Source: Thermodesulfobacteriota bacterium
GTDB lineage: Bacteria; Desulfobacterota; GWC2-55-46
DNA length: 64,000 bases
Direction of reading: 5' to 3'
Assembly (NCBI GenBank): GCA_030583865.1
Contig: CP129479.1
Span: 2,442,819-2,506,818 of the forward strand
Each line of letters opens with the position of its first letter. Positions within the stretch are counted from its first letter, which is position 1. A model generated the notes under the pieces. The model was given only the letters and a program-made list of their open reading frames with translations. It searched no databases and had not been told where the DNA came from. Both the position numbers and the translations under genes were made by a program. Positions 1 to 64,000 of this stretch are shown here, piece by piece.

Positions 1-419
1 ACCCGAAGGAGAGCATCTTCGCGCACGGGCTCGGGGCGCACATCATCTGGGTCGGGCTCTTGATGGGCGGCATATCTATACTTACCCAGGCCCTGAGCAT
101 AAATACGGGCGCTGCCCCCTGGCAGACCATGGTATTTACGGTGCTGTGCCTCAGCCAGATAGGGCACGTCCTTGCGATCAGGTCTGATACCGAGTCGCTC
201 TTCACTATGGGGCTTTTCTCGAACAAGCCCCTTCTCGGGGCCGCCCTTCTTACGTTCGGGCTGCAGATGGCCGTCATCTATGTGCCGTTCCTCAACCCGA
301 TATTCAAGACAGAGCCGCTTACGGTTCTCGAGCTTGCGGCAACGCTCGCGCTTTCGTCGGTGGTATTCATAGCGGTAGAGTTCGAGAAGCTCTTCAAGAG
401 GCGTATGAGGCGGGGGTGA
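1..419 (+). CDS. P-type cation-transporting ATPase, C-terminal end (partial)
   Basis: The frame is open to the left edge; the first full codon is at base 3 and about 138 codons are visible. Four hydrophobic stretches separated by short polar turns, a motif NKPLL followed by QMAVIYVPFL and then IF, and a basic tail ending RRMRRG fit the C-terminal membrane domain (M7-M10) of P2-type ATPases such as Ca2+ or Na+/K+ pumps (Pfam Cation_ATPase_C). These proteins use ATP to move cations across the inner membrane. The DKTGT phosphorylation site and nucleotide-binding domain lie outside the window, so the ion cannot be decided. The next gene, nadA, is convergent, with about 465 bases of repeat-rich DNA between. 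Confidence 0.8.
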   Translation, partial: PKESIFAHGLGAHIIWVGLLMGGISILTQALSINTGAAPWQTMVFTVLCLSQIGHVLAIRSDTESLFTMGLFSNKPLLGAALLTFGLQMAVIYVPFLNPIFKTEPLTVLELAATLALSSVVFIAVEFEKLFKRRMRRG

Positions 420-482
420 ATGAAAAATAAAAGCCCCACCGAATGCGGCGGGGTAACAGGGGCCTTTCATCACAAGCATTGT

Positions 483-649
483 GTCATTCTGAGCGTAGCG
501 AAGAATCTTGACTTAGGGGAAAGCTGCAATTTACGAAATTCTTATCTCACCCCGTCCTGGGGCTCGACCTTTCGGGCTGCCTCAAGAGGCTCGGCATTCA
601 ATTTTTGCTGTCTGCAAAATTTGTCGCGCTTACGCTCCCTCAGAATGAC
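483..649. repeat. Palindromic intergenic repeat, TCATTCTGA family, copy 1
   Basis: The ends are a perfect 11-base inverted repeat, GTCATTCTGAG at 483-493 and CTCAGAATGAC at 639-649. The left arm continues into GCGTAGCGAAGAATCT. Related copies are at about 18439-18614 and 51360-51515. An open frame runs through the element but codes for nothing recognisable, and its composition follows the repeat. From the P-type ATPase stop to the element at 737 I see nothing else. Confidence 0.7.
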
Positions 650-736
650 GAAACAGATAACGAAGATTCCCGAAATGTGCTTGCTCGCCTTACCCTCACG
701 GTTTTTTTAGAAACAGAAAAACTGTTGTTTCTGTAA

Positions 737-882
737 AGGCAACCTCTAAAAATCAGAGATTTTTCCCGCTTTTCCCGGAAGACCGGGAATAAAAAGCGGA
801 GCATATATGACAATATGTGAGCATTTTTGATTCCCGGCCTGACAAAGAGTCCGGGGAAAAGATCAATTTTTAGAGGTTGCCT
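737..882. repeat. MITE-like 146-base inverted-repeat element, copy 1
   Basis: A perfect 17-base terminal inverted repeat bounds it: AGGCAACCTCTAAAAAT at 737-753 and its complement at 866-882. Inside are a second palindrome (AATAAAAAGCG...GCATATATG...ATATGTGAGCATTTTT) and CCCGG arms. Copy 2 is at 7664-7806 with the same ends and core. There is no coding capacity for a transposase. It ends two bases before the nadA stop codon, so it could also act as that gene's transcription end. Confidence 0.75.
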
Positions 883-884
883 GC

Positions 885-1823
885 TCAGAAATCCCTCGGC
901 ACCGCCAACATCCTGTCGAGCGCGGCCTTTGCCCTGGCCCTGATGTCCCCGGGGACCGTTACCACGTTCTTCATCTCCCGGAGGCTCGTCCTTACGTCCT
1001 CAAGGGTTATGAGCTTCATATTCGGACAGATAAGGGACTTCGAGGGCAGCACGAAGTTCTTCTCCGGGTTCTCCTTCCTGAGCCTGTAGAGGATGCCCAT
1101 CTCCGTCCCGATTATGAGGGTCTTTGCGCCGGTAGAGGCCGCGAACTTGTACATGCCGGAGGTAGAGCAGACGTGGTCGGCAAGTTTCACGACCTCGGGC
1201 CTGCACTCAGGGTGGCAGACGAAGAGGGCGCCCGGGTTCTCCTCCTTCGCCTTCAAAACGTCCTCGACCGTGAGCCTCTCGTGGGTCGGGCAGTAGCCGT
1301 CCCACCACTCCATCCGCTTCTTCGCCCTCAGCGACACGTAATGCGATAGGTTCCTGTCGGGTATCATGTAGGCCCGGTCCTCGGCGAGGGAATCGACCAC
1401 CTTGACTGCGTTAGCCGAGGTGCAGCAGATGTCGCTCAAGGCCTTGACCGCCGCGCTGGTATTGACATACGCGACCACCGGCACGCCGGGCCTCTTTTCC
1501 TTCTCTTTGGCCAGGTCTTCGGGAGTTATCATGTCAGCCATCGGGCAGCCTGCGTCCATCCTCGGGAGTATGACCGTCTTTTGCGGGGATAGTATGGCCG
1601 CGCTCTCTGCCATGAAGTGCACACCGCAGAAGACTATCACCCCGGCCTCGCTTTCGGCGGCGGCCTGGCTCAATGCAAGCGAGTCGCCCGTTATGTCGGC
1701 TATCTCCTGCACCTCGTCCCTCTGGTAGTTGTGGGCGAGCATTATGGCGTTCCGTTCCTTAAGGAGCGCCCTTACCTCTTTTTTAAGTTCTTCCCTGCCG
1801 TCCATCTCTTCCCCATGCGTCAT
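885..1823 (-). CDS. nadA: Quinolinate synthase NadA
   Basis: It condenses iminoaspartate with dihydroxyacetone phosphate to quinolinate, the first ring of de novo NAD synthesis, using an oxygen-sensitive [4Fe-4S] cluster in the cytoplasm. The sequence shows [15 protein letters not shown] near the start, a Cys in [10 protein letters not shown], Cys residues in CHPECRPEV, and CPNMK near the C-terminus, matching the three cluster cysteines of the family. Length, about 312 residues, is normal. The frame stays open to a TTG at 1862, but the likely promoter puts the transcript start about there, so ATG 1823 (or ATG 1805, which follows GGGGAAGAG) is preferred. No nadB or nadC is adjacent. It is divergent from the AMMECR1 gene. 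Confidence 0.95.
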
Positions 1824-1868
1824 GTATTCCCGCGGACCAACACCCTTTATCCCGCGCGTCAACTTATG

Positions 1869-1897
1869 ATATTATTCCAAAAAAACAGGCCGGTAAA
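1869..1897 (-). promoter_or_regulatory. Probable sigma-70 promoter of nadA
   Basis: Read on the minus strand: TTTACC (1897-1892), a 17-base spacer, then TAATAT (1874-1869). The -10 differs from TATAAT at two positions and the -35 matches TTGACA at four of six. Initiation would fall near 1862, leaving a leader of about 40-55 bases before the preferred nadA ATG. Confidence 0.4.
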
Positions 1898-1909
1898 GGA
1901 TTTAATGAG

Positions 1910-2491
1910 ATGCCGCTTAATGAATCGGAAAAAAGGGAGCTCCTCCTGATAGCGCGCGAGGCCATAGAAAGCAGGGCCCGAAGGACCGCTACGAACTTTA
2001 AGATTGATAACGCCTCAGGCGCCTTGAACGAGGATGCAGGCGCGTTCGTAACGATAAACAGGAAAGGACGGCTCCGGGGGTGCATAGGCGTTTTCGCCTC
2101 AAAAGACCCGCTCTGGAAGACGGTTGAGCGGATGGCCGGGGCTGCGGCAGCCGAGGACCCGAGGTTCGTGCCTATCGGAGAGGACGAGCTTCCGGATATC
2201 GAAATCGAGATTTCCGTCCTTACGCCTTTGAGGAAGATAGACGACCCGGAAGAGGTTGAGGTGGGCCGCCACGGACTCGTCATCGCGCTCGGGATGAAGC
2301 GCGGCGCGCTCCTTCCGCAGGTGGCGACCGAGCACGGCTTTGACAGGGAGACATTCCTTTCCGAAACCTGCGTAAAGGCGGGCCTCAAGCCGGACGCGTG
2401 GAAAGACGGCGCGTCGATATACGTATTCGAGGCGGAGGTGTTCGGGGAGGTGCCTTCTCCCAAATTAGGTACAAATACTTCGCACCAATGA
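1910..2491 (+). CDS. amrA: AMMECR1-domain protein (AmmeMemoRadiSam system protein A)
   Basis: The 193-residue product carries the AMMECR1 signature: a conserved N-terminal helix region (ESEKRELLLIAREAIE), FVTINRKGRLRGCIG at about residues 46-60 containing the LRGCIG hallmark, and EIEISVLTPLRKI. The family is named AmmeMemoRadiSam system protein A when found with a MEMO-domain protein and a radical SAM enzyme; neither partner is beside it here. Its biochemical role is not established. The ATG follows GGATTTAATGAG, a weak ribosome-binding site. Upstream nadA is divergent; downstream lies a GC-rich hairpin and then the convergent AT-rich cassette. The last residues (about 175-193) look poorly conserved and may be tail. 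Confidence 0.85.
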   Translation: MPLNESEKRELLLIAREAIESRARRTATNFKIDNASGALNEDAGAFVTINRKGRLRGCIGVFASKDPLWKTVERMAGAAAAEDPRFVPIGEDELPDIEIEISVLTPLRKIDDPEEVEVGRHGLVIALGMKRGALLPQVATEHGFDRETFLSETCVKAGLKPDAWKDGASIYVFEAEVFGEVPSPKLGTNTSHQ

Positions 2492-2497
2492 ACCTCT

Positions 2498-2519
2498 CCC
2501 CGGCCTTAAAAGGCCGGGG
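2498..2519. terminator. GC-rich hairpin between convergent genes
   Basis: CCCCGGCCTT, a two-base loop, then AAGGCCGGGG form a perfect 10-bp stem just past the AMMECR1 stop. There is no real T-run on either side, so it may be a terminator or only a stable 3' end for both convergent transcripts. Confidence 0.5.
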
Positions 2520-2540
2520 GGTTCTGACCGTTTCTCTTAA

Positions 2541-2795
2541 TCAGGTTACACTGATATATCCCGGCAGTTCTGATATTGTTATTCTTGTATTTACCTTTAC
2601 GTTTATATTCAGGTAAGGACATTCCAAAAATTCCTTCTCAGTTCTGAAAAACAGATAACCGCTTGGGTCGCATAATGCTCCAGGGAACTGCGTTAATCTC
2701 TCATAAAATTTTCCATCTTTGTGGAATAGAGCTTGTTTAGCACCTATACCCCAAGCTACATTTAACCGTTTCCCAGAATCTGTTCTGTGTGACAT
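2541..2795 (-). CDS. Small protein of unknown function, second gene of AT-rich cassette
   Basis: An 84-residue product that I do not recognise. It has no signal peptide or membrane segment. The second half (DPSGYLFFRTEKEFLECPYL, then NINVKVNTR and SELPGY) looks like a compact conserved domain rich in aromatic residues; the N-terminal half holds a short GIGAKQALFHKDGKFYERL stretch. The ATG follows AGGAGAAGAGCG, a very strong ribosome-binding site that begins right after the stop codon of the upstream gene, so the two genes are co-transcribed and likely translationally coupled. Codon and base use are visibly more AT-rich than in the flanking housekeeping genes, suggesting acquisition. Confidence 0.7.
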   Translation of the reverse strand: MSHRTDSGKRLNVAWGIGAKQALFHKDGKFYERLTQFPGALCDPSGYLFFRTEKEFLECPYLNINVKVNTRITISELPGYISVT

Positions 2796-2807
2796 CGCTC
2801 TTCTCCT

Positions 2808-3200
2808 TTATTTTGTTAAGTGGTACCCAGAATCAGTAAGCGCTTTTCTGATTGCATTTATTTGGCCGATAGTAGCGTCATTCTCGTGCGCGAATACCGA
2901 TGCTTCTTCAATTACTTTACGGATTTCTTTTTTTTCATTGCGAGAAGGTAGAACCCATTCCCTTCGAGATCCATTTTGAAAATCCACAACGAGTTTTCCG
3001 GCATCATTCACGCGAGTTGATAATCGATTTTTAGTTTTATTTCTACTACGAAACACTCCGTTTTTTTCAAGAGAATCGGATGTTGTCTTTTTTTTATTCA
3101 ATCCAAAAACGCGTCGAAGGACATCGTCTTCTGTTTCTCCAAAATAACCTCTTTTTGCGATTTCATTCCAAACATCATCTGAAATTCTAATATTTTTCAT
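2808..3200 (-). CDS. Putative ribbon-helix-helix/SeqA-N-like DNA-binding protein, first gene of AT-rich cassette
   Basis: A 130-residue product. Its N-terminus (MKNIRISDDVWNEIAK, then GETEDDVLRRVFGL) has the beta-strand/two-helix pattern of ribbon-helix-helix proteins and resembles the SeqA N-terminal oligomerisation segment, where a strand like MKTIEVDDELY is followed by a helix with DILRRML. The middle is basic (KKKTTSD...RSRNKTKNRLSTR) and the C-terminal half (EWVLPSRNEKKEIRKVIEEA onward) is unrecognised. The ATG lies six bases after AAAGGAT. A consensus promoter with overlapping inverted repeats sits directly upstream, as expected for an autoregulated repressor or antitoxin. That function is inference. 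Confidence 0.7.
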   Translation of the reverse strand: MKNIRISDDVWNEIAKRGYFGETEDDVLRRVFGLNKKKTTSDSLEKNGVFRSRNKTKNRLSTRVNDAGKLVVDFQNGSRREWVLPSRNEKKEIRKVIEEASVFAHENDATIGQINAIRKALTDSGYHLTK

Positions 3201-3213
3201 ATTTTTATCCTTT

Positions 3214-3261
3214 AAGTATTTTCATACTTTTCAGTATAGCAATAAATTAAATACTTGTCAA
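3214..3261 (-). promoter_or_regulatory. Consensus sigma-70 promoter with overlapping operator-like half-sites
   Basis: On the minus strand TTGACA (3261-3256), a 17-base spacer and TATACT (3238-3233): a perfect -35, and a -10 with one mismatch. From the -10 to the leader the DNA carries alternating AGTAT/ATACT half-sites, including AAGTAT-N4-ATACTT at 3214-3229 and ATACT-N4-AGTAT at 3224-3237; another ATACTT (3251-3256) touches the -35. This is the usual layout for autorepression by the ribbon-helix-helix-like product encoded directly downstream. Confidence 0.7.
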
Positions 3262-3325
3262 GTCCCTGCTCAAATGGATTTAGCTTTGTTCCATTTATAA
3301 ACATGTGCTGATGATGCGCCTCGGG

Positions 3326-3364
3326 AAAAAAAAGGGCCAGCCTTTTTGGCTGGCCCTTTTTTTT
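3326..3364. terminator. Bidirectional rho-independent terminator
   Basis: GGGCCAGCC, loop TTTTT, GGCTGGCCC (3334-3356) flanked by eight A on the left and eight T on the right. On the minus strand it ends the aminotransferase transcript; from the other side it insulates the AT-rich cassette promoter. Confidence 0.9.
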
Positions 3365-3379
3365 ATCAAACAGGAATCT

Positions 3380-4576
3380 CTACCTAAGCTCCCCTACCGC
3401 CTCCCCTATCTTCTTTATTCCCTTTACTATGTTGTCCATCGAGGTCGCGTAGGATAGCCTCATGAAGCGGTCGTCGCCGAAGGGCTCGCCGGGCACGACG
3501 GCGATCCCGGCCTCGTCAATGAGGTAAGTCGCTAGCGCAACCGAGCCGTCTATCTTCTTCCCCTTATACGACCTTCCGAAGAGGCCGGAGATGTTCGCGA
3601 AGACATAGAACGCGCCCTGCGGCCTTATGGCGCTTATGCCGTCTATGGCGTTCAAGCCGTCCACCATAACGTCCCGCCTCTTGCCGAACTCAGTAAGCAT
3701 GCGGGTTATGACGTCCTGCGGGCCGCTTATGGCCTCGACCGCCGCCCACTGGCTGATTGACGCCGGGTTCGAGGTGGACTGGCTCTGGATGTTGGTCATG
3801 GCCTTTATTATCTCCTTCGGCCCGGCGGCGTAGCCTATCCTCCAGCCTGTCATGGAATAGGTCTTGGAGACTCCGTTAAGGACTATGGTCCTCTTCCTGA
3901 CCTCGTCGGAGACGGAGGCGATAGAAGTCGCCCGGAAGCCGCCGTAAGTGAGCTTCTCGTAAATCTCATCCGAGATGATGAGGAGGCCGTTCTCAAGCGC
4001 TATCTCAGCGAGCCTTTCAAGCTCCTTTTCCGTGTAGGCCGCGCCAGTGGGGTTGGAGGGGCTGTTTATGACGATTGCCTTGGTATTGGGGCCTATGGCC
4101 GCCCTGAAGGCCTCCGGGGTCATCCTGAAACCAGCGGCCTCGTCCGTGTGCACGACCCTTGGTATGCCGCCGCCGAGCGCGGCCATGACAGGGTAAGAGA
4201 CCCAGTACGGCGCGGGTATTATGACCTCGTCGCCGGGGTCGAGTACGGCCTGAAAAAGGTTGAAGATGGAGTGCTTGCCGCCGCAGGATACTATTATCTC
4301 GTCGCGCGAATAGTCGAGGGAGTTATCGCGGCTGAACTTCCCGATGATGGCGTCCTTCAATTCATTTATGCCGCCGACCGCCGTATACTTGGTGTGCCCG
4401 TCGCGTATGGCCCTTATTGCGGCCTCTTTTATGTTCTCGGGCGTGTCGAAGTCGGGCTCGCCAGCGCCGAAGCCTATTACGTCCCTGCCCTCCGCCTTAA
4501 GCGCGCGCGCCTTGGCGGTTATGGCGAGAGTTACCGATTCCTCTAATCCTGAAAGCCTTCCTGCAAGCTTGAACAT
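3380..4576 (-). CDS. aspC: Aspartate aminotransferase-type class I/II PLP enzyme
   Basis: It transfers an amino group between amino acids and 2-oxo acids, most likely aspartate/2-oxoglutarate, in the cytoplasm. The 398 residues show the fold-type I pattern: FGAGEPDFDTPENIK near residue 40, the cofactor-binding YWVSYP, NSPSNPTGAAYT, SDEIYEKLTY, the Schiff-base lysine in NGVSKTYSMTGWRIGY, and the substrate-carboxylate arginine in RLSYA near the C-terminus. The motif set fits the thermophile/Gram-positive-type subgroup (I-gamma) rather than the E. coli enzyme, so related activities such as prephenate or alanine transamination are possible. The ATG follows AAGGAGC by seven bases. It is monocistronic and ends at a strong terminator. 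Confidence 0.9.
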   Translation of the reverse strand: MFKLAGRLSGLEESVTLAITAKARALKAEGRDVIGFGAGEPDFDTPENIKEAAIRAIRDGHTKYTAVGGINELKDAIIGKFSRDNSLDYSRDEIIVSCGGKHSIFNLFQAVLDPGDEVIIPAPYWVSYPVMAALGGGIPRVVHTDEAAGFRMTPEAFRAAIGPNTKAIVINSPSNPTGAAYTEKELERLAEIALENGLLIISDEIYEKLTYGGFRATSIASVSDEVRKRTIVLNGVSKTYSMTGWRIGYAAGPKEIIKAMTNIQSQSTSNPASISQWAAVEAISGPQDVITRMLTEFGKRRDVMVDGLNAIDGISAIRPQGAFYVFANISGLFGRSYKGKKIDGSVALATYLIDEAGIAVVPGEPFGDDRFMRLSYATSMDNIVKGIKKIGEAVGELR

Positions 4577-4611
4577 CCCGATGCTCCTTCGTGCCGTGGT
4601 TCGTTATTGAA

Positions 4612-4790
4612 AATCTTTTTGGGGGAAACTTTCTGTAGAAAGGTTCCCCCCAGACCCCCTTCAAAGACTTTTAGTTCCTGAGGGGAACCCCCAATTCAGG
4701 TGGTTCCCCTCAGGAAGAACTTAAAGTTTTTGGAGAGAGTTTGAAAGAAACTTTTTACAAAAAGGTTCTCTCAAGAATTTTTCAGCAACC
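4612..4790. repeat. Cluster of three palindromes in an intergenic gap
   Basis: Three successive inverted repeats fill this gap: GGGGGAAACTTT...AAAGGTTCCCCCC (about 4620-4652), CCTGAGGGGAACC...GGTTCCCCTCAGG (about 4677-4714) and GAGAGAGTTTGAAAG...CAAAAAGGTTCTCTC (about 4733-4774). The 'gaaactttctgtagaaaggtt' and 'gaaactttttacaaaaaggtt' arms are variants of each other. No gene is visible; the last palindrome could terminate the coaD transcript. Confidence 0.6.
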
Positions 4791-4792
4791 TG

Positions 4793-5314
4793 CTATTTCC
4801 TGCGGCCACCTTTGACTTTGAGGGCCGACTTAAACTTTTCCTTAAGCCTTTTCGCCACCCTGGGTGTCACAAACGCGTTCACATCGCCGCCGTAGCGGGC
4901 TATCTCCTTTATGAACCGCGAGCTGACGGGCGCGTAGTTATCAGAGGTCATCATGAAGACCGTCTCTATCGAGGGGTCGAGCTTCCTGTTTATGAGCGCC
5001 ATCTGGAACTCGTACTCGAAATCCGACATGACCCGGAGGCCCCGGAGGACTATATTCGCCCCCTTCATTTTCACATAGTCCATTAGGAGCGAGTCGAAGC
5101 TCTCTACCTTAACGCTCCTGTGCCTCCCCACCTCTTCCCGTATCATGGCGAGCCGCTCATCTGCCGTGAAGAGCGGGGCCTTCCCCGGGCTCTCGGCAAC
5201 GGCGACGACAAGGACGTCAAAGAGCTTTACACCGCGCTCTATTATGTCGAGGTGGCCCCTCGTAATCGGGTCGAAGGTCCCGGGGTATACGCATATGCGC
5301 CTGGAAGCCGCCAT
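4793..5314 (-). CDS. coaD: Pantetheine-phosphate adenylyltransferase CoaD
   Basis: It adenylates 4'-phosphopantetheine to dephospho-CoA, the fourth step of CoA synthesis. The 173 residues contain the nucleotidyltransferase signature YPGTFDPITRGHLDII at the start (the T/HxGH motif as TRGH), LRGLRVMSDFEYE in the pantetheine-binding region, and SSRFIKEIARYGGDV, the C-terminal conserved ISSTxxR-like motif. Length matches the hexameric bacterial enzyme, with a slightly long basic tail (KSALKVKGGRRK). The start ATG is one base after the rsmD stop, the common rsmD-coaD pairing, so the two are one operon. Confidence 0.96.
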   Translation of the reverse strand: MAASRRICVYPGTFDPITRGHLDIIERGVKLFDVLVVAVAESPGKAPLFTADERLAMIREEVGRHRSVKVESFDSLLMDYVKMKGANIVLRGLRVMSDFEYEFQMALINRKLDPSIETVFMMTSDNYAPVSSRFIKEIARYGGDVNAFVTPRVAKRLKEKFKSALKVKGGRRK

Positions 5315-5315
5315 T

Positions 5316-5864
5316 TTAGCTCCGCTTGAGGAAGTATACGAGCGTATCTCCGTATTTCCTCTGGTCGAAGACCGTAAGACCCTCTATTTCAGTTTCTACG
5401 AGCGGCGCCCTTTTAGCCGACTCCGCGATTATCACCCCTTCCGGGGAGACGAGGCCTCCGCGTCCTATGGCCTTAAGTGTACTGACAAACAGCTCTGAGC
5501 TGTAGGGGGGGTCTATTATTATAAGGTCGAAGCGGTCGCCCTTCCTCGAAAGCTCCTCAACGGCCTTTACCGCGTCCTTCCGGATTATGCGGGCCTCCTG
5601 GCCGCAGATGTCCAAGTTCTTCCGTATGACCTGGGCAGCGCCCTTGTCGCTCTCGACGAAGGTGGCCTCGGAAGCCCCCCTTGAGATGGCCTCGATGCCC
5701 ATTGCGCCCGTCCCGGCGTAGATGTCGAGGACCGTCCTGAACGGGAACTCCCTGGGGAGGATGTTGAAGACAGCCTCCCTCACCTTGTCAGAGGTGGGCC
5801 TTATGTTCAAGCCCCGGAAAGAAGCTAGCCTCCTGCCCTTGAGCCTGCCTCCTATTATCCTCAA
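5316..5864 (-). CDS. rsmD: 16S rRNA (guanine(966)-N2)-methyltransferase RsmD
   Basis: This SAM-dependent enzyme methylates G966 in the small-subunit rRNA. The 182 residues begin with the family hallmark MRIIGGRLKGRRL, then RPTSDKVREAVFNIL, the SAM-binding LDIYAGTGAMGIEA with VESD, and the catalytic DPPY motif in DLIIIDPPYSSE. The start is a TTG; the conserved N-terminus begins exactly there, which decides the call. It follows yjbQ by three bases and is followed by coaD at one base, so yjbQ-rsmD-coaD read as an operon. Confidence 0.95.
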   Translation of the reverse strand: MRIIGGRLKGRRLASFRGLNIRPTSDKVREAVFNILPREFPFRTVLDIYAGTGAMGIEAISRGASEATFVESDKGAAQVIRKNLDICGQEARIIRKDAVKAVEELSRKGDRFDLIIIDPPYSSELFVSTLKAIGRGGLVSPEGVIIAESAKRAPLVETEIEGLTVFDQRKYGDTLVYFLKRS

Positions 5865-5867
5865 AGC

Positions 5868-6302
5868 CTATTGCCCGCCGCCCGCGGGCACCCCGAAGAC
5901 CTTTATGGAGATGAGCCTTTTCCTGGGGCCGTCGAACTCGGAAAAGTACACGGCCTGCCACTGCCCCAAGGCGAGCCTCCCCTTCGTGACCGGCACGGTC
6001 ACGCTGTTTCCGACGAGGAGAGATTTCAGGTGGGCGTCAGCGTTCCTGCCGTAATCGCCCTTGTTGTGCTTGTATTCGGGCTTGTTAGGGACCATCTCCT
6101 TAAGGAAGTTATGGAAGTCCTCCTCGAGGTCGCGGTCGGCGTTATTCAGGTGTATGCTCGCTGTCGTATGGCCCGTGAATACCAGCGCCATGCCTTCATG
6201 GATGCCGCTCTCCGATATCACGGCCTCCACCTGGTTCGTAATGTTGACCTCCTCGGTCTTGGCACCCGTCTTGACCCTGATAGCGCTGGCAAAGACCTTC
6301 AT
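5868..6302 (-). CDS. yjbQ: YjbQ/UPF0047 family protein
   Basis: A 144-residue cytoplasmic protein of the UPF0047/YjbQ family. Diagnostic motifs are VFTGHTTASIHLNNAD near residue 45, DLEEDFHNFL, the YKHN...NADAHLKSLL stretch, and GRLALGQWQAVYFSEFDGPR; the invariant His, Asp and Gln residues of these motifs are all present. Some members have been reported to have thiamine-phosphate synthase activity, but the physiological role is unsettled. The ATG has an excellent upstream AAGGAGGG. It heads the yjbQ-rsmD-coaD operon. Confidence 0.92.
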   Translation of the reverse strand: MKVFASAIRVKTGAKTEEVNITNQVEAVISESGIHEGMALVFTGHTTASIHLNNADRDLEEDFHNFLKEMVPNKPEYKHNKGDYGRNADAHLKSLLVGNSVTVPVTKGRLALGQWQAVYFSEFDGPRKRLISIKVFGVPAGGGQ

Positions 6303-6394
6303 CTGCCCTCCTTGGAATCGGAAATCTGGCCGCCCTCATCTCCCCGCGGGCCAGTATTATACTTTATGTGCCGGGCGAAATTCCACTGGAACAA

Positions 6395-7108
6395 TCAGCC
6401 TATGAGCCGGGGCAGCAACTCGCCTGCCCTTCCCTGAAGGACCGCGTCCACGCGCCCCGAAAGGGGCGTTGTCTCCGGGTTTATCTCGATGACGAAAGCG
6501 CCCGCGTCCTTTGCCCTGGCCGCGAAAGAGGCGGCAGGCTGGACTATGCCGGAAGTGCCGACGACCAGCATGATATCAGCGCTTGAGGCGGCCTCGAACG
6601 ACCTGTACAGGAGGTCCTCCGGGAGCGCTTCGCCAAACCAGACGACTCCCGGCCTCAAAAGCCCGCCGCAGCCGCACCTCGGCAGTATTTTTATCGGCAC
6701 ATCCCTGTTTTCGCTTGAATTTCCGCATTCAACGCACCGGACCGTCCATATGGAGCCGTGTATCTCGATTGCGTTCCCGCTCCCGGCGATCCTGTGCAGG
6801 CCGTCCACGTTCTGGGTAATTAGAGTGAAGGCAGGATTCCGGCTCTCGAGTTCCGCAAGGGCATAGTGAGCAGGGTTGGGGTTTATCCCGGCAATCAGGG
6901 AGCGCCTCCAGTCATACCACTCCCAGACAAGGGCCGGGTCGCGCTCGAACGCCTCCGGGGTCGCGAGGTCCTCGGGCCTGAAATTCCTCCACAGGCCGTC
7001 CGGCCCCCTGAAGGTCGGCACGCCGCTCTCGGCGGATATGCCCGCGCCTGTAAGCGCAACCGGCGAGCGGGCCGACATGAGCCTTTCCTTTATCGCTTCA
7101 AATTCCAT
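6395..7108 (-). CDS. cobB: NAD-dependent protein deacylase (Sir2 family, class III type)
   Basis: It removes acyl groups from protein lysines using NAD+, giving nicotinamide and O-acyl-ADP-ribose. The 237 residues show GAGISAESGVPTFRG (NAD site, about residues 21-35), ITQNVDGLHRIAGS with catalytic HG in EIHGSIWTVRC, a zinc site made by CVEC and CGCGG, PGVVWFGEALP, and VGTSGIVQPAA. Tyr and Arg in WEWYDWRR match the YxxR pair that in SIRT5-like sirtuins binds succinyl or malonyl lysine, so desuccinylase activity is likely. It is convergent with nothing and separated from yjbQ by about 90 bases. Confidence 0.93.
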   Translation of the reverse strand: MEFEAIKERLMSARSPVALTGAGISAESGVPTFRGPDGLWRNFRPEDLATPEAFERDPALVWEWYDWRRSLIAGINPNPAHYALAELESRNPAFTLITQNVDGLHRIAGSGNAIEIHGSIWTVRCVECGNSSENRDVPIKILPRCGCGGLLRPGVVWFGEALPEDLLYRSFEAASSADIMLVVGTSGIVQPAASFAARAKDAGAFVIEINPETTPLSGRVDAVLQGRAGELLPRLIG

Positions 7109-7201
7109 CGGGTATGCTGGTCGGCTGGACGGCTGAGGACCGGCCTAAGGGTCCGGGGCGCGGGTCAGCCGGTTTTCGGAGAGACGGCGCGGGGCGGGGC
7201 C

Positions 7202-7462
7202 TCAGGTCCTGAACTTGCCCTCTTTGGAGATTACTCCGTTCCTTATCGCTTCCTTGATAATCCTTCTTGCGCTCTCGATCTGCTCTTCCTCGACCGCGAT
7301 CCTCTTTTCGATGTAGGCGCCTATGTCGGTAGCAAAGCGCAGCTTGCCGAGCGACCTGAATGAGCATGTGATATTCCGGCCCTCCATGAGGGTCTCCACT
7401 ACGCTTGCGTCAAGGTCGTTATAGAAGGAATAAAGGTCTATGAACTTGATCCTGGTTGCCAT
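7202..7462 (-). CDS. Small DUF2007-like protein
   Basis: An 86-residue cytoplasmic protein. FIDLYSFYNDLDASVVETLM followed by CSFRSLG resembles the start of the DUF2007 family (putative signal-transducing proteins with a ferredoxin-like fold), where a conserved strand is followed by a helix that scans 'ae.ikslLe..gI.c'. The C-terminal half is helical and charged. There is no clear ribosome-binding site before the ATG. It lies about 90 bases upstream of the sirtuin on the same strand and may be co-transcribed. Function unknown; the family assignment is tentative. Confidence 0.6.
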   Translation of the reverse strand: MATRIKFIDLYSFYNDLDASVVETLMEGRNITCSFRSLGKLRFATDIGAYIEKRIAVEEEQIESARRIIKEAIRNGVISKEGKFRT

Positions 7463-7575
7463 AAGCCGAAAAAAGTATACTGAAAACCGCTGTTTTTGTC
7501 AAACTTTGCTTCGTTTACAGGCCCCCTTGCTCCTTATGTGGGGCCGCATTCCTTCGCGTAATGCGGCGGGTCCGC

Positions 7576-7605
7576 TTGACTTTTATGGCGTGGGCCTGAG
7601 ATAAT
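7576..7605 (+). promoter_or_regulatory. Probable sigma-70 promoter for the secreted-protein gene
   Basis: TTGACT (7576-7581), an 18-base spacer and GATAAT (7600-7605): five of six matches at each box. The transcript would run through the inverted-repeat element at 7664-7806 before reaching the GTG start at 7838. A small hairpin (CCGCATT...AATGCGG, about 7548-7570) lies just upstream. Otherwise 7463-7663 holds nothing I recognise. Confidence 0.45.
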
Positions 7606-7663
7606 CGGTAAATTCCGCCAAGGCGCGCTCAAGCGAACGTTCAATTATAAGGCAAGCTCTAAA

Positions 7664-7806
7664 GGGTGCCTCTAAAAATTAAGAATTTTTTCTGAGGTCA
7701 AGGAAGGGCGGAAATAAAAAGCGCTGCATATATGGGAATATGTGAGCATTTTTATTTCCGCCCTGACACAGAGATCAGGAAAAATAATCATTTTTAGAGG
7801 TAGCCT
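7664..7806. repeat. MITE-like inverted-repeat element, copy 2
   Basis: Same ends as the element at 737-882 (CCTCTAAAAAT on the left at 7669-7679, ATTTTTAGAGGTAGCCT on the right at 7790-7806) and the same core, AATAAAAAGCG, GCATATATG, ATATGTGAGCATTTTT. The two copies differ mainly in the sequence between core and ends. It lies in the leader of the following gene, 17 bases before its ribosome-binding site. Confidence 0.75.
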
Positions 7807-7837
7807 AAATTACATCGGCTTACGGAGGAACAGCACA

Positions 7838-8248
7838 GTGCTCATAAAAAGGTCTTTGGCGGTCTTTGCCGCCCTCTTTATCTGGGTCACTCTCTCGGGA
7901 ATGGGCAAGGGGCCCGGCACCGAGGTCCCGCTGCCTGAGATCAACTTCAAGGCGACCGTAAGGGACGACCAGGACATAACGACAAAGGTGCAGAACGCCT
8001 CGTGGGAGGGGGAGATATTCTTCATAGGCACCCGGGGCAAGGGCACCGTTACGGTCTTCTTCGAGAAGACAAGGAAAATAACGGCCACCGGCACCGGGGC
8101 CGACAACAAGAGCGACTTCCAGGTCACCATGAAGAACGGCGATGTCGTAGCCATAAGCCTGGATAACGACCAGCGCTTCTTCGGCACCACGAACTACGGC
8201 ACATACAGGGTGCTCGCGAAGAACATAAAAGAGATAACCTTCGATTAG
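7838..8248 (+). CDS. Small exported protein of unknown function
   Basis: A 136-residue product with a signal peptide: LIKRSLAVFAALFIWVTLSG, then a polar mature part with many beta-strand-like stretches (NFKATVRDDQDI, GTRGKGTVTVFFEKTRKI, FQVTMKNGDVVAISLD). The GTG at 7838 is preferred because GGAGG sits nine bases upstream and the signal peptide starts there; an in-frame ATG at 7742 lies inside the repeat element and has no such support. It resembles small periplasmic proteins common in deltaproteobacteria, but I do not recognise a family. A strong terminator follows. Confidence 0.75.
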   Translation: MLIKRSLAVFAALFIWVTLSGMGKGPGTEVPLPEINFKATVRDDQDITTKVQNASWEGEIFFIGTRGKGTVTVFFEKTRKITATGTGADNKSDFQVTMKNGDVVAISLDNDQRFFGTTNYGTYRVLAKNIKEITFD

Positions 8249-8270
8249 GGCGCAGCCTGAAAGGGAAAAA

Positions 8271-8299
8271 GGCGGGCTGGATTCCAGCCCGCCTTTTTT
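8271..8299. terminator. Bidirectional rho-independent terminator
   Basis: GGCGGGCTGG, a short loop, CCAGCCCGCC, followed by six T and preceded by five A. It serves both the exported-protein gene (plus strand) and the rsmE-end transcript (minus strand). Confidence 0.9.
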
Positions 8300-8317
8300 A
8301 TTCATTATCGGATATCC

Positions 8318-9055
8318 TCAGCCCAGGTCTCCCTGCGCGTGCTGCACTATGGACATTATGGCCAGGGCAGCGGTCTCGGCGCGTAGTATCCTCGGGCCGA
8401 GACCCGCTTTCACGAACCCTGCTCCAATGGCCTCTGCCGCCTCGCCCGGCGATAGCCCGCCTTCGGGGCCGACAAGCACCGAAACGCCGGACTTGCCCCG
8501 CGCGCCCTTAAGGGCCTCTTTAAGCCCAACCGCCCCGTCCTTTTCCCATAGGAGGAGCTTGAGGTTATCGTCGTGCCCTTTTAACGCGCCCTTCAGGTCC
8601 GGCGCAAAGTTTATCTCAGGGAGTACCGTCCTCCCGCACTGCTTGGCCGCCTCGATTGCTGCCTTTTTCCACCTCGCCTGCCTGGAGGCCTCTTTATCCG
8701 AGCTTACGCGGGGTATGGTCCTTGAGGTGCTGTAGAAGCAGACCTCCTTTATCCCGAGCTCGGTCGCCTTCTGGATGATGAACTCGGGCCTGTCTCCCTT
8801 GAGGAGCGCCTGGAGGAGGACGAAATTGAGCGGGCTTTCCCTTTCGCCTCTTGAACTCCCCTCGACTATCACGGAAGCGGAGGTCTTGCCGACCTCGTCT
8901 ATTTTCCCTGAAAGCTCAAGCCCCTTGCCGTTAAACAGGAAAACCGAAGCGCCCGGGGCGAGCCTCAGGACCTTCTTGAGATGGTAAAATTCCTCTCCGG
9001 CGATATCCACTCGGGTGGAGTGCTCGCTCAGGTCTTCTTTATAGAACCTTCTCAC
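8318..9055 (-). CDS. rsmE: 16S rRNA (uracil(1498)-N3)-methyltransferase RsmE
   Basis: A SPOUT-class SAM-dependent methyltransferase for U1498 of 16S rRNA. The 245 residues start MRRFYKED, typical of the family, with HLKKVLRLAPG in the N-terminal PUA-like domain, LLKGDRPEFIIQKATELG in the middle, and the knotted SAM-binding region LVGPEGGLSPGE and GPRILRAETA at the C-terminus. The start is a GTG that overlaps the prmA stop codon (GTGA), so it is translationally coupled to prmA, a common arrangement. Confidence 0.95.
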   Translation of the reverse strand: MRRFYKEDLSEHSTRVDIAGEEFYHLKKVLRLAPGASVFLFNGKGLELSGKIDEVGKTSASVIVEGSSRGERESPLNFVLLQALLKGDRPEFIIQKATELGIKEVCFYSTSRTIPRVSSDKEASRQARWKKAAIEAAKQCGRTVLPEINFAPDLKGALKGHDDNLKLLLWEKDGAVGLKEALKGARGKSGVSVLVGPEGGLSPGEAAEAIGAGFVKAGLGPRILRAETAALAIMSIVQHAQGDLG

Positions 9056-9987
9056 CGATTGCCTTTCAGCGGCTTATGGAAGACGAGGGCGACCCATTCC
9101 TTCGAGGAATATATCTTTTCAAGGGCAAACCCGGGGTATGCCCTTATTACCTCGTCCTTCTCATGGAGGAGGATGCCGGAGAGTATCAGAAGGCCGCCGG
9201 GGCTTACCCTGTCGTATAACACAGGCGACAGCCTTTTAAGCTCTCCTGCGAGGATGTTCGCGGCTACGAGGCGGAACCTTCCCCTTGTCCTTTCGACCGG
9301 GCGGGAGCTCAAGGTTACCTTTACCCTGTTGTGGGCGGCGTTCTTGCGGGCGACCCTGACGGCCACCTCGTCTATCTCAAGGCCCACGGCCTTCCTGAAC
9401 CCCAGTTTTTTGGCTGCTATGGCAAGGACTCCCGTGCCTGTGCCCACGTCGAGGAAGTCCGGGTTTGGAGGGAGCTTCCTGTCCATTACGAGCCTCAAGA
9501 TGGCCCGGAGGCACATCTTTGTCGTAGCGTGGCCTCCAGTGCCGAAGGCCATGCCCGGGTCTATCTCGATTACCTTTTCCCCGGGTCTTTTGGGTGTCCT
9601 CTTCCAGGTGGGCCTTACGAGGACGGAACTTCCTTTATAGCTTACCCGCACGGGCCTGAGGCCCTTTTTCCACTTCTCGGACCAGTCGGTCTCCTTGAGG
9701 GCGGAAGTTGTCAGCTTCCAGCCAACGCTCCCGAGCTTACGGCGTATGCCATCGAGCTTGGCTTTTTCACCCTCGCCCAGATAGGCCCTGAGCGCCGCCT
9801 CGGAAGAATTCGAAGGCGGCTCCTCGCGTGTCTCGTCCTCCCATCTGCTGTAAGAAACGAGCTTACCGGCTGCCCCCTCGCCTGCCTCTTCGAGGACTCC
9901 GGGGCTCCCTGCCTCTATGAGGACCGCCGAGACCGCGTCCCTTGATCGGGCCGGGCCTTTTGCCCGTATCTCTATCCATCCGGCCAT
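9052..9987 (-). CDS. prmA: Ribosomal protein L11 methyltransferase PrmA
   Basis: It trimethylates several lysine/alpha-amino positions of ribosomal protein L11. The 311-residue protein has the two-domain layout: an N-terminal ACT-like substrate-binding domain (about 1-95) ending at the TDWSEKWKKGLRPVRV linker, then a Rossmann methyltransferase with IDPGMAFGTGGHATTKMCLR, FLDVGTGTGVLAIAA and the catalytic-region VAANILAGEL (NxL motif). All landmark motifs are intact. It overlaps rsmE by four bases and starts eight bases after the yajQ stop. Confidence 0.95.
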   Translation of the reverse strand: MAGWIEIRAKGPARSRDAVSAVLIEAGSPGVLEEAGEGAAGKLVSYSRWEDETREEPPSNSSEAALRAYLGEGEKAKLDGIRRKLGSVGWKLTTSALKETDWSEKWKKGLRPVRVSYKGSSVLVRPTWKRTPKRPGEKVIEIDPGMAFGTGGHATTKMCLRAILRLVMDRKLPPNPDFLDVGTGTGVLAIAAKKLGFRKAVGLEIDEVAVRVARKNAAHNRVKVTLSSRPVERTRGRFRLVAANILAGELKRLSPVLYDRVSPGGLLILSGILLHEKDEVIRAYPGFALEKIYSSKEWVALVFHKPLKGNR

Positions 9988-9995
9988 TCGAGCAG

Positions 9996-10484
9996 CTATG
10001 ACCTCATGTTCACGAACTGGAGGCTTATGTCCATGTCCTTGCCTTTAATAGCCTGTATGGCCTCCTGCAGGTCGTCTATCTTCTTCCCGGTGACCCTTAT
10101 CTGGTCGTCCATTATCTGCGTCTGCACCTTGAGCTTAAGCTCCTTTACGAGCTTCGTTATCTCCTTGGCCTTTTCCGAGGGTATGCCCTGGCGTATCTTG
10201 AGGACCTGCTTTTTCATGCTCCCCGAGGCGTCCTCGACCTTGCCGTATTCGAGTGACTTAAGCGACACCCCGCGCTTGACGAGCTTTGTCTGGAGTATGT
10301 CGAGGACGCTCCTAAGCTTCCCGTCGTCGTCGGCAATGACGGTTATGTCCTCCTTCTTCTCCCATTTTATCTCGCTCTTGGAGCCCTTGAAGTCGTAGCG
10401 CTGCTCCATCTCCTTGACGGCCTGGTTTACGGCGTTGTCGACCTCCTGCACGTCTGTCTTCGAGACTATATCGAATGACGGCAT
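9996..10484 (-). CDS. yajQ: YajQ-family nucleotide-binding protein
   Basis: A 162-residue cytoplasmic protein of the YajQ/UPF0234 family, with two RNA-binding-like ferredoxin folds. Landmarks are [21 protein letters not shown] at the start, [26 protein letters not shown] and the [12 protein letters not shown]...IQFVN end (here LQFVNMRS). In Xanthomonas the orthologue binds cyclic di-GMP, and in E. coli it binds nucleotides; which applies here is unknown. The ATG is preceded by GGAGGTAGGAG, an unusually strong site. It probably begins the yajQ-prmA-rsmE transcript. Confidence 0.93.
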
Positions 10485-10537
10485 CTCCTACCTCCATATC
10501 ATTTTTTCAAGGCAATCTCTAAGTCCGTCGGTCAGCC

Positions 10538-11179
10538 TCAGGGCCTTACTACCTGGGCGCCTTGAGGCGGAGTAAAACTGAATAGCGAGTCGGGCGCGGG
10601 AGAATTGACCGAAGTCTCCCTGAACTCCACCCTCGTTTCGGTTCCGAAATGGTCGGTCACCGCGGTCCGTTTTATGAGGAAGCTCTTTTTATCGACTTCA
10701 AGCGAGAGGCTTTTGACGTTCGGGCTCTCCTCCCGGGGCGTAAGCACGATGCGCCATGCATCTCCTTTCGAGTCCACGAGCCTTGCCTCGAACTCCTTTT
10801 CGAGGTCCCCGACCCCGGAGAGGAAGTCCGTGGCCATACGGGAGGCCGCGGCGTCGATCTCTTTCTCGATGGCCTGGTTAAGGTCGGGCTGGTAAATCCA
10901 GACGGTCCTGCCGTCTCCCACAATGAGGTCGCCAGCGGGCTTGCTGTACTCCCAGCGCATCTTGCCCGGCTTCTTGAACCAGACCTTTCCGTTTGCGGTC
11001 TCAGGCCTGCCCATGCCCCTTGATGAGACCTCCTGGCTGAATTCAGATTGAAGGGTCGTGACGGACTCGTACCTCTCCTGGAGCTTCGAGATGACCTCCT
11101 TAAGCTCCTCTGCAGATGCAACTGCGGGAATAAGGACAAATAAAAGCGCCGATAACGCTAACTTTAGGATGGTCATCAT
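10538..11179 (-). CDS. lolA: Outer-membrane lipoprotein carrier protein LolA
   Basis: The periplasmic chaperone that carries lipoproteins from the LolCDE complex to the outer membrane. It has a signal peptide (LALSALLFVLIPAVASA, cleavage near residue 22), then LQERYESVTTLQSEFSQEV, GKVWFKKPGKMRWEY with the conserved PGxMRWEY signature, GRTVWIYQPDLNQA, and the C-terminal PPxG-like FTPPQGAQVV. The ATG at 11179 is chosen because GAGGGG lies seven bases upstream; a TTG six bases earlier is in frame but less likely. Mature length is normal. LolC and LolD are encoded in the window near 36-38 kb. Confidence 0.92.
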   Translation of the reverse strand: MMTILKLALSALLFVLIPAVASAEELKEVISKLQERYESVTTLQSEFSQEVSSRGMGRPETANGKVWFKKPGKMRWEYSKPAGDLIVGDGRTVWIYQPDLNQAIEKEIDAAASRMATDFLSGVGDLEKEFEARLVDSKGDAWRIVLTPREESPNVKSLSLEVDKKSFLIKRTAVTDHFGTETRVEFRETSVNSPAPDSLFSFTPPQGAQVVRP

Positions 11180-11312
11180 TTCCAAACCCCTCTTAAATGG
11201 ATTTCCGCGGCATGAGAGGCAAATTTTCCACGGATAACCTTCAATATAACAGAAATCTCCGACATTTTACGAATCGGCAAGGCTTGGTATATTTCTAAAT
11301 CAAAGCACACTC

Positions 11313-11442
11313 AGGCTGTTCAAAAAGCTCCATCTGCCAGGCCCCATTGTAAATGGGAGCGAGGAATGAGGCGTACGTTTCGTGTACGCCGCAATTACGA
11401 GCGACGTAGACTTCGACGCAGATGGACTTTATTGAGCAGCCT
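11313..11442. repeat. Palindromic repeat (AGGCTGTTCAAAAAG family) abutting ftsK
   Basis: Terminal inverted repeats AGGCTGTTCAAAAAG..CCATCTGC (11313-11337) and GCAGATGG..CTTTATTGAGCAGCCT (11418-11442) bound a 130-base element with an internal GCGTACGTTTCGTGTACGC stem-loop. Elements with similar ends are common between genes in deltaproteobacteria. Its last two bases form part of the ftsK stop codon. Bases 11186-11312 before it hold no feature I can name. Confidence 0.7.
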
Positions 11443-13582
11443 AAGGCGATTTCCTGAGGAGCACCTCCCTGGGGCGGCTCCCCTGTGCGGGGCCGACAAC
11501 GCCCTCCTTCTCCATCTTCTCGATAATGCGCGCTGCCGTGTTGTAGCCTATCCTGAACCTCCTCTGGATGTAGGAGGTCGATATCATCTCAAGCTGCGCC
11601 GCGAGGGCCACTGCCTCGTCATATCTACGGAGGAACTCTTCGCCCAGGTCAGCGTCCTCGTCAACGAGCGCGCTCTCCTCTTCCTCTATCTTCAAGTCCT
11701 CGTAGGCCGGGCCGCCCTGCTTCTTCCAGAAATCCGTCACGCGCTTTATCTCGGTCTCGGAGACGTAGGCGCCGTGTATCCTCTGCAGCTTCGATGTTCC
11801 GGGCGGCATGAAGAGCATGTCTCCCTGCCCGAGGAGCGTCTCGGCGCCGCCGGAGTCGATGATCGTCCTTGAGTCGGTCCTCGAAGGGAGCTGGAAGGCT
11901 ATCCTCGAAGGGAAGTTGGTCTTTATGAGGCCGGTGACAACGTCCACAGAAGGCCTCTGGGTGGCTATCATCAGGTGAATCCCCGAGGCCCTCGCCATCT
12001 GCGACAGCCTCACGAGGCATTCCTCCACGTCCTTGCCGGAGGTCATCATGAGGTCGGCGAGCTCGTCTATTATGACGACGATGAGCGGAAGCTTCTTCTC
12101 CTCCGGGTTCCCGCCCTCCTCGACCATCTGGTTGTATTTATCTATATTCTTTGAGCCCTTCTCGGCCATGAGCTTGTAGCGGCGGCCCATCTCGGTGACG
12201 ATGCTCTTAAGCGCGCCCGCCGCCTTCTTCGGGTCGGTTATGACCGGCGTTATGAGGTGCGGAATGCCCTCGTAGGCCGATAGCTCGAGCATCTTGGGGT
12301 CCACCATGAGGAAGCGGACCTCATCGGGGGTGGCCTTGAAAAGGACGCTCAGTATCATCGCGTTCACGGAAACGCTCTTTCCGGCGCCGGTAGCTCCTGC
12401 GACGAGAAGGTGCGGCATCCTGGCGAGGTCCGCCACATAGGGCGTCCCGGAGATGTCCTTTCCGAGCGCGAGCGTAAGGCGCGAGCGGCTCTTTGCGAAG
12501 GCCGGGCATTCGAGCATCTCGCGCAGCAGTATCGTGTCCCGCGCCTGGTTCGGCACCTCTATGCCGACCACGGCCTTCCCGGGTATGGGCGCGATTATCC
12601 TTATGGACATGGCCTTCATCGCAAGGGCGAGGTCGTCGGAGAGGTTCATTATCCTTCCGACCTTCACCCCGGGAGCGGGCTCGAACTCGTACATGGTGAC
12701 GACCGGGCCGGGCCTCACTTCGAGCACCCTGCCGTCTATGCCGAAGTCGAGGAGCTTCCTTTCAAGGACCTGCGAATTGGCAAGGAGGGCTTTGTCGTCG
12801 ACAGAGCTGTTTTTCTTGGGCACCGGGTCGAGGAGGGTAAGGGGCGGGAGCTTGAAAGAGCCCTTTGGGCTTGCGAACTCGAGTGCTTCCTCCGGCTCCT
12901 CAGCCTGCCTCTTGCTGTGTATCCTCGGTGTTATTATGGCAGGGGCCACTGCCTGCCTTTCCGGTTCCCTGGGCTGCTCCGCGCTCTTTTTCCTTGGCCT
13001 GGGCTCAGGCTCCTCTTCCGTCTCGAGTTCCTCTTCAGGCTCCCCGGCTTTCGCGGCCCGCATCCTGTCGTAGGCAGCCCTGAATACGGATACCGTCGGC
13101 GGAAGGGCCTTGAGGGCTATCTGTATGGCGGAGAGGCCCGTTGCCACGAGGAACGCTATCAAGAGGACCGCCGAAAGGAAGATGAACGAGCCGGTCGTCC
13201 CGACAAGGCCCATAAGGAAATCGCCAAGGAGCGCGCCGGACGCGCCCCCGTTCGAGTCGATCAGATGGAGAAGGGCCGAGGACGACAGGACGAAAAAGAG
13301 GAAGCTTACGGGCACGACCACCCTGAAGCGGAAAAACCTCCGGAGGATCAGCCCGGCTGAGAGGAGAAATAGTATGAACGGGAATACGTAAGAGGTGTAT
13401 CCGATGGACGCGAGGAACGCCCAGGCCAGGTAGTCCCCTATGACCCCGCCCCAGAGCGCGCCCCTTGCAAAGGAGAAGAGGCTTACGGCGGAGTAGAGCG
13501 CCACGGCAAAGAGGAGGATGCCGAGTATCTCCTGCTTCAAGCCCGCGCGGTTATTCTCTTTTTTCGAGGTCGGTCTGGCCAT
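11441..13582 (-). CDS. ftsK: DNA translocase FtsK
   Basis: It couples septum formation to chromosome segregation by pumping DNA at the division site. From the ATG at 13582 the product is 713 residues: four hydrophobic segments within about 1-170, an acidic, proline-rich linker (EEELETEEEPEPRPR), the alpha domain, the beta/RecA motor with Walker A GATGAGKSVSVN and Walker B LIVVIIDELADLMM, ATQRPSVDVVTG, and a C-terminal gamma winged helix (STSYIQRRFRIGYNTAARIIEKME). The ATG has GGAG five bases upstream; an upstream in-frame TTG at 13624 is less supported. The short linker is normal outside gammaproteobacteria. The stop TAG is partly supplied by the repeat at its 3' edge. Confidence 0.95.
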   Translation of the reverse strand: MARPTSKKENNRAGLKQEILGILLFAVALYSAVSLFSFARGALWGGVIGDYLAWAFLASIGYTSYVFPFILFLLSAGLILRRFFRFRVVVPVSFLFFVLSSSALLHLIDSNGGASGALLGDFLMGLVGTTGSFIFLSAVLLIAFLVATGLSAIQIALKALPPTVSVFRAAYDRMRAAKAGEPEEELETEEEPEPRPRKKSAEQPREPERQAVAPAIITPRIHSKRQAEEPEEALEFASPKGSFKLPPLTLLDPVPKKNSSVDDKALLANSQVLERKLLDFGIDGRVLEVRPGPVVTMYEFEPAPGVKVGRIMNLSDDLALAMKAMSIRIIAPIPGKAVVGIEVPNQARDTILLREMLECPAFAKSRSRLTLALGKDISGTPYVADLARMPHLLVAGATGAGKSVSVNAMILSVLFKATPDEVRFLMVDPKMLELSAYEGIPHLITPVITDPKKAAGALKSIVTEMGRRYKLMAEKGSKNIDKYNQMVEEGGNPEEKKLPLIVVIIDELADLMMTSGKDVEECLVRLSQMARASGIHLMIATQRPSVDVVTGLIKTNFPSRIAFQLPSRTDSRTIIDSGGAETLLGQGDMLFMPPGTSKLQRIHGAYVSETEIKRVTDFWKKQGGPAYEDLKIEEEESALVDEDADLGEEFLRRYDEAVALAAQLEMISTSYIQRRFRIGYNTAARIIEKMEKEGVVGPAQGSRPREVLLRKSP

Positions 13583-13631
13583 TTGCTCCGAGATGCCGGG
13601 CGGCCCCTTTTGCGGGGCGGGCAAAAGAGCG

Positions 13632-14774
13632 TCAGATGCTCTTGAACTGCTTGCTGAGGGTTATTCCCTGGTACTGGTAAGACGAGCCTATCCTCGGGCC
13701 GTAGACCTTGTCCGGCACCTCGGCCATGCGCTCGAAAAAGAGCTTGCAGAAGGTCTGCCCGTCGGAGATCATGAAAGGCACGTCGTGCGCCCTGACCTCA
13801 AGGACCGCCTTGGTGCCCTTGACCTCGCCCTTTGTGCCGAAGCCGAAGCCGGGGTCGAAGAAGCCCGCGTAATGGGTCCTGAGCTCTCCCGAGCCGGCCT
13901 CGTACGCGACCATCTCGGCCGCGTACCTCGTGGGTATCCTTATCCGCTCCTTGGACGAGAGTATGTAAAAGTCCTCGGGCTCGAGTATGAGAGTGCCCTT
14001 GCTGTTCCTGTATATGGGCTCCCAGAAATCGGAGATGCCGTAGTGGTTCTTCATGGTGAGGTCGACCACGTGGCTGTTCTTTTTCGATTTGTAGCCGATT
14101 ATGCCCGCGGAGTTCTCGCCGCTCAGGTCGACCGACATGAAGATTCCTTTCGATACCTTGACCTCGCCGGGCGCAAGGTGCTCGTCCCCGTTAAAGAGGA
14201 GGCGCGAGTCCTTGTGCAGGGCCCTGAGCTTGGAGTCCGTGAGGGCGCATTCACCCCGGAGAAGCCGTAACTGCACGAGCGAGAGCCCTTCCTTGACCTT
14301 GATCGTGAAAGACCTCGGCATCACCTCGAGGTAGAGCCCTCCCTTGTAGCCGCAGGCGATGTCGTCGAACCTCGGGTTCCTGTCGGTAAGCACCCTGGCG
14401 AATATGTCGAGGCGGCCCGTCGTGGACTTGGGGTTTGCGCGGCCCCTCACGTCGGGCGGGAGGTTAAGCTCCTCAATAAGGGGTATGAGATAGACGTGCC
14501 CCTTTTCGAGAATGCCGCCGTTCGAGATGTCGGACTCGTACATGACGAGGTCAGAGCCGTAGAGGTCCGGGGTGTGGAGACGGTCGAGCACGCCCGCGTT
14601 CTCCGGCAGGAAGCTCGATATGAGCCTGTAGGCCTTGGGCCCGAGCCGGAGGTCCATGCTCGCGGGCTGTATCTGGGACTCGCCTATGGGCAGCCCCTTC
14701 GAGAATACGTGCCTTTTGGCGACGGCCCTGGCTATGGACTGGCAGCTTAAAACGCCGTGGTTTTTATCAGACAT
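13632..14774 (-). CDS. dcd: dCTP deaminase, long two-module type
   Basis: It converts dCTP to dUTP, feeding dTMP synthesis. At 380 residues it is about twice the length of the ordinary trimeric enzyme: two dUTPase-like barrels in tandem. The N-terminal half has QPASMDLRLGPKAYRL and PPDVRGRANPKSTTGRLDIF (cf. the nucleotide-binding RSSxAR motif), the C-terminal half has EMVAYEAGSGELRTHYAGFFDPGFG and VLEVRAHDVPFMISDGQTFCKL. This is the architecture of the 2'-deoxycytidine 5'-triphosphate deaminase family (Pfam DCD_N/DCD_C). No clear ribosome-binding site precedes the ATG. It is just upstream of ftsK on the same strand. Confidence 0.9.
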   Translation of the reverse strand: MSDKNHGVLSCQSIARAVAKRHVFSKGLPIGESQIQPASMDLRLGPKAYRLISSFLPENAGVLDRLHTPDLYGSDLVMYESDISNGGILEKGHVYLIPLIEELNLPPDVRGRANPKSTTGRLDIFARVLTDRNPRFDDIACGYKGGLYLEVMPRSFTIKVKEGLSLVQLRLLRGECALTDSKLRALHKDSRLLFNGDEHLAPGEVKVSKGIFMSVDLSGENSAGIIGYKSKKNSHVVDLTMKNHYGISDFWEPIYRNSKGTLILEPEDFYILSSKERIRIPTRYAAEMVAYEAGSGELRTHYAGFFDPGFGFGTKGEVKGTKAVLEVRAHDVPFMISDGQTFCKLFFERMAEVPDKVYGPRIGSSYQYQGITLSKQFKSI

Positions 14775-14884
14775 GGTTTTTAAGGAGACGCCGGGACATG
14801 ATACAGAAAAAGCCCCGTACTTGAAAGATTTTTATTAGAGCCCGAAGGGTCGACTTCCCCTACGGGCTGCCGGTTCAAACGGCG

Positions 14885-14911
14885 AAAAAAAGGCCCGGGG
14901 GCCGGGCCTTT
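14885..14911 (-). terminator. Rho-independent terminator of the PilZ gene
   Basis: On the minus strand AGGCCCGG, loop, CCGGGCCT is followed by a run of seven T (the A-run at 14885-14891 on the plus strand). It ends the PilZ transcript before the dcd start region. Confidence 0.85.
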
Positions 14912-14934
14912 CTATTCTCGTTTTTGGCTAAAGC

Positions 14935-15321
14935 TCAGGCTATGGCCGGCAGCTCGTCGAGGAACCTCAGGCCCGCCCTTGAAATGCCGTAGAACTTCCT
15001 GGTCCAGACGACCTGCGCCGGCCTTTCCTCGCCCAGCTCCCTTACGAAGATGTTCACGATGTCGTCAGGGTCAAAGGGCAGGTAGCCCATCATCTTTATG
15101 CCGATACCGGTATCCGAGACGTCCACGGCCTTTGCCGGTATCCGGACCTCGCCCTTCATTATGTCGCATAGCCTGAGGCTCGGGCTCCTGGTCCCGCCTC
15201 TTCTTTCGCTCTCGCCCGCCTTGAACATGAAGCCGCAGTGCGGGCACGGCAGGTTCGGCTTCATCACCGCCGTAAAGAACGAGTTCTCGCATTTCGGGCA
15301 ATTGAGCTTGTTCAAGGCCAT
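14935..15321 (-). CDS. Zinc-ribbon/PilZ domain protein
   Basis: A 128-residue cytoplasmic protein. Residues 8-30 carry two CxxC pairs (CPKC and CPHC), a small zinc ribbon; the rest is a PilZ domain with the c-di-GMP-binding RxxxR (RGGTR, about 41-45) and DxSxxG (DVSDTG) motifs intact, so it very likely binds cyclic di-GMP. A gene of the same architecture lies at 54158 in the exopolysaccharide locus. The ATG follows GGGAAGGA. It is monocistronic, divergent from ftsB. The output of such short zinc-ribbon/PilZ proteins is unknown. Confidence 0.85.
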   Translation of the reverse strand: MALNKLNCPKCENSFFTAVMKPNLPCPHCGFMFKAGESERRGGTRSPSLRLCDIMKGEVRIPAKAVDVSDTGIGIKMMGYLPFDPDDIVNIFVRELGEERPAQVVWTRKFYGISRAGLRFLDELPAIA

Positions 15322-15512
15322 TCCTTCCCGTTATTCGGCGCCCGCACTCATGAGAAAACGCGCGCCTATATCATATTAAGCGGGGGAAGACATGTCAACT
15401 GGTTTCGCTCGCAGGCAGCCCTTTCCTTCATAACGGAAGAGCGCCGGCAGGCCGGAAGACCCCTTGACTTTTAGGGTCCTCTCTGTTACTTCTAATCATT
15501 CGGAAAGCTCCC

Positions 15513-15827
15513 ATGAAAAAAAACCCGGAAGGCTTGAAAAAGAAGCGCCTTATCCTGCTTGCGGCCGTCCTTTTTTTCGGCGCGGCCGCCGTCTTTGGAG
15601 AAAAGGGCCTCCTTGAGCTCTACAGGGTCAATAAGGAGCTCTCCGGGATACTGGCGTACAACAAGTCCCTTGAGAAGGAGAACAGGGAGCTTCAAGAGAA
15701 GATACGCCTCCTCGAGGGCGACAGGCGCTACATAGGCCAGATAGCCAGGGAGGAGCTGGGCAAGCTCGGCCGTAACGAGGTCATATACAGGATCGAGGAG
15801 CCCGCTGCCGGAGGAACCCGGCCCTGA
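15513..15827 (+). CDS. ftsB: Cell division protein FtsB/DivIC family
   Basis: A 104-residue single-pass membrane protein: short cytoplasmic basic N-terminus, a membrane span (LILLAAVLFFGAAAVFG, about residues 14-30), then a periplasmic coiled coil (LYRVNKELSGILAYNKSLEKENRELQEKIRLLEGD) and the family tail YIGQIAREELGKLGRNEVIY, where AREELGxxxxxEVIY is diagnostic. It forms the FtsQLB complex that activates septal wall synthesis. The ATG follows GGAAAG. It reads toward the nitrilase-like gene 82 bases downstream. Confidence 0.9.
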   Translation: MKKNPEGLKKKRLILLAAVLFFGAAAVFGEKGLLELYRVNKELSGILAYNKSLEKENRELQEKIRLLEGDRRYIGQIAREELGKLGRNEVIYRIEEPAAGGTRP

Positions 15828-15908
15828 AGGCGCTGAACGCCGTCTAAAGCCACTTCTCCCTTGGCGACACGCCGGGCATATCCGCGCATACTTCCGAAAA
15901 AATCGCAT

Positions 15909-16739
15909 ATGGAAAGAAAGATAAAGATAGCGGGCATTCAGCTTGCCTCCGTGCCCGAAAGGGAGAGGAACATCTCGAAGGCCGACATGCTCGTCGAGCT
16001 TGCCGCGAGCGAGGGCGCGAGGGTAATAGCGCTGCCGCCGCTATTCAGCTCGCACTGGTTCCCGGCGGCCATCGACAACCGGAACTTCGCCCTTGCCGAG
16101 AAAGAGGACGGGCCGACGGTTGCATTCCTCAGGGAAGCTGCGATAAGGAACAAGGTGGTCGTAATCGGCGGCTTCTTCGAGGAGGACGGGGATAAATACT
16201 ACAATACCGCCGTCGTCGCCGGCCCTGACGGGCTTATCGGCAAGTACCGGAAGGTCCACGTCCCTCAGATTCCGCTCTGGGAGGAGCGTGCCTATTTCAG
16301 CCCCGGCGACCTGGGCTTCCCCGTGTTCGAGACCCCCTTTGGCAAAATAGGCGTACTCATCTGCTGGGACGTATTCTTCCCAGAGGGCTGGCGCGTGCTT
16401 GCCCTTAACGGGGCCGAGCTCGTCGTCGCGCTTACCGCCTCGGCGTTCGAGCACTCGCACAGGAAATGGGAGCGGGCCATCTCCGCCGCGGCGCACGCGA
16501 ACGGGTTTTTCGTCCTCCGCGTTAACAGGGTCGGCAAGGAGGAGAAGCAGGAGTTCTATGGGAGGAGCTTTTCCGCGGGGCCTGACGGCGAGTTCGTCGA
16601 GAAGCCGAGCGGCTCGTCCGAAGGCATCGTCGTCTCCGAGGTCGACCTCGGAGAGGTATCGGACGTACGTAACGAATGGGTCTTCCTGAGGGACAGGAGG
16701 CCCGGCGAGTATATGGACATCACAAGGGGACCAAAATGA
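15909..16739 (+). CDS. Nitrilase-superfamily protein with substituted catalytic Glu
   Basis: A 276-residue carbon-nitrogen hydrolase-fold protein, closest in pattern to N-carbamoylputrescine amidase and beta-ureidopropionase. The catalytic Lys (YRKVHVP, residue 115) and Cys (GVLICWD, residue 152) are present, as is the second Glu near PLWEERAYF. The usual catalytic Glu of the PE/QE motif is replaced: residues 43-44 read PP in IALPPLFSSHW. Hydrolysis by the usual Glu-Lys-Cys triad is therefore doubtful, or another residue replaces it. ATG 15909 is preferred over TTG 15861; neither has a clear ribosome-binding site. Its stop overlaps the argS start (ATGA). Confidence 0.8.
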   Translation: MERKIKIAGIQLASVPERERNISKADMLVELAASEGARVIALPPLFSSHWFPAAIDNRNFALAEKEDGPTVAFLREAAIRNKVVVIGGFFEEDGDKYYNTAVVAGPDGLIGKYRKVHVPQIPLWEERAYFSPGDLGFPVFETPFGKIGVLICWDVFFPEGWRVLALNGAELVVALTASAFEHSHRKWERAISAAAHANGFFVLRVNRVGKEEKQEFYGRSFSAGPDGEFVEKPSGSSEGIVVSEVDLGEVSDVRNEWVFLRDRRPGEYMDITRGPK

Positions 16740-18382
16740 AAGCCGGGGTAATCGGCATACTCGAAGGGGCTCTTTCAGAGGCGAAAAAAGCAGGGCTCAT
16801 TTCGATTGAGGAAGTCCCGGCCATCGTCCTTGATAAGCCCAAAAAAGAGGAGTTCGGCGACTTCTCGACAAATATAGCCATGCTCCTTGCGCCCCTTGAG
16901 AAGAAAAAGCCCAGGGACATCGCCAATGCCGTCGCGGAGAAGGTCGCCGCATATCCGGAGGTCGAAAAATGCGAGGTCGCGGGCCCCGGCTTCATCAATA
17001 TATTCCTTAAAAGGACCTTCTGGCTCAGGGCCCTCCTCGACATCGCCGGAAAGGGCGAGCGGTTCGGGCAGAGCGAAATAGGGGCGGGTAAAAAAGTGCA
17101 GGTCGAGTTCGTCAGCGCCAACCCCACGGGCCCCCTTCATATCGGCCACGGCAGGGGCGCGGCGGTCGGCGACGCCCTCTCGAGGATACTCCGCGCAGCC
17201 GGGTTTGACGTTACGAGGGAATATTACATTAACGACGCCGGGAGGCAGGTCTTTACGCTCGGCGAATCGGTGCGCATCCGGTTGGAGGAGCTTAAGGGCA
17301 AGACTATCGAGTTCCCGCCCGACCACTACAAGGGCGAGTATGTAAGGGACATCGCGAGGGAATATATCGAAAAATACGGCGAGGGCGGCGAAGGCGCGCC
17401 GGGCTATCAGGAGTTCGGCACCTCGGCCATGCTCGAAAGGATTAAAAAGGACCTTGAGGACTTCCGGGTCGGCTTCGACGCCTGGTTCAGCGAAAAAAGC
17501 CTCGACGATTCGGGCAAGGTTGCCGAGACCATAAAAGACCTGAAAGATAAAGGCCACATCTACGAGGCCGAAGGCGCGCTCTGGTTCAGGACTACCTCAT
17601 TCGGCGACGACAAGGACCGGGTGCTGATAAAGGCCGACGGCGAGAGGACCTATTTCGCGTCCGACATCGCATATCACAGGGACAAGATAGAGCGGGGCTT
17701 TGACGCGCTCGTGAACATCTGGGGGGCCGACCACCACGGCTACGAGGGAAGGATACGGGCGCTGCTACGCGCCCTCGGCCACGACGATTCTGCGCTCAGG
17801 ATAATCTTCATCCAGCTCGTGGCCCTCTTGAGAAAAGGCGTGCCGGTGCCGATGGGCAAGCGCGAGGGCGAGTTCGTCACGCTGCGGCAGGTGATGGACG
17901 AGGTAGGCACGGACGCCTGCAGGTTTTTCTTCCTCATGAGGAGGCCGGACGCCCAGCTCGACTTCGACCTTGAGCTTGCCAAGAGCCAGGCCCCGGAAAA
18001 CCCGGTCTATTACGTTCAATACTGCCACGCGAGGATAAAGAGCATCATCGGGTTCGCGGCTGAAAAGGGCATAAACGTGCCCGAGAGGTTCGACGAGAAG
18101 CTGCTTTCGAGGCTTGAGGAGAAGGAAGAGTCGGAGATAATAAAGCACCTGGGCGCGTTCGAGGAACTTGTCGAGAGAAGCGCCCTCGCAATGGAGCCGC
18201 ACAGGATTACCTTTTATCTCATGGAGCTTGCCGGGCTCTTCCATCCCTATTACAACAAGACGAGGGTAGTGACCGACGATCCGGAGCTTACGGTGGCAAG
18301 GCTTCTTCTCTGCAGGGCGGTCGCGACGGTTGTGGCGAACGGGCTTGCTCTGCTTGGAGTTTCCGCGCCGGATAAGATGTAG
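16736..18382 (+). CDS. argS: Arginine--tRNA ligase
   Basis: It charges tRNA-Arg. The 548-residue class I synthetase has an N-terminal Add1 domain (to about 110), VEFVSANPTGPLHIGHGRG containing the HIGH motif, YINDAGRQ, the ADHHGY signature of ArgRS, and the C-terminal DALR anticodon-binding domain. A KMSKS motif is weak, as is usual for ArgRS (the QLVALLRKGVPVPMGKREG stretch is at that place). The ATG overlaps the preceding stop (ATGA) with AAGGGGA just upstream, so the nitrilase-like gene and argS are coupled. Confidence 0.95.
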   Translation: MKAGVIGILEGALSEAKKAGLISIEEVPAIVLDKPKKEEFGDFSTNIAMLLAPLEKKKPRDIANAVAEKVAAYPEVEKCEVAGPGFINIFLKRTFWLRALLDIAGKGERFGQSEIGAGKKVQVEFVSANPTGPLHIGHGRGAAVGDALSRILRAAGFDVTREYYINDAGRQVFTLGESVRIRLEELKGKTIEFPPDHYKGEYVRDIAREYIEKYGEGGEGAPGYQEFGTSAMLERIKKDLEDFRVGFDAWFSEKSLDDSGKVAETIKDLKDKGHIYEAEGALWFRTTSFGDDKDRVLIKADGERTYFASDIAYHRDKIERGFDALVNIWGADHHGYEGRIRALLRALGHDDSALRIIFIQLVALLRKGVPVPMGKREGEFVTLRQVMDEVGTDACRFFFLMRRPDAQLDFDLELAKSQAPENPVYYVQYCHARIKSIIGFAAEKGINVPERFDEKLLSRLEEKEESEIIKHLGAFEELVERSALAMEPHRITFYLMELAGLFHPYYNKTRVVTDDPELTVARLLLCRAVATVVANGLALLGVSAPDKM

Positions 18383-18438
18383 GCTGGGCTGCTTTTCAAA
18401 CGGCTCTCTTTGATTCCGAATACTCTAATGGAAGTCTT

Positions 18439-18614
18439 ATTAATTCCGTCTTTCTGTCATTCTGAAGAACGAGGCCCTTCGCTCCGATCAGGGTAAACTC
18501 CGCGACAGAAGAATCTGATTTCCAAAATACGACATTCTTTCCCTTTTCCACTCAGGGCTTTGCCCCACCCGCTCAGAAATGAGTATTATTTTGTCGAATT
18601 AATCAGACCTTCCC
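18439..18614. repeat. Palindromic intergenic repeat, TCATTCTGA family, copy 2
   Basis: It begins ATTAATTCCG, contains CTGTCATTCTGA and GAAGAATCT, and ends with GCTCAGAAATGAG and ATTAATCAGACCTTCCC. Beginning and end match the copy at 51360-51515 almost base for base, while the middle has diverged. No gene is visible between the argS stop and the tRNA promoter. Confidence 0.7.
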
Positions 18615-18721
18615 TGGGCTAAAAACAATGCCCCGGAGCCCTGTTTTTCGGACTAAGACTGGCTGACAGACCGACCATCTTGGAAAAACGATGATTTTCC
18701 GGTTTTTTACGGCCCTAAGGG

Positions 18722-18750
18722 TTGACAAACAGGACGGCAGTTGTTAATAT
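18722..18750 (+). promoter_or_regulatory. Promoter of the initiator tRNA gene
   Basis: TTGACA (18722-18727), 17 bases, TAATAT (18745-18750). The -35 is perfect and the spacing ideal; transcription would start near 18757, 18 bases before the tRNA. Confidence 0.8.
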
Positions 18751-18773
18751 ATCTGTTCGATGTATTGCTTCTA

Positions 18774-18851
<78 letters not shown>

Positions 18852-18857
18852 AATTTA

Positions 18858-18888
18858 CAAGGGGTTACGGCAAAGCCGTAACCCCTTG
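18858..18888 (+). terminator. Hairpin after tRNA-fMet (GGGTTACGGC family, copy 1)
   Basis: CAAGGGGTTACGGC, loop AAA, GCCGTAACCCCTTG: a perfect 14-bp stem seven bases past the tRNA. The T-run is weak (TTGTT). Similar stems recur at 19049-19077 and 19599-19630. Between 18895 and 19048 a further GGTGGGCGGAGCCCACC stem occurs; no gene is seen there. Confidence 0.65.
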
Positions 18889-19048
18889 TTGCATTTCGGG
18901 AGTGGATTTCGTATATTGTTTGAAACGGTACTCAGGTTGACCTGATTTGGTGGGCGGAGCCCACCAATAATCAATTATTTTCACTCGATCGAATCCTCGC
19001 AAGACCCGAGAAGAATAAGTTTTTCGACACTCCCAGCCAACAAATTGC

Positions 19049-19077
19049 AAAGGGTTACGGCAAAGCCGTAACCCTTT
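19049..19077. repeat. GGGTTACGGC-family hairpin, copy 2
   Basis: AAAGGGTTACGGC, loop AAA, GCCGTAACCCTTT followed by TATTT. Both copy 1 and copy 2 are preceded by a similar ACAAATT-like stretch, suggesting a local duplication after the tRNA. A GGTGGGC..GCCCACC stem follows at about 19084-19100. Confidence 0.65.
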
Positions 19078-19118
19078 TATTTCGGTGGGCTGTGCCCACC
19101 CCCTGCCGGCGGCCTCAC

Positions 19119-19352
19119 TTACGAATCGAGCGAGGATTTACCCGTATCGCCGCGCATGATCCAGGCGAGCAGGCCATCCTTATTCTGGCGAAGCGCGTTT
19201 AACAGCTCTTCGGCTTCCTGCTCCGGCACTTCTTCATTGAATTGAGCGGCATCGGGCAGGTTTTTCACTATCTCGAACCTCTTCAGGAATTCATCTTTCC
19301 TCTCGGGCACGGCCTCCAGTAGGACCTTAAGAAAAATATCGCCGTAAGTCAT
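19119..19352 (-). CDS. Small acidic protein of unknown function
   Basis: A 77-residue cytoplasmic protein, not recognised. It is mostly helical, beginning MTYGDIFLKVLLEAVPERKD and containing EEVPEQEAEELLNALRQNKD. The call rests on AAAGGAG nine bases before the ATG and on a composition typical of real coding sequence. It is flanked by repeats and no partner gene is near. Confidence 0.6.
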   Translation of the reverse strand: MTYGDIFLKVLLEAVPERKDEFLKRFEIVKNLPDAAQFNEEVPEQEAEELLNALRQNKDGLLAWIMRGDTGKSSLDS

Positions 19353-19598
19353 TAGAAATGCTCCTTTGCGGTTTTAGAGCCTGGGTTCTTCGTTTTCCCC
19401 GGAATGACAGGCTGAAATAACTCGGCAACCTGCCCAAAAGACCGGGCCATTCTGGCAAAGAGAATACCACTGCGGCAAGGCCTTAATCAACCATATCGTA
19501 AGCGGGATGCGCCGAAGAGGACTAAAGATATAATCGAACCTGCAATGACTTGCATAACAAGGAACGGAGAGTCTCCCAGCTTCCAGGCACTCTATTAA

Positions 19599-19630
19599 AA
19601 AGGGGGTTACGGCAAAGCCGCAACCCCCTT
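19599..19630. repeat. GGGTTACGGC-family hairpin, copy 3
   Basis: AAGGGGGTTACGGC, loop AAA, GCCGCAACCCCCTT, one mismatch in the stem. On the minus strand it is followed by TTTTTAATAG and so probably terminates the exported-protein gene to its right. The stretch 19353-19598 holds no gene that I can support. Confidence 0.65.
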
Positions 19631-19646
19631 AAAATTTCAGCGTGCC

Positions 19647-20183
19647 TTAATTCCCCCGGTGCTCCCGCCTCTCCTTTTCCCGCTCCCGGTGGTGTTCCCT
19701 TCTGTCCTTTTCCCTTTCCCTCCGCTCTTCCTTTATTTCCTTTTTCCGTTCGCGCCCATTGCTCGCGCGCTCCCATCTCTTCTCTTTTTCCCACTGCCGC
19801 CAGTGCTTCTTCATGTGGCCGTAGGGAATTCTTTCATGTCCGGGCGGGACGCGCCTGTAATCCGGAGGAAGCTTAAGTAGCACCCTGGGGACGCGTCCTA
19901 TCTCGATGACGACCCAGGGGTCTCCGAACTCCACGGCCCTGTACCACCCGCCCCTGTGCGGCCTCCACCAGTAGCCGCCGTAGAAGAAGACCTCGTCGTT
20001 TATATCCGGGGCGAAGTATATGTAGGTGCCGGGTATCACTACTACGGCCGGAGGGGCTTTCACCACGATCGCCGGCGGCGGCGCGTTTATGCCTATGTTT
20101 ATATTTATTTCAGACAGGGCTAAAGAAGGGGCGGAGAAGAGCGCCATTCCGGCGGTTGCGAGCGCAAGCGATAGTCTTTTCAT
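19647..20183 (-). CDS. Exported protein with highly charged Arg/Glu-rich tail
   Basis: A 178-residue product with a signal peptide (LSLALATAGMALFSAPSLA, cut near residue 22). The middle (about 25-110) is rich in Pro, Val and Tyr, with PPAVVVIPGTYIYFAPDI and FYGGYWWRPHRGGWYRA, then PRVLLKLPPDYRRVPPGHE and PYGHMKKHWRQWE. The last 45 residues are almost all Arg, Glu, Lys and His (REREKDRREHHREREK). Similar secreted proteins with this PPDYRRVPPG segment occur in deltaproteobacteria; the function is unknown. A hairpin terminator follows. The upstream gap to the glycosyltransferase (20184-20596) has no recognisable feature. Confidence 0.75.
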   Translation of the reverse strand: MKRLSLALATAGMALFSAPSLALSEININIGINAPPPAIVVKAPPAVVVIPGTYIYFAPDINDEVFFYGGYWWRPHRGGWYRAVEFGDPWVVIEIGRVPRVLLKLPPDYRRVPPGHERIPYGHMKKHWRQWEKEKRWERASNGRERKKEIKEERREREKDRREHHREREKERREHRGN

Positions 20184-20596
20184 CCAAGCCTCTCAGTGGT
20201 TTTCGGGGAATATACCAGCACGGATACCACAAATATGTATCAAAAGCTACATAAACGGGTTTTGACGGAACCAACCGCGGCAGGTCGCCCAATTGAGATT
20301 AGACGTGAAGCTTCTCACTATCCAGCGAAACATCAAGAACTCTCATTGTCTTTAGAGGCCAGCCTCTGCCAACAGTTGTAAAATCCTTTTCCCAGAATTG
20401 AAAACTCTTTTCAAACCGGGTTTTCCCTGTATTCTCGACACTCTTAAGGGTTTTTCCTCAAGACCGCACCGGTTTTCCGTAAAAAATATTTACATCCGGC
20501 CTTCCCTGGCCCCCTGCCTTGCTAATGTAAAACGCGGCTTTTCATAATGGTATGGTAATTGCGTCCGGAAAAAGTAACAACCTTGGGGGGTGGCAT

Positions 20597-21571
20597 ATGA
20601 GAAAACCGAGATTGAGCATCGGGCTGCCGGTCTATAACGGGGCAAGATACCTTTTCTGCTGTCTCGATTCGATACTCTCGCAGAGCTACGAGGATTTCGA
20701 GCTCATCATATCAGACAACGCCTCAACCGACTCGACGCAAGACATCTGCCTGAAATACGCCTCAGGGGACAAGCGTATCAAATACTTCCGCAACCCCAAA
20801 AACCTCGGGGCCTCGGCAAACTTCAACGCCGCCTTCCACAAGTCCGAGGGTGAATTCTTCAAGTGGGCCTCCTACGACGACATATGCGCCCCGGGCTTTT
20901 TCTCCGAATGCATGGAGCTCCTTGAAAGCGACCCGTCGGACGTGTTGAGCCACCCCCGGACCATGCGCATAGACGCAGACGGGCGGGAGCTTGGGGTCTA
21001 CGACCTTGAGCTAAGCACCTCCTCGGAGGACCCGGTCGAGCGCTTCCGGGACCTCCTGCTTAAGAAGCACGCCTGCTTCCAGGTCTTCGGCATCATAAGG
21101 AGCGAGGTCCTCAAAAAGACGAAGCTAATACACAATTACTCGGGCTCCGACAGGGTGCTCCTTGCCGAGCTTTCGCTTTACGGGAAGTTCAGGGAGGCGC
21201 CAAAGCCGCTCTTTTTGAGGAGGAGCCACCCGCATGAATCGGTCCGCCTTTTCCCTGACGCAAACCGGCGCTACGAATGGTTCGATCCTTCCCTGGCCGG
21301 AAAAGTAAACTTCACGCAATGGAGGCTCCTGGCAGAATACGCGAGTTCCATAAACCGTGCTCCCATCCCGGCCGGAAGCAAGGCGGCTTGCTCTCTTCTA
21401 ATCACGAAATGGGCCGCCATGCACTGGAGGCACTTCGCGCATGACATGAAGAACGCCGGAATAGACATGCTCCATGTGGATGCCCTATCGCGACTTATGC
21501 AGAGCGGGCTGCGTGCCACAAAGCAAGGCATGGTCTCTGTCTCGGGTATATTGGGAATATACAGGAAGTGA
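20597..21571 (+). CDS. Family 2 glycosyltransferase
   Basis: A 324-residue GT-A enzyme that would move a sugar from a nucleotide donor to a surface glycan. The N-terminal domain shows LSIGLPVYNGARYLFCCLDSIL, ELIISDNASTDST, NLGASANFNAAF and the metal-binding DxD-like YDDICAPGFF. The C-terminal third has no recognised motif and no obvious membrane span. ATG 20597 follows GGGGGGTGG; an in-frame ATG at 20552 has nothing upstream. It stands alone, far from the other polysaccharide genes, with its own terminator, so its acceptor is unknown. Confidence 0.88.
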   Translation: MRKPRLSIGLPVYNGARYLFCCLDSILSQSYEDFELIISDNASTDSTQDICLKYASGDKRIKYFRNPKNLGASANFNAAFHKSEGEFFKWASYDDICAPGFFSECMELLESDPSDVLSHPRTMRIDADGRELGVYDLELSTSSEDPVERFRDLLLKKHACFQVFGIIRSEVLKKTKLIHNYSGSDRVLLAELSLYGKFREAPKPLFLRRSHPHESVRLFPDANRRYEWFDPSLAGKVNFTQWRLLAEYASSINRAPIPAGSKAACSLLITKWAAMHWRHFAHDMKNAGIDMLHVDALSRLMQSGLRATKQGMVSVSGILGIYRK

Positions 21572-21610
21572 TAGAGTTTTTTTGAAAATCAGGTTTAATA
21601 AGACTGAAAA

Positions 21611-21644
21611 ACAAAAACCCCTGAAAAGGGGTTTGTTTTTTTAT
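21611..21644 (+). terminator. Rho-independent terminator of the glycosyltransferase gene
   Basis: ACAAAAACCCCTGAAAAGGG with its matching GGGGTTTGT arm, then a run of seven T. It lies about 40 bases past the stop codon. Confidence 0.85.
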
Positions 21645-21942
21645 CTCAAATGAAAAAGGTTCCGGAGGGACTCAAAAAAGAAAGGCGTTGCATGGACTGC
21701 TTTCAGCCAATCCGTAGGTTTCCTGAAGGTTTTTCCCCTTCGTGCTTTTAACTCCCTGGTTGCGTCCTTTAAGGCGCAACCACTTCGGGGGCGCGTCCTT
21801 CAGGGCCTCTTTAGGTGGTTTGTACGCACCTTGCGGATGGGGGTCCAAGGACCCTGGCTCCAGCCCATCAACGCCTGTCTCTCTAACAATATTATATCAA
21901 TTAACGAGGACTACCGCAACCGCATAAGAAAGATTTTTTTTG

Positions 21943-22119
21943 GATAAAAGGCGCATCCAACGGAGAAAAGACCAGACGAGCAAGTGGCAGTCCAAGAGAG
22001 CGGTTCAGGCTTCCTTCCAAGGGAAATACTCACGTATTCCCTTGAGGGCTTGCTCACCCCGCTCCGGCAGGACCCCTAGCGGGAACTGTAGCTCAACTCC
22101 ATCAGATGCGCCTTTTATC
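21943..22119. repeat. 177-base element with 15-base terminal inverted repeats
   Basis: GATAAAAGGCGCATC (21943-21957) is repeated exactly inverted at 22105-22119. Inside are CAAGGGAAATACTCACG / CGTATTCCCTTG arms. There is no coding capacity. Bases 21650-21942 before it also contain a GGTTGCG...CGCAACC stem (about 21759-21781) but no gene. This could be a small non-autonomous element or the folded 3' end of the lpx operon transcript. Confidence 0.6.
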
Positions 22120-22215
22120 TCTCTATAACGCCTTGTCCTCTCGGCCTTGTTATTTCTTTTTCTATTATTATATTATCCCTATCGAAAATACTTGTCAATT
22201 TTATCCGGGGCCGGT

Positions 22216-23130
22216 TCAGGAAGGCTTGCCGGCCAGGCCTTCCTCCCTGCCCTCGACGGCATCGCCCGGGCCGGGCCTGGTCTTCCACCTGTTGTGCACC
22301 CAGAACCACTCCTCCGGATGTCTTCTTACCATCTCCTCCACTACCCTGGCAAACCTGGCTGTATTTACGGCAGCGTCCTTTTCCCTGTCTCCGGTGGAAG
22401 CGACCTCTACCTCTTTTTGGACCTCTATCAAATGCCCGGAGCCCTGTCTCCGTATGAAGACCGGTACGACGGGAGCGCCGCTTGCGAGCGCCAGGAGCGC
22501 AGGCCCCTTGTTCGAGCAGGCCGGAACGCCGAAGAAGTCCACGAAGAAGCCCTCGCTCCTCGTAACGTTCTGGTCAACGAGGATGGCCACAGTCGAGTTC
22601 CGGGCAAGCCTCTTCATTAACTTTCGCATGGCGCCCTTCTTGTAGACTATCCTGTTCCCCGACCGCGTCCTCACCCATGTGACGAACCTCTCGAAGAGCC
22701 TGCTGTCGAGCTCCCGGACGACGATCTCGGGCCTGTAACCCCTGAGGCCCAGGCACGCCCCGAGGAGCTCCCAGTTCCCGAAATGAGCCGTGAGTATGAT
22801 GACGCCCTTTCCCCTGGCAAGCGCCCTGTCCATGTTTTCGAGCCCGCTCCATTGAACAAGCCCCTCCGTTTTCCTTCCGTTCAGCCAGGGAAGCCTCGTG
22901 AACTCCAGGAGCATTATTGAAAGGTGCCTGAAAACATTTCCCGCTATCCTCTCCTTCTCGGCAAGCCCGAGCGCCGGGCCGAATGCCCGATCGAGGTTGT
23001 CGAGCGCTATATTGCGGTGCTTCTTAAGGACGCGGAAAGCGATGCTCCCGAGCGCGCCGCCGAGCAGGAATACGGCCCGGTAAGGCATGTGGCCGATGAT
23101 AAACGAGACGGCCTTGAGTAGAAAGAGCAT
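22216..23130 (-). CDS. lpxL: Lipid A biosynthesis acyltransferase (LpxL/HtrB family)
   Basis: It adds a secondary acyl chain to Kdo2-lipid IVA at the inner membrane. The 304 residues start with a hydrophobic anchor (LKAVSFIIGHMPYRAVFLLGGAL), then HRNIALDNLDRAFG, the catalytic HX4E motif in LTAHFGNWELLGA, VVRELDSRLFE, and DQNVTRSEGFFVDFFG with PEEWFWVHNRWKTRP near the end, all characteristic of the family. LpxL and LpxM cannot be separated by eye. Its start overlaps the lpxK stop (ATGA). It is the last gene of the lipid A operon. Confidence 0.92.
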   Translation of the reverse strand: MLFLLKAVSFIIGHMPYRAVFLLGGALGSIAFRVLKKHRNIALDNLDRAFGPALGLAEKERIAGNVFRHLSIMLLEFTRLPWLNGRKTEGLVQWSGLENMDRALARGKGVIILTAHFGNWELLGACLGLRGYRPEIVVRELDSRLFERFVTWVRTRSGNRIVYKKGAMRKLMKRLARNSTVAILVDQNVTRSEGFFVDFFGVPACSNKGPALLALASGAPVVPVFIRRQGSGHLIEVQKEVEVASTGDREKDAAVNTARFARVVEEMVRRHPEEWFWVHNRWKTRPGPGDAVEGREEGLAGKPS

Positions 23131-24194
23131 CAGAGGACACCCCTCAGGACCGGGGCAAGCGAGGAATCGAGGAGCCCCTTCTCTATATCCACCTTGACAC
23201 TGAGCGCGAAGACAGGCGTCCGCTTTTCCATGCCCTTGAGCTTTACCCCGTCCTTTTCCGTGGTGACGACGAGGTCCGCGTCCCTGGCCTTCTCGGCTAT
23301 GGCCGATGAATCCGCGTCCGTGTAAGAGTGGTGGTCCGGGAATTCAAGCGAGGAGGATACTACGCATCCCAGCTCATCGAGGCTATTCAGGAACGAGCCG
23401 GGCTTTGCGATGCCCGAGACGGCAACGACCTTTTGCCCCCGGAGCGATTCAAGAGGAAGCTCCCTGCCGGAATCTATGTCATAGAGCGAGTCCGGCCTGT
23501 AGGAGAATACGATGTACGGGACCGAGTGCTCCCTGAGGAGCTCGAGCGTCCTGCCCTCGGGCTTTCCGCCTTTCACCAGCGCGAAATCCGCCCTTTTAAG
23601 CCCGGAGACCGGCTCGCGGAGCACCCCCCTCGGAAGGAGATAGCCGTTCCCGAACCCCTCTTTCGAGTCCATGAGGACTATATTGATGTCCCGCTCAAGC
23701 CGCACGTGCTGGAAGGCGTCGTCGAGAATGATTACATGCGGGGAAAACCTTTCGAGCGCGAAGAGACCGGCCTTCACCCGGTCCGGGGAGACCACTACCG
23801 GCACGCCCGGAAGCCGCGCTGCCATTAGGTACGGCTCGTCCCCGGCCTCGGCCGGCCCCATGAGAACGCCTTTAGTGTCCGAGACGACCGAAACGCCCCT
23901 GGCGCTCCCCCCGTAGCCGCGGCTCAGGACCGCAACCCTCTTGCCGTCCCTCCTGAAAAACTCGGCAAGGAATATGGTCACCGGCGTTTTCCCGGTGCCG
24001 CCGACAGTAAGGTTCCCGACGGATACCACTTTCGCGGGGATCCTGTGAGTAGGGAATATGCCCGACCTGTATGAGAAGAGCCTTGCCCGCACGCCGAGGC
24101 CGTAGGCAAGGGACGCGGCGTAAAGGAGCGCGTGCGGCCCGAACCCCAGCCTTCCCCCCCTCATGCCCGCCTCTATCTTCCTTGCTATGGACAC
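23130..24194 (-). CDS. lpxK: Tetraacyldisaccharide 4'-kinase LpxK
   Basis: It phosphorylates the 4' position of disaccharide-1-P to give lipid IVA. The 354 residues have the N-terminal amphipathic region (LLYAASLAYGLGVRARLFSY), VVSVGNLTVGGTGKTP with the Walker A, AVLSRGYGG, the DEPYLMA motif, VISPDR-like VVSPDRVKAG, ILDDAFQHVRL (Walker B with DDxxQ) and VTTEKD near the C-terminus. The GTG at 24194 has AGGAGATAGG just upstream and starts the conserved part; the much longer open frame is not coding. It begins immediately after the waaA stop. Confidence 0.93.
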   Translation of the reverse strand: MSIARKIEAGMRGGRLGFGPHALLYAASLAYGLGVRARLFSYRSGIFPTHRIPAKVVSVGNLTVGGTGKTPVTIFLAEFFRRDGKRVAVLSRGYGGSARGVSVVSDTKGVLMGPAEAGDEPYLMAARLPGVPVVVSPDRVKAGLFALERFSPHVIILDDAFQHVRLERDINIVLMDSKEGFGNGYLLPRGVLREPVSGLKRADFALVKGGKPEGRTLELLREHSVPYIVFSYRPDSLYDIDSGRELPLESLRGQKVVAVSGIAKPGSFLNSLDELGCVVSSSLEFPDHHSYTDADSSAIAEKARDADLVVTTEKDGVKLKGMEKRTPVFALSVKVDIEKGLLDSSLAPVLRGVL

Positions 24195-24195
24195 C

Positions 24196-25485
24196 CTATC
24201 TCCTGAGGAGCTTTTCGATTGCTGCGGCCGCGCGCCCGGAGGCGCCCTTGTTCTCCTCGACCACGCCCCGCGCCTTCCTGCCGGTCCTTTTTCGTAGGAC
24301 CTCGTTTGAAAGGAGCCCTTCGAGCGCGGGACCAAGCCCGCCGCTTGCGGCCCGTATGCCCCCGCCCTCTTTTTCAAGGAGCTCGGCCATGCCGAGGTAG
24401 GCGGCAAGGTGGGGGCCGTATACGACTGGCACGCCGTAGTACGCGGGCTCAAGGAGGTTATGCCCGCCTATGCCGGGGACGAGAGAGCCCCCGACAATCG
24501 CGATGTCCGAGAGCGAATAGGCGGTCATGAGCTCGCCGATAGTGTCGAGCAGGACGACCTCCGCGCCCACTCCCCCTTCTACCCTTGACCGCCTCGCGTA
24601 ACCGAGGCCGCTCTTCCTGATTATCGATTCGACCTCGTTGAACCTCTCGGGGTGCCTCGGGGCGAGCACAAGCCTCAGCCCCGGGAACTTCACCTTGAGT
24701 TCTCTGAAAGCGGAAAGGACTATCTCCTCCTCGCCAGGGTGGGTCGAGCCTGCGGCTATGACGAGCGTCCCCGGGCCTCCACCCAGGGCCTCTCTTAACT
24801 CAGCCAGAAGCCGGGGGTCAGTGCCGGGCGGCGAGAGGTCGAACTTGAGATTTCCGGCAAGCTTGACCCTTTCTTCCGGTACGCCGACTGATACGGCCTT
24901 TTCCATGTCCTCGCCCGTCCTTGCAAGGAAGAGGCTCACATCGTTGAATACGTCCCTGAAAAAGAAAGAGAGCTTTCTGAACCTTTTGGCCGATTTATCC
25001 GAGATGGTGCCGTTCACCACCACGACAGGCGCTCCGGCCTTCCTCATTGCCCTGAACGCGTTCGGCCATATCTCCTTCTCCACCACTATGAAAAGAGAGG
25101 GCTTTACGAGCAAAATTGCGCGCCGTACCGACCAGGAGAGGTCGAGCGGGTAATATATGAGCGCGTCGATAAGCCCCTTCCCTTCCTTTTCGGCTGTCCT
25201 CTGGCCCGTAGCCGTCACCGTCGAGAAGAGTATCTTCATGTCCGGCCGCCTGCGCCTGAGGAGCTTAAGGACCGGGAGCACGGCTTTCGTTTCCCCTACC
25301 GATACGGCGTGCACCCACACAACCCTCCCCTTTCCCAGGTTCCTCAACTTCCTTTTCCTTATGAACCCGAACCTCTCGGGGATGCCCTCCCTGTACTTGC
25401 GGTAGGTGAGCATTTTAATGAGGAAATACGGTATAAGGAGGAGGGTTGCCGCGTAGAGGAGCGTGTTGTAGAGGAAATATGCCAT
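24196..25485 (-). CDS. waaA: 3-deoxy-D-manno-octulosonic acid transferase WaaA (KdtA)
   Basis: It attaches Kdo from CMP-Kdo to lipid IVA. The 429 residues start MAYFLYNTLLYAATLLLIPY (membrane anchor), then YREGIPERFGF, VWVHAVSVGETKAVLPVL with the conserved HAxSVGE, FSTVTATGQ, LVKPSLFIVVEKEIWPN with the E-x-W-P motif, and the C-terminal NLLEPAYYGVPVVYGPH sugar-nucleotide site. ATG 25485 is chosen from the conserved start although no ribosome-binding site is visible; it overlaps none of the upstream gene's tail. Whether it adds one or two Kdo residues cannot be read from the sequence. Confidence 0.93.
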   Translation of the reverse strand: MAYFLYNTLLYAATLLLIPYFLIKMLTYRKYREGIPERFGFIRKRKLRNLGKGRVVWVHAVSVGETKAVLPVLKLLRRRRPDMKILFSTVTATGQRTAEKEGKGLIDALIYYPLDLSWSVRRAILLVKPSLFIVVEKEIWPNAFRAMRKAGAPVVVVNGTISDKSAKRFRKLSFFFRDVFNDVSLFLARTGEDMEKAVSVGVPEERVKLAGNLKFDLSPPGTDPRLLAELREALGGGPGTLVIAAGSTHPGEEEIVLSAFRELKVKFPGLRLVLAPRHPERFNEVESIIRKSGLGYARRSRVEGGVGAEVVLLDTIGELMTAYSLSDIAIVGGSLVPGIGGHNLLEPAYYGVPVVYGPHLAAYLGMAELLEKEGGGIRAASGGLGPALEGLLSNEVLRKRTGRKARGVVEENKGASGRAAAAIEKLLRR

Positions 25486-25498
25486 CGAGGACGAGACG

Positions 25499-26157
25499 TT
25501 ACTTCTTGAACCGTTTGTCAGCGGCAGAGGTGATCTCAATCAGGGTCTTCTCCAGTCTGGCCCTTGCCTCTTCCATTTCCCCGGGGCCCGCGTCAACTCC
25601 GACCTCTACAGGTTCGCCGCAGATGAAGACCCCCCTGGAGAACGGGTACGGGACTATGAAGCCGTCCCAGCTGCCAAAGGTTTTTTTTTTGAGGCTCCGA
25701 AGGAAATGGGGAGTATGGGAAGGCCCGTGGCCTTGGCTATCTGTATGGCCCCCATCTGGGCCCTCATGGCCGGGCCCTTTGGGCCGTCCGGGGTGATGGC
25801 CAGGTCGCTGCCCTCGCGGGCGGCCCTCAAAAGTCCCTTGATCCCCGCCACCCACCCCCTTGTGGTGGAGCCGCGGACCGAATCCATGCGGAAGCTGCGG
25901 ACCGTGCGGGCGATAAGCTCGCCGTCCTTGCTCTGGCTGACCATTATCGATATTCTCTTCCCCAGGTAGCAGTAAGGCATCATGAGGAGCCTGCCGTGCC
26001 AGAAGGCGATTATGACCTGCGCGCCCCTGGACGCGTATTCGCGGTAGCGGTCATAGCCGACGTAGTCGATGCGCATGGTGGCCCGGAGGAGCCTTATTAC
26101 CAAGGCCGCCAGGAAGGGGAGCGCACGCATCACGAATTTTTCGCTGAACCTGCTCAT
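25499..26157 (-). pseudogene. DUF374 lysophospholipid acyltransferase-like gene, interrupted at a run of ten A
   Basis: Two frames together give one normal-length (about 219-residue) DUF374-family product, a protein related to lipid A acyltransferases and regularly found beside msbA and waaA. The first frame (from ATG 26157) encodes FWHGRLLMMPYC, VSQSKDGELIARTV, GSTTRGW and LAITPDGPKGPA, then reaches a run of ten A (25681-25690 on the plus strand as T). The second frame continues with TFGSWDGFIVPYPFSRGVFI and ends at 25499. Eleven or eight A would join them. It may be a sequence error, programmed slippage at poly-A, or a real frameshift; the homology on both sides is intact, so decay would be recent. 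Confidence 0.85.
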
Positions 26158-26258
26158 GTCTTTTCTTTCAAGGCGGCCCCGCCCAAGACCTTTTCGACAT
26201 CTGACAAGTGCGCTCTTAACTTAGCACGGCCCGGGATTTTTCTCAATAGGCGCGCCCA

Positions 26259-28013
26259 TCAGCCTTCAAACTGCATGGCATGAAGGCGCGAGTATTCTCC
26301 GCCTGAGGAAAGGAGCTCCTCGTGCCTGCCGGTCTCCTTGATTGAGCCGCCCGAAAGCACCACTATCCTGTCAGCTCCCCTCACGGTCGAGAGCCTGTGG
26401 GCTATTACGAACGTGGTGCGGCCGGATATGAGGTTCGAGAGCGCCTTCTGCACCTCCATCTCGGACTCTGTATCGAGGGCCGAGGTGGCCTCGTCGAGTA
26501 TTAGGATGGGGGCGTCCTTCAATATGGCCCTGGCTATCGATATGCGCTGCCTCTCGCCGCCCGAGAGCTTAAGGCCGCTGTCGCCGATGACCGTATCATA
26601 GCCCTGCGGGAGTCTCATTATGAAATCGTGCGCGTTCGCCGCCTTTGCGGCGGCCGTTATTTCCTCATCGCTCCTCTCGACCCCGTATGCGATGTTCCTC
26701 TTTACCGTGTCGTTAAAGAGTATTACCTGCTGTGAGACTATCGCCACCATCGACCTGAGGGACTTGAGCGACAGCTCCCTGATGTCCCTGCCGTCCATGA
26801 GTATGGCCCCCTCGGTAACGTCGTAGAACCTCGGGATGAGGTTCACGAAGGTGGACTTGCCCGCGCCGGAGCTCCCGACAATGGCCACGACCTCTCCCCT
26901 CTTTACGCGGAGGTCGATGCCCTGCAGGACCGATTCGGCGCCGTACCTGAAGCCCACGCCCCTGAACTCGATGGAGTCCGGCGCGCCTGCCTGAAAGCCG
27001 CTCTCCCCGACCTTCTCCCCCGGCCTGTCGATTATCTCGAAGACCCTGGCAGCGGCGGCAAGGCCCTGCTGGATGTTGAGGTTCACGCCGTTAAGCGCCT
27101 TTATGGGCTGGTAGAACATTATGACCGCGGCGAAAAACGATATGAACGCCTCGGGCTCGAGCGTGCCCTGGCTTATCCTGTAGGCCGCGTACCATATAGT
27201 GACGGCGAAGGCGACGGCCCCGATGGTCTCCATGAGCGGAGAGGAGAGGGAGCGCACCTTGGCGGTCTTTATCTGGTTGCGTGTGTAGCTCTCGTTCTCG
27301 GCCTGGAACCGCGCGGACTCGTACCCCTCCATGCAGAAGGCCTTCACTATCCGTATCCCGGCTATGGCCTCGTGGAGGAGGGCCGTCATCGCGCCCATCG
27401 TTATCTGCCCTTGCGTCGAGACCTTCTTCATCCTCTTCCCGAGCTTCTGCATCGGATATACCGAGAGGGGGAGCGCAACCCCGGCAGCCAGGGCGAGCTG
27501 CCAGTCGAGGCTCACGACCACCGCGCCGAGGACTATTATGGTGAGGCTCTGCTTGAGGACCTGCGTGACCGCCTCGGAAGTCGAGGTCTGTATCATGTTG
27601 ACGTCGTGGGTTATGCGGGAGGTGAGGACCCCTGTGGAGGTGTCCGAAAAGAAGCCGAGCGGCTGGTCGAGTATGTGCGAGTAGAGCTTTTTCCTCAGGT
27701 CGCGGACGACACCCTGTCCCACGTAAGCCATGAAATAGGACTGGCCGTACGAGCTTACGCCCTTTACCGCCGCGACGAGAATTATCGCGAACGGTATGGC
27801 GAGCATCATCCTGTCCCTGGGGATGGTGAAGATGTCGAAGGGGACGAGCTTTACGTCGCCCCCGCCGCTCGAGAAGAGGAACTTCATTACCGGCCCTATG
27901 AGGAAGGCCATAGCGCCGTTCGAGAGGGCGAAGGCGACCATGCACACGAAGGCCATCATGAAATGGACCTTGTAGCGCGGCAGAAGCCTCAGTATGCGGA
28001 TATACGTGTTCAT
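26259..28013 (-). CDS. msbA: Lipid A export ATP-binding/permease MsbA
   Basis: The ABC exporter that flips lipid A-core across the inner membrane. The 584-residue half-transporter has six membrane spans (about residues 15-310) and a C-terminal ATPase with Walker A GSSGAGKST, Q-loop VSQQ, signature LSGGERQRISIARA, Walker B ILILDEATSALD and H-loop FVIAHRLSTV. Length and the lpx context support MsbA over a generic exporter. The start overlaps the lpxB stop by four bases (ATGA). Confidence 0.93.
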   Translation of the reverse strand: MNTYIRILRLLPRYKVHFMMAFVCMVAFALSNGAMAFLIGPVMKFLFSSGGGDVKLVPFDIFTIPRDRMMLAIPFAIILVAAVKGVSSYGQSYFMAYVGQGVVRDLRKKLYSHILDQPLGFFSDTSTGVLTSRITHDVNMIQTSTSEAVTQVLKQSLTIIVLGAVVVSLDWQLALAAGVALPLSVYPMQKLGKRMKKVSTQGQITMGAMTALLHEAIAGIRIVKAFCMEGYESARFQAENESYTRNQIKTAKVRSLSSPLMETIGAVAFAVTIWYAAYRISQGTLEPEAFISFFAAVIMFYQPIKALNGVNLNIQQGLAAAARVFEIIDRPGEKVGESGFQAGAPDSIEFRGVGFRYGAESVLQGIDLRVKRGEVVAIVGSSGAGKSTFVNLIPRFYDVTEGAILMDGRDIRELSLKSLRSMVAIVSQQVILFNDTVKRNIAYGVERSDEEITAAAKAANAHDFIMRLPQGYDTVIGDSGLKLSGGERQRISIARAILKDAPILILDEATSALDTESEMEVQKALSNLISGRTTFVIAHRLSTVRGADRIVVLSGGSIKETGRHEELLSSGGEYSRLHAMQFEG

Positions 28014-29194
28014 GTCCTGCGGACCAGGTCCGGGCTTACGTGATAGTCGTGGTAATCGAGGTTGGTGATGAGGTTGTATATGGCCCTGGCCGCCTTTTCC
28101 GCGGCCCCGCCCCTGCCGAGGCTTTTCCGTATCTGGTCGTAGCCTCTCAGCATCTCTTCCCTCCGGGGCCCTTCGAGCATGGAGAGCACCTTCCCGGCTA
28201 TGTTCTCGGGGCTGGCCTCGTCCTGCAGGAGCTCTGGCACCACCTCGCGCTCCGCCACTATGTTCGGAAGGCCGGCATGGGAGAGATTGACGAGCGCCCT
28301 GGCTATGCCGTAGGAGACTGGCGACATCTTGTAGACGATGACCATGGGCGTGCCTATGAGAGCCGTCTCCAGAGTGGCCGTGCCCGAGGCGACCACCGCC
28401 GCGTCGGATGCCCTGAGAGCCTCGTACATCCGCCCCCGCACTACTCTTATGTCCGCCTTTCCGTCCTTGAGGGCCGCGTTAAAGAGCCCGTCCTCTATGC
28501 TCCGGGCCGCCGGAAGGAGGAAAACGGCCTTTCCGTCAAGCTTCTCCGAGATCATGCGGGCCGCCCCGGCCATTGGGCAGATGAGCCTTTTGACCTCGCC
28601 CGTCCGGCTCCCGGGGAGAAGCGAGACGACCCGGTCGCTTTCCCCGAGCCCCAGGGCCGCCCTCGCCTCTTCCCTCGTAAGATCGCATCTGACCGTATCG
28701 GCGAGCGGATGTCCCACGTACTCGACGTCGACCCCGGCCTCCCTGTAGATATAATACTCGAAGGGGAAGACGACCAGCATCTTGTTCACGAGGCGGGCTA
28801 TCTTTTTAAGCCTCCCCTTCCTCCAGGCCCAGACCTGGGGGCTTATGTAGTAGATGACCGGGACCCCGAGCCTCCTGGCCTCTTTCGCGATCCTCAGGTT
28901 GAAATCAGGGAAGTCTATGAGGACGACCGCGTCGAAGCGCTCGCCCCTGAGCTGGCGCTTCAGGGCGCTCATTGACCTGAGTATTTTCGGGAGCCTGGAC
29001 GCCACCTCAACGACGCCGACGACCGAGACCTCGCGGGAGTCGAGACCCACGAGCCCCTCTTCCTTCATGCGCCAGCCGCCCATGCCGGCCACGTTGAGCC
29101 CGCCCGGGACGAGCTTCTTCAACGCCCTTATGAGGGCCGCGCCGTGGAGGTCCCCGGACTCCTCCCCGCTTACCATCAGTATGCTTTTATCCAT
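28010..29194 (-). CDS. lpxB: Lipid-A-disaccharide synthase LpxB
   Basis: It joins UDP-2,3-diacylglucosamine to lipid X, giving disaccharide-1-P. The 394 residues show MVSGEESGDLHGAALIRALK at the start, GMGGWRMKEEG, VLIDFPDFNLRIAKEA, the catalytic-region YYISPQVWAWRKGRLK, FPFEYYIYREAGVDVEYVGHP, LPGSRTGEVKRL, and SGTATLETALIGTPMVIVYK. ATG 29194 is where conservation begins; the extra 20 residues upstream in frame are not conserved. The C-terminal tail (after about residue 380) is irregular and ends in the msbA overlap. No lpxI or lpxH is seen in this window. Confidence 0.94.
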   Translation of the reverse strand: MDKSILMVSGEESGDLHGAALIRALKKLVPGGLNVAGMGGWRMKEEGLVGLDSREVSVVGVVEVASRLPKILRSMSALKRQLRGERFDAVVLIDFPDFNLRIAKEARRLGVPVIYYISPQVWAWRKGRLKKIARLVNKMLVVFPFEYYIYREAGVDVEYVGHPLADTVRCDLTREEARAALGLGESDRVVSLLPGSRTGEVKRLICPMAGAARMISEKLDGKAVFLLPAARSIEDGLFNAALKDGKADIRVVRGRMYEALRASDAAVVASGTATLETALIGTPMVIVYKMSPVSYGIARALVNLSHAGLPNIVAEREVVPELLQDEASPENIAGKVLSMLEGPRREEMLRGYDQIRKSLGRGGAAEKAARAIYNLITNLDYHDYHVSPDLVRRT

Positions 29195-29323
29195 TAGGCA
29201 TGAAAGAACTCGCGAGCAAGCCGGAAAAAGGCCGGTCCGGCGGGGTCGGCTCAAGTTTGAGCCAGGGGCGCGGGGCCCTGCATGAATACCCCGGGCCTAG
29301 CTCAAAAACCGGCCTGCCGCTCT

Positions 29324-30289
29324 TCAAGACCGGCCAAGGCGCATTGAGCCGGACCTGGAGGCCTCCCGTATGCTTTCGGCAAGCTCAAGGGCCCTCAGCC
29401 CGTCCCTGCCAGAGACCACCGGGGGAACACCGTCCCTCACTGAAATAATGAAGCTCCTGAGCTCCTCGAGGAGCGAGTCCTTCTTTTCGACCTTTACGTC
29501 TTCAGCCGCCTGGGCAGCGACCGGGCCGCTCCCCGGGACCGTCCTGTCAATATAAAGCGCCTGGGCCGCGTAGTCTATCGTGATTATGGCCCCGGGCTGG
29601 TAGACCGTTATCTTCCTTACCCGCTCCCTCGCGGCCCTGCTCGCGGTTATCGCGGCAACGCATCCGTTCCTGAAGGCGACCCTGGCGCTCGCGAAGTCGG
29701 CCTTGCACTGAGACACAACGGGCAGGGCCGTCGCCTCAACCCGCTCCGGCTCAGACCCGGCCAGTGAGAGGACGAGGTCTATGTCGTGTATCATCACGTC
29801 GAGTATGACGTCAACGTCCGTGCTCCTGTTCGGGTAGGGAGAGGTCCTGACGGCCTCTATGTAGAGCGGGTCTTTTATCGCGCCCCCAAGGGCCAGCATG
29901 GCCCCGTTGAACCTCTCGATGTGCCCGGCCTGCAAAACGACCCCGGCCCTTTCCGCCTCCCTTACGAGCTCAGCCGCCTCCTTCGAATCGGCGGCAAGGG
30001 GCTTCTCCATCATCACATGGACGCCCCTTGAGAGGAACTCCATCCCGATCGGGTGGTGGAATTCTGTGGGAGTGGCTATGCTTACCGCGTCCACGAGCCC
30101 GAGGAGCTCGCCGCAGTTCCTGAAGGCCTTTGTGCCGGCCTCTTTCGCGACCGCCTCGGCGCGGAGAGGGTCGGAGTCAACGACCCCCACGAGCTCGGCG
30201 TCTTGAAGCGCGGCGTACTTCTGGGCGTGGAACCTGCCGAGGTACCCGACCCCTATTACAGCTGCCTTAATCCTCTTCCGGGAGTTCAC
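29324..30289 (-). CDS. Gfo/Idh/MocA-family sugar oxidoreductase in the lipid A operon
   Basis: A 321-residue NAD(P)-dependent oxidoreductase: Rossmann VGYLGRFHAQKYAAL at the start, VDAVSIATPTEFHHPI, and the family EKPLA motif (MMEKPLAADSKEAAELV, Lys for catalysis), then VDVILDVMIHDIDLVLSL with the conserved His of the active site. Its place between lpxA and lpxB is that of GnnA in Acidithiobacillus, which with the aminotransferase GnnB makes UDP-GlcNAc3N for amide-linked lipid A. No gnnB is present here, so the GnnA role is uncertain. The GTG start overlaps the lpxA stop by 23 bases, with GAGGA upstream. Confidence 0.85.
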   Translation of the reverse strand: MNSRKRIKAAVIGVGYLGRFHAQKYAALQDAELVGVVDSDPLRAEAVAKEAGTKAFRNCGELLGLVDAVSIATPTEFHHPIGMEFLSRGVHVMMEKPLAADSKEAAELVREAERAGVVLQAGHIERFNGAMLALGGAIKDPLYIEAVRTSPYPNRSTDVDVILDVMIHDIDLVLSLAGSEPERVEATALPVVSQCKADFASARVAFRNGCVAAITASRAARERVRKITVYQPGAIITIDYAAQALYIDRTVPGSGPVAAQAAEDVKVEKKDSLLEELRSFIISVRDGVPPVVSGRDGLRALELAESIREASRSGSMRLGRS

Positions 30290-31109
30290 TTTTCCTCTTC
30301 GTCCTTTCGCGCGCTATGCCCCTCTTCGAGTCCTTGAGGAAATCCGCGAACCGTTTCGCGTGGACGGAGTCCGGCATCTCGGCCACGAGCCTCAGAACGG
30401 CCTCTGAGGTCGAGATGGCGGACCTGAAGATTATGTCGTAGGACCTCTTTATCTCATCGATGGCTTCCCTGGAGAAGCCCTGCCTTCTTATGCCCACGGC
30501 ATTGAGCCTGTACACCCTGGCCCTGTTCCCCACGGCCATGACGTAAGGGGGGATGTCCTTGCTAACCGCCGAGGCGCCCCCTATTATGCAGTACGCGCCG
30601 ATTCTCACGTGCTGGTGGACCGCCACAAGGCCGCCCACTATGGCGTTGTCGTCTATGGAGACGTGGCCGCCGAGGGTCGCCGAGTTCGCCATTATGACGT
30701 TGTTCCCGATCCGGCAGTCGTGCGCTATGTGCACGTAGTTCATGAAGAGGTTGTTGTTTCCGCACACGGTCATGAGCCTGTCCTTGGTGGTGGCCCTGTG
30801 TATGGTAACGAACTCCCTGATGGTGTTCCCGTCCCCTATAATGGTTTCGGTCTTCTGCCCCTTGTATCCGAGGTCCTGCGGGGCCGCGCCTATGGAGACG
30901 AACTGGAATATGTGGTTACGCTTGCCGATGGTCGTCCACTTGTCTATGACCACGTGGGCGCCGACCTTCGTGTCCTCGCCTATCCTCACACCTTCGCCTA
31001 TGACCGTGAACGGGCCTATCTCCACGCCCGGAGAGAGCTCCGCCGTGGGGTGGACTGACGCGGTCGGGTCGATACGGATTTCCCTTAGGGAAGCAACTGA
31101 CTCGCTCAT
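30267..31109 (-). CDS. lpxA: UDP-N-acetylglucosamine O-acyltransferase LpxA
   Basis: The first lipid A enzyme: it transfers a hydroxyacyl chain from ACP to UDP-GlcNAc (or to the 3-amino sugar). The 280 residues form a left-handed beta helix of hexapeptide repeats from about 12 to 190 (VHPTAELSPGVEIGPFTVIG and so on), with catalytic His in MNYVHIAHDCRIGNN and GGHVSIDDNAIVGGLVAVHQ, and a helical C-terminal domain (VGIRRQGFSREAIDEIKRSY). The last 30 residues are charged and longer than usual. The gene overlaps the oxidoreductase start. Position fabZ-lpxA-oxidoreductase-lpxB is a common deltaproteobacterial order. Confidence 0.94.
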   Translation of the reverse strand: MSESVASLREIRIDPTASVHPTAELSPGVEIGPFTVIGEGVRIGEDTKVGAHVVIDKWTTIGKRNHIFQFVSIGAAPQDLGYKGQKTETIIGDGNTIREFVTIHRATTKDRLMTVCGNNNLFMNYVHIAHDCRIGNNVIMANSATLGGHVSIDDNAIVGGLVAVHQHVRIGAYCIIGGASAVSKDIPPYVMAVGNRARVYRLNAVGIRRQGFSREAIDEIKRSYDIIFRSAISTSEAVLRLVAEMPDSVHAKRFADFLKDSKRGIARERTKRKSELPEED

Positions 31110-31137
31110 TGTATGAAGTACGCCTTTCGTTGTTGGA

Positions 31138-31611
31138 TTACTTTTCCATTATGGTGGCCATGAGCTCGGCCTCGGCCACGAGGCTCCCGTCCACGTACGC
31201 CTCTCCCTTGAAGACCCATATGACACCCCTGCACTTGGTCACGGTTAGCGAGAACTCGATGGAGTCCCCCGGAAGGACCGGCTTCCTGAACCTGGCCTTG
31301 TCTATGCCCATGAAGTAGACGACCTTGTTCTTGACGTCCGCCGACTTGAAGGCAAGCACCCCGCCGACCTGGGCCATCGCCTCTATTATGAGGACGCCCG
31401 GCATGATGGGGTGCCCCGGGAAATGGCCGTTGAAGAAGGGCTCGTTTATGGTGACGTTCTTGAGCCCCCTTGCGGATTTGCCCGGCTCGAGCTCCAGTAT
31501 CCTGTCTATCAGGAGAAAGGGATAGCGGTGCGGCAGGATGCTCATTATCTCGTTCGTGTCCAGCAGCGCGGCTTTTGAGACCGGTGCCTCTGCCTGCAAA
31601 GTGTCGGTCAT
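31138..31611 (-). CDS. fabZ: 3-hydroxyacyl-ACP dehydratase FabZ
   Basis: It dehydrates 3-hydroxyacyl-ACP in fatty acid synthesis and competes with LpxA and LpxD for the same ACP substrates. The 157-residue hot-dog protein shows [18 protein letters not shown] with the catalytic-region [39 protein letters not shown], and [16 protein letters not shown]. All key residues (His in PHRYP, Glu in IIEAMAQ) are there. It sits 28 bases from lpxA and nine from lpxD in the operon. Confidence 0.96.
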
Positions 31612-31620
31612 ATCTCCTCC

Positions 31621-32664
31621 TTATTCCTTTTCCGCCTTGTCGGCCTCGAGTCCGGCCAGCCTTTTTTCGAGCTCCGCGATCTTTTTCTTGAGTTCCGGCA
31701 ATTTAGAGTAGACGTTCTGGGCCCGGAGCCAGTCCGCGTGCGGAATGGCCGGGATCCCGGAATATATGTTCCCAGAGGCTATGTCGTGCACCACCCCGGA
31801 TTTTGCCCCTATTCCCACGTCGTCGCCTATGGAGATGTGCCCGACGACGCCGGTCTGCCCCCCGATTTGCACTCGGCTTCCCACTTTGGAAGAGCCCGCT
31901 ATGCCGGCCTGGGCGACTATGACGGTGTCCTCGCCAACCCTGACGTTATGGGCGACCTGCACGAGGTTGTCTATCTTGGTGCCTCTGCCGATGACTGTCT
32001 CTCCCATGGTGGCCCTGTCTATGGTGACGCACGCGCCTATCTCGACGTCGTCGCCTATCCTCACTATACCGGCCTGGGGCATCTTTACGTACCTTGCCCT
32101 GTCCCTGGCGTAGCCGAACCCGTCGCTGCCGATTACGGAATTGCAGTGAATGATGACGCGGGCGCCTATACGGCAGCCCTCTCTTATCGCAACTCCCGGG
32201 TAGATTACGCAGTCAGGGCCTATCTCCGCGCCACTGCCCACGTACACTCCCGGGAAAAGGACGGTCCTGTCGCCAACGCTCGCGCCGTCCTCCACGACCG
32301 CGAAGGCCTGGACCGAGACCGAAGCGCCCAGCTTGGCGCCAGGATGCACCTCGGCCCCAGGATGCACGCCTGGAGCCGGGAGCATAAGGGGCCTCAGCGC
32401 CCCGAGTATCCCGGCAAAGGCGAGCTCGGGGTTTCCCACGAGTATGAGGTTGAGCCCGTCAGGCGCCCCTCCCGCGTCCCTCACGACGACCGCCGACGCG
32501 CGGGTCTTTGAGAGGAGGCCAGCGTGTTTTTTCCCTGCCGCAAAAGATACGTCCCCGGGGCCCGCTTCGCCGAGGGGCGCGGCCCCGGTTATGATCGCGC
32601 TCCCCTCGCCCCTGACCGTTCCGCCGACAAGCGTGGCAAGCTCTGAAAGGCGCTTCCCCGGCAT
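31621..32664 (-). CDS. lpxD: UDP-3-O-acylglucosamine N-acyltransferase LpxD
   Basis: It adds the second (amide) acyl chain of lipid A. The 347 residues have an N-terminal uridine-binding domain (LATLVGGTVRGEG..., about 1-110), then hexapeptide repeats and the active site HCNSVIGSDGFGYARD, followed by VTIDRATMGETVIGRGTKIDNLVQVAHNV, where the catalytic His is in VAHNV. The C-terminus is a coiled helix (NVYSKLPELKKKIAELEKRLAGLEADKAEKE). It lies between skp and fabZ with 14 and nine-base gaps. Confidence 0.95.
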   Translation of the reverse strand: MPGKRLSELATLVGGTVRGEGSAIITGAAPLGEAGPGDVSFAAGKKHAGLLSKTRASAVVVRDAGGAPDGLNLILVGNPELAFAGILGALRPLMLPAPGVHPGAEVHPGAKLGASVSVQAFAVVEDGASVGDRTVLFPGVYVGSGAEIGPDCVIYPGVAIREGCRIGARVIIHCNSVIGSDGFGYARDRARYVKMPQAGIVRIGDDVEIGACVTIDRATMGETVIGRGTKIDNLVQVAHNVRVGEDTVIVAQAGIAGSSKVGSRVQIGGQTGVVGHISIGDDVGIGAKSGVVHDIASGNIYSGIPAIPHADWLRAQNVYSKLPELKKKIAELEKRLAGLEADKAEKE

Positions 32665-32678
32665 CTCCGTCCCCCCTT

Positions 32679-33212
32679 TTACTTTTTCCCCTTCCGGCCG
32701 TTATGTATCTTTATTACCTCGTCCGTCAAGTCGAGGTCCTTCGGCGCGTAGAGTATGCCGCCCACCGACCTTTCAAAGACGAAGGTCATCCCTTTCTTCT
32801 TCGCGACCTCCTCGACTATGCCACGGAGTTCGTCGATTATCTTCGACTCGGTGTCCTGCTTTCTCTTGTTCAGCTCCTCGCCGTACTCCATGAACTTCTT
32901 CTGGAAGTCCGCCGACCTGGCCCTGAACTCCTTTTCCTTGGAGTCCCTGGTCTCCTTGTTCCAGACCGCCCCCTTGGTGTCCAGCTCGTCCTTGAGCTTC
33001 TTGAGAGATTCCTGCTCCTTGTTGAGCTCGGATTCGAGCTTCTCGGCCTCGTTCTTCAGGTCGTCCTTGGCCTTCATGCCCGCGTCGCATTCGTTGAGCG
33101 CCCTCTGCAGGTTGGCGTAGCCTATCTTCTGCTCGGCGGCCAGGGCCTGGCCGGACACGAAAAACGCAATTGCGATTATAAGCGCGCCCAGTACTTTTGT
33201 CATTCTCATCAT
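32679..33212 (-). CDS. skp: OmpH/Skp-family periplasmic chaperone
   Basis: A 177-residue periplasmic chaperone for unfolded outer-membrane proteins. It has a signal peptide (LGALIIAIAFFVSGQALA, cut near residue 26), the family start KIGYANLQRALNECDAG, a long charged coiled coil (LKNEAEKLESELNKEQESLKKLKDELDTK...), and the C-terminal VAKKKGMTFVFERSVGGILYAPKDLDLTDEVI core. It lies directly after bamA in the same transcript, the usual bamA-skp-lpxD order. Confidence 0.93.
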   Translation of the reverse strand: MMRMTKVLGALIIAIAFFVSGQALAAEQKIGYANLQRALNECDAGMKAKDDLKNEAEKLESELNKEQESLKKLKDELDTKGAVWNKETRDSKEKEFRARSADFQKKFMEYGEELNKRKQDTESKIIDELRGIVEEVAKKKGMTFVFERSVGGILYAPKDLDLTDEVIKIHNGRKGKK

Positions 33213-33234
33213 CTTCTCCTTTTTTATGAGGAAA

Positions 33235-35955
33235 TCAGAACAGGGTCCCGATGGCGAAATCCCATTCCGACCTGCTCTCGTCTTCGTCGGGGTCGAGATT
33301 GAACCCCAGCTCTATCCTTATGGGCCCTATGGGAGAGAACCACCTGAGGCCCGCCCCGACAGAGGTCTTCAAGTCGTCCAGGTCTATCGAGTCGAGGTAC
33401 GCGTTCCCGGCGTCGAAAAATACGAGCCCCCTTATGCTCTGCTCCGCGAAGAGCGGGAAAAGGTACTCGGCGTTGAAAACGAGCATGGACCTTCCACCGA
33501 TGAGGTCTCCGGTCGCGGGGTCCCTGGGGCTTACGGACCTCGTCTGGAAGCCCCTTATCGTGTTGATGCCGCCGAGGAAATACCTCTCATAGACCGGGGG
33601 CTCCCTGCCCTCGTAGCCCTGGACGTGGCCGGCCGAGCCGTGCAGCGATAGCACCGTGTCCCAGGGCATGGGGAAGTATTTGACCGCGTCGGCCTCGTAC
33701 TTGACGTAATAGCTCGTGCCGCCGAGCGGCCCGCCCGCGAATTCCGTCGTAAGCGTAACGACCGAGCCCTCGGACGGGAAAAAGGCGTCGTTCCTCGAAT
33801 CCCTCCGGGCCTGGAGCCTTATGCTGCTCTCGGTGCTCGTGCCCTCCTGCTCCTTTATGAGCGTGGACGCGGTGTCGGCCACGTCGGTTATGTGGACGTC
33901 CTCGAGCTTGTACGTGATATAGCCTCTCGTATACCGCTTCGTGAGCGGGAACCCGGCCCTGACGTTGAAGCCCTGCTTGCTCAGGTCGAAGTCAGGGTAC
34001 TCCCTCTCTGTGTTGTAGATGTCGAAGCCCGCGGATATGGGCCTGTCAAAGAGCCACGGCTCGGTTATGCCGAACACGTAGCGCGAGCTAGACGCGCTAA
34101 CGGTCCCCGAGAGGTCGAGCTTCAAGCCCGTGCCCATGAAGTTCGACTGCGAGATGGAAGCGGTGCCGATGACCTTGTCTACCGAGCTGTAGCCGAGGCC
34201 GAGCGAGATGGACCCCGTCGGCCTTTCCTTCACGCCCACGCCCAGGTTCATCCTGTCCGCCGCGCTCCCCCTGGTCTCGGTTATCTGCACGTCCTCGAAG
34301 TAGCCGAGCCTGCGGAGGTTCCCGCGCGCCCTCTTGAGCTCGGTCGAAGAGTAGAGCTCGCCCTCGCCTATGGGGACCTCCCTCCTTATGACCTTGTCCC
34401 TGGTGCGGGTATTGCCCGTAATATCTATCTTCTCTATGTAGACCAGCTCGTTCTTGGCGATATTCAGGGTTATATCGATCGTACGGGCCTCCTGGTCGAC
34501 CCTGGTTTCGGGCCTCACCTCCGCGTACGCGTAGCCCTTTTCGCCGTAGATGTCGGTAACCGCCTCTATGCCCCCGGCGAGCCTGCTCCTGCTGAAGACC
34601 TGGCCGGTTTCGAGACCGAGCTTTTTGAGCACCTCCTCCTTTGGGACCAGGAGGTCGCCGGCGGCGTCGAGCTTCCCTACGCTGAACCGGGCCCCCTCGG
34701 AGACGGCTATCGTTATATAGAACCAGCGCTTGTCTTCGCTGAGGAGCACCCTCGAATCGAGTATGTCCGCGTTTATATAGCCGTTGTCGAAATACAGGTT
34801 CATTATGAGGGCCAGGTCGTTCTGGTAGATGAACTCGTTGAACTTCCCGGACTTTGTGAGGGCGGTAAAGAACCCGACCTCTTTCGTGTTCATAGCCTTT
34901 TTGAGCCTGGAACCGCTGAACGCCTCGTTCCCGATGAAGGTTATCCTCTTTACCTTTACCTCGGGCCCTTCCTCTATCCTGAACGCCACGGTGGCATCGG
35001 TCCCGTCGCTCTCTACCAGAGGCGTGATGGTTGCGAGGTAGAAGCCCTCGTCCTCGTATAGCTTCTTTATCCTCTCGGCGTCCCCGGCAAGGAGCACCCT
35101 GTCGAGCACCCTGTTCGTCCGGAGCGTCACCGTCTCCTCAAGCTGCTCGAGCTTTATCTCCTTGTTCCCCCGGTACTCTATCCGCCTTACGAAGGGCAGC
35201 TCCTTTACAATGAAGGCGAGGACCCTCCCGGATGCCGTCTCCGAAAGGACTGCCGAGACGTCGTCGAAGTATCCGGTCGCGTATATGGCCCGTATGTCCT
35301 CCCTTACGGTGTCGTGTGAAAAGGGCTCGCCCTCCCTGCTCTTCACTTTCCGGAGGACCGCTTCGGAGTCGACCCTCCTGTTTCCGGAGACGGCTATCCT
35401 GTCTACTATGCCTTCTTTCTCAACAGGCCTCTCCCTGAGCGCCGAGGCCATTGCCGCGGGCATCTCGACGGCCTTGGCCCTTATCCTTCGAAGGAGTTCG
35501 GCCTCGGATACCGAACTCTCGAAATAAAAGGCCTTGGGAGCGCCGTCCTTCAAGTCAAGGACCCGCCAGTCCGCGCTCGATGTCCGGCCCACCCTGGTGA
35601 TTGAGCCGAGCACCGCGAAATCCGCCCTCACCCTGGACGCGATATCAAAGGCGGCCTCCTCGCCGAAGCTGGTTATGCCCTCGTCCAGCATGAGCCGCCT
35701 CGTCTCCTCGATGCCCACGACCTCTATCCCGGCGCTCCCGTCGAGCGTGGAGGCCAGGGCCTCCATGATGTTCCTCCGCAGCGTCGAGATATCGCCCTCG
35801 GCGTGCAGCTCAAAGGGCAGCACCAGCACCCTCAGGCCCTCGGCAAAAGACAGGGAGGGGATGAGGAGAAAGAGGAGCGTCAAAAAAAAACGGAAAAAGG
35901 CGGCCGGGAACCACGTTCCAGGCCGGGCCGGTCCCATTGGATTCCGTAACGTCAT
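33235..35955 (-). CDS. bamA: Outer-membrane protein assembly factor BamA with extra N-terminal domain
   Basis: The barrel that inserts outer-membrane proteins. From ATG 35955 the product is 906 residues: signal peptide (FFRFFLTLLFLLIPSLSFA), a domain of about 130 residues before the first POTRA (LRVLVLPFELHAEGDIS...VVGIEETRRLMLDEGI...FAVLGSITRVG), five POTRA repeats (from about IAVSGNRRVDSEAV), and a 16-strand barrel whose last strand ends WDFAIGTLF. The extra domain has the TolB-N/FlgO-like pattern. The barrel shows the RGF motif in IRGFQTRS. The start is uncertain: GGGG precedes ATG 35955 by ten bases. Confidence 0.9.
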   Translation of the reverse strand: MTLRNPMGPARPGTWFPAAFFRFFLTLLFLLIPSLSFAEGLRVLVLPFELHAEGDISTLRRNIMEALASTLDGSAGIEVVGIEETRRLMLDEGITSFGEEAAFDIASRVRADFAVLGSITRVGRTSSADWRVLDLKDGAPKAFYFESSVSEAELLRRIRAKAVEMPAAMASALRERPVEKEGIVDRIAVSGNRRVDSEAVLRKVKSREGEPFSHDTVREDIRAIYATGYFDDVSAVLSETASGRVLAFIVKELPFVRRIEYRGNKEIKLEQLEETVTLRTNRVLDRVLLAGDAERIKKLYEDEGFYLATITPLVESDGTDATVAFRIEEGPEVKVKRITFIGNEAFSGSRLKKAMNTKEVGFFTALTKSGKFNEFIYQNDLALIMNLYFDNGYINADILDSRVLLSEDKRWFYITIAVSEGARFSVGKLDAAGDLLVPKEEVLKKLGLETGQVFSRSRLAGGIEAVTDIYGEKGYAYAEVRPETRVDQEARTIDITLNIAKNELVYIEKIDITGNTRTRDKVIRREVPIGEGELYSSTELKRARGNLRRLGYFEDVQITETRGSAADRMNLGVGVKERPTGSISLGLGYSSVDKVIGTASISQSNFMGTGLKLDLSGTVSASSSRYVFGITEPWLFDRPISAGFDIYNTEREYPDFDLSKQGFNVRAGFPLTKRYTRGYITYKLEDVHITDVADTASTLIKEQEGTSTESSIRLQARRDSRNDAFFPSEGSVVTLTTEFAGGPLGGTSYYVKYEADAVKYFPMPWDTVLSLHGSAGHVQGYEGREPPVYERYFLGGINTIRGFQTRSVSPRDPATGDLIGGRSMLVFNAEYLFPLFAEQSIRGLVFFDAGNAYLDSIDLDDLKTSVGAGLRWFSPIGPIRIELGFNLDPDEDESRSEWDFAIGTLF

Positions 35956-36061
35956 GCTTCGCGTGCCCCTGCCGATTCCTGAGGACAGCCGTACACAGAA
36001 GGCGCCTCGATTCTCTATGCCCCCTCGCGGGAGGTCTTTTCTGAACAATTATTCCAGGCGG

Positions 36062-36733
36062 CTATTCCTCTATCCTGCCGTCGACCATCTTAAGCCGCCT
36101 GCCGAGCCTGGAGGCAAGGCCTTCGTTATGCGTCACTATGACCATGGCAGTACCCATGCTTTGGTTGAGGTCAAAGAGGAGGTTGAATACCTCATCCCCG
36201 GTCCGGGTGTCCAGGTTCCCGGTCGGCTCGTCCGCAAGGACGACCTCCGGCGATTGCATCAGCGCGCGTACTATGGCCGCCCGCTGCTGCTCCCCTCCCG
36301 AGAGCTCCCCTGGTTTGTGGTCGAGCCTCGCCCCGAGGCCCACCTCGGAAAGGAGCTTTGCCGCCCGCTCCCTCGCGGCTTTAAGGCCGCCCCCTCCTAT
36401 GAGCGCCGGGAGCATGACGTTCTCAAGCGCCGTGAACTCCGGCAGCAGATGGTGGAACTGGAAGACGAACCCCATGTGCCTGTTCCGGAAGGCAGCGAGC
36501 TTGCCGTCGTCATACCCGAATACCGGCTCCCCCTTGAAGGACACCTCCCCGGAAGTCGGCCTGTCGAGGGCGCCGAGAATATTCAAGAGCGTCGATTTCC
36601 CGGCGCCCGAAGCGCCCACCACGGCGATAGTCTCGCCCTTTGCTATGGAAAGGTCGATGCCCTTGAGGACCTCGACCCTCTTTCCAGCCCCCCCGTATGT
36701 CTTACTGAGCCCTGCTGCCCTTATGAGTTCCAT
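36062..36733 (-). CDS. lolD: Lipoprotein-releasing ABC transporter ATPase LolD
   Basis: The ATPase that powers extraction of lipoproteins from the inner membrane. The 223 residues contain [24 protein letters not shown]-loop [20 protein letters not shown], signature [16 protein letters not shown], and [12 protein letters not shown], the usual MacB/LolD-type sequence. The adjacent permease at 36771 and lolA in the window give the assignment. It precedes bamA on the minus strand by about 100 bases. Confidence 0.9.
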
Positions 36734-36770
36734 GGTACCGGTCCCTGAGCGGAAAGACCGTCCGGCCCGC

Positions 36771-38030
36771 TCATTCGTATCTCAGCCCCTCGACGGGGTC
36801 GAACCTCGACGCCTGCCACGAGGGATAGAGCGTCGCGAGAAAGCTTATGCCTATGGAGATGGCGACTATGGCCGCCACCACCAGAGGCTCGACCTTCGAA
36901 GGGAAGGTGTCGATGTAATATATGGACGGGGGCAGCACCTGGAACTGGAAGACCCTCTCGATGAACTGTATTATCTTTTCGAGGTTCAGGGCCGCCGCTA
37001 CCCCCAGGGCCGTGCCCAAAGCCGTGCCCGTTACCCCGATGATTATGCCCTCCACCATGAATATCCGCATGATGCCGCCCGATGTGGCGCCGAGGCTCTT
37101 GAGTATGGCTATGTCCTTGCCCTTTTCCATGACGACCATTATGAGGGTGCTTATGATGTTCATGGCCGCGACCAGTATGATGAGCGTGAGTATTATGAAC
37201 ATGGCCGCCTTCTCGAGCTTCAGGGCCGAGAAAAGGTTCCTGTTCATCTCCATCCACGTCCGCGTCCAGTAGGGGCCGCGCAGCTCCATCATTATGAGGT
37301 CCGCGACCTCCTCCGCCTTGTAGATGTCCCGTATCTTGACCTCCACCCCGGAGACGGCGTCCCCCATCCTGAAGAAGCCCTGGGCGTTCTCGATGGACAT
37401 GAAGGCCAGGGACGAGTCGTACTCGTACATGCCGAGCTCGAAAACGCCCGCCACCCTGAACGCCGCCATCCTGGGCACCGGCCCTGCCGGGGTCATTTTG
37501 CCCATCGGCGATATCACGCTTATGTCGTCGCCCACTGAGACGCCCAAGTTCCTCGCTAGCTCACTGCCGATGAGTATGCCCGGCGCGCCTGCTCCTCCAC
37601 CGATGGCGGGCCTCAAGCCCTCCATCGAGCCTTCCTTGACCTTGCCCGGAAGGACCGCGACCTCGCCTATCGTCTCCAGCTCCAGCCCCCTTATGACCGC
37701 GCCGACGACCCCCCCGGGCGCGGATATCATGGCCTGGTTGTATGTAAACGGGGTCGCGCCCACGACGCCGTTTACCTTGCGCACCTTTTCCGCGACCTCC
37801 GCGTACCCGGACATCGGCGAGCCGAGCTCGGTCACGACCACGTTGGCGTTTATCCCCAATATCTTTTCCCTCAGGTCCTCCTCGAAGCCGGTCATTACGG
37901 AGAGGACGATTATGAGGGCCGTCACGCCGACGGTTATGCCGGCTATGGAGATGAAGGTTATGACCGAGATAAAGGTCTGTTTCCTCTTGGCCTTGAGGTA
38001 GCGGAGCCCTATGAAAAGCTCATATGACAT
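36771..38030 (-). CDS. lolC: Lipoprotein-releasing ABC permease LolC/LolE type
   Basis: A 419-residue inner-membrane permease of the LolC/E family. The start [33 protein letters not shown] is the family signature (first span), followed by the large periplasmic domain (about 50-270) and three C-terminal spans ([72 protein letters not shown]). Only one permease gene is present, so it may work as a homodimer (LolF-like) rather than as a LolC/LolE pair. It precedes lolD by 37 bases. Confidence 0.9.
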
Positions 38031-38098
38031 TGGCGTTCCGTCTCTCCGGATGCTAGCCCGGCTGCATTAAAAAAGCAGCGGGAAAATGGTTAAAAGGC

Positions 38099-39586
<1,488 letters not shown>

Positions 39587-39783
39587 CTCAAGAAAGGATT
39601 ACCGGGCGCGCCTGCAGGGCCACCTTCCAGAAAAACCCAGCAGGAAGGCGGACTTCCCCAATCAGGACAGGCCTGAAGATTAATGATAAAAGTTATCTCA
39701 TTTAATGGTGTGAGTCAAGGTAAAACCGCGGATTTTCAGGCGGTTATTGGGGTGGACCGGCCTATTCGGGTCCATCGAGGCGA

Positions 39784-40905
39784 TCAGGCCGAGAGCCCGC
39801 CGTGAGGCAACTCTTCATAGGGTCTTCCGAGCGCGGCGGCCACGTTCCGGTGCACGATCTTCCCGTCGAGCACATTGGCTCCGCGCCTGAGGGCTTCTGA
39901 AGAGGCCAGCGCCCTTTTGACACCCTGGCTGGACAAAGCCAGGACATAGGGGAGGGTAGCGTTCGCGAGGGCGAAGGTCGAGGTCCTCGGGACGGCCCCC
40001 GGCATGTTGGCGACCCCGTAATGGAGCACCCCATCCTCCACATAGACCGGGTCGGAATGGGTGGTGGGCCTTATGGATTCCACACAGCCGCCCTGGTCGA
40101 CCGATACGTCCACGATGACAGCGCCTTTTTTCATGAGCCGGAGCATGTCCCTTGTTACGAGCCTCGGGGTCCTTGAGCCGGGTATATGTACCGCGCCTAT
40201 CAAGAGGTCAGAGCGCCTAAGGCACGTCTCAATATTGTGTGAATTGGAATAGAGCGTTTCCACCTTTACGCCGAAGAGGTCGTCAAGGCATCTCAGGCGC
40301 GCCGCGTTCGTATCGAGGACGGTTACGCGCGCCCCCAGGCCCACCGCCATCTTCGCGGCGTTCGCGCCCGCGACCCCGGCGCCTATTATGGTGACCGCCC
40401 CGGCCTCGACTCCGGGTACTCCGCTTAGAAGCACGCCCCTTCCGCCCTGCGGCTTAGCAAGGTAATGCGCGCCCGCAAGCACGGCGAGCCTCCCGGCCAC
40501 CTCGCTCATGGGCGCGAGGACCGGGAGCGTATGGTCCGGGAGTTCTATTGTCTCGTAGGCGATCGCAGCCACGCCCTTTTCTATTAGCTCCCCGGCAAGG
40601 CGGTGGTCTGCGGCAAGGTGGAAGAATGTGAATACGGCAAGGCCGGGCCTGAGATAGGCGTACTCCTCCGGCCTCGGCTCCTTTACCTTCACGACCAGCT
40701 CCGAGCGCGACCAGACTTCGGAGGCGGACTGGACAATTTCCGCGCCAGCCCCCCTGTATTCCTCATCGGATATGGAACTCCCCTGCCCTGCCCCCTTTTC
40801 GACCAGGACCGCGTGGCCGCCCTCCTTGAGGGCCCTTGCGCCGGCAGGCACAAGCCCCACCCGGAACTCGTTGTCCTTTATCTCCCTGGGTACTCCGATT
40901 ATCAT
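39784..40905 (-). CDS. ald: Alanine dehydrogenase
   Basis: It interconverts alanine and pyruvate plus ammonia with NAD. The 373 residues start [18 protein letters not shown], the N-terminal signature of the family, with [12 protein letters not shown] (Lys and Glu of the active site), [22 protein letters not shown], Rossmann [21 protein letters not shown] and [15 protein letters not shown] with the catalytic Asp. The end is [12 protein letters not shown] is six bases before the ATG. No transporter or regulator is adjacent. Confidence 0.95.
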
Positions 40906-41001
40906 TACTGCCCTGCCAAAAGACTTTGATTTTCAATAACTTGGGGCCGCCGTCCCCGCAAGGACAGGCTATCAGTTTTGCGCCGGGTAGTCAAGGCCGG
41001 C

Positions 41002-42171
41002 TCAAAACTGCTTCTCCCTGGCTTCCCTAATGAGCGGAAAAACTGTGTGCTTCAGGTAATACAGGTCGGCCTCCACGGTCTTCATCTCCTCGTCCCGGAG
41101 CGTGAAGGGCGTTATGGGTGTGTCCCGGAGATAGGCGCTGCGGAAGATGTCGCCGTTCCTCCTTAGAAAGTCCTCGGGGATGACGTCGCGGGCGCTGAGC
41201 CCGTTCATCCTGCCCCAGGCGAGCGTCCACGCCCTCGCGACATTCGAGAGGTCGTAGCCGCCTCCGCCCAGGGCGACCCAGGGGAGCCTGAATGAACGGA
41301 AACGCTCGACCATCTTCTCGAAACTGTTCGTCGTAAGGCTTAAGTGCGTAAGGGGGTCTGTCTCGAATGAATCCACCCCGAGCTGGGTTACCAGCACGTC
41401 CGGCTGGAACTCCTCTATGAAGGGCGGGACCACCTCCTCGAATACCTTAAGATAAAGCTCGTCGCCCGTGGAAGGCGGAAGCGGCATATTTACCGAAAAG
41501 CCCCTGCCGCTGCCCACCCCTATGTCGGTCACTAACCCCGTGCCGGGAAAGAGCCACTGCCCGCTCTCGTGGATGGATATCGTGAGCACCCGGTCGGTGT
41601 CGTAGAAGGCGTACTCGACGCCGTCGCCGTGATGGGCGTCTATGTCCACATAGGCCACGCGCTTTCCGAGGTTTACGAGGTATTTTATCGCTATTGCGGC
41701 GTCGTTTATGTAGCAGAACCCCGAGGCCCTGCCGGGCATGGCGTGGTGGAGCCCTCCCGCGATGTTGAAGGCCGTCTCGGCCTTGCCCTCTGCCACGAGC
41801 TCCGCTGCCTGGAGGGATGCGCCGGCAGAGAGGGCCGACCACTCGTACATCCCGTTGAAGACCGGGTTGTCCGCGAACCCGAGGCCGTGTAGCGACCCGC
41901 CCACCGGGATTATCCCGGTGTTCGCCTCCTTCAGCACCCTCACGTAATCAGGGGTGTGGAAGAGAAGGATGTCTGATTCGCTTGCATGCGCGGCCTCGAC
42001 AACGACCGACGAGTTGAGGCCCAGGAGGCCCGATTCCCTGATAAGCTCATAGGTGAGGCGGAGCCTCACAGGCTTCATCGGGTGGTCTATGCCGTAGTAA
42101 AAGGAGCCGAACCTGTCGGAGTAAACAAAGGCGGTCCTGGCCTTCCCGCCCCTTGCCCGCTGTCTACTCAT
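41002..42171 (-). CDS. acuC: Histone deacetylase-like protein AcuC
   Basis: A 389-residue zinc-dependent deacetylase-fold protein of the arginase/HDAC superfamily, AcuC subtype. It shows HPMKPVRLRLTYELI near the start, GGLHHAMPGRASGFCYINDAA (HH active-site pair), VAYVDIDAHHGDGVEYAFYD (DxDxHHG zinc motif), SIHESGQWLFPGTG, and LGGGGYDLSNVARAW. The Tyr of the C-terminal GGY motif is present. In Bacillus AcuC acts in acetyl-CoA synthetase deacetylation with acetoin use; no acuA or acs is nearby here. The start overlaps the end of the MacB-like permease gene by eight bases. Confidence 0.9.
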   Translation of the reverse strand: MSRQRARGGKARTAFVYSDRFGSFYYGIDHPMKPVRLRLTYELIRESGLLGLNSSVVVEAAHASESDILLFHTPDYVRVLKEANTGIIPVGGSLHGLGFADNPVFNGMYEWSALSAGASLQAAELVAEGKAETAFNIAGGLHHAMPGRASGFCYINDAAIAIKYLVNLGKRVAYVDIDAHHGDGVEYAFYDTDRVLTISIHESGQWLFPGTGLVTDIGVGSGRGFSVNMPLPPSTGDELYLKVFEEVVPPFIEEFQPDVLVTQLGVDSFETDPLTHLSLTTNSFEKMVERFRSFRLPWVALGGGGYDLSNVARAWTLAWGRMNGLSARDVIPEDFLRRNGDIFRSAYLRDTPITPFTLRDEEMKTVEADLYYLKHTVFPLIREAREKQF

Positions 42172-43372
42172 ACCTTAGCGCCTCTATGGGGTCCATGAGC
42201 GAGGCCTTCCGCGCAGGGTAAATGCCGAACACAAGCCCCACCAGCGCGGAAAAGAGGAAGCCCAGCACGACGGACCAGAATGTAATCACGGTTTCCCACT
42301 CGCCGAACTTCGAAAGGAGCACCGCCATTGACGAGCCCGCGGCTACCCCTATGAGCCCGCCGCAAATTGTTATGACAAGCGCCTCTATGAGGAACTGCTT
42401 CAAGATATCGCTCCTCCTTGCGCCGACCGCCATCCTCACGCCTATTTCCCTTGTCCGCTCGGTCACGGAGACGAGCATTATGTTCATGACGCCTATGCCG
42501 CCCACGAGGAGCGACACCGCGGCTATGCCGGAAAGGAGGACGGTAAAGGTGCGCGAGGTCTCCTCGAGAGTCCTTACCATCTCGGTAAAGTCCCTTATGG
42601 TGAAATCCGAGACGGCCCCGGGCGCTATCCTGTGCCTCTCGCGCAGAAGCCGCTCGAGGTCCTCTTTCACCCTGGGTATCAGGGACGCGTCCTCGACCTG
42701 GATATTTATGTCGTTCAGGTAGACCTGGCTGAATAGCCGCCTCTGGGCGGTCGATATGGGGATGAAGACCTGGTCGTCAGGGTCCGACCAGGAGCTCTGC
42801 CCCTTTGGGAGCATTATTCCTATTACCGTGAACGTCTGGCCCTGGATCTTTATCTCCTCGCCAAGGGCCGGACTGTCCCCGAAAAGGTCCTTTCTCACGG
42901 TATTGCCGAGCACCGCGACCCTTCTCATCACCTTTATATCAGTTTCGTCCAGGAAATGCCCTTCCGCAACCTGAAAATTATTTATGCCGGGATATTCGAT
43001 GGTTGTGCCGGTTATCATCGTGTTCGCGTTCCTGCTCCCGTACTTGACCTGGCTTGAGCGGCCCGCCACAGGCGCGAGCGCCCGTATGCCGGGCACCTCC
43101 CTTGCTATCGCCTCGGCGTCCTTCAAGGTGAGCGTCTCGACCGCCCCCGTCCTTATGTGCCCCATCCTTGCCGAGCCGGGGCGGACGCGAAGGAGGTTCG
43201 TGCCGAACCTGGAGATGGACTCCATGACCTGCTGCTTCGCTCCCTCGCCTATTGAAAGCATCGAGATTATCGAGGCAACGCCGATTATTATGCCGAGCAT
43301 GGTGAGCGCGGTGCGCATCTTGTTTGCCAGGATGCCCCTCAACGCCACCTTTATGACCTGCGCGAGTACCAT
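42164..43372 (-). CDS. MacB-type ABC transporter permease
   Basis: A 402-residue MacB/FtsX-type inner-membrane permease. It begins VALRGILANKMRTALTMLGIIIGVASIISM with GEGAKQ, typical of MacB permeases, has a large periplasmic domain (about 45-280), three more membrane spans (VLLSGIAAVSLLVGGIGVMNIML, VITICGGLIGVAAGSSMAVL, VLGFLFSALVGLVFGIYPARKAS), and ends LMDPIEALRYE. Encoded separately from its ATPase, 28 bases downstream of it. It works with the adaptor and TolC-like genes as a tripartite efflux or export system; the substrate is unknown. Confidence 0.9.
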   Translation of the reverse strand: MVLAQVIKVALRGILANKMRTALTMLGIIIGVASIISMLSIGEGAKQQVMESISRFGTNLLRVRPGSARMGHIRTGAVETLTLKDAEAIAREVPGIRALAPVAGRSSQVKYGSRNANTMITGTTIEYPGINNFQVAEGHFLDETDIKVMRRVAVLGNTVRKDLFGDSPALGEEIKIQGQTFTVIGIMLPKGQSSWSDPDDQVFIPISTAQRRLFSQVYLNDINIQVEDASLIPRVKEDLERLLRERHRIAPGAVSDFTIRDFTEMVRTLEETSRTFTVLLSGIAAVSLLVGGIGVMNIMLVSVTERTREIGVRMAVGARRSDILKQFLIEALVITICGGLIGVAAGSSMAVLLSKFGEWETVITFWSVVLGFLFSALVGLVFGIYPARKASLMDPIEALRYE

Positions 43373-43399
43373 ATGTCTACCGGACCCCGGCTCATGGGC

Positions 43400-44065
43400 T
43401 CATGCCGCCCCGAAGAGCACCTTTCCGTCCCTTAGCGTTATTACCCTCTCTGAATGCGCCGCGATTTCGTTATCATGAGTTACGACCACGAGGGTCGAGC
43501 CTTTCCCGTGAAGGTCCTTGAAAAGCTCCATGACCTCGGCTCCGGTGCGCGAGTCGAGGTTGCCTGTCGGCTCGTCGCAGAGTATGATGGGCGGCTTCAT
43601 CACTATCGCCCGGGCTATCGCCACTCTCTGCCTCTGCCCGCCGGAGAGCTCGTTGGGCCTGTGCCCCATCCTATTCTCCAGCCCGACTTCCCTCAAGGCC
43701 TCTGCCGCTATCCGGGCCGCCCCCTCCACCCCGGCGTAGAGGAGCGGAAGCTCGACGTTCTCAAGCGCGGTCTGACGGGCGAGGAGGTTGAAGCTCTGGA
43801 ACACGAAACCGATGTTCCTGTTCCTCACGGCAGCTAGGCCGTTGTCGTCCATCTCCTCGACCCTTATGCCGTTAAGGGTATAGGCGCCTCCAGTCGGCCT
43901 GTCAAGGCACCCTATTATATTCATTAGAGTGGATTTGCCGCTCCCCGATGGGCCCATTATGGAGACGAACTCGCCTTTTGCAATGCGGAGGTCGACAGAA
44001 GACAGGGCCTCAACCCGCTGGCCGCCCAAAAAATAGGTCTTTGTTATTCCCTTGAGTTCTATCAT
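43400..44065 (-). CDS. MacB-type ABC transporter ATPase
   Basis: A 221-residue ATPase: [25 protein letters not shown]-loop [21 protein letters not shown], signature [34 protein letters not shown]. It belongs to the LolD/MacB ATPase class. It is followed by the permease gene and preceded by the adaptor gene, so the unit reads TolC-like, adaptor, ATPase, permease. The gap to the adaptor stop is 37 bases. Confidence 0.9.
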
Positions 44066-44102
44066 TCATTCTATGGCCGGAAGAGGCCTGTATCCGTACT
44101 CG

Positions 44103-45245
44103 TCAGATGAGGAACCTTCTCCTCCTGTTGTCCTTCCTGTCGGGGCTCACCGGCGATGTTACGACCTCGGCCCCCTCGCCGATGCCTCCCTTTACTTCGA
44201 TCAGGGTCCCGTCGGTCTCGCCTGTCTCTACCTGCACGAATTCCTGCTCCCTGCCCTTTACGACGTAAACCCCGGTTTTCCTGTTAAGCGTCTTTATGGC
44301 CTCCCTCGGGACAAGGACCACGCCGTTTTTAGTGCTCGTTACTATCTTTACGTCAGCGGTCATGCCCGGCTTAAGGAGCGCCTTGTCCCTGTCCGTGACC
44401 CTCACGACCACGTCGAAGACCGTTATTGCCATCTCGGTCCTCCCCTTGGGCGCGACCCGCTCGACCGCCCCCTGGAACTTCCTTCCCGGCAGGGAATCGG
44501 CCCTCACTTCCACGTCCTGCCCGGGCCTTATCTTCGAGATGTCCACCTCGTCTATGTGCGCGGTGACGAATATGTCGTCAAGGTTGGCGATGCTGAATAT
44601 CTGCGTGCCGTCGGAGGCGGACGAGATGGTCGATGATATGACCTGCCCCCTGTCCACGAACTTCTTCAGTATCGTCCCTGTGAAAGGCGACTTTATCTTC
44701 GTGTCAGCGAGCCTGTCCCTGGCCTCTTTAAGCGCCTCTGCGGACTGCAGGAGCTCGGCCTCCGAGAGCTTCACGTCGGCCCCGGCCTTCTCGAAAACTA
44801 TCTCGGAATCATCGAGTTCCTGCCGCGAGATGATGCCGTCCTCATAGAGCGTCCCCTGCCTTTTGAGCCTCACCCCGGCGTCCTTGAGGGCTATCCTGGC
44901 CTTCTCAAGCCTCGCCTCGGCCATGAGGAGCACCGCCTCGGCCTGCTTTGCCCTGGCCTCCTCGGTTGCCGGGTCGAGGCTTACTACCACCTCGCCTTTT
45001 TTCACCAGGTCGCCCTCGTTGAACGGGAAGTCTATTATCTCGCCGCCCGCCTTGCTCTTGACTATGACCTCGACCTCGGGGTTTATGACCCCGTTGGCAG
45101 CGGCCTCTATCTTGAGGTCCCCTATCCCGGCCTTTGCGGTCTTTCTCTCTTCCGCGCCCGTGCCTTGCCCGGCGCTCAGCCAGAATGCCGCGACGGCTGC
45201 CAGGATAACGGCCGCTCCGAGCCCGAACAATATCTTCTTTTTCAT
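44103..45245 (-). CDS. Periplasmic adaptor (membrane-fusion protein), MacA/HlyD type
   Basis: A 380-residue adaptor. The N-terminus is a signal-anchor (KKILFGLGAAVILAAVAAFWLSAG), then a lipoyl half-motif (AAANGVINPEVEVIVKSKAGGEIIDFPFNEGDLVKKGEVV), a hairpin coiled coil (about 90-190), the second lipoyl half (IKSPFTGTILKKFVDRGQVISS) and a beta-barrel domain with IRPGQDVEVRADSLPG. It bridges the ATPase/permease to the TolC-like channel. The start overlaps the TolC-like gene by four bases. Confidence 0.9.
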   Translation of the reverse strand: MKKKILFGLGAAVILAAVAAFWLSAGQGTGAEERKTAKAGIGDLKIEAAANGVINPEVEVIVKSKAGGEIIDFPFNEGDLVKKGEVVVSLDPATEEARAKQAEAVLLMAEARLEKARIALKDAGVRLKRQGTLYEDGIISRQELDDSEIVFEKAGADVKLSEAELLQSAEALKEARDRLADTKIKSPFTGTILKKFVDRGQVISSTISSASDGTQIFSIANLDDIFVTAHIDEVDISKIRPGQDVEVRADSLPGRKFQGAVERVAPKGRTEMAITVFDVVVRVTDRDKALLKPGMTADVKIVTSTKNGVVLVPREAIKTLNRKTGVYVVKGREQEFVQVETGETDGTLIEVKGGIGEGAEVVTSPVSPDRKDNRRRRFLI

Positions 45246-46735
45246 CTCACCTCTGAAGCGTCTTTTATGTTGATGCCAAGCTCCTCAAGGAGGGTCCCCT
45301 TTTCCCTGTAGAACCTGAGGAGCGCGATATTATACCCCGACACGGCGTCAAGCCGCTTGAGCTTCGACTGGAGTAGGTCGTCCTGGATCCTCAAGACGTT
45401 GAAGGTCGTCGACCTCCCTGCCGCGAGCTTCCTCTCTTCCGCCGCGAGCGTTTCTTCCGCGAGCGCTACCGACTCATCCGCCGCTTCAAGCCTCTTTTTG
45501 TCGGTGTCTATCGCCTTTATGGCCTCGTCGAGCCCGAAGACGATATCCTGCTCGATTCGCTTTAGGAGCATCTTAAGCTGGAGCGCTTCAACGCCAGCGG
45601 CCTCCTGCGAGCCCCTGGCCGTCCTGTTCCCGAGCGGGTAGCTGAAGGCGAGGCCCACGAGCCATTGGGGGTTGGAATCCAGCCCGCTGAACGAGCCGGA
45701 AAAAGACTCGCCGAGGCCGCTATAGCCGAACCTGGCCTCGACGTCAACGGCAGGATATCCGAGGTTCTTCGCGTACCTCGCCTGTATTCTGTTTCTTTCG
45801 AGGGCGGCCCGGGCCTCAAGGTACTCGGGCCTGGCCTCGAGCGCTTTCGCTACCGAGGCCTCGAGACCTTCCCCCGGGGGCTTGAGCGTCCCGTCCCCTG
45901 CCGGGACGACCTCGGTGCCGGCCATTTCATATGGGTCGCCCGCGATAAGAGACTTAAACGAGCGCTCGGCGGACTGGACCGCCTTCCTCGCTATCAGCAC
46001 GTCCTCTTCCCTCGACGCGACTGCAGCCTCGGCCTGCACGAGCTCGAGCCTGGAGATGACGCCGGCCTCCAGGCGTTTTCTTCCGGCTTCGAGAAGGGTC
46101 TCGGCCAGCCTTAGGGATTCAGTCCGCACGTCCAGCGCGCCCCGGGCGTTCATTAGACTCCACCATGCCTCGCCGTAAAAGGTAAGCGCGTCCAGAAGGG
46201 CGCGCTTGAGCACTTCCTCGGATATCTGCCTGTCCTTCCTCAAAAGGTTTATATCGACGAGGTTCGAGTCGCCGTAGCCCCGGAGGAGCGGCTGGCGGAT
46301 AGAGACCCCGGTAAAGGACTCGTATTCGAACTCCTGTCCGCTCAGGGTGTCAGCTGTCCAGGCGGAAGTCGCCTCGAGGGTGTACTGGGTGCCGAGTCCG
46401 GTCCGCCCCGTAACGCCTGCGTTGAGATAATAAGACTCGGACTCTATCGAGCGGAGCCCGCCCGCGGCAACGCTCGAACGCGAGCTCAAGGGCGTGGATA
46501 TGTCCTGCCTCGAGAGCGTGCCGAAGGCGACCGGGTCGAACGCCCCGTGGGCGCCGAGCACCCTTGCGTCGACCGATTTCGGCTCAAGCCTCCTTACGCC
46601 AAGGTCGAGGTTATTGTCGAGGAGCATGAGGATGCCGCTTCTGAAGCCGAGCTCAAGGGTCTCTGCATAGGCGGGCGCGCCTGAAAGGAGTGCCAGTAAC
46701 GAGGCAAGTACGGCAAGTATCCGGATGTTAGGCAT
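45242..46735 (-). CDS. TolC-family outer-membrane channel
   Basis: A 497-residue TolC-family protein with a signal peptide (RILAVLASLLALLSGAPAYA, cut near residue 24). Two repeated halves are visible, each with the TolC pattern of helices and a short strand: VFVTR-like LLDNNLDLGVRRLEPKSVDARVLG then GYGDSNLVDINLLRKDRQISEEV, and again EARPEYLEARAALERNRIQARYAKNLGYPAVDVEARFGYSG. Long coiled coils at 195-245 and 395-470 fit the periplasmic tunnel. It is first in its operon with the adaptor and MacB-like genes. Confidence 0.88.
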   Translation of the reverse strand: MPNIRILAVLASLLALLSGAPAYAETLELGFRSGILMLLDNNLDLGVRRLEPKSVDARVLGAHGAFDPVAFGTLSRQDISTPLSSRSSVAAGGLRSIESESYYLNAGVTGRTGLGTQYTLEATSAWTADTLSGQEFEYESFTGVSIRQPLLRGYGDSNLVDINLLRKDRQISEEVLKRALLDALTFYGEAWWSLMNARGALDVRTESLRLAETLLEAGRKRLEAGVISRLELVQAEAAVASREEDVLIARKAVQSAERSFKSLIAGDPYEMAGTEVVPAGDGTLKPPGEGLEASVAKALEARPEYLEARAALERNRIQARYAKNLGYPAVDVEARFGYSGLGESFSGSFSGLDSNPQWLVGLAFSYPLGNRTARGSQEAAGVEALQLKMLLKRIEQDIVFGLDEAIKAIDTDKKRLEAADESVALAEETLAAEERKLAAGRSTTFNVLRIQDDLLQSKLKRLDAVSGYNIALLRFYREKGTLLEELGINIKDASEVR

Positions 46736-46853
46736 CGGAAATAGAACGTAATTAGCGGGGGAAAAGTTCCGTCAAGCCGGGCCCCTGGGTGCCGGCGGAG
46801 CGAAGCCTGGACCTGCAAGACCTCAAAAAACCGCGGCGGCCTGCCCTAAGGCC

Positions 46854-47534
46854 TCAGGTCGTTTTTTTTCCTGCTGGCCTCGCGGGCTCCCTCAAAAGGG
46901 TCTTTCTCGGCCTTATGCCGACTGAGTGGTCCTTGGGAGGGGCCGTCTTCTTGAGGAGGCCGAGTCGTTTCTGCCGCTCAAGCCTCCTGTATATGCGCAC
47001 CCAGGCGCACTCGCATTCGATGTTGACCTCGCACATGCCGTCTGCCACGCCGCCGCACGGGCCGTTAAGGAGGCCCTTGGGGCATTCCGTGTGCGGGCAT
47101 ATGCCGCCGGTCGCCGCCAGTACGCATTCGCCGCAGAGGGAGCACCCCTCGAAGAACCTGCCGACCCGCTCGACGGTTGCGAGGTAGTTCGAGTCCAGCG
47201 CCGGGAGAACGGGCTGCGTCTCTTCAGCCACATCCGCGACCGTCCGGACGCCAGCGCCGCAGGCGAGCACAAGCACCGCCTCGGCCTCCTTGAGGCTCTC
47301 GTTCTCCCTGTAGGCCTTCAGTACCAGCTGCCTGTAGCAGGTCTCTTCCGGGAGCGAGCTCCCCAGTACCTTTATGCCGTTCTCCTCCAGGAGGCGGGCC
47401 ATCTCATCGAGCTCTTTTTTCCCGCCGGTCGAGCACTGCTCGGCGCAGGAGTTGCAGCCGAAGAGGTACACGGTCTTTTTACCATCGAGCGACCCGAGTA
47501 TCTCATGTATGTCTTTCTTTTCGGTGATTATCAT
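46854..47534 (-). CDS. metV: Methylene-THF reductase C-terminal-domain protein (MetV)
   Basis: A 226-residue protein of the MTHFR_C (PF12225) type, which in acetogens and related bacteria partners MetF in the methyl branch of the Wood-Ljungdahl pathway. It begins with YLFGCNSCAEQCSTGGKKELDEM, and its second half has the Cys cluster CSLCGECVLAATGGICPHTECPKGLLNGPCGG and VNIECECAWVRIYRRL, ligands for zinc or an Fe-S cluster. No metF lies in this window. It is 96 bases from folD on the same strand, so methylene-THF handling is a shared theme. Confidence 0.85.
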   Translation of the reverse strand: MIITEKKDIHEILGSLDGKKTVYLFGCNSCAEQCSTGGKKELDEMARLLEENGIKVLGSSLPEETCYRQLVLKAYRENESLKEAEAVLVLACGAGVRTVADVAEETQPVLPALDSNYLATVERVGRFFEGCSLCGECVLAATGGICPHTECPKGLLNGPCGGVADGMCEVNIECECAWVRIYRRLERQKRLGLLKKTAPPKDHSVGIRPRKTLLREPARPAGKKTT

Positions 47535-47630
47535 CTTAAAGGGAAAGAGAGCAAGGTTTTGTCAACATACGAGCAAGACACGATAGCGAGCGAAAAGAAA
47601 GAGTGAATCTGCTGCCGGGGAGCCCCTGCC

Positions 47631-48488
47631 TTATGAGGCGCTTCGCTTGGCGGCTTCCACCGTGTTCTTAAGGAGCATGGCTATGGTCATGGGGCCCACT
47701 CCGCCGGGAACCGGAGTTATGAAGCCGGCCCGCCTGGATGCGCCATCGAAATCAACGTCGCCAACGAGCCTGCCCTCAGGGGTCCGGTTTATGCCCACGT
47801 CGATGACAACGGCCCCTTCCTTTACCCAGTCGCCGCGCACGAACTCGGCCCTGCCGACCGCCGCAACGACCACGTCAGCGCCACTTACCCTCTCCGGCAG
47901 GTCCCTTGTCTTGGAATGGCAGATGGTCACGGTAGCGTTTCTCCTCAAGAGCATCATGGACATGGGCTTGCCGACTATGTTGCTTCTTCCGATGACGACG
48001 GCGTCCTTGCCGGAAAGGTCCATCCCGGTCGAGTCTATGAGGTGCATTACGCCGTACGGGGTGCAGGGCTGGAGCACCGGATTACCTATCATTAGCCGCC
48101 CGATATTGTAAGGATGGAAGCCGTCGACGTCTTTCCGTGGAGATATCTCCTCGAGGACGGTCTCCTCGTTGATCTGCTTGGGGAGCGGAAGCTGGACAAG
48201 TATGCCGTGCACGTCCCTCGATGCGTTCAGGTCCCTTATGAGGCGAAGGAGCTCTTCCTGGGTGGTGGATTCGGGGAGGGCGTGCCTGTCAGACCTTATG
48301 CCGACCTCCTCGCAGGCCTTGACCTTGTTCCGCACATAGAGCTGGGAGGCCTGGTTCTCTCCCACCAGTACCACGGTGAGGCCCGGGACTATGCCGGACT
48401 CCTCCTTCAAGGCAAGTATCTCGGACTTGAGCTCCGCCCTTACCCTGGCGGCGATTTCCTTCCCGTCTATTATAGCGGCTCTCTTCAT
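47631..48488 (-). CDS. folD: Bifunctional methylene-THF dehydrogenase/cyclohydrolase FolD
   Basis: It interconverts methylene-, methenyl- and formyl-THF. The 285 residues show [47 protein letters not shown] (YxxxK catalytic motif), [59 protein letters not shown] (NAD(P) site) and the end [16 protein letters not shown]. All diagnostic FolD motifs are present. It heads the folD-metV pair. Confidence 0.96.
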
Positions 48489-48624
48489 GACCTCTCGCAG
48501 ACGCTCTCTTTTTCAAAGGAGTATACTTTAATGCTCCCTGTAATGCAAAGAAAATTGAAGACTTCGGCAAAACAGCGCTTTTCCCGGCGCCAGGGAGCCG
48601 CATTCCATGAAGGGGCAATTCGTC

Positions 48625-48654
48625 TTGACACGGCATGATGCGCGGTGATTTATT
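48625..48654 (+). promoter_or_regulatory. Possible sigma-70 promoter of the coiled-coil gene
   Basis: A perfect TTGACA (48625-48630) is followed, after 18 bases, by TTTATT (48649-48654), a weak -10. A better -10 (TATTAT at 48651-48656) gives a 20-base spacer. The start codon is about 100 bases downstream. Confidence 0.4.
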
Positions 48655-48754
48655 ATCGGGGTTTTCGAAAGAACAAGGAATAGCCTTACAGCACTGTTTG
48701 CAGGGCAGGCCAATGCCCATTTTTCTCTGGAAGGCACGAAGGAAAGGAGGGATA

Positions 48755-49144
48755 ATGAATTTTCTGGAGAGCGTTAATGACGAGCTTAAAAAGGCGGTCG
48801 AGGAAGGCTGGGCTGCCTTAAAGGAAAGCGCACAATCCGGGAAACTCCGGCTTAAGCTCCACAGCCTCAACAGGGAAGCGGAGAAACGCTTCAGGGAGAT
48901 AGGCGGGATAGTGTATGAATCGGATAGGCTCCACAGGGAAGACCCGCTCAAAAGCCCAGAATTGCAGAGGCTTGTTGCCGAGATCAGGCAGATAGAGGCG
49001 GAAACGGAAGCCCTCAGGGACGAGTTGAGTAAACTCAAGGGGCAAGGAACCGTCATAAGAGACAGCATGCCTCCATGCAGCCCACCTTTGCATCGGCCCG
49101 AAGATAAGCCTTTTATACCCATATGGAAAACATACCGCTTCTAA
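48755..49144 (+). CDS. Small helical (coiled-coil) protein of unknown function
   Basis: A 129-residue protein, not recognised. ATG 48755 follows AGGAGGGATA, an excellent site, whereas the longer frame upstream has none. Residues 1-90 are almost entirely charged helix (NFLESVNDELKKAVEEGWAALKESAQSGKLRLKLHSL...AEKRFREIGG), followed by LQRLVAEIRQIEAETEALRDELSKLKG, a likely coiled coil. Its last 22 bases overlap the antiporter start. It could be a small regulatory partner of the antiporter; that is inference. Confidence 0.6.
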   Translation: MNFLESVNDELKKAVEEGWAALKESAQSGKLRLKLHSLNREAEKRFREIGGIVYESDRLHREDPLKSPELQRLVAEIRQIEAETEALRDELSKLKGQGTVIRDSMPPCSPPLHRPEDKPFIPIWKTYRF

Positions 49145-51113
49145 GGGACATAGTAATCCTGCTTGCGGTCTCGGTGCCGCTGCCGCTAAGCATGCTCCTT
49201 TCAAGGCTTGGTCTCCCGACCGTCGTGGGATTCCTCATGACCGGCATCGTCATCGGCCCCTACGGGTTCGGGCTCGTGAAGGACGTGCATACCGTGGAGC
49301 TCCTTGCGCAGGTCGGGGTGGTGCTCCTCCCTTTCACCATCGGCCTCGAGTTCTCTATTTCCAAGCTCCTTAAGATACGGCGCGAGGGACTTATCGGCGG
49401 CGGGCTCCAGGTGGGGCTCACGGTGCTTTGCGTCGCGCTCATCTCCCTTGTTTTCGGGCAGGACCTTAAAGTCGCCGTGCTCCTGGGCTTCGTCGTGTCC
49501 CTTTCATCGACCGCCATCGTCTTGAAGCTCCTGGCCGACAGGGGGGACGTGAATACGCCCCACGGGAACTTTTCGGTCGGGGTGCTCATATTCCAGGACC
49601 TGGCCGTGGTCCTCATGGTCATGGTCCTGCAGTCAATAGGGCTTAACGGAGAGGCCTCTCCGCTGGATATTTCGAAGAAGCTCGGGGTCTCGTTCGCGGC
49701 GTTCGCAGTAATCGTCGCCGGGGTGGTGTGGCTAATTCCGAGGCTATTCGACCAGGTCGTGAAGCTCCGCAATAGAGAGGTCTTCATCCTCACCACCGTC
49801 CTCGTCTGCCTGGGCACGGCCTGGTTCACGTCCCTTTTCGGCCTCTCGCTCGCGCTCGGGGCCTTCATAGCCGGTCTCGCCATCTCGGAATCCGAGTACA
49901 GCAACCAGATAGTGGCGGAGGTCATCCCGTTCAGGGACACATTCTCAAGCCTCTTTTTCATATCCATCGGGATGCTCCTAGACCTGAGCTTCTTCATCGG
50001 CCATATAGGGTGGATAGCGCTCCTGGTGGCGGCCATCATAGCGGCCAAGGCGCTGGTCGTAATCGGCATCGGGCGGGTACTGAAGTACCCGTTCAGGCTC
50101 TCGGTGATAGTGGGCCTGAACCTCGCGCAGATAGGCGAGTTCTCCTTCATCTTGATAAAGATGGGACAGGACTATAACCTCCTTAATGAGGTCCTTTACA
50201 GTCCTTCCTGGCCTCGGCCATAATAACGATGTCCCTTACGCCATTCATTTACCAGAGGTCGGCCAGGCTCGCCTTTGACCTCGGAAAGCTCCTCGGCATG
50301 GGCGGCGGGCACCCGGGGCAGAAAAAGACCCATCTCTCGAATCACGTCATAATAATCGGCTACGGGCTGAACGGGCGGAACCTCGCGCGGGTCTTGAAGG
50401 AGACGGGCATCCCCCACGCCATCATGGAGATGAACATGGAGCGGGTGAAGGCGGCCAAAGCCGAGGGGCACAGCGCCTATTTCGGCGACGCGAGCCACCC
50501 GGAGGTCTTCAAGAAACTGGGTGTGGAGAAGGCAAAGATGGTGGTGACCGCCATATCAGACCCGATAAGCACGAGGGCGATAGTAAAGACCGCGCGTGAA
50601 ATAAGCCCGACAGTCTCCATAATAGTGCGGACCAGGTTCGTGAAGGAGGTGGAGGACCTTTACAGGCTCGGCGCCAACCAGGTCATACCGGAGGAGTTCG
50701 AGACCTCGGTGGAGATATTCGCGCGCGTGCTCAGGGACTACCGGGTCCCCACGAACATCATCCAGAACCAGATAGACCTTATCCGGCAGGAAGGATACGC
50801 GATGCTGCGGAACCTGGCGCTCTCGACCGACAGGCTCTCGAGGCTCTCGGCCATACTGGAGAAGACGGTCATGGACACCTTCTATGTGGACGATGTCTGT
50901 TCGGTTGCAGGTTCGACCCTGAGGGACCTGGATTTCAGGAAGAGGACCGGCGCGACGGGTCATAGCCATAGCAAGGGGGAACGTGGCCAATACGAACCCC
51001 GGGCCGGATTTCAGGATAGAGAAGGGGGACATACTGTACTTCTGGGGAGCCACGCCCAGCTTGCCGCGGCATTTCAGATACTGAACGAAAAGTGCCCTGT
51101 TACGAAGGCATGA
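49123..51113 (+). pseudogene. CPA2-type cation:proton antiporter with TrkA domains, frameshifted
   Basis: The full frame would encode about 663 residues: an antiporter domain of 10-12 spans (KefB/YbaL-like; LPTVVGFLMTGIVIGPYGFGL, VSLSSTAIVLKLLADRGD, IAGLAISESEYSNQIV, LNLAQIGEFSFIL), then TrkA-N (NHVIIIGYGLNGRNLARVL, DASHPEVF) and RCK_C. Three one-base changes break it. One base seems missing at 50199-50201, so the first frame stops at 50223 and the second starts at ATG 50229. A G seems extra at 50957-50959, and a base missing near 51054-51058; between these the C-terminal 30 residues are out of frame. Fixing all three restores SVAGSTLRDLDF...VIAIARGN...DFRIEKGDILYFWGATP and LAAAFQILNEK. Confidence 0.85.
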
Positions 51114-51202
51114 ACCCTTGCCGGGAGCAAATACCCCGCAAATTCTTTCGCTCCTCGACTCACAGTCCCGGTTTTCAATTTCCAGGGAAGCTAAATGAAC
51201 CT

Positions 51203-51343
51203 CCCCGCAGGAAGCTCTGGGGTATCTTCAAACCTCCCCTCCCTTGATGGGAGGGGATAGAGGGGAGGGTGACTTATCCTTCACCCCTCCCCAGCCTCCC
51301 CCATCAAGGGGAGGAGTTAAAAACAGCGCAGCAAACTGCGGGG
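51203..51343. repeat. Nested palindromic repeat (CTCCCC/GGGGAG arms)
   Basis: CCCCGCAG (51203-51210) and CTGCGGGG (51336-51343) enclose CCTCCCCTCCCTTGATGGGA, GGGGAGGGTG and CACCCCTCCCCAGCC with CCCATCAAGGGGAGG. The arms pair in several ways. No open reading frame of note. It lies between the antiporter stop and the copy of the TCATTCTGA element. Confidence 0.55.
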
Positions 51344-51359
51344 AATTTGACCCGTATAT

Positions 51360-51515
51360 GATTAATTCCGTTTTCTGTCATTCTGATGGAGCGTCAGCGA
51401 CCAGAGAATCTCGTACATGCTGATTCAGAACACGGGATCCTTCCCCTTCGTTTCACTCAGGGCTTCGGCTCACGCGCTCAGAATGACACGTTTGTTGATT
51501 AATCAGACCTTCCCG
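51360..51515. repeat. Palindromic intergenic repeat, TCATTCTGA family, copy 3
   Basis: Begins GATTAATTCCGTTTTCTG, contains CTGTCATTCTGA and AGAGAATCT, then GCGCTCAGAATGACA, and ends ATTAATCAGACCTTCCC. It shares both ends with the copy at 18439-18614. Confidence 0.7.
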
Positions 51516-51521
51516 TAATGA

Positions 51522-51549
51522 AAAAGGGAGCTAAAAAGCTCCCTTTTCT
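51522..51549. terminator. Bidirectional rho-independent terminator
   Basis: GGGAGC, loop TAAAAA, GCTCCC (51527-51544) flanked by A and T runs. On the minus strand it would end the 67-residue gene at 51572; on the plus strand it would end any transcript through the antiporter. Confidence 0.8.
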
Positions 51550-51571
51550 CTGGTTAAAAAACCTCCGGCTC

Positions 51572-51775
51572 TCAATCCCTTTTTTCGCTTTCAGGCATAT
51601 CGCTACCCGCCTCTTCCGGCTCGGGCGGGAAAGGGCCGTTGGAATACCTGCACGGGCCGGTCTTAAGGAAGCACGACTGGATGAGCTTCCTCTTCTCGTA
51701 CTGGTTGTAGCAGAGCCAGCTCTCTTTTCCGTTCTCGTTCTTGATTATGGTAAGGAACCTGCAGCGGCTGTCCAT
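51572..51775 (-). CDS. Small conserved-looking protein of unknown function
   Basis: A 67-residue protein, not recognised. It begins MDSRCRFLTIIKNENGKESW, contains YNQYEKRKLIQSCFLKTGPC with three more Cys residues spaced through the first 45 residues, and ends in an acidic tail. AGGGG is eight bases upstream of the ATG. The Cys pattern might bind metal. It lies downstream of the tRNA-Arg on the same strand and could be in its transcript. Confidence 0.6.
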   Translation of the reverse strand: MDSRCRFLTIIKNENGKESWLCYNQYEKRKLIQSCFLKTGPCRYSNGPFPPEPEEAGSDMPESEKRD

Positions 51776-51883
51776 GTAAAAACCCCTGATTTGATGGTAA
51801 CATTTATGCGGACAGGGGTCAATGGAGCAGCACCAGGGGATAAGGGAAACAGGGTGAGGGGAATGAGTTTTATTGTGGAAAAT

Positions 51884-51960
51884 TGGCGCGCCCGGAGGGA
51901 TTCGAACCCCCGACCCTCTGATTCGTAGTCAGATGCTCTGTCCAGCTGAGCCACGGGCGC
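51884..51960 (-). tRNA. tRNA-Arg, anticodon ACG
   Basis: A complete 77-base cloverleaf on the minus strand with encoded CCA. The anticodon loop is CTACGAA in a CTGA/TCAG stem; the D arm contains CTCAGCTGGACAGAGC and the T arm GGGGGTTCGAATCCCTC. The acceptor stem is GCGCCCG with CGGGCGC. Confidence 0.95.
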
Positions 51961-52062
51961 TTATGCTTGCTTTTCCCTGGAATGCCCCGAAAGGCCTGAA
52001 AGAAAACCTGCTTGCAACCAAAGACCGGCCCAAAATAACGGCCCGGCATTGTTCGTCAAAAG

Positions 52063-52090
52063 ATTTTAACATCTGGGGATTTTCAGTCAA
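52063..52090 (-). promoter_or_regulatory. Possible promoter upstream of tRNA-Arg
   Basis: Minus strand: TTGACT (52090-52085), 16 bases, TAAAAT (52068-52063). A second pair, TTGACG (52059-52054) with TATTTT (52037-52032), is also present. Starts would fall 70-95 bases before the tRNA. Confidence 0.4.
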
Positions 52091-52182
52091 GAGATTAGTA
52101 TGGGCGCTCTCAGTGAATGAGATTCCGGGCCTCTGCGTCCGGGCCGCCACCGGGCAGACGTCTGGTATTTTTAGCGTCAAAT

Positions 52183-52217
52183 AAAAAAGGCAGGGAGCTT
52201 CGCTCGCCTGCCTTTTT
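52183..52217. terminator. Terminator-like hairpin
   Basis: GGCAGG, a loop holding a TTCG-type apex, CCTGCC (52189-52212) between an A-run and five T. No gene ends at it on either strand, so it probably blocks stray transcription. A second long stem, AAGGCGTCCGGGCC (52224-52237) with its complement (52263-52276), follows directly. No other feature is visible in 51961-52453. Confidence 0.55.
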
Positions 52218-52453
52218 CCTTGAAAGGCGTCCGGGCCTGAGCCCATCCCCAGCCCCGCTCCGGGCCCGGACGCCTTGTAAGGCATGATATGGATTTTTTA
52301 AACTTGCCGGACGAAACACCCGCATTATATACCTGAGGCCTGGTTATTGGAACTGTACCCAAGTACAGTCCGCCAACCCCGCTTATTAACCTTTGCAACT
52401 CTCTGGATAATCAAATAGAATAGAAAGACGGCTGTGATCTTCAGGAGGCTTGG

Positions 52454-52709
52454 ATGGACTCGATAACTCTTCTGGGGCTTCTGGGCGGGGACCCTGACTA
52501 CCGCCTCTTTTTTCCCCCAGGTGATCAAGACTATAAAGACCCGCTCGACGAAGGACGTTTCGTTCGCGATGTTCCTGCTCCTCTCCGTCGGAATAACCAT
52601 TTGGATAATATACGGTATCAAGATAGGCTCCGTCCCGGTGGTGATAGCGAATTCTGTCTCGCTCGTTTTTTCGCTCATCATCCTTATACTCAAGCTGGTA
52701 TATAAATAG
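52454..52709 (+). pseudogene. SemiSWEET-type small sugar transporter gene with a one-base frameshift
   Basis: ATG 52454 follows AGGAGG by five bases. Reading to the run GCGGGGA at 52486-52491 gives MDSITLLGLLGG; removing one G then gives TLTTASFFPQVIKTIKTRS, TKDVSFAMFLLLSVGITIWI and IYGIKIGSVPVVIANSVSL to the stop at 52709. The joined 84 residues have three membrane spans and the PQ-loop, as in bacterial SemiSWEET (MtN3 family) sugar transporters that work as dimers. As written, no full product is made. It is separated from neighbours. Confidence 0.8.
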
Positions 52710-52848
52710 GCGGTCTGCAAAAACCTTTTCTGCATGGCCGGGGTGCAAGGCTTCGTCTGTTTGCCATGCTGGCATTATATGATATAATCGCGGTCAAACA
52801 TCCCCCCAAACAGTAACATTGCAAGAAGGCAGGCGACGGAACCGGTCT

Positions 52849-53226
52849 GTGGGCAACTTTTCTTCAGGAATTGACGTGGTTTCCCTCGAAAGGGCCGAAA
52901 GGTCTTTTTCAAACGCCCGTTTCCTTAACTCGGTCTTTACAGACCGGGAGATCGAGCTGGCGTACTCCATGAGGGAGCCGGAAAGGCACCTGGCCGGCAG
53001 GTTCGCCGCCAAGGAGGCCTTTGTGAAGGCCCTCTCCAGGGGCATCCTCTCGGGCATAAGGCTCAGGGACATAGAGGTCACGGCAACACCCGGCGGCCCT
53101 CCGGCTTTCAAGCTCGGCAAAAAGCCCGAAGGCCTTGTGGCCGGCAGGAGCGTACACTTAAGCCTTTCATATACAAGTCATTTCGCATTCGCTCTCGTCG
53201 TAATAGGCGGAGCGGCCCGGCCTTAA
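52849..53226 (+). CDS. acpS: Holo-[acyl-carrier-protein] synthase AcpS
   Basis: It transfers 4'-phosphopantetheine from CoA to acyl carrier protein. The 125 residues have SGIDVVSLERAE (Asp metal ligand), FTDREIELAYSMREPERHLAGRFAAKEAFVKAL, with the FAAKEAxxKAL motif, and VHLSLSYTSHFAFALVV (SxSHxxxxA). The start is ambiguous: GTG 52849 and TTG 52819 are in frame, neither with a strong ribosome-binding site; conservation begins just after the GTG. It stands alone between the SemiSWEET gene and the exopolysaccharide locus. Confidence 0.9.
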   Translation: MGNFSSGIDVVSLERAERSFSNARFLNSVFTDREIELAYSMREPERHLAGRFAAKEAFVKALSRGILSGIRLRDIEVTATPGGPPAFKLGKKPEGLVAGRSVHLSLSYTSHFAFALVVIGGAARP

Positions 53227-53322
53227 ACGGTGCATTTGGCGCTCAAAAATATTTAATAATCCTACTTTTCTTCCGAAATATACGGTATGCTTGCAGCTCC
53301 TTGTTTTCCACTTGAAAAATTG

Positions 53323-53331
53323 TGATATACT
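53323..53331 (+). promoter_or_regulatory. Possible extended -10 promoter before the LuxR-type gene
   Basis: TGATATACT is an extended -10 (TG-N-TATACT). The -35 region is poor (TTGTTT at 53301, 19 bases upstream). Transcription would start near 53338, about 77 bases before the TTG start. Confidence 0.35.
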
Positions 53332-53414
53332 GTTTTAGAATGCTCGCAAGAACACTGAACGTTTAAAGTCGTAACAAAGTCGGATTACAGTTGAGTCTGC
53401 ACCGGAGGATGGAG

Positions 53415-54059
53415 TTGGCACAGGTAGTAATAGCGATGAGCAATATCCTTTTATCCGAGGGTATCGCCAGGCTGATAGGGTCGGAAAAGGAACTCTCGGT
53501 TTCCAGAATACTCGCGCCGGGGAAGGAATACTCGAACGAGGAGCTTCAGTCCCTGGGTTCGTCCGTCGTCATAACGGATTTCATGACCCTGCACAATTCG
53601 TTCCCCGGCCTTGATGAAGCCGTAAAGAAACCCCCTTTCATCCTCATAGACACGGACTGCGGCAGGGAAAACCTCGTCTCGGCGGTCCTCCGGAAGAAGA
53701 TAAACGGGGTACTTCTCGGCGATTCGAGCCCGGAACTACTTATAAAGGCGATAAAGGCAGTCGCTAAAGGCGACATCTGGCTTGACAAGCAGACCTTCAA
53801 GAACATACTCCACGGCATAAACGCGCTGGGGAACGAGAAAAACTCCCTGTCCCCCCGGGAAAAGGAAATAGTCCAGCTTACTGGAAAGGGGCTAAGGAAC
53901 AAGGAGATAGCCCAACAGCTCAATATCAGCGAGACGACGGTAAAGACGCACCTTAACAGGATTTTCCAGAAGCTAAATATAAAAGCCCGCTCCGAGCTCA
54001 TAAGCTACGCGATAAAGAACCACGCCATGAACAACCACAACATGAGGAATACGATTTAA
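53415..54059 (+). CDS. LuxR/NarL-type regulator with degenerate receiver domain
   Basis: A 214-residue response-regulator-like protein at the head of the exopolysaccharide locus. The N-terminal domain (about 1-125) follows the receiver pattern (VVIAMSNILLSEGIARLIG, VVITDFMTL, AVLRKKINGVLLGDSSPELLIKAIKAVAKGDIWL) but lacks the acidic pair after strand 1 and the conserved Lys, so ordinary phosphorylation is unlikely. The C-terminal domain is a clear LuxR HTH (LSPREKEIVQLTGKGLRNKEIAQQLNISETTVKTHLNRIFQKL). TTG 53415 is preferred with GGAGG six bases upstream. It probably controls the cluster that follows. Confidence 0.85.
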   Translation: MAQVVIAMSNILLSEGIARLIGSEKELSVSRILAPGKEYSNEELQSLGSSVVITDFMTLHNSFPGLDEAVKKPPFILIDTDCGRENLVSAVLRKKINGVLLGDSSPELLIKAIKAVAKGDIWLDKQTFKNILHGINALGNEKNSLSPREKEIVQLTGKGLRNKEIAQQLNISETTVKTHLNRIFQKLNIKARSELISYAIKNHAMNNHNMRNTI

Positions 54060-54157
54060 GCCCACCGATTTTCCGCTCGCCGTAACCTACCGATAAGAAA
54101 AACACTTATTTAAAGACCTGCCGCACGGGACCAGCCCTTGCAGCCAGTTGCCCGCCC

Positions 54158-54664
54158 TTGTCAATACAACCAAAGTACTACTCCCGCCTGAAAAGGTTGT
54201 ACTACCTCTTTCGTGATTTTGTATACCTTCGAAGGATTGCCAATTCCCCGGACCGCGACTATCATAGGCCGTTCAAAATACGTTTCAGGGTCAAGGGCCT
54301 GTTGAAAAAATCCAAGGACATCACCAGTACTCGCGTATGCCCGTCTTGCGGGAAGGCTTTCATCTGGTTTGTCGAGACCCCGCTCTCATGCCCTTACTGC
54401 GGCTATCTGCCCCGTGATAAAAGGGGTGAAGGCAGGACCGCCCTTGAGAGGACGTTCGAGCTCAAGCTCGGCAAAAAGAAATTCACGGCGAACCTCCTCG
54501 ATTATTCGGCGTCCGGTGTGAGGCTTTCCTGTCCGGAGCGCATAGGCATGGACACGCTAGTGTCCATAGACATAACGGAATTGGGCATTCACAGGTCCGC
54601 AAGGGCCGTCTGGACCCTGTCGATATTGCCGGGGGTGGCAATGGCGGGGTTCGAGTTCATCTGA
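54158..54664 (+). CDS. Zinc-ribbon/PilZ domain protein (paralogue of 14935)
   Basis: A 168-residue protein: a basic N-terminal extension (about 1-55), a zinc ribbon (CPSC, CPYC at about 61-82), then a PilZ domain with RGEGR and DYSASG, the c-di-GMP contacts, and the closing TELGIHRSARAVWTLSI. The same two-domain core occurs in the protein at 14935. The start is a TTG at 54158 with no strong ribosome-binding site. It lies between the LuxR-type gene and the Wza-like gene (10-base gap), suggesting c-di-GMP control of polysaccharide output. Confidence 0.85.
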   Translation: MSIQPKYYSRLKRLYYLFRDFVYLRRIANSPDRDYHRPFKIRFRVKGLLKKSKDITSTRVCPSCGKAFIWFVETPLSCPYCGYLPRDKRGEGRTALERTFELKLGKKKFTANLLDYSASGVRLSCPERIGMDTLVSIDITELGIHRSARAVWTLSILPGVAMAGFEFI

Positions 54665-54674
54665 GGGGAAATCC

Positions 54675-55259
54675 ATGTTCTCAAGGCACCTGCTTAAAAT
54701 GCTCACGTGTGCGCTTTTTGCGCTCTTTCTGGCCGGCGCGCCTGCCAATGCCGCCAATGAAGCGGGCGGGCCCGAATACCTGATAGGCCCCGAGGACGTG
54801 CTCGAAATAGTGGTCTGGAGGAACACCGAACTGTCAAGGCTGGTCACGGTCAGGCCCGACGGCAGGATAACGCTGCCGCTCATCGGCGAGCTCACGGCCG
54901 CGGGCTTCACGCCCGAGGAACTCAGGGCAGATATAGTCGAGCGCCTCAAGGAGTACCAGCAAAGCGCGGTCGTGGCCTCTGTAATAGTGCAGAGCGTCAA
55001 CAGCTACAGGGTGTACGTGCTCGGGCAGGTGCAGGTGCCCGGGAGCTATTCCCTAAAATCCAGGACCACTGTCCTGCAGGCATTGTCGCTCGCCGGTGGT
55101 TTCAGCCAGTTCGCGTCCAAGAACAAGATAGTGCTCATAAGAAAACGGCCCGACGGGCTGGATGACAAGATCCAGGTCAAGTTCAACGACCTGGTATACG
55201 ACGAAGAGAGCCGCGCGAACGAGTACCTTTTGCCGGGAGACACGATTTTTGTTCCGTAG
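54675..55259 (+). CDS. Polysaccharide export outer-membrane protein (Wza-like)
   Basis: A 194-residue exported protein: signal peptide (LLKMLTCALFALFLAGAPANA), Poly_export domain (YLIGPEDVLEIVVWRNTELSRLVTVRPDGRITLPLIGELTAAGFTPEELRADI), and one SLBB domain (VYVLGQVQVPGSYSLKSRTTVLQALSLAGGFSQFA). No lipobox Cys is seen at the signal cut, and it has fewer SLBB domains than E. coli Wza; such short exporters are normal in XrtA-type loci. It ends in the start of the next gene (11-base overlap). Confidence 0.9.
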   Translation: MFSRHLLKMLTCALFALFLAGAPANAANEAGGPEYLIGPEDVLEIVVWRNTELSRLVTVRPDGRITLPLIGELTAAGFTPEELRADIVERLKEYQQSAVVASVIVQSVNSYRVYVLGQVQVPGSYSLKSRTTVLQALSLAGGFSQFASKNKIVLIRKRPDGLDDKIQVKFNDLVYDEESRANEYLLPGDTIFVP

Positions 55260-56379
55260 GCTGCTCCTTACCGGTCTTTTATTGTCAATCCCGGCCTCGG
55301 AGGCCTGGGCATGGGTCGCAAGGCCCTCGTTATCGACCGAGTTCCGTTTCGAGAAGAACTCCGGCCCCGCATCGGACGGAAGCGGCTCAGCGGACGACAG
55401 TATCCTGAGGTCGTCTCCAAGGCTCGACCTTGAAAAAAGCGGCATGAACACCGGCTTCAACGCCGGGTACGCGTTTACCTGGAACCGATACCTCGGCGAC
55501 AGCGACAGGGACTGGACAGCCCGTAACGCAGTAGCGGGACTTGAAATGAGGATTTCACATTTGACTGAGCTGCGGGCCGGATACGATTTTACCTACACGA
55601 GGGAGCCGAGGGAGGCCACCTTGACAGGCATCGAGGCCTTCCGGACCGCCGATATCCGCTCGCATAACGCCAGTGTAAGCGGCTCTCACATGATAAGTCC
55701 CAGGCTCACGGGCACGCTCTCGCTTTCCGGCGGCGTCCTCGAGTTCGAGGACCCCTCTGCCGTGGACAGCAGGACGTTCTCGGCGGGCGCAGCCGGAGAG
55801 TTCCGCTGGACTGAAAGGACGAGCTTCACCCCGGCATATGAGTACACGAACCTCGACTACGACTCCGTCCCGTCGACGGACATACAGAGCCATTCGCTCA
55901 ACGCGGGCTTTTCAACCCGGCACTCGGAGAGCCTTACCTATAACATTTCCGCGGGCCTGGCCTATTCGACGGGCCTTAGCGACAGGGTAGACTGGACGGC
56001 AGCCGCCGGACTCTCAAAGTCGTTCCAGCGGGGCTCCGTTTCGGCCTCCTACTCGAGAGGCGTATCGGACAGCTCCGGGCTGACCGATGAACTCAACATA
56101 AGCGAGTCCGTCACGGCAGGCCTCTCCAGGAACCTGAGCGATTCAGCCTCTTTTTCCTTGTCCGCCGGCTATGCCAGGAACAGGACAAGGCCCTCGGGCG
56201 CGGTCGACCTTAAATCATTTTCAGCCGACGCTGGCGTAAGATGGCAGCCGCTACGCTGGGCGACAATCGGCGCCGGCATAAGCCACTTCAACCAGCTCTC
56301 AGACGGGATTACCGGCTCGGACGTGGAGAGGAACGCCTTTTATCTCAACCTGATCCTGCAGAACGAATACAGGCCCTGA
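55249..56379 (+). CDS. Outer-membrane beta-barrel protein of the exopolysaccharide locus
   Basis: A 376-residue protein with a signal peptide (FRRLLLTGLLLSIPASEAWA) followed by about 300 residues of alternating polar/aromatic strands with turns (LTELRAGYDFTYTREPRE, FSLSAGYARNRTRPSG) and a terminal strand FYLNLILQNEYRP. This is the pattern of an outer-membrane barrel, such as the PEP-CTERM-system-associated TIGR03016 proteins. TTG 55249 has GGGAG nine bases upstream. It overlaps the Wza-like gene and ends two bases before the Wzz-like start. It may be the porin or a secretin-like partner for polysaccharide export; the role is inference. Confidence 0.8.
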   Translation: MFRRLLLTGLLLSIPASEAWAWVARPSLSTEFRFEKNSGPASDGSGSADDSILRSSPRLDLEKSGMNTGFNAGYAFTWNRYLGDSDRDWTARNAVAGLEMRISHLTELRAGYDFTYTREPREATLTGIEAFRTADIRSHNASVSGSHMISPRLTGTLSLSGGVLEFEDPSAVDSRTFSAGAAGEFRWTERTSFTPAYEYTNLDYDSVPSTDIQSHSLNAGFSTRHSESLTYNISAGLAYSTGLSDRVDWTAAAGLSKSFQRGSVSASYSRGVSDSSGLTDELNISESVTAGLSRNLSDSASFSLSAGYARNRTRPSGAVDLKSFSADAGVRWQPLRWATIGAGISHFNQLSDGITGSDVERNAFYLNLILQNEYRP

Positions 56380-56381
56380 AA

Positions 56382-57890
56382 ATGGAAAACTTCAACGCCA
56401 TATCCTTTCTCGAGGCGGCATACAGGCGCAAGTGGCTGGTCATTGCGCCCGCCGCGCTGGGCACCGCCATAGCCGCCATAGTGGCCTGGCTCATGCCTTC
56501 GTATTACCTCTCCACGACACTGATACTCGTCGAGCAGCAGCAAGTGCCGACGTCCTACGTGACCCCTACGGACGTCACGCCGTTCAACCAGCGCCTCAAT
56601 ACCATCCGGCAGCAGATACTCAGCAGGCCGAACCTGGAACGCATCATAAACGAGTTCAGCCTCTACCAGACGAGCGGCGGCCTCCTCGAGCGGGCGGCTT
56701 CGAAAGCGGACATCGACATGAGCAGGCCGCTAAGCCGCGAGAGCGCCCTTAACAGGCTCGTCTCGAGCCTCGAGATACGGCTCGTGGGGGAGAGAAGGGC
56801 GGAGGACGCGTTCAGCATCAGCTACTCGGGCACCGACCCCTACACCACCATGCAGGTCACGAGCGCCCTCGCGTCGATGTTCATAAACGAGAACCTTAAG
56901 CGGAGAGAAATGTACGCCGAGGGGACCTCGGAGTTCCTGTCTGACGAGCTGGCGCGGGCCAAGAGCGAGCTAGAGGCCCAGGAGCGCGCGGTGCGGGACT
57001 TCAAGGAAAGATACATGGGAGGGCTTCCGGAGCAGCTCGACGCGAACCTCCGGACGCTCGACAGGCTACAGCTGGACCTCCAGGCGGTGCGGCTCGAGAT
57101 AAAGGGCGCGGAGGACAGGAAAATCCAGCTCGAAACCCAGCTTAATTCGCCCGTGGGCGCCGTATCGGGCCCACAGGTCAACCCCCTGGTCGTTGAGATG
57201 GAGAGCCTGCAAAGGGAGCTTACGCAGCTCCTTTCGCAGTATAACGAAAACTACCCTGACGTGATAATCGTAAGGAACAGGCTCAAGGAGCTCGGGAGCC
57301 TACTTGCCTCGAACAGGACCGGGGCTCCCGAGACGACATCCGCAGTACTCCCCGGGCCTGAGATACGGAACCCCGAGGCCTATAACAACCTCGTTTCGGT
57401 CGAATCGCAGCTGCGCTCCCTGAGGACAAGGGAACGCGAACTGAACGAGAACATCCGCGCGCTTGAGAAGCGGGTCGAGGACACCCCTGCCAACGAGCAG
57501 CGGTACACGGACCTTAACAGGAATTACCAGATATCCTTCGCCAACTACCAGAACCTCCTTGAAAAGAGCCTGAACGCGCGTCTTGCCGAAAACCTCGAGA
57601 AGAGGCAGAAAGGCGAAAGGTTCAGGATAATCGACCCGGCAAACCTGCCGGAAGGTCCGTACAAGCCGAAGCGGGGCCTCATTGCGCTGGCCGGCACGGC
57701 CATCGGGGCCGGTCTCGGGTTCGGCGTCATATTCCTCCTTGAGTTCACGAGCCCGGCGTTCAGGAAGCCGGAGGAGTTCGAGGGCCTTCTGGACTTCCAG
57801 GTCATCGCCTCGATCCCGGCTTTCGAGCCGGACCCGCATGCGAAAAAGGGCAGGTTCGGGAGAGTAAGCGGGGGGAGCGGGAAGAGATGA
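56382..57890 (+). CDS. Chain-length determinant protein (Wzz/GNVR-like)
   Basis: A 502-residue inner-membrane polysaccharide co-polymerase. It has an N-terminal span (WLVIAPAALGTAIAAIVAWLM), a Wzz domain, a long periplasmic coiled coil (about 185-300 and 345-405; LSDELARAKSELEAQERAVRDFKERYM, VESQLRSLRTRERELNENIRALEKRVED), the proline-rich IIDPANLPEGPYKPKR and a C-terminal span (GLIALAGTAIGAGLGFGVIFLL). The kinase activity is on separate proteins downstream, as in Gram-positive-style split systems. It overlaps the MinD-like gene (ATGA). Confidence 0.9.
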   Translation: MENFNAISFLEAAYRRKWLVIAPAALGTAIAAIVAWLMPSYYLSTTLILVEQQQVPTSYVTPTDVTPFNQRLNTIRQQILSRPNLERIINEFSLYQTSGGLLERAASKADIDMSRPLSRESALNRLVSSLEIRLVGERRAEDAFSISYSGTDPYTTMQVTSALASMFINENLKRREMYAEGTSEFLSDELARAKSELEAQERAVRDFKERYMGGLPEQLDANLRTLDRLQLDLQAVRLEIKGAEDRKIQLETQLNSPVGAVSGPQVNPLVVEMESLQRELTQLLSQYNENYPDVIIVRNRLKELGSLLASNRTGAPETTSAVLPGPEIRNPEAYNNLVSVESQLRSLRTRERELNENIRALEKRVEDTPANEQRYTDLNRNYQISFANYQNLLEKSLNARLAENLEKRQKGERFRIIDPANLPEGPYKPKRGLIALAGTAIGAGLGFGVIFLLEFTSPAFRKPEEFEGLLDFQVIASIPAFEPDPHAKKGRFGRVSGGSGKR

Positions 57891-58927
57891 GCATCCTTTC
57901 GAGATTCCTCGGCAAGAGGAAAAAGGCCGAGCCCGAAAAAGCCCCGCCTTCAGGCCGCCTTTCCATAGTCGGGAAGATGCCCCGGCCCCTTTCCCGCATA
58001 TGGACGATCGGCGGGGGCAAGGGCGGAGTTGGCAAAAGCGTCGTCGCCGCGAACTTCGGAACGCTCCTCGCCGGCTCCGGACGGAGGACGCTCATCGTCG
58101 ACGCGGACTTCGGCGCGGCCAACCTGCATACCCTTTTCGGCATACAGGGCTCCAACCCGTCCCTTTCGAGCTTCCTTAAATCGGAGGTCACGGATATCAA
58201 AAGGCTCATCACCGGGACAGGCATCCAGAAACTCGATATAATTACGGGTGCCATGGACTCGCTCAATATCGCGGACGTGGACGCGTCGTCACTTATGCGC
58301 CTGCAGCGGGCCATCTCGGAGCTCGACTACGACCATGTCGTCCTCGACCTCTCGCCCGGCACCTCATCCGACGTGCTCGACTGCTTTCTGATGTCTGACG
58401 AAGGGATACTCGTGACCACACCGGAGCCCACCTCAATAGAGAACACCTACAGGTTCATGAAGTGCCTGTTCCTCCGGAGGATACGGGCGATCATAAACTC
58501 CGGCGAGCCTGGGCGCCTGAAAGAAACGCTCAAGGCGGCCCTGGAGCGCGACCCGAGGATAGGGACCGTCTCGGAGTTCATGAAGAACTACAAGCTCAGC
58601 GCCGGAGCCGGATCGGCCCCGGAGGAGATACTGGGAGGCATGGGGGGCCACCTCGTCGTAAACAGGACCCGGCTCCCGGAAGACCGCGCCATCGGGCCGC
58701 ATATGCAGCGGGCCTGCATGAGCTACTTCGGCGTGCGTTTCAACCACCTGGGCGACATCGGCCAGGACACCTCTATAGAGGATTCCGTCCGGGCGAGAAG
58801 GCCTCTCGTCAGGGACTATCCCGGGAGCCCCGCCGCGCTCTCGCTCGTCTCCTGCTTCAGAAAGCTCGCATCCATCGAGCAGGAGAAGGCCGGGCAGGAG
58901 GCCGATAAGGGGCTTATGCAGATATGA
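57887..58927 (+). CDS. MinD/ParA-like ATPase in the exopolysaccharide operon
   Basis: A 346-residue P-loop ATPase with the deviant Walker A GGGKGGVGKS (about 42-51), VDADFGAANLHTLFG (switch/A' region) and VVLDLSPGTSSDVLD (Walker B), resembling MinD and FlhG/FleN proteins that act in spatial or numerical control. A basic N-terminal extension (RKKAEPEKAP) and a C-terminal region with conserved GVRFNHLGDIGQDTSIEDSVRARRP follow. It overlaps both the Wzz-like gene and the J-domain kinase gene by four bases, so the three are made together. I do not recognise a named family for the C-terminal part. Confidence 0.85.
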   Translation: MSILSRFLGKRKKAEPEKAPPSGRLSIVGKMPRPLSRIWTIGGGKGGVGKSVVAANFGTLLAGSGRRTLIVDADFGAANLHTLFGIQGSNPSLSSFLKSEVTDIKRLITGTGIQKLDIITGAMDSLNIADVDASSLMRLQRAISELDYDHVVLDLSPGTSSDVLDCFLMSDEGILVTTPEPTSIENTYRFMKCLFLRRIRAIINSGEPGRLKETLKAALERDPRIGTVSEFMKNYKLSAGAGSAPEEILGGMGGHLVVNRTRLPEDRAIGPHMQRACMSYFGVRFNHLGDIGQDTSIEDSVRARRPLVRDYPGSPAALSLVSCFRKLASIEQEKAGQEADKGLMQI

Positions 58928-59910
58928 ACCAGCGAGTGAACATCGACTATTACGAGCTCTTGGATATCGCACCGGGGGCGGCTTCCTCCGAGGTGGAAGA
59001 GGCCTACAGGAAGGCCCTGTCCGACCTGGGCGGCGACTCCGTGGCCATCTACTCGCTTTACACCCCGGAGGAGAAGGAAGAGCTTATCTCAAGGATCAAC
59101 GAGGCATACGAGGTCTTGAGCGACCCGGAGAGGAGGGCCGCGTACGACGCCGGGGCCGCCGCGAAACCGGAGCCGGCCGTAACGCGCGAATTCGAGCTGG
59201 GCGACCTGGGCCCCGCGGTCGACGCGCGCCACTTCAAAAGGTACGGGAAGACCACCGGCTTTATAAGGCCGCCGGTCTCCGCCTCGGGCGAAAACTCCAT
59301 CATAACGGAGCAGTACCGGATCCTGTATTCAAGGATACACCGGATGGCCGACGATGGGCAGTTGAGGATCATAGCCGTGACCAGCGCCGTAAAGGGAGAG
59401 GGGAAATCGGTCACCTCGCTCAACCTGGCGTACGTCACGGCCTGCGAGTTCAAGAAAAGGGTGCTCCTCGTCGAGTGCGACCTGCGGAAAACCTCTACCC
59501 TCTCGAGGATGATAGAGCGCGGGGAAGAGTGCGGGCTCGCGGATGTCCTCGAGGGCAGGGCCGACATACGGGACGCAGTCTGCCGCGTGGACGGGACAAG
59601 CCTTTACATGCTTACCTCGGGCACGTGCTCGAGGAGCTCATCAGAGCTCATAGACTCGCCCTATCTCAAGTCTCTATTCAACGGGTTCAGGGACGAATTC
59701 GACTATATATTCGTGGACACCCCGCCGATACTGCCCCTGGCTGACATGAACATCATTTCGAGGCTTGTGGACGGGACGCTATTGGTGGTAAGGGCCGGGG
59801 CCACCCCGAAGAAGGTGGTCCTCAATGCGGCCCAATCCCTTTCAGAGGGACGGTTCATCGGCATAGTGCTTAACGGCGCCGAGGCCGCGCTGGCCGGTTA
59901 CTATTATTAG
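58924..59910 (+). CDS. J-domain/BY-kinase fusion (CpsD/CapB-type tyrosine kinase)
   Basis: A 328-residue fusion. Residues 8-77 look like a J domain (YYELLDIAPGAASSEVEEAY ... INEAYEVLSDPERRAAYD) but the HPD tripeptide is absent; the loop is GGDS. Residues 125-328 are a bacterial tyrosine-kinase domain: TEQYRILYSRI, Walker A SAVKGEGKS (154-162), A' LLVECDLRK (181-189), Walker B IFVDTPP (262-268), and a terminal YYY (326-328) as a short tyrosine cluster. BY-kinases phosphorylate themselves and control Wzz/polymerase assembly. The two domains joined in one chain are unusual. It starts in the MinD-like stop (ATGA) and is followed by the priming transferase. Confidence 0.9.
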   Translation: MNQRVNIDYYELLDIAPGAASSEVEEAYRKALSDLGGDSVAIYSLYTPEEKEELISRINEAYEVLSDPERRAAYDAGAAAKPEPAVTREFELGDLGPAVDARHFKRYGKTTGFIRPPVSASGENSIITEQYRILYSRIHRMADDGQLRIIAVTSAVKGEGKSVTSLNLAYVTACEFKKRVLLVECDLRKTSTLSRMIERGEECGLADVLEGRADIRDAVCRVDGTSLYMLTSGTCSRSSSELIDSPYLKSLFNGFRDEFDYIFVDTPPILPLADMNIISRLVDGTLLVVRAGATPKKVVLNAAQSLSEGRFIGIVLNGAEAALAGYYY

Positions 59911-59928
59911 GGGAAAACGGGGGACTAC

Positions 59929-61317
59929 ATGCTCTTCAACAGGCACCCTTCCAAGCGACTGCTGTACATAGCCCTCATCGAGGGCCTTCTCATATTCCTT
60001 GCCGCGCTCGTGTCGGTTGCGATACGCCTCTCTTTCGAGGGCGGCGCAATGGTCGAATACGACCCCAGCTACTTGAAGAGCCTGGTGCTGACCGCGATCT
60101 ACCTCATCACCTTCTACTACTTCGACCTCTACACGCCCGACATGTACAGGCCGAGCCGATACATGTTCTCGAGGCTCATAAAGGCCATGATAGTAGCGGC
60201 CATAATACAGTTCAGCATCTTCTACATCATCCCGTCCCTCAAGATATGGCGTGGCATCCTGCTCATCAACATGCTCATAATGCCCGCGGCCATCATATGC
60301 TTCAGGCTCATCTTCTCGAAGATACTGAAGATAAAGCTCCCCGGGAAGCGCGTCCTCATCATCGGCGCCGGCGACCTCGCCAAGAGGATCGGGAGCGAGA
60401 TATACACCAAGCCCGAGCACGGCCTCAATCTCGTGGGATTCATCGACGACGACCCGACCAAATACGGGGTATCCATCGTAAACCCGGGCGTTATCGGCGG
60501 ATACGGAGACATCTCGAGGCTCGCGGACGAGCAGAATATCGACCTCATAATAGTCGCTCTCCCGGACAGGAGGGCCAAGCTCCCCATGTCCGCCCTCCTC
60601 GACTGCAAGCTCAAGGGCATATCGGTCGAGGAAAGCGAGACCTTCAAGGAAAGGCTCACCGGCAAGATACCACTCGACCACCTGAAGCCTAGCTGGATGG
60701 TATTCTCGGACGGCTTCAGGTCGCTCAGGTCCAGGAAGTTCGTGAAGAGGTCCCTCGACATCGTATTCGCGTCCCTCTGGCTTGTAATGGCGGCGCCGGT
60801 AATGCTCCTTACGGCAGCGATAATCAAGCTCGAATCAAAGGGGCCGGTCATATTCAGGCAGGTCAGGGTGGGAGAGCACGGGAGGGAGTTCAGCATCTAC
60901 AAGTTCCGCTCGATGCGCCAGGACGCTGAGGCCAAGACCGGGCCGGTATGGGCGGTGGCCAACGACGACAGGGTCACCCTGGTGGGTCGCATAATCAGGA
61001 AGCTCCGCATAGACGAGCTGCCGCAGCTCGTAAACGTCCTTAAGGGCGACATGAGCTTCGTCGGCCCGAGGCCCGAGCGCCCGTACTTCGTAAACAAGCT
61101 CAGGGAGGAGATCCCTTACTACAATATCAGGACGGTGGTGAAGCCGGGCCTCACCGGGTGGGCGCAGATAAAATATCCATACGGCGCGAACATGGAGGAC
61201 GCGGTCGAGAAGCTCCAGTACGAGATATTCTATATCAAGAACATGTCCCCTCTCCTCGACCTAATGATAATGTTCTGGACCATAAAAGTCGTGCTCACCG
61301 GCAGGGGGGCGAGATAG
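59929..61317 (+). CDS. Polyprenyl-phosphate sugar-1-phosphate transferase (TIGR03013/EpsB-type)
   Basis: The 462-residue priming enzyme that puts the first sugar phosphate on undecaprenyl phosphate. It has four or five N-terminal membrane spans (about 10-135), a CoA-binding-like domain (RVLIIGAGDLAKRIGSEI), one further span (SLDIVFASLWLVMAAPVMLLTAAI) and the C-terminal transferase with FRQVRVGEHGREFSIYKFRSM, LRKLRIDELPQLVNVLKGDMSFVGPRPERP, and PGLTGWAQI. The stretch GKIPLDHLKPSWMVFSDGFR is typical of TIGR03013, the XrtA/PEP-CTERM-associated transferases. The ribosome-binding site is GGGGA upstream. Confidence 0.92.
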   Translation: MLFNRHPSKRLLYIALIEGLLIFLAALVSVAIRLSFEGGAMVEYDPSYLKSLVLTAIYLITFYYFDLYTPDMYRPSRYMFSRLIKAMIVAAIIQFSIFYIIPSLKIWRGILLINMLIMPAAIICFRLIFSKILKIKLPGKRVLIIGAGDLAKRIGSEIYTKPEHGLNLVGFIDDDPTKYGVSIVNPGVIGGYGDISRLADEQNIDLIIVALPDRRAKLPMSALLDCKLKGISVEESETFKERLTGKIPLDHLKPSWMVFSDGFRSLRSRKFVKRSLDIVFASLWLVMAAPVMLLTAAIIKLESKGPVIFRQVRVGEHGREFSIYKFRSMRQDAEAKTGPVWAVANDDRVTLVGRIIRKLRIDELPQLVNVLKGDMSFVGPRPERPYFVNKLREEIPYYNIRTVVKPGLTGWAQIKYPYGANMEDAVEKLQYEIFYIKNMSPLLDLMIMFWTIKVVLTGRGAR

Positions 61318-61364
61318 GGCTACGGAACCTCCTTTTCCTGCCGATATGGAAAGATAGGAAAAAG

Positions 61365-61850
61365 ATGAACTGGTACGCAATATACACGAAGCCGGGCTGC
61401 GAGGAGAGAGTATCCTCCCGTCTTAACGGGGCAGGGTTCAGCGTCCTGAGCCCGCTCCTGAAGGAGAGGAGGCTCTACCGGAGGAAGCTCCAGGAGGTGG
61501 TCTCGCCGCTCTTCCCCTGCTACATATTCGCCGAGCTCGATATGCCGACCCATTACCGCCTCATAAGGTACACGAGGGGGGTGCGGCAGATAGTCGGCAA
61601 CGAGGCCGCGCCACTGCCTGTCCCGGATGCCGTCATAGGCTCGATACTGGGCAGGATGGAAAACGGCCTGGTTTCGGTAAGGCGGGAAGAGTTCAGCCCG
61701 GGCGAGAGCGTGGCCATAAAGGGCGGGGCCTTCGAGGGTTTCGAGGCCCTGTTCGAGCGGGAGATGAGCGGCTCCGAGAGAGTGAGCATACTCCTCAAGG
61801 CCCTGAACGCCCGGATAATACTGGACAGGGCCCTTCTGGCAAGGCTTTAA
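61365..61850 (+). CDS. NusG-family transcription antiterminator paralogue (RfaH/LoaP-like)
   Basis: A 161-residue specialised NusG. It begins MNWYAIYTKPGCEERVSSRL, the NGN-domain start, with SPLFPCYIFAELD and RYTRGVRQIVGNEAAPLPVPD, then a KOW domain (FSPGESVAIKGGAFEGFEALFERE). Such proteins are found inside polysaccharide operons and help polymerase read through long operons by binding at ops-like sites. ATG 61365 follows AGGAA. A hairpin terminator, a second hairpin and an ops-like sequence follow within 130 bases, before asnB, consistent with its own target. Confidence 0.88.
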   Translation: MNWYAIYTKPGCEERVSSRLNGAGFSVLSPLLKERRLYRRKLQEVVSPLFPCYIFAELDMPTHYRLIRYTRGVRQIVGNEAAPLPVPDAVIGSILGRMENGLVSVRREEFSPGESVAIKGGAFEGFEALFEREMSGSERVSILLKALNARIILDRALLARL

Positions 61851-61865
61851 AGGCACGGAGCACCA

Positions 61866-61892
61866 GGGCGGCGGAACCGATGCCGCCTTTTT
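61866..61892 (+). terminator. Rho-independent terminator between the NusG paralogue and asnB
   Basis: GGCGGC, a nine-base loop, GCCGCC (61867-61887) followed by five T. It would stop transcription before asnB unless an antiterminator acts; the gene just upstream encodes a NusG paralogue. Confidence 0.7.
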
Positions 61893-61936
61893 GAAGAAGC
61901 ACCTTGTACTACCATTCGGAAATAGCCTGCTTAACG

Positions 61937-61977
61937 GGTGCAAAAAATCCGATTGCACCTGAACGGCGGTAGCCTGC
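61937..61977 (+). promoter_or_regulatory. Hairpin plus ops-like element (possible NusG-paralogue target)
   Basis: A stem GGTGCAA...TTGCACC (61937-61959) is followed by GGCGGTAGCCTGC (61965-61977). The E. coli RfaH ops/JUMPstart core is GGCGGTAGCGTGC, so only one base differs. It sits 13 bases before the asnB ATG and directly after the NusG-paralogue gene. Whether this paralogue recognises ops is unproven. Confidence 0.55.
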
Positions 61978-61989
61978 CCGGAATCTGAC

Positions 61990-63963
61990 ATGTGCGGAAT
62001 AGCTGGAATAACCGGAGGGAACCTGGCTGTCGGCCAGGAGGCCTTGAAGTCGATGCTCTCGATGCTCCGCCACCGGGGGCCGGACGACTTCGGCCTCTAT
62101 AGCGACGGCCGCGCGGCCCTGGGACACACGAGGCTCAGCATAATTGACCTCGAGGGCGGGCGCCAGCCCATGTCCAACGAGGACGGGAGCGTCTGGATAA
62201 GCTTCAACGGGGAGATATTCAACTATATCGAGCTCAAGGACGAACTCGCGAGAAAGGGGCACCGTTTTTCCACAAACTCCGATACCGAGGTAATAATCCA
62301 CCTCTACGAGGAGCTCGGAGACGGATGCGTTACGCGCCTTAACGGCCAGTTCGCCTTCGCCATATGGGACAAAAACCGCTCCGAGCTCTTTATAGCGCGC
62401 GACAGGCTCGGGATACGGCCCCTTTTCTACTCTTCGCACGCGGGCCGCTTCTATTTCGCTTCCGAGATAAAGGCGCTCTTCGCCGGGGGGCCTCTCCCGA
62501 GGGAGATAGACCCGGCGGCGCTTAATGAGATATTCACCCTCTGGTGCAGCGTGCCGCCGAGGACCGCCTTCAAGGGAATAAACGAGCTTCCTCCCGCTCA
62601 CTGGATGAAAATAAAGGACGGGGCAATCGCGTCGGTCGAGCGCTACTGGGACGTGCCGCTCGGCGAAGAAACGCGCGATATGAGCATTGAAGAGGCAGCG
62701 GACGGGCTTTTTGATATCCTCTCTGATTCGACGCGCCTGCAGCTACGGGCTGACGTGCCGGTCGGGGCATACTTGAGCGGCGGGCTCGATTCCTCCGTAA
62801 CCGCCGCGCTGATAACGAAGATTTCCGGAGCCGGCCCGCATACCTTCTCCGTGGCGTTCGAAGACCGGGCATACGACGAGAGCGGGTTCCAGCACGAGAT
62901 GGCCCGCCACCTCGGGACCGAGCACCACGAGATACGGTGTTCGTACTCCGACATAAGCGGGGTCTTCCCGGAGGTCGTCTGGTATGCCGAGAAGCCGGTC
63001 CTAAGGACCGCGCCTGCCCCGCTTTTCATCCTCTCTCGCCTTGTGAGGGAGACCGGGCTCAAGGTAGTCCTTACGGGCGAGGGAGCTGACGAGGCGGCCG
63101 GGGGCTACGACATTTTCAAGGAGGCGAAGATACGGGAGTTCTGGGCGCGCGAGCCGGAATCCAGGCTCCGCCCCCTGCTCCTTAAGAAGCTCTATCCTTA
63201 CCTGAGCGCGTTCCAGGGCCAGTCCGACGCGTACAGGGAAGCCTTCTTCAACGGCGGCCTCTCCGACGTCTCCGACCCTCTCTTCTCACATCGTCCGAGA
63301 TGGCAGACCACCTCAAGGCTCAAGGCCTTTTTCTCGAAGGACCTCCTGGCCGAATGCACGCCGGGCCCGGAGGAGCGGCTTAAGATGCTCATGCCCCCGG
63401 GGTTCGGAAGCTGGAGGGCGCTCGCCAGGGCGCAGTACATAGAGACTGCAAGCCTTCTGCCGGGCTACATACTCTCTTCCCAGGGCGACAGGGTGCTGAT
63501 GGGTAACTCGGTTGAAGGACGGTACCCTTTCCTGGACCACAGGGTAGTTGAGTACTGCGCCCGGCTGCCGCTTCGCCATAAGATGCGCGGCCTCGACGAA
63601 AAGCACGTACTCAAGCGGATGGCGCACGGCATGCTGCCCGCCTCCATCCTCAAGCGGACCAAGCAGCCCTATCTCGCGCCTGACAGCAAGAGCTTTTTTG
63701 CCGGGGGCAAGTCGCCCGATTACGTGGAGGAACTCCTATCCGAGGGGTCGCTCAAGGACTCCGGGTATTTCGATCCCGTGTCCGTGGGGCTCCTCGTCAA
63801 GAAATGCCGCAGGGGCGCGGCGAGCGGCTTCAGAGACAACATGGCCCTTGTCGGCATACTCTCAACGCAGCTCCTGCATGAGATGTTCATAGCCGGGTTC
63901 GAGAACAGGGCCGTGGCCGGGCGCGATGCGGGCCTCCGGGCGCCGGCCGCCGCGGCCTCATAA
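61990..63963 (+). CDS. asnB: Asparagine synthetase B-type amidotransferase
   Basis: A 657-residue glutamine-dependent amidotransferase. The N-terminal Ntn domain starts with Cys2 (MCGIAGITGG) and shows MLRHRGPDDFG, NGEIFNYIELKDEL, and the DRLGIRPLFY motif; the synthetase domain has YLSGGLDSSVTAAL (ATP PP-loop) and VVLTGEGADEAAGGYDIFKE, followed by EGRYPFLDHRVVEYC. In XrtA/PEP-CTERM polysaccharide loci, AsnB-like proteins (TIGR03108-type) amidate sugar carboxylates; that is likely here from context. The EGADEAAGG motif is slightly unlike EGxDELFGG of classic AsnB. No strong ribosome-binding site precedes the ATG. Confidence 0.9.
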   Translation: MCGIAGITGGNLAVGQEALKSMLSMLRHRGPDDFGLYSDGRAALGHTRLSIIDLEGGRQPMSNEDGSVWISFNGEIFNYIELKDELARKGHRFSTNSDTEVIIHLYEELGDGCVTRLNGQFAFAIWDKNRSELFIARDRLGIRPLFYSSHAGRFYFASEIKALFAGGPLPREIDPAALNEIFTLWCSVPPRTAFKGINELPPAHWMKIKDGAIASVERYWDVPLGEETRDMSIEEAADGLFDILSDSTRLQLRADVPVGAYLSGGLDSSVTAALITKISGAGPHTFSVAFEDRAYDESGFQHEMARHLGTEHHEIRCSYSDISGVFPEVVWYAEKPVLRTAPAPLFILSRLVRETGLKVVLTGEGADEAAGGYDIFKEAKIREFWAREPESRLRPLLLKKLYPYLSAFQGQSDAYREAFFNGGLSDVSDPLFSHRPRWQTTSRLKAFFSKDLLAECTPGPEERLKMLMPPGFGSWRALARAQYIETASLLPGYILSSQGDRVLMGNSVEGRYPFLDHRVVEYCARLPLRHKMRGLDEKHVLKRMAHGMLPASILKRTKQPYLAPDSKSFFAGGKSPDYVEELLSEGSLKDSGYFDPVSVGLLVKKCRRGAASGFRDNMALVGILSTQLLHEMFIAGFENRAVAGRDAGLRAPAAAAS

Positions 63964-63987
63964 GCAAATCAAGGAGGGATTCAGCCG

Positions 63988-64000
63988 ATGCACGATAAGA
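63988..64000 (+). CDS. Start of next gene (partial)
   Basis: An ATG at 63988, followed by codons for His-Asp-Lys, has AAGGAGG ten bases upstream (63971-63977), 24 bases after the asnB stop. Only the first four codons are visible, so no product can be named. An acyl carrier protein is a common next gene in such loci, but four residues cannot show it. Confidence 0.55.

Follow-up and report, generated by a model that had tools for sequence, protein, structure and literature searches.

A SeqA-type N-terminal module paired with an undescribed 84-residue domain in a two-gene cassette of a Thermodesulfobacteriota bacterium

SeqA is the negative modulator of replication initiation in E. coli and is usually viewed as regulating replication in enterobacteria and their relatives. 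According to PMC5295017, it binds GATC in the hemimethylated state and brings in further copies of itself. The RAMA domain has been proposed to read 6mA, with mixed experimental support according to PMC11037411, and the anti-phage system PD-Lambda-5 changed the number or the size of plaques for every phage except one in a panel of 10 (PMC9519451). Here these systems are compared with a small cassette in a 64,000-base stretch of a Thermodesulfobacteriota genome, the whole of which is called the window below. The cassette's SeqA module and its arrangement as two genes are of known kinds; neither the domain formed by its second protein, P0002, nor the pairing of that domain with SeqA_N turned up in the family libraries or the open literature searched. 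Likewise, the open PMC literature, including the accessible part of PMC12707154, yielded no paper connecting SeqA N-terminal modules with either RAMA or restriction domains.

The cassette, its site and its promoter

Both small genes announced by the earlier note were located on the minus strand of the window, encoding 130 and then 84 amino acids with 12 bases between them. A ribosome-binding site precedes each gene in the sequence, and the strong AGGAG coupling described previously corresponds to AAAGGAG in front of the second. The features are as follows.

2455-3327, no strand: inserted segment of about 870 bases between the AMMECR1-like and aspartate aminotransferase genes, delimited by BLASTN
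2808-3200, minus strand: P0001 gene, 130 aa
3093-3200, minus strand: DNA coding for the SeqA_N module, the first 36 codons of P0001, from profile A9
2541-2795, minus strand: P0002 gene, 84 aa
2803-2809, minus strand: ribosome-binding site of gene 2, AAAGGAG, overlapping the stop of gene 1, with a spacing of 7 to the ATG
3256-3261, minus strand: -35 element TTGACA, from the sequence
3233-3238, minus strand: -10 element TATACT, preceded by TGC (TG extension), from the sequence
3215-3255, minus strand: operator-like array of AGTAT/ATACT half-sites at 3215, 3224, 3233 and 3251, in a 9-base register

Base composition is indeed unlike that of the surroundings, with a GC of 0.376 in the cassette versus 0.582 in the window. 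This is the lowest stretch in the 64 kb, within which 660-base segments with GC of 0.42 or less occur only around 2420-2920. The source genome (2.75 Mb, one contig) holds a single copy each of the P0001 and P0002 genes.

The BLASTN match between the window and related genomes ends at 2447-2454 and restarts at 3326 or later. The upstream flanking gene, called AMMECR1-like by eye, as the aspartate aminotransferase was also named, is present in 28 of the 30 genomes searched, own genome counted. When six loci (L021-L026) were compared with the window, the AMMECR1-like match was followed by the aspartate aminotransferase match after 13 to 177 bases in five (L022-L026), and in L022 the stretches matched by BLASTN are only 23 bases apart at the cassette site. 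The sixth, L021 of genome G261, carries other genes before the aminotransferase, and because its gap is filled in this way the position looks like a hot spot for insertions. Relatives of P0001 and P0002 were absent from the 29 other genomes of the same family that were searched. Since the sites of the relatives are empty or differently filled and these genomes lack both proteins, the cassette has, on comparative grounds, arrived only recently at a site whose content varies (about window 2455-3327), and the empty sites lend substance to its earlier description as self-contained; it is a horizontally acquired module of two genes. In G261, a close relative, the genes in the gap (L032:2239-6208) appear by eye to be hemerythrin-like, CheW-like, chemotaxis receptor and HTH genes. 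Elsewhere in the window, a small MITE-like element at 728-891 has 26-base inverted arms, 88% complementary and 112 bases apart.

Two possible vehicles were rejected. No attC repeat was seen by eye in the insert, and only one relative, L010, lies in such an array, which does not fit an integron cassette in the window. A viral origin was discarded since no relative of P0001 was found in one viral_contigs scan, none of the P0002 family in four such scans, and none of either cassette protein in phage records.

The consensus promoter is present as claimed, with TTGACA, 17-base spacing and TATACT. It is the sole sigma-70-like site in 2400-3420 and scores 11 of 12, where shuffles average 2.3 sites, and an exact TTGACA-N17-TATACT is found at two places when both strands of the 64 kb are counted. 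The half-sites over the -10 and leader, spaced 9, 9 and 18 bases, withstood the comparison with shuffled sequence in one respect and failed it in another. A 5-mer of any kind repeated four times in one 8-12-base register arose in 1 of 2000 shuffles, the half-site motif itself having been picked after looking at the sequences; as a plain palindrome the array was equalled by 131 of 500 shuffles, and that form of the operator was rejected as within chance. The mere presence of four AGTAT in the promoter region is likewise unexceptional (p 0.24).

The two proteins

P0001 comprises a SeqA_N (RHH) module at residues about 1-34, a low-confidence linker at 35-56 and a C-terminal beta-beta-beta-alpha-alpha domain at 60-123. 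As a single sequence its resemblance to SeqA_N is weak (PF17206, E 0.0036, 17 of 23 bits, below the Pfam cut-off), and with 20.9 of 185 bits against NF008389 (E 2.8e-4) it falls outside full-length SeqA. Profile A9, built from nine SeqA_N-type proteins, each cut to its first 36 or 37 codons, matches E. coli SeqA with E 8.7e-9 (1xrx) and 8.6e-8 (3fmt), the next match being at 0.019. By this profile P0001 begins with a true SeqA N-terminal module, as anticipated when it was called RHH/SeqA-N-like. The C-terminal hemimethylated-GATC domain of SeqA was not detected in P0001 or P0002 with Pfam or NCBIfam.

The AlphaFold2 model of P0001, from a four-row alignment (pLDDT 69.3, C-terminal part about 85), shows an unpaired N-terminus, two short helices, the linker and the beta3-alpha2 domain. 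The best VIA matches of this fold, 60S ribosomal proteins (Z 6.5, rmsd 2.5, 66 aligned), lie under the noise line and were set aside. One full-length relative was found, P0003 on a Methylococcus plasmid (47%), and a further one, in G143, is cut by a contig end. The gene following P0003 encodes P0004, a small protein unlike P0002, and the C-terminal tail is nearly the same in P0001 and P0003 though the next gene differs. P0004 (L006:5601-5924) has 107 aa, no Pfam or other family match, and the same operator half-sites as its neighbour.

P0002 is predicted to be an 84-aa alpha/beta domain with the motif LNxxWxxGA...FPGALxDxxGYxxF. Its earlier characterization as a protein of no known family agrees with the absence of any match in Pfam, NCBIfam, PADLOC and PHROG. 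The AlphaFold2 model is a confident compact fold (pLDDT 89.9, pTM 0.80), for which Foldseek gave no match in the PDB at E 0.001 and none in BFVD. Among 49 chains compared by VIA-align, the restriction enzymes NhoI (8q5n; Z 4.2, rmsd 3.0, 78 aligned) and NaeI (Z 2.2, rmsd 3.7, 74 aligned) were both within noise. Other candidates were also rejected: a phmmer match to Tectonin 2 (E 4e-4) adds up five fragments that are each unconvincing by themselves, matches to antibody chains were taken as composition noise, and homology with RAMA has neither a Pfam match nor more than a probability of 0.1 in hhalign. Twelve residues are invariant in the domain, and because only N12 and D43 among them are polar no catalytic set is evident.

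Relatives of P0002 and the function of the cassette

Eleven relatives of P0002 were found outside the window, a lower bound because the scan relied on two peptide patterns. Ten loci were recovered among 67 candidate stretches in the genome collection and one, L002, among 246 other phylum-sample genomes; a plasmid match, L003, duplicates the L011 record. In three of the eleven, the MAG-derived L009 (Methylotenera), L010 (Silanimonas) and L013 (Lysobacteraceae), SeqA_N, a linker and the P0002 domain form one ORF, and since the two domains share one protein in three taxa the two window genes would belong together. The split two-gene form was seen in the window only, and in the class of the Methylotenera genome the P0002 domain occurs in 1 of 321 genomes, that genome alone. 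The Silanimonas fusion gene, with a promoter-like sequence of its own, sits between two attC-like repeats of an integron array (L010:1-4880) that has 12 such 73-base repeats.

In two further relatives the domain is N-terminal to an HNH nuclease (L014, PF01844, E 8.6e-7; L015, PF13391, E 5.8e-8). Their HNH portions match type IV restriction models (4.7e-7 and 6e-6), that of L015 also a phosphorothioate-dependent restriction model (4.4e-12), and the recognition parts of these models are unmatched by either protein. By eye, the ORF just upstream of the fusion in L014 (139-1311) is HNH-like too, and there may be two tandem HNH genes. Another two relatives, L011 (Mesorhizobium) and L012 (Devosia), directly follow PD-Lambda-5_A (1.4e-124 and 1.3e-125) and PD-Lambda-5_B (1.8e-117 and 3.8e-118), a pair that includes an adenine methyltransferase. 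A P0002 relative is not a regular third gene of that system, being found within the 1.5-kb flanks of only 1 of 19 PD-Lambda-5_A sites, the already-known Mesorhizobium locus. These associations justify the tie to small defence modules made in the earlier note. L016 (3519-6249) has in a row a GHKL ATPase, weakly MzaB-like, a Methyltransf_35 protein and a P0002 relative, possibly an undescribed defence operon. L002 and L017 have no evident partner, and the relative in L018 is broken by an in-frame stop.

Because the domain is N-terminal to HNH, third in the PD-Lambda-5 operons and C-terminal to SeqA_N, it looks like a DNA-recognition part, perhaps one that reads modification. One could instead regard the cassette as what is left of a type IV-like restriction system, with P0002 as a surviving specificity domain that no longer serves any purpose. 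HNH-fused relatives, broken copies such as L018 and an insert devoid of a nuclease would all be in keeping with such decay, but neither window gene is broken, the promoter, the ribosome-binding sites and the operator-like array are all in place, and nuclease-free forms make up 8 of the 11 relatives, which renders this account quite improbable.

The same relatives bear on the suggestion that the cassette is built as a toxin-antitoxin module, which for type II would make P0001 an RHH antitoxin and autorepressor and P0002 a small toxin. The layout agrees, with two small coupled genes, the RHH protein first, recent insertion and an array on their own promoter that is an operator by pattern only. 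Toxin-antitoxin modules are common integron cargo, and the L010 fusion gene sits in an integron array; a Txe/YoeB pair is annotated beside the Methylococcus relative of P0001, and ORFs resembling such a pair lie near L002 by eye. PADLOC at E 0.001 gave nothing for the toxin ORF at either of these two places. However, toxin families are among those without a match to P0002 in the four libraries, no RHH neighbour was seen beside L002, L011, L012, L016 or L017, and profile A2 found no P0001 relative in the 10 genomes with L009-L018. The persistence of the P0001 tail in Methylococcus despite another next gene is also unlike a toxin-specific antidote tail. A toxin-antitoxin function is thus unlikely, because the domain lacks evident catalytic residues, occurs in antitoxin-less copies and is fused to the very module of the supposed antitoxin as well as to nucleases; a DNA-recognition domain fits these observations better.

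Repeats were also sought before the genes of the relatives. Each of the three fusion genes is preceded by two or more copies of ACAGT, eight in total, a result that no set among 2000 shuffled triplets equalled, and three control promoters had no 5-mer in common. The palindrome TAATACTGTaACAGTATTA lies 19 bases ahead of the L009 start codon and was equalled by 11 of 500 shuffles; simple palindromes did no better than shuffles at other loci (74 of 500 do as well for L013, 498 of 500 for L005). At the Methylococcus locus, GTAGA/TCTAC inverted repeats precede both P0003 and P0004, which suggests one regulator for both genes. One may speculate from this that such a regulator could control unrelated cargo, and that P0001 is an ordinary RHH repressor and P0002 an accessory protein with a role other than DNA recognition, for instance a ligand- or protein-binding adaptor. 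The array on the window promoter would suit such an arrangement, but in three taxa SeqA_N and the P0002 domain are covalently fused, which is hardly expected of mere cargo, and we consider this explanation unlikely.

The hypothesis that we prefer, tentatively and with a chance just short of even, is that the cassette encodes a split, autoregulated SeqA-like DNA-binding complex. P0001 would dimerise via its SeqA_N/RHH module and would bind the half-site array, with its 9-base register, over its own -10, and such binding would make the operon autoregulated. P0002 would be the DNA-recognition domain, joining P0001 non-covalently in the cassette and covalently in the fusions, and together they could form a multivalent DNA-binding assembly of the SeqA kind, with oligomerisation module, linker and DNA-reading domain. 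The target would probably be a modified base or some site in foreign DNA, because the domain accompanies HNH nucleases and a defence operon with an adenine methyltransferase, and SeqA_N is elsewhere fused to RAMA. The likely use of the complex would be to sense or occlude modified or foreign DNA without cutting it.

A broader and rather doubtful extension is that P0002 is the founding member of a new kind of small domain that reads DNA modification, and that proteins combining SeqA_N with a reader, RAMA or the P0002 domain, fused or split, constitute a nuclease-free immune class that would recognise, oligomerise on and silence modified phage or plasmid DNA while keeping its own promoter in check. 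The domain family is in any case undescribed and tied to three DNA-handling settings, namely SeqA_N proteins, HNH nucleases and PD-Lambda-5 operons, and with 84 apparently well folded residues P0002 offers a handle on a possible new reader of DNA or DNA modification.

Comparison with known systems

In HNH type IV modification-dependent restriction enzymes, the N-terminal place of the recognition domain is the one held by the P0002 domain in L014 and L015, whose modification dependence is deduced from HNH similarity only. The window cassette differs in having no nuclease, none being found in the insert among ORFs or with Pfam. The likeness to PD-Lambda-5 consists in P0002 relatives being the gene after PD-Lambda-5_B in L011 and L012, whereas no PD-Lambda-5 gene adjoins the window cassette and neither cassette protein matches PADLOC. 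The one D12 adenine methyltransferase of the host genome lies away from the cassette.

Small two-domain proteins of about 140 aa, P0005-P0008 on Rhodococcus and Streptomyces plasmids, start with the same module as P0001 and continue with RAMA (PF18755, E 1.2e-16 to 1.1e-12), a second domain without profile similarity to P0002. The SeqA_N-RAMA proteins on actinobacterial plasmids (loci L037, L038, L039 and L040) are annotated as hypothetical and have GIY-YIG, CoiA-like, DUF3644 and DUF499 proteins among their neighbours.

SeqA itself has the homologous N-terminal oligomerisation module, and its plan of SeqA_N, linker and second domain is repeated in the fusion relatives L009, L010 and L013. The cassette differs from SeqA in that its second domain is of another family and encoded by a separate gene, and in that P0001 has an extra C-terminal domain, which is absent from the SeqA_N-P0002 fusions. 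These comparisons suggest that SeqA is one member of a larger set of SeqA_N-plus-reader proteins that are mobile.

Follow-up and report, generated by a model that had tools for sequence, protein, structure and literature searches.

An HPD-less J-like domain fused to a bacterial tyrosine kinase and encoded next to a MinD-like ATPase in an exopolysaccharide operon

The analysed stretch of 64,000 nucleotides (hereafter the window) contains an exopolysaccharide operon in which a gene for a fusion between a J-like module and a bacterial tyrosine kinase (BY-kinase), here called the J-kinase, lies directly downstream of a gene for a MinD-like ATPase (Table 1). Genes overlap by ATGA at both junctions, that between the Wzz-type gene and the start of the MinD-like gene and that between the MinD-like stop and the J-kinase start, and the ATPase and the kinase are probably translationally coupled neighbours. 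The locus fits models of the XrtA/PEP-CTERM type, with TIGR03013 matched above its cut-off and TIGR03027 and TIGR03007 somewhat below theirs, and an exosortase (PF09721) is encoded about 5.4 kb beyond the end of the window. Elsewhere in the window, a KefB-like cation/proton antiporter with a TrkA-type domain (49123–51113) is broken into two ORFs (366 and 294 residues). The close relative G005 has a single 661-residue ORF in its place (L124:526-2511), and the split is therefore attributed to a frameshift, either a mutation or an assembly error.

Table 1. Features of the exopolysaccharide locus and of the J-kinase, in window coordinates
Feature	Coordinates	Strand	Basis
PilZ-domain protein, 5' of the operon	54158..54664	+	PilZ 24.1 bits (cut-off 22.5); neighbour conserved in relatives
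Outer-membrane polysaccharide export protein (Poly_export/SLBB)	54675..55259	+	Pfam, NCBIfam
Outer-membrane beta-barrel (BBP2_2/TIGR03016-like)	55249..56379	+	Pfam, NCBIfam; start inferred from relatives
Wzz-type co-polymerase, XrtA-system chain-length-determinant-like, with GNVR domain	56382..57890	+	Wzz, GNVR; TIGR03007 254 bits, just below cut-off of 279
MinD-like ATPase (346 aa), related to FlhG/FleN; putative partner of the J module	57887..58927	+	Pfam, NCBIfam, structure comparison; adjoins J-like modules
J-like/BY-kinase fusion protein, 328 aa	58924..59910	+	ORF, PF00226, AAA_31, TIGR01007, 26 full-length homologues
HPD-less J-like module, residues 8–75	58945..59148	+	Pfam, AlphaFold2 helices, PDB fold matches
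Conserved block DSVAIYSLYTPEEK, residues 38–51, replacing the HPD loop	59035..59076	+	Y43, L45, Y46 and E50 invariant in 20 J-kinase modules
Linker, residues 82–114, weakly conserved, mostly disordered	59167..59265	+	pLDDT <50 at residues 82–103
BY-kinase domain, residues 115–328, with Walker A, deviant A' (Glu184), Walker B, Tyr326–328	59266..59907	+	TIGR01007, motif alignment, VIA-align
EpsB-type initiating sugar transferase	59929..61317	+	Bac_transf 7e-67; TIGR03013 above cut-off
RfaH/NusG-type antiterminator	61365..61850	+	NusG 1e-19; RfaH model 102 bits, below cut-off
AsnB-type amidotransferase, same locus	61990..63963	+	Named from sequence, no HMM; conserved neighbour in several relatives

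The J-kinase ORF begins with ATG, and the N-terminal part of its product matches the Pfam DnaJ family (PF00226) with 46.4 bits and an E-value of 4.2e-12 (cut-off 27.8 bits), which bears out the J-domain match that an earlier note on this DNA had placed at residues 8–77. The kinase half scores 131.5 bits with the NCBIfam model of polysaccharide-biosynthesis tyrosine autokinases (TIGR01007; cut-off 108.05), in agreement with the BY-kinase proposed for it; the protein also matches AAA_31 at 1e-13, and its score with the XrtA-associated tyrosine autokinase model TIGR03018 (132.8 bits) is below the cut-off of 230.65. CapAB and Wzc align to residues 115–324 at a Z of about 28 (VIA-align). The earlier description of a CpsD/CapB-type kinase with Walker A, A' and B motifs and a YYY tail stands for Walker A (TSAVKGEGKS, residues 153–162), Walker B (YIFVDTPP, residues 261–268) and the C-terminal tyrosine cluster (Y326–Y328), with one correction at Walker A', which is deviant: it reads LLVECDLR (residues 181–188), where the first Asp position of DxDxR is taken by Glu184 (codon at 59473–59475), a conservative change, and the second Asp and the Arg are kept. 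The AlphaFold2 model of the full-length protein (33-row alignment, pLDDT 82) comprises a J-like bundle, a disordered linker (residues 82–103) and a BY-kinase fold. Because the best 50 Foldseek matches of this model were kinases only, the J module was also predicted alone (65-row alignment, pLDDT 75), and J-type helices were obtained at residues 9–12, 21–36, 48–66 and 68–80. Among the best 50 PDB matches of the isolated module, nearly all are J domains or J-containing proteins (Foldseek probability 1.00, TM 0.5–0.7, best E-value 2e-3).

In J domains, the HPD tripeptide between helices II and III is required for Hsp70 stimulation. It occurs nowhere in the 328-residue protein, as the earlier note had recognised, and the helix II–III loop reads GGDSVAIYSLYTPEEK instead. 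Alignment of the window protein with 26 full-length homologues shows that all of them lack HPD and that all keep a block of the DSxAxYSLYxxEE type; a related block, DSxAxYSLFSEE, is found in the J-HTH proteins described below. Nine residues (Y10, L13, Y43, L45, Y46, E50, L65, Y74 and D75) are invariant in the 20-row set of J-kinases. Since the replacement block is common to all homologues, the HPD loop has been rebuilt and retained rather than simply discarded. Judged by the missing HPD, the J-like module is not a canonical Hsp70 co-chaperone.

The 26 homologues keep both halves of the fusion and belong to three families of one order, sometimes with two copies per genome. Within the class, J-profile scores are bimodal: fusions score at least 69 bits (intact ones at least 100), and DnaJ proteins about 62 or lower. 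When the proteins of the genome contigs were scanned, five true relatives were recovered, and most of the other matches were ordinary DnaJ proteins that have HPD. The draft genome G001 has two frame-broken J-kinase copies (L137 and L114). The window genome itself contains a second J-kinase at a distance of 1.2 Mb, within another exopolysaccharide locus; this J-kinase/MinD/Wzz locus (L140, G000:C1:1282927-1302800) is about 43% identical, and a second exosortase is encoded about 28 kb from it. Seven BY-kinases of the same class are J-less; they are encoded in SLBB-Wzz-kinase loci with no adjoining MinD-like gene. In a tree of kinase domains, the J-kinases form one clade (100/100) together with one of these J-less kinases, L115, and with L299, a fusion protein described below, to the exclusion of the ordinary kinases that these genomes also encode. 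The Asp-to-Glu change in Walker A' is found in 26 of 26 aligned J-kinases and in L299, and the residue is Asp in all seven kinases without MinD (L115 and six ordinary ones).

The degenerate J domain seen earlier on this kinase stands, and it proved to be one member of a wider family of J modules that the earlier note did not contain. Outside the order of the window, about 40 genomes (among 395 of the phylum) encode proteins, mostly of 200–240 residues, that begin with the same HPD-less J module and end with a Pfam HTH_25 domain of the RodZ type. Two single-chain fusions were also found. L196 (Myxococcales, 631 residues) was obtained when five named relatives were searched with the J profile, which otherwise returned mainly DnaJ, and joins MinD, J-like and HTH_25 domains in one polypeptide. 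In L299, from another family of the phylum (G104), a MinD-like domain is fused directly to a BY-kinase without a J-like module, and the gene follows a Wzz-type gene, an order also seen in the window. The Walker A motif of the MinD half of L299 (L299:2598-4388) is degenerate (GSGEKGAGKS), so ATP hydrolysis by this half may have been lost; a neighbouring gene codes for a PEP-CTERM-like protein. HPD-less J-like modules of other kinds were seen in large DUF4388-like, response-regulator or TPR proteins (L202, L208 and L213, from Myxococcales and Desulfuromonadales), and such domains seem to be common in these two groups.

The MinD-like ATPase has the deviant Walker A motif GGGKGGVGKS, of the KGGVGKS type of the MinD/ParA class, and K45, K50 and D154 are invariant in the A3 set. 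It scores 65–87 bits with TIGR01968 and TIGR01969, below their cut-offs of over 200, and the solved structures nearest to it are those of FleN/FlhG (5j1j and 4rz2; 132 bits over profile positions 14–176). A gene of this kind lies directly upstream of the J-kinase gene at 28 loci (the window, 25 intact loci and the two frame-broken draft copies); at the one remaining locus, L129, the contig ends before the upstream gene. The same arrangement is found at 43 J-HTH loci (34 in the wide set, six short loci and three reached from the MinD side), and the wide set contains one in-chain fusion besides. Wherever the contig reaches, there is thus no exception in either the kinase or the HTH version. Among the 395 genomes, the J module is present in 49 and the MinD subfamily, scoring at least 345 bits, in 50: the same 49 and G187, in which the adjacent gene carries a lower-scoring J module. 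The A3 MinD profile was trained on J-linked MinDs, so the gap in MinD scores arises partly by construction, but the adjacency does not. Genes farther out differ among most MinD/J-HTH loci, which indicates that the MinD + J pair is the unit. Membrane targeting of the kinase-linked MinDs through an N-terminal amphipathic helix, a hydrophobic/basic stretch (FDWFRRFLSG and similar), was considered and set aside, because for most of them, the window protein among these (fraction 0.92), the hydrophobic moment was not significant when compared with shuffled sequences.

We propose, with moderate confidence and from sequence comparisons, that the J-like domain is an adaptor that has exchanged Hsp70 for the MinD-like ATPase and that couples this ATPase to the kinase at the Wzz-type co-polymerase or at a cell site. 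Because the domain is always encoded with one MinD-like ATPase, it probably allows the ATPase to position the kinase or switch it on. In this reading, the J-like module would be contacted by the MinD-like protein in its ATP-bound form, probably at the surface where DSxAxYSLYxxEE stands in for the HPD loop, and the contact would keep the BY-kinase at the Wzz-type co-polymerase in the membrane or at one particular place in the cell. It may also tune autophosphorylation of the kinase on its C-terminal tyrosines, which in turn would control polymerisation or export of the exopolysaccharide. In related bacteria, the same MinD and J-like pair would serve another output, the HTH_25 (RodZ-like) domain, and in the lineage of the window the link would be a dedicated one, with the ATPase encoded in the operon and the kinase having gained an adaptor that the J-HTH proteins already used. 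Judging only by breadth of distribution, we infer that the J module moved from HTH proteins to the kinase; gain and loss of the module are not polarised by the kinase tree, because the branching order within the clade is not settled. The lack of a J module in L299, where MinD and kinase are covalently joined, fits a connector role. Whether a lineage of J domains has lastingly given up Hsp70 in favour of a MinD/FlhG-type ATPase, so as to form a plug-in adaptor to HTH or kinase outputs in an undescribed two-component module, we regard as about evenly balanced.

The earlier note had suggested that the J domain serves for docking, with the MinD-like ATPase or the polymerase complex as possible partners, rather than as an Hsp70 co-chaperone. 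Docking to the ATPase gains strong support from comparative genomics, through its invariable adjacency in two output architectures, its absence beside J-less kinases and the two single-chain fusions, although neighbouring genes may be co-inherited without their products binding. It is possible, but rather unlikely, that the module acts on the kinase itself, by oligomerisation or autoinhibition, and that the MinD-like ATPase is a separate pathway subunit travelling in the operon, as adjacent genes do. The module occupies the position of the N-terminal region of other BY-kinases, the clade has an altered form of the EX2RX2R oligomerisation motif (EQYRILY), and L299 retains MinD and kinase without J. 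However, the motif is also changed in the J-less kinases L115 and L117, the same module occurs on HTH proteins, where the MinD-like gene is always present too, and L196 joins J and MinD in one chain. If the module docked the kinase to either the Wzz-type co-polymerase or the sugar transferase, the presence of both genes beside the kinase gene in most J-kinase loci would be accounted for. For such docking no specific support was found: the J-less kinases L115, L117 and L120–L123 have Wzz-type and EpsB-like genes nearby, and neither gene adjoins the J-HTH loci. For these reasons, the J module tracks MinD rather than the Wzz-type or EpsB genes, and we consider docking to either of the latter improbable.

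A working J domain that recruits DnaK to the exopolysaccharide machinery would agree with the significant Pfam DnaJ match and the J fold, and links between BY-kinases and Hsp70 exist, as PtkA phosphorylates DnaK in Bacillus subtilis (PMC4835898). Nevertheless, HPD is absent from 65 of 65 modules examined, J-kinase and J-HTH alike, and the loop has been rebuilt with another conserved block, whereas a genuine DnaJ recovered by the same J-profile search (L254) retains the tripeptide and lacks a MinD neighbour. With HPD missing, DnaK recruitment was set aside as very improbable, and the same count supports the docking module of the earlier note over a co-chaperone. A decaying domain or an annotation artefact, as the frame-broken copies in G001 might suggest, is scarcely credible given the 26 full-length homologues and the nine invariant residues. 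Within the preferred reading, adaptor docking to the MinD-like ATPase, reservations apply. A Wzz-type protein with a cytoplasmic tail is the usual activator of BY-kinases, and because the operon retains one, the MinD-like ATPase need not be the activator. Likewise, MinD and SalA of B. subtilis activate PtkA without a J domain, so contact need not be made through the J-like module.

Several known systems resemble parts of this arrangement. The CpsD/CapB/Wzc kinases, especially those of TIGR03018, share with the J-kinase the fold, Walker A and B, the tyrosine cluster and an operon of the XrtA/PEP-CTERM type, but the window kinase differs in its N-terminal J-like domain and Walker A' Glu, and in its locus the gene for the MinD-like ATPase separates the kinase gene from the Wzz-type gene. 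MinD of B. subtilis binds the BY-kinase PtkA, stimulates its autophosphorylation and is needed for the polar focus of PtkA (PMC4205851), and SalA, a MinD/Mrp-type ATPase, likewise activates PtkA (PMC5035731). The partnership of a MinD-family ATPase with a BY-kinase is thus shared; however, the PtkA system has no J-like domain and its ATPases have other roles, whereas the window ATPase is encoded in the operon, directly 5' of the kinase. In pneumococcus, CpsD has been linked to ParB (PMC4754617). BcsQ, a MinD-like protein that is essential for cellulose secretion and is recruited by partner proteins (PMC7439463), serves a polysaccharide secretion machine, as proposed for the window ATPase, but it belongs to another subfamily, its partners are BcsR and BcsE, and neither a kinase nor a J domain is involved. 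The control of FleQ by FlhG/FleN, a MinD-like protein acting on a DNA-binding partner, resembles the MinD/J-HTH pair, except that its context is flagellar and it has no J-like adaptor. Pam16/Magmas and other HPD-less J-like domains illustrate the J fold as a binding or regulatory module without HPD; unlike the window module, the mitochondrial Pam16 has a J protein as its partner, and neither MinD nor a kinase takes part. The J-HTH_25 proteins of other genomes of the phylum have a homologous J module and a homologous MinD neighbour but an output other than a BY-kinase and no conserved wider neighbourhood.

BY-kinases, HPD-less J-like domains and contacts between MinD and kinases are already known separately. 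No description of the J/BY-kinase fusion or of the MinD + J pair was found in the open-access literature searched; nor, in the same literature, was the combination, the replacement motif or a pairing of MinD with a J adaptor with swappable outputs. How the tyrosine kinases of bacterial polysaccharide machines are placed and switched has been asked for a long time. For B. subtilis and pneumococcus, proteins of the MinD/ParA type have been implicated, though not as dedicated partners; in the lineage of the window, a MinD-like ATPase seems to have become a fixed partner of the kinase in the course of evolution. The proposed link offers a clear candidate for the docking domain and, in YSLY, a short candidate for the contact motif, which makes it directly testable. 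If it is true, a J domain would here have replaced Hsp70 by a MinD-type protein as its ATPase partner.

Other arrangements were seen among more distantly related MinD-like ATPases. The window genome has a third MinD-like ATPase of the subfamily, with a C-terminal extension (L291:2952-4948; G000:C1 near 2138721), which is followed by a gene that looks PilZ-like by eye rather than by HMM; the same pair is found in G007 (L292). The partner gene of the MinD relative in L289 has HDOD-like sequence, again by eye and not by HMM, and in L297 (G360) and L298 (G341) MinD-like ATPases are fused to long C-terminal regions that appear, by eye, to be TPR-like.
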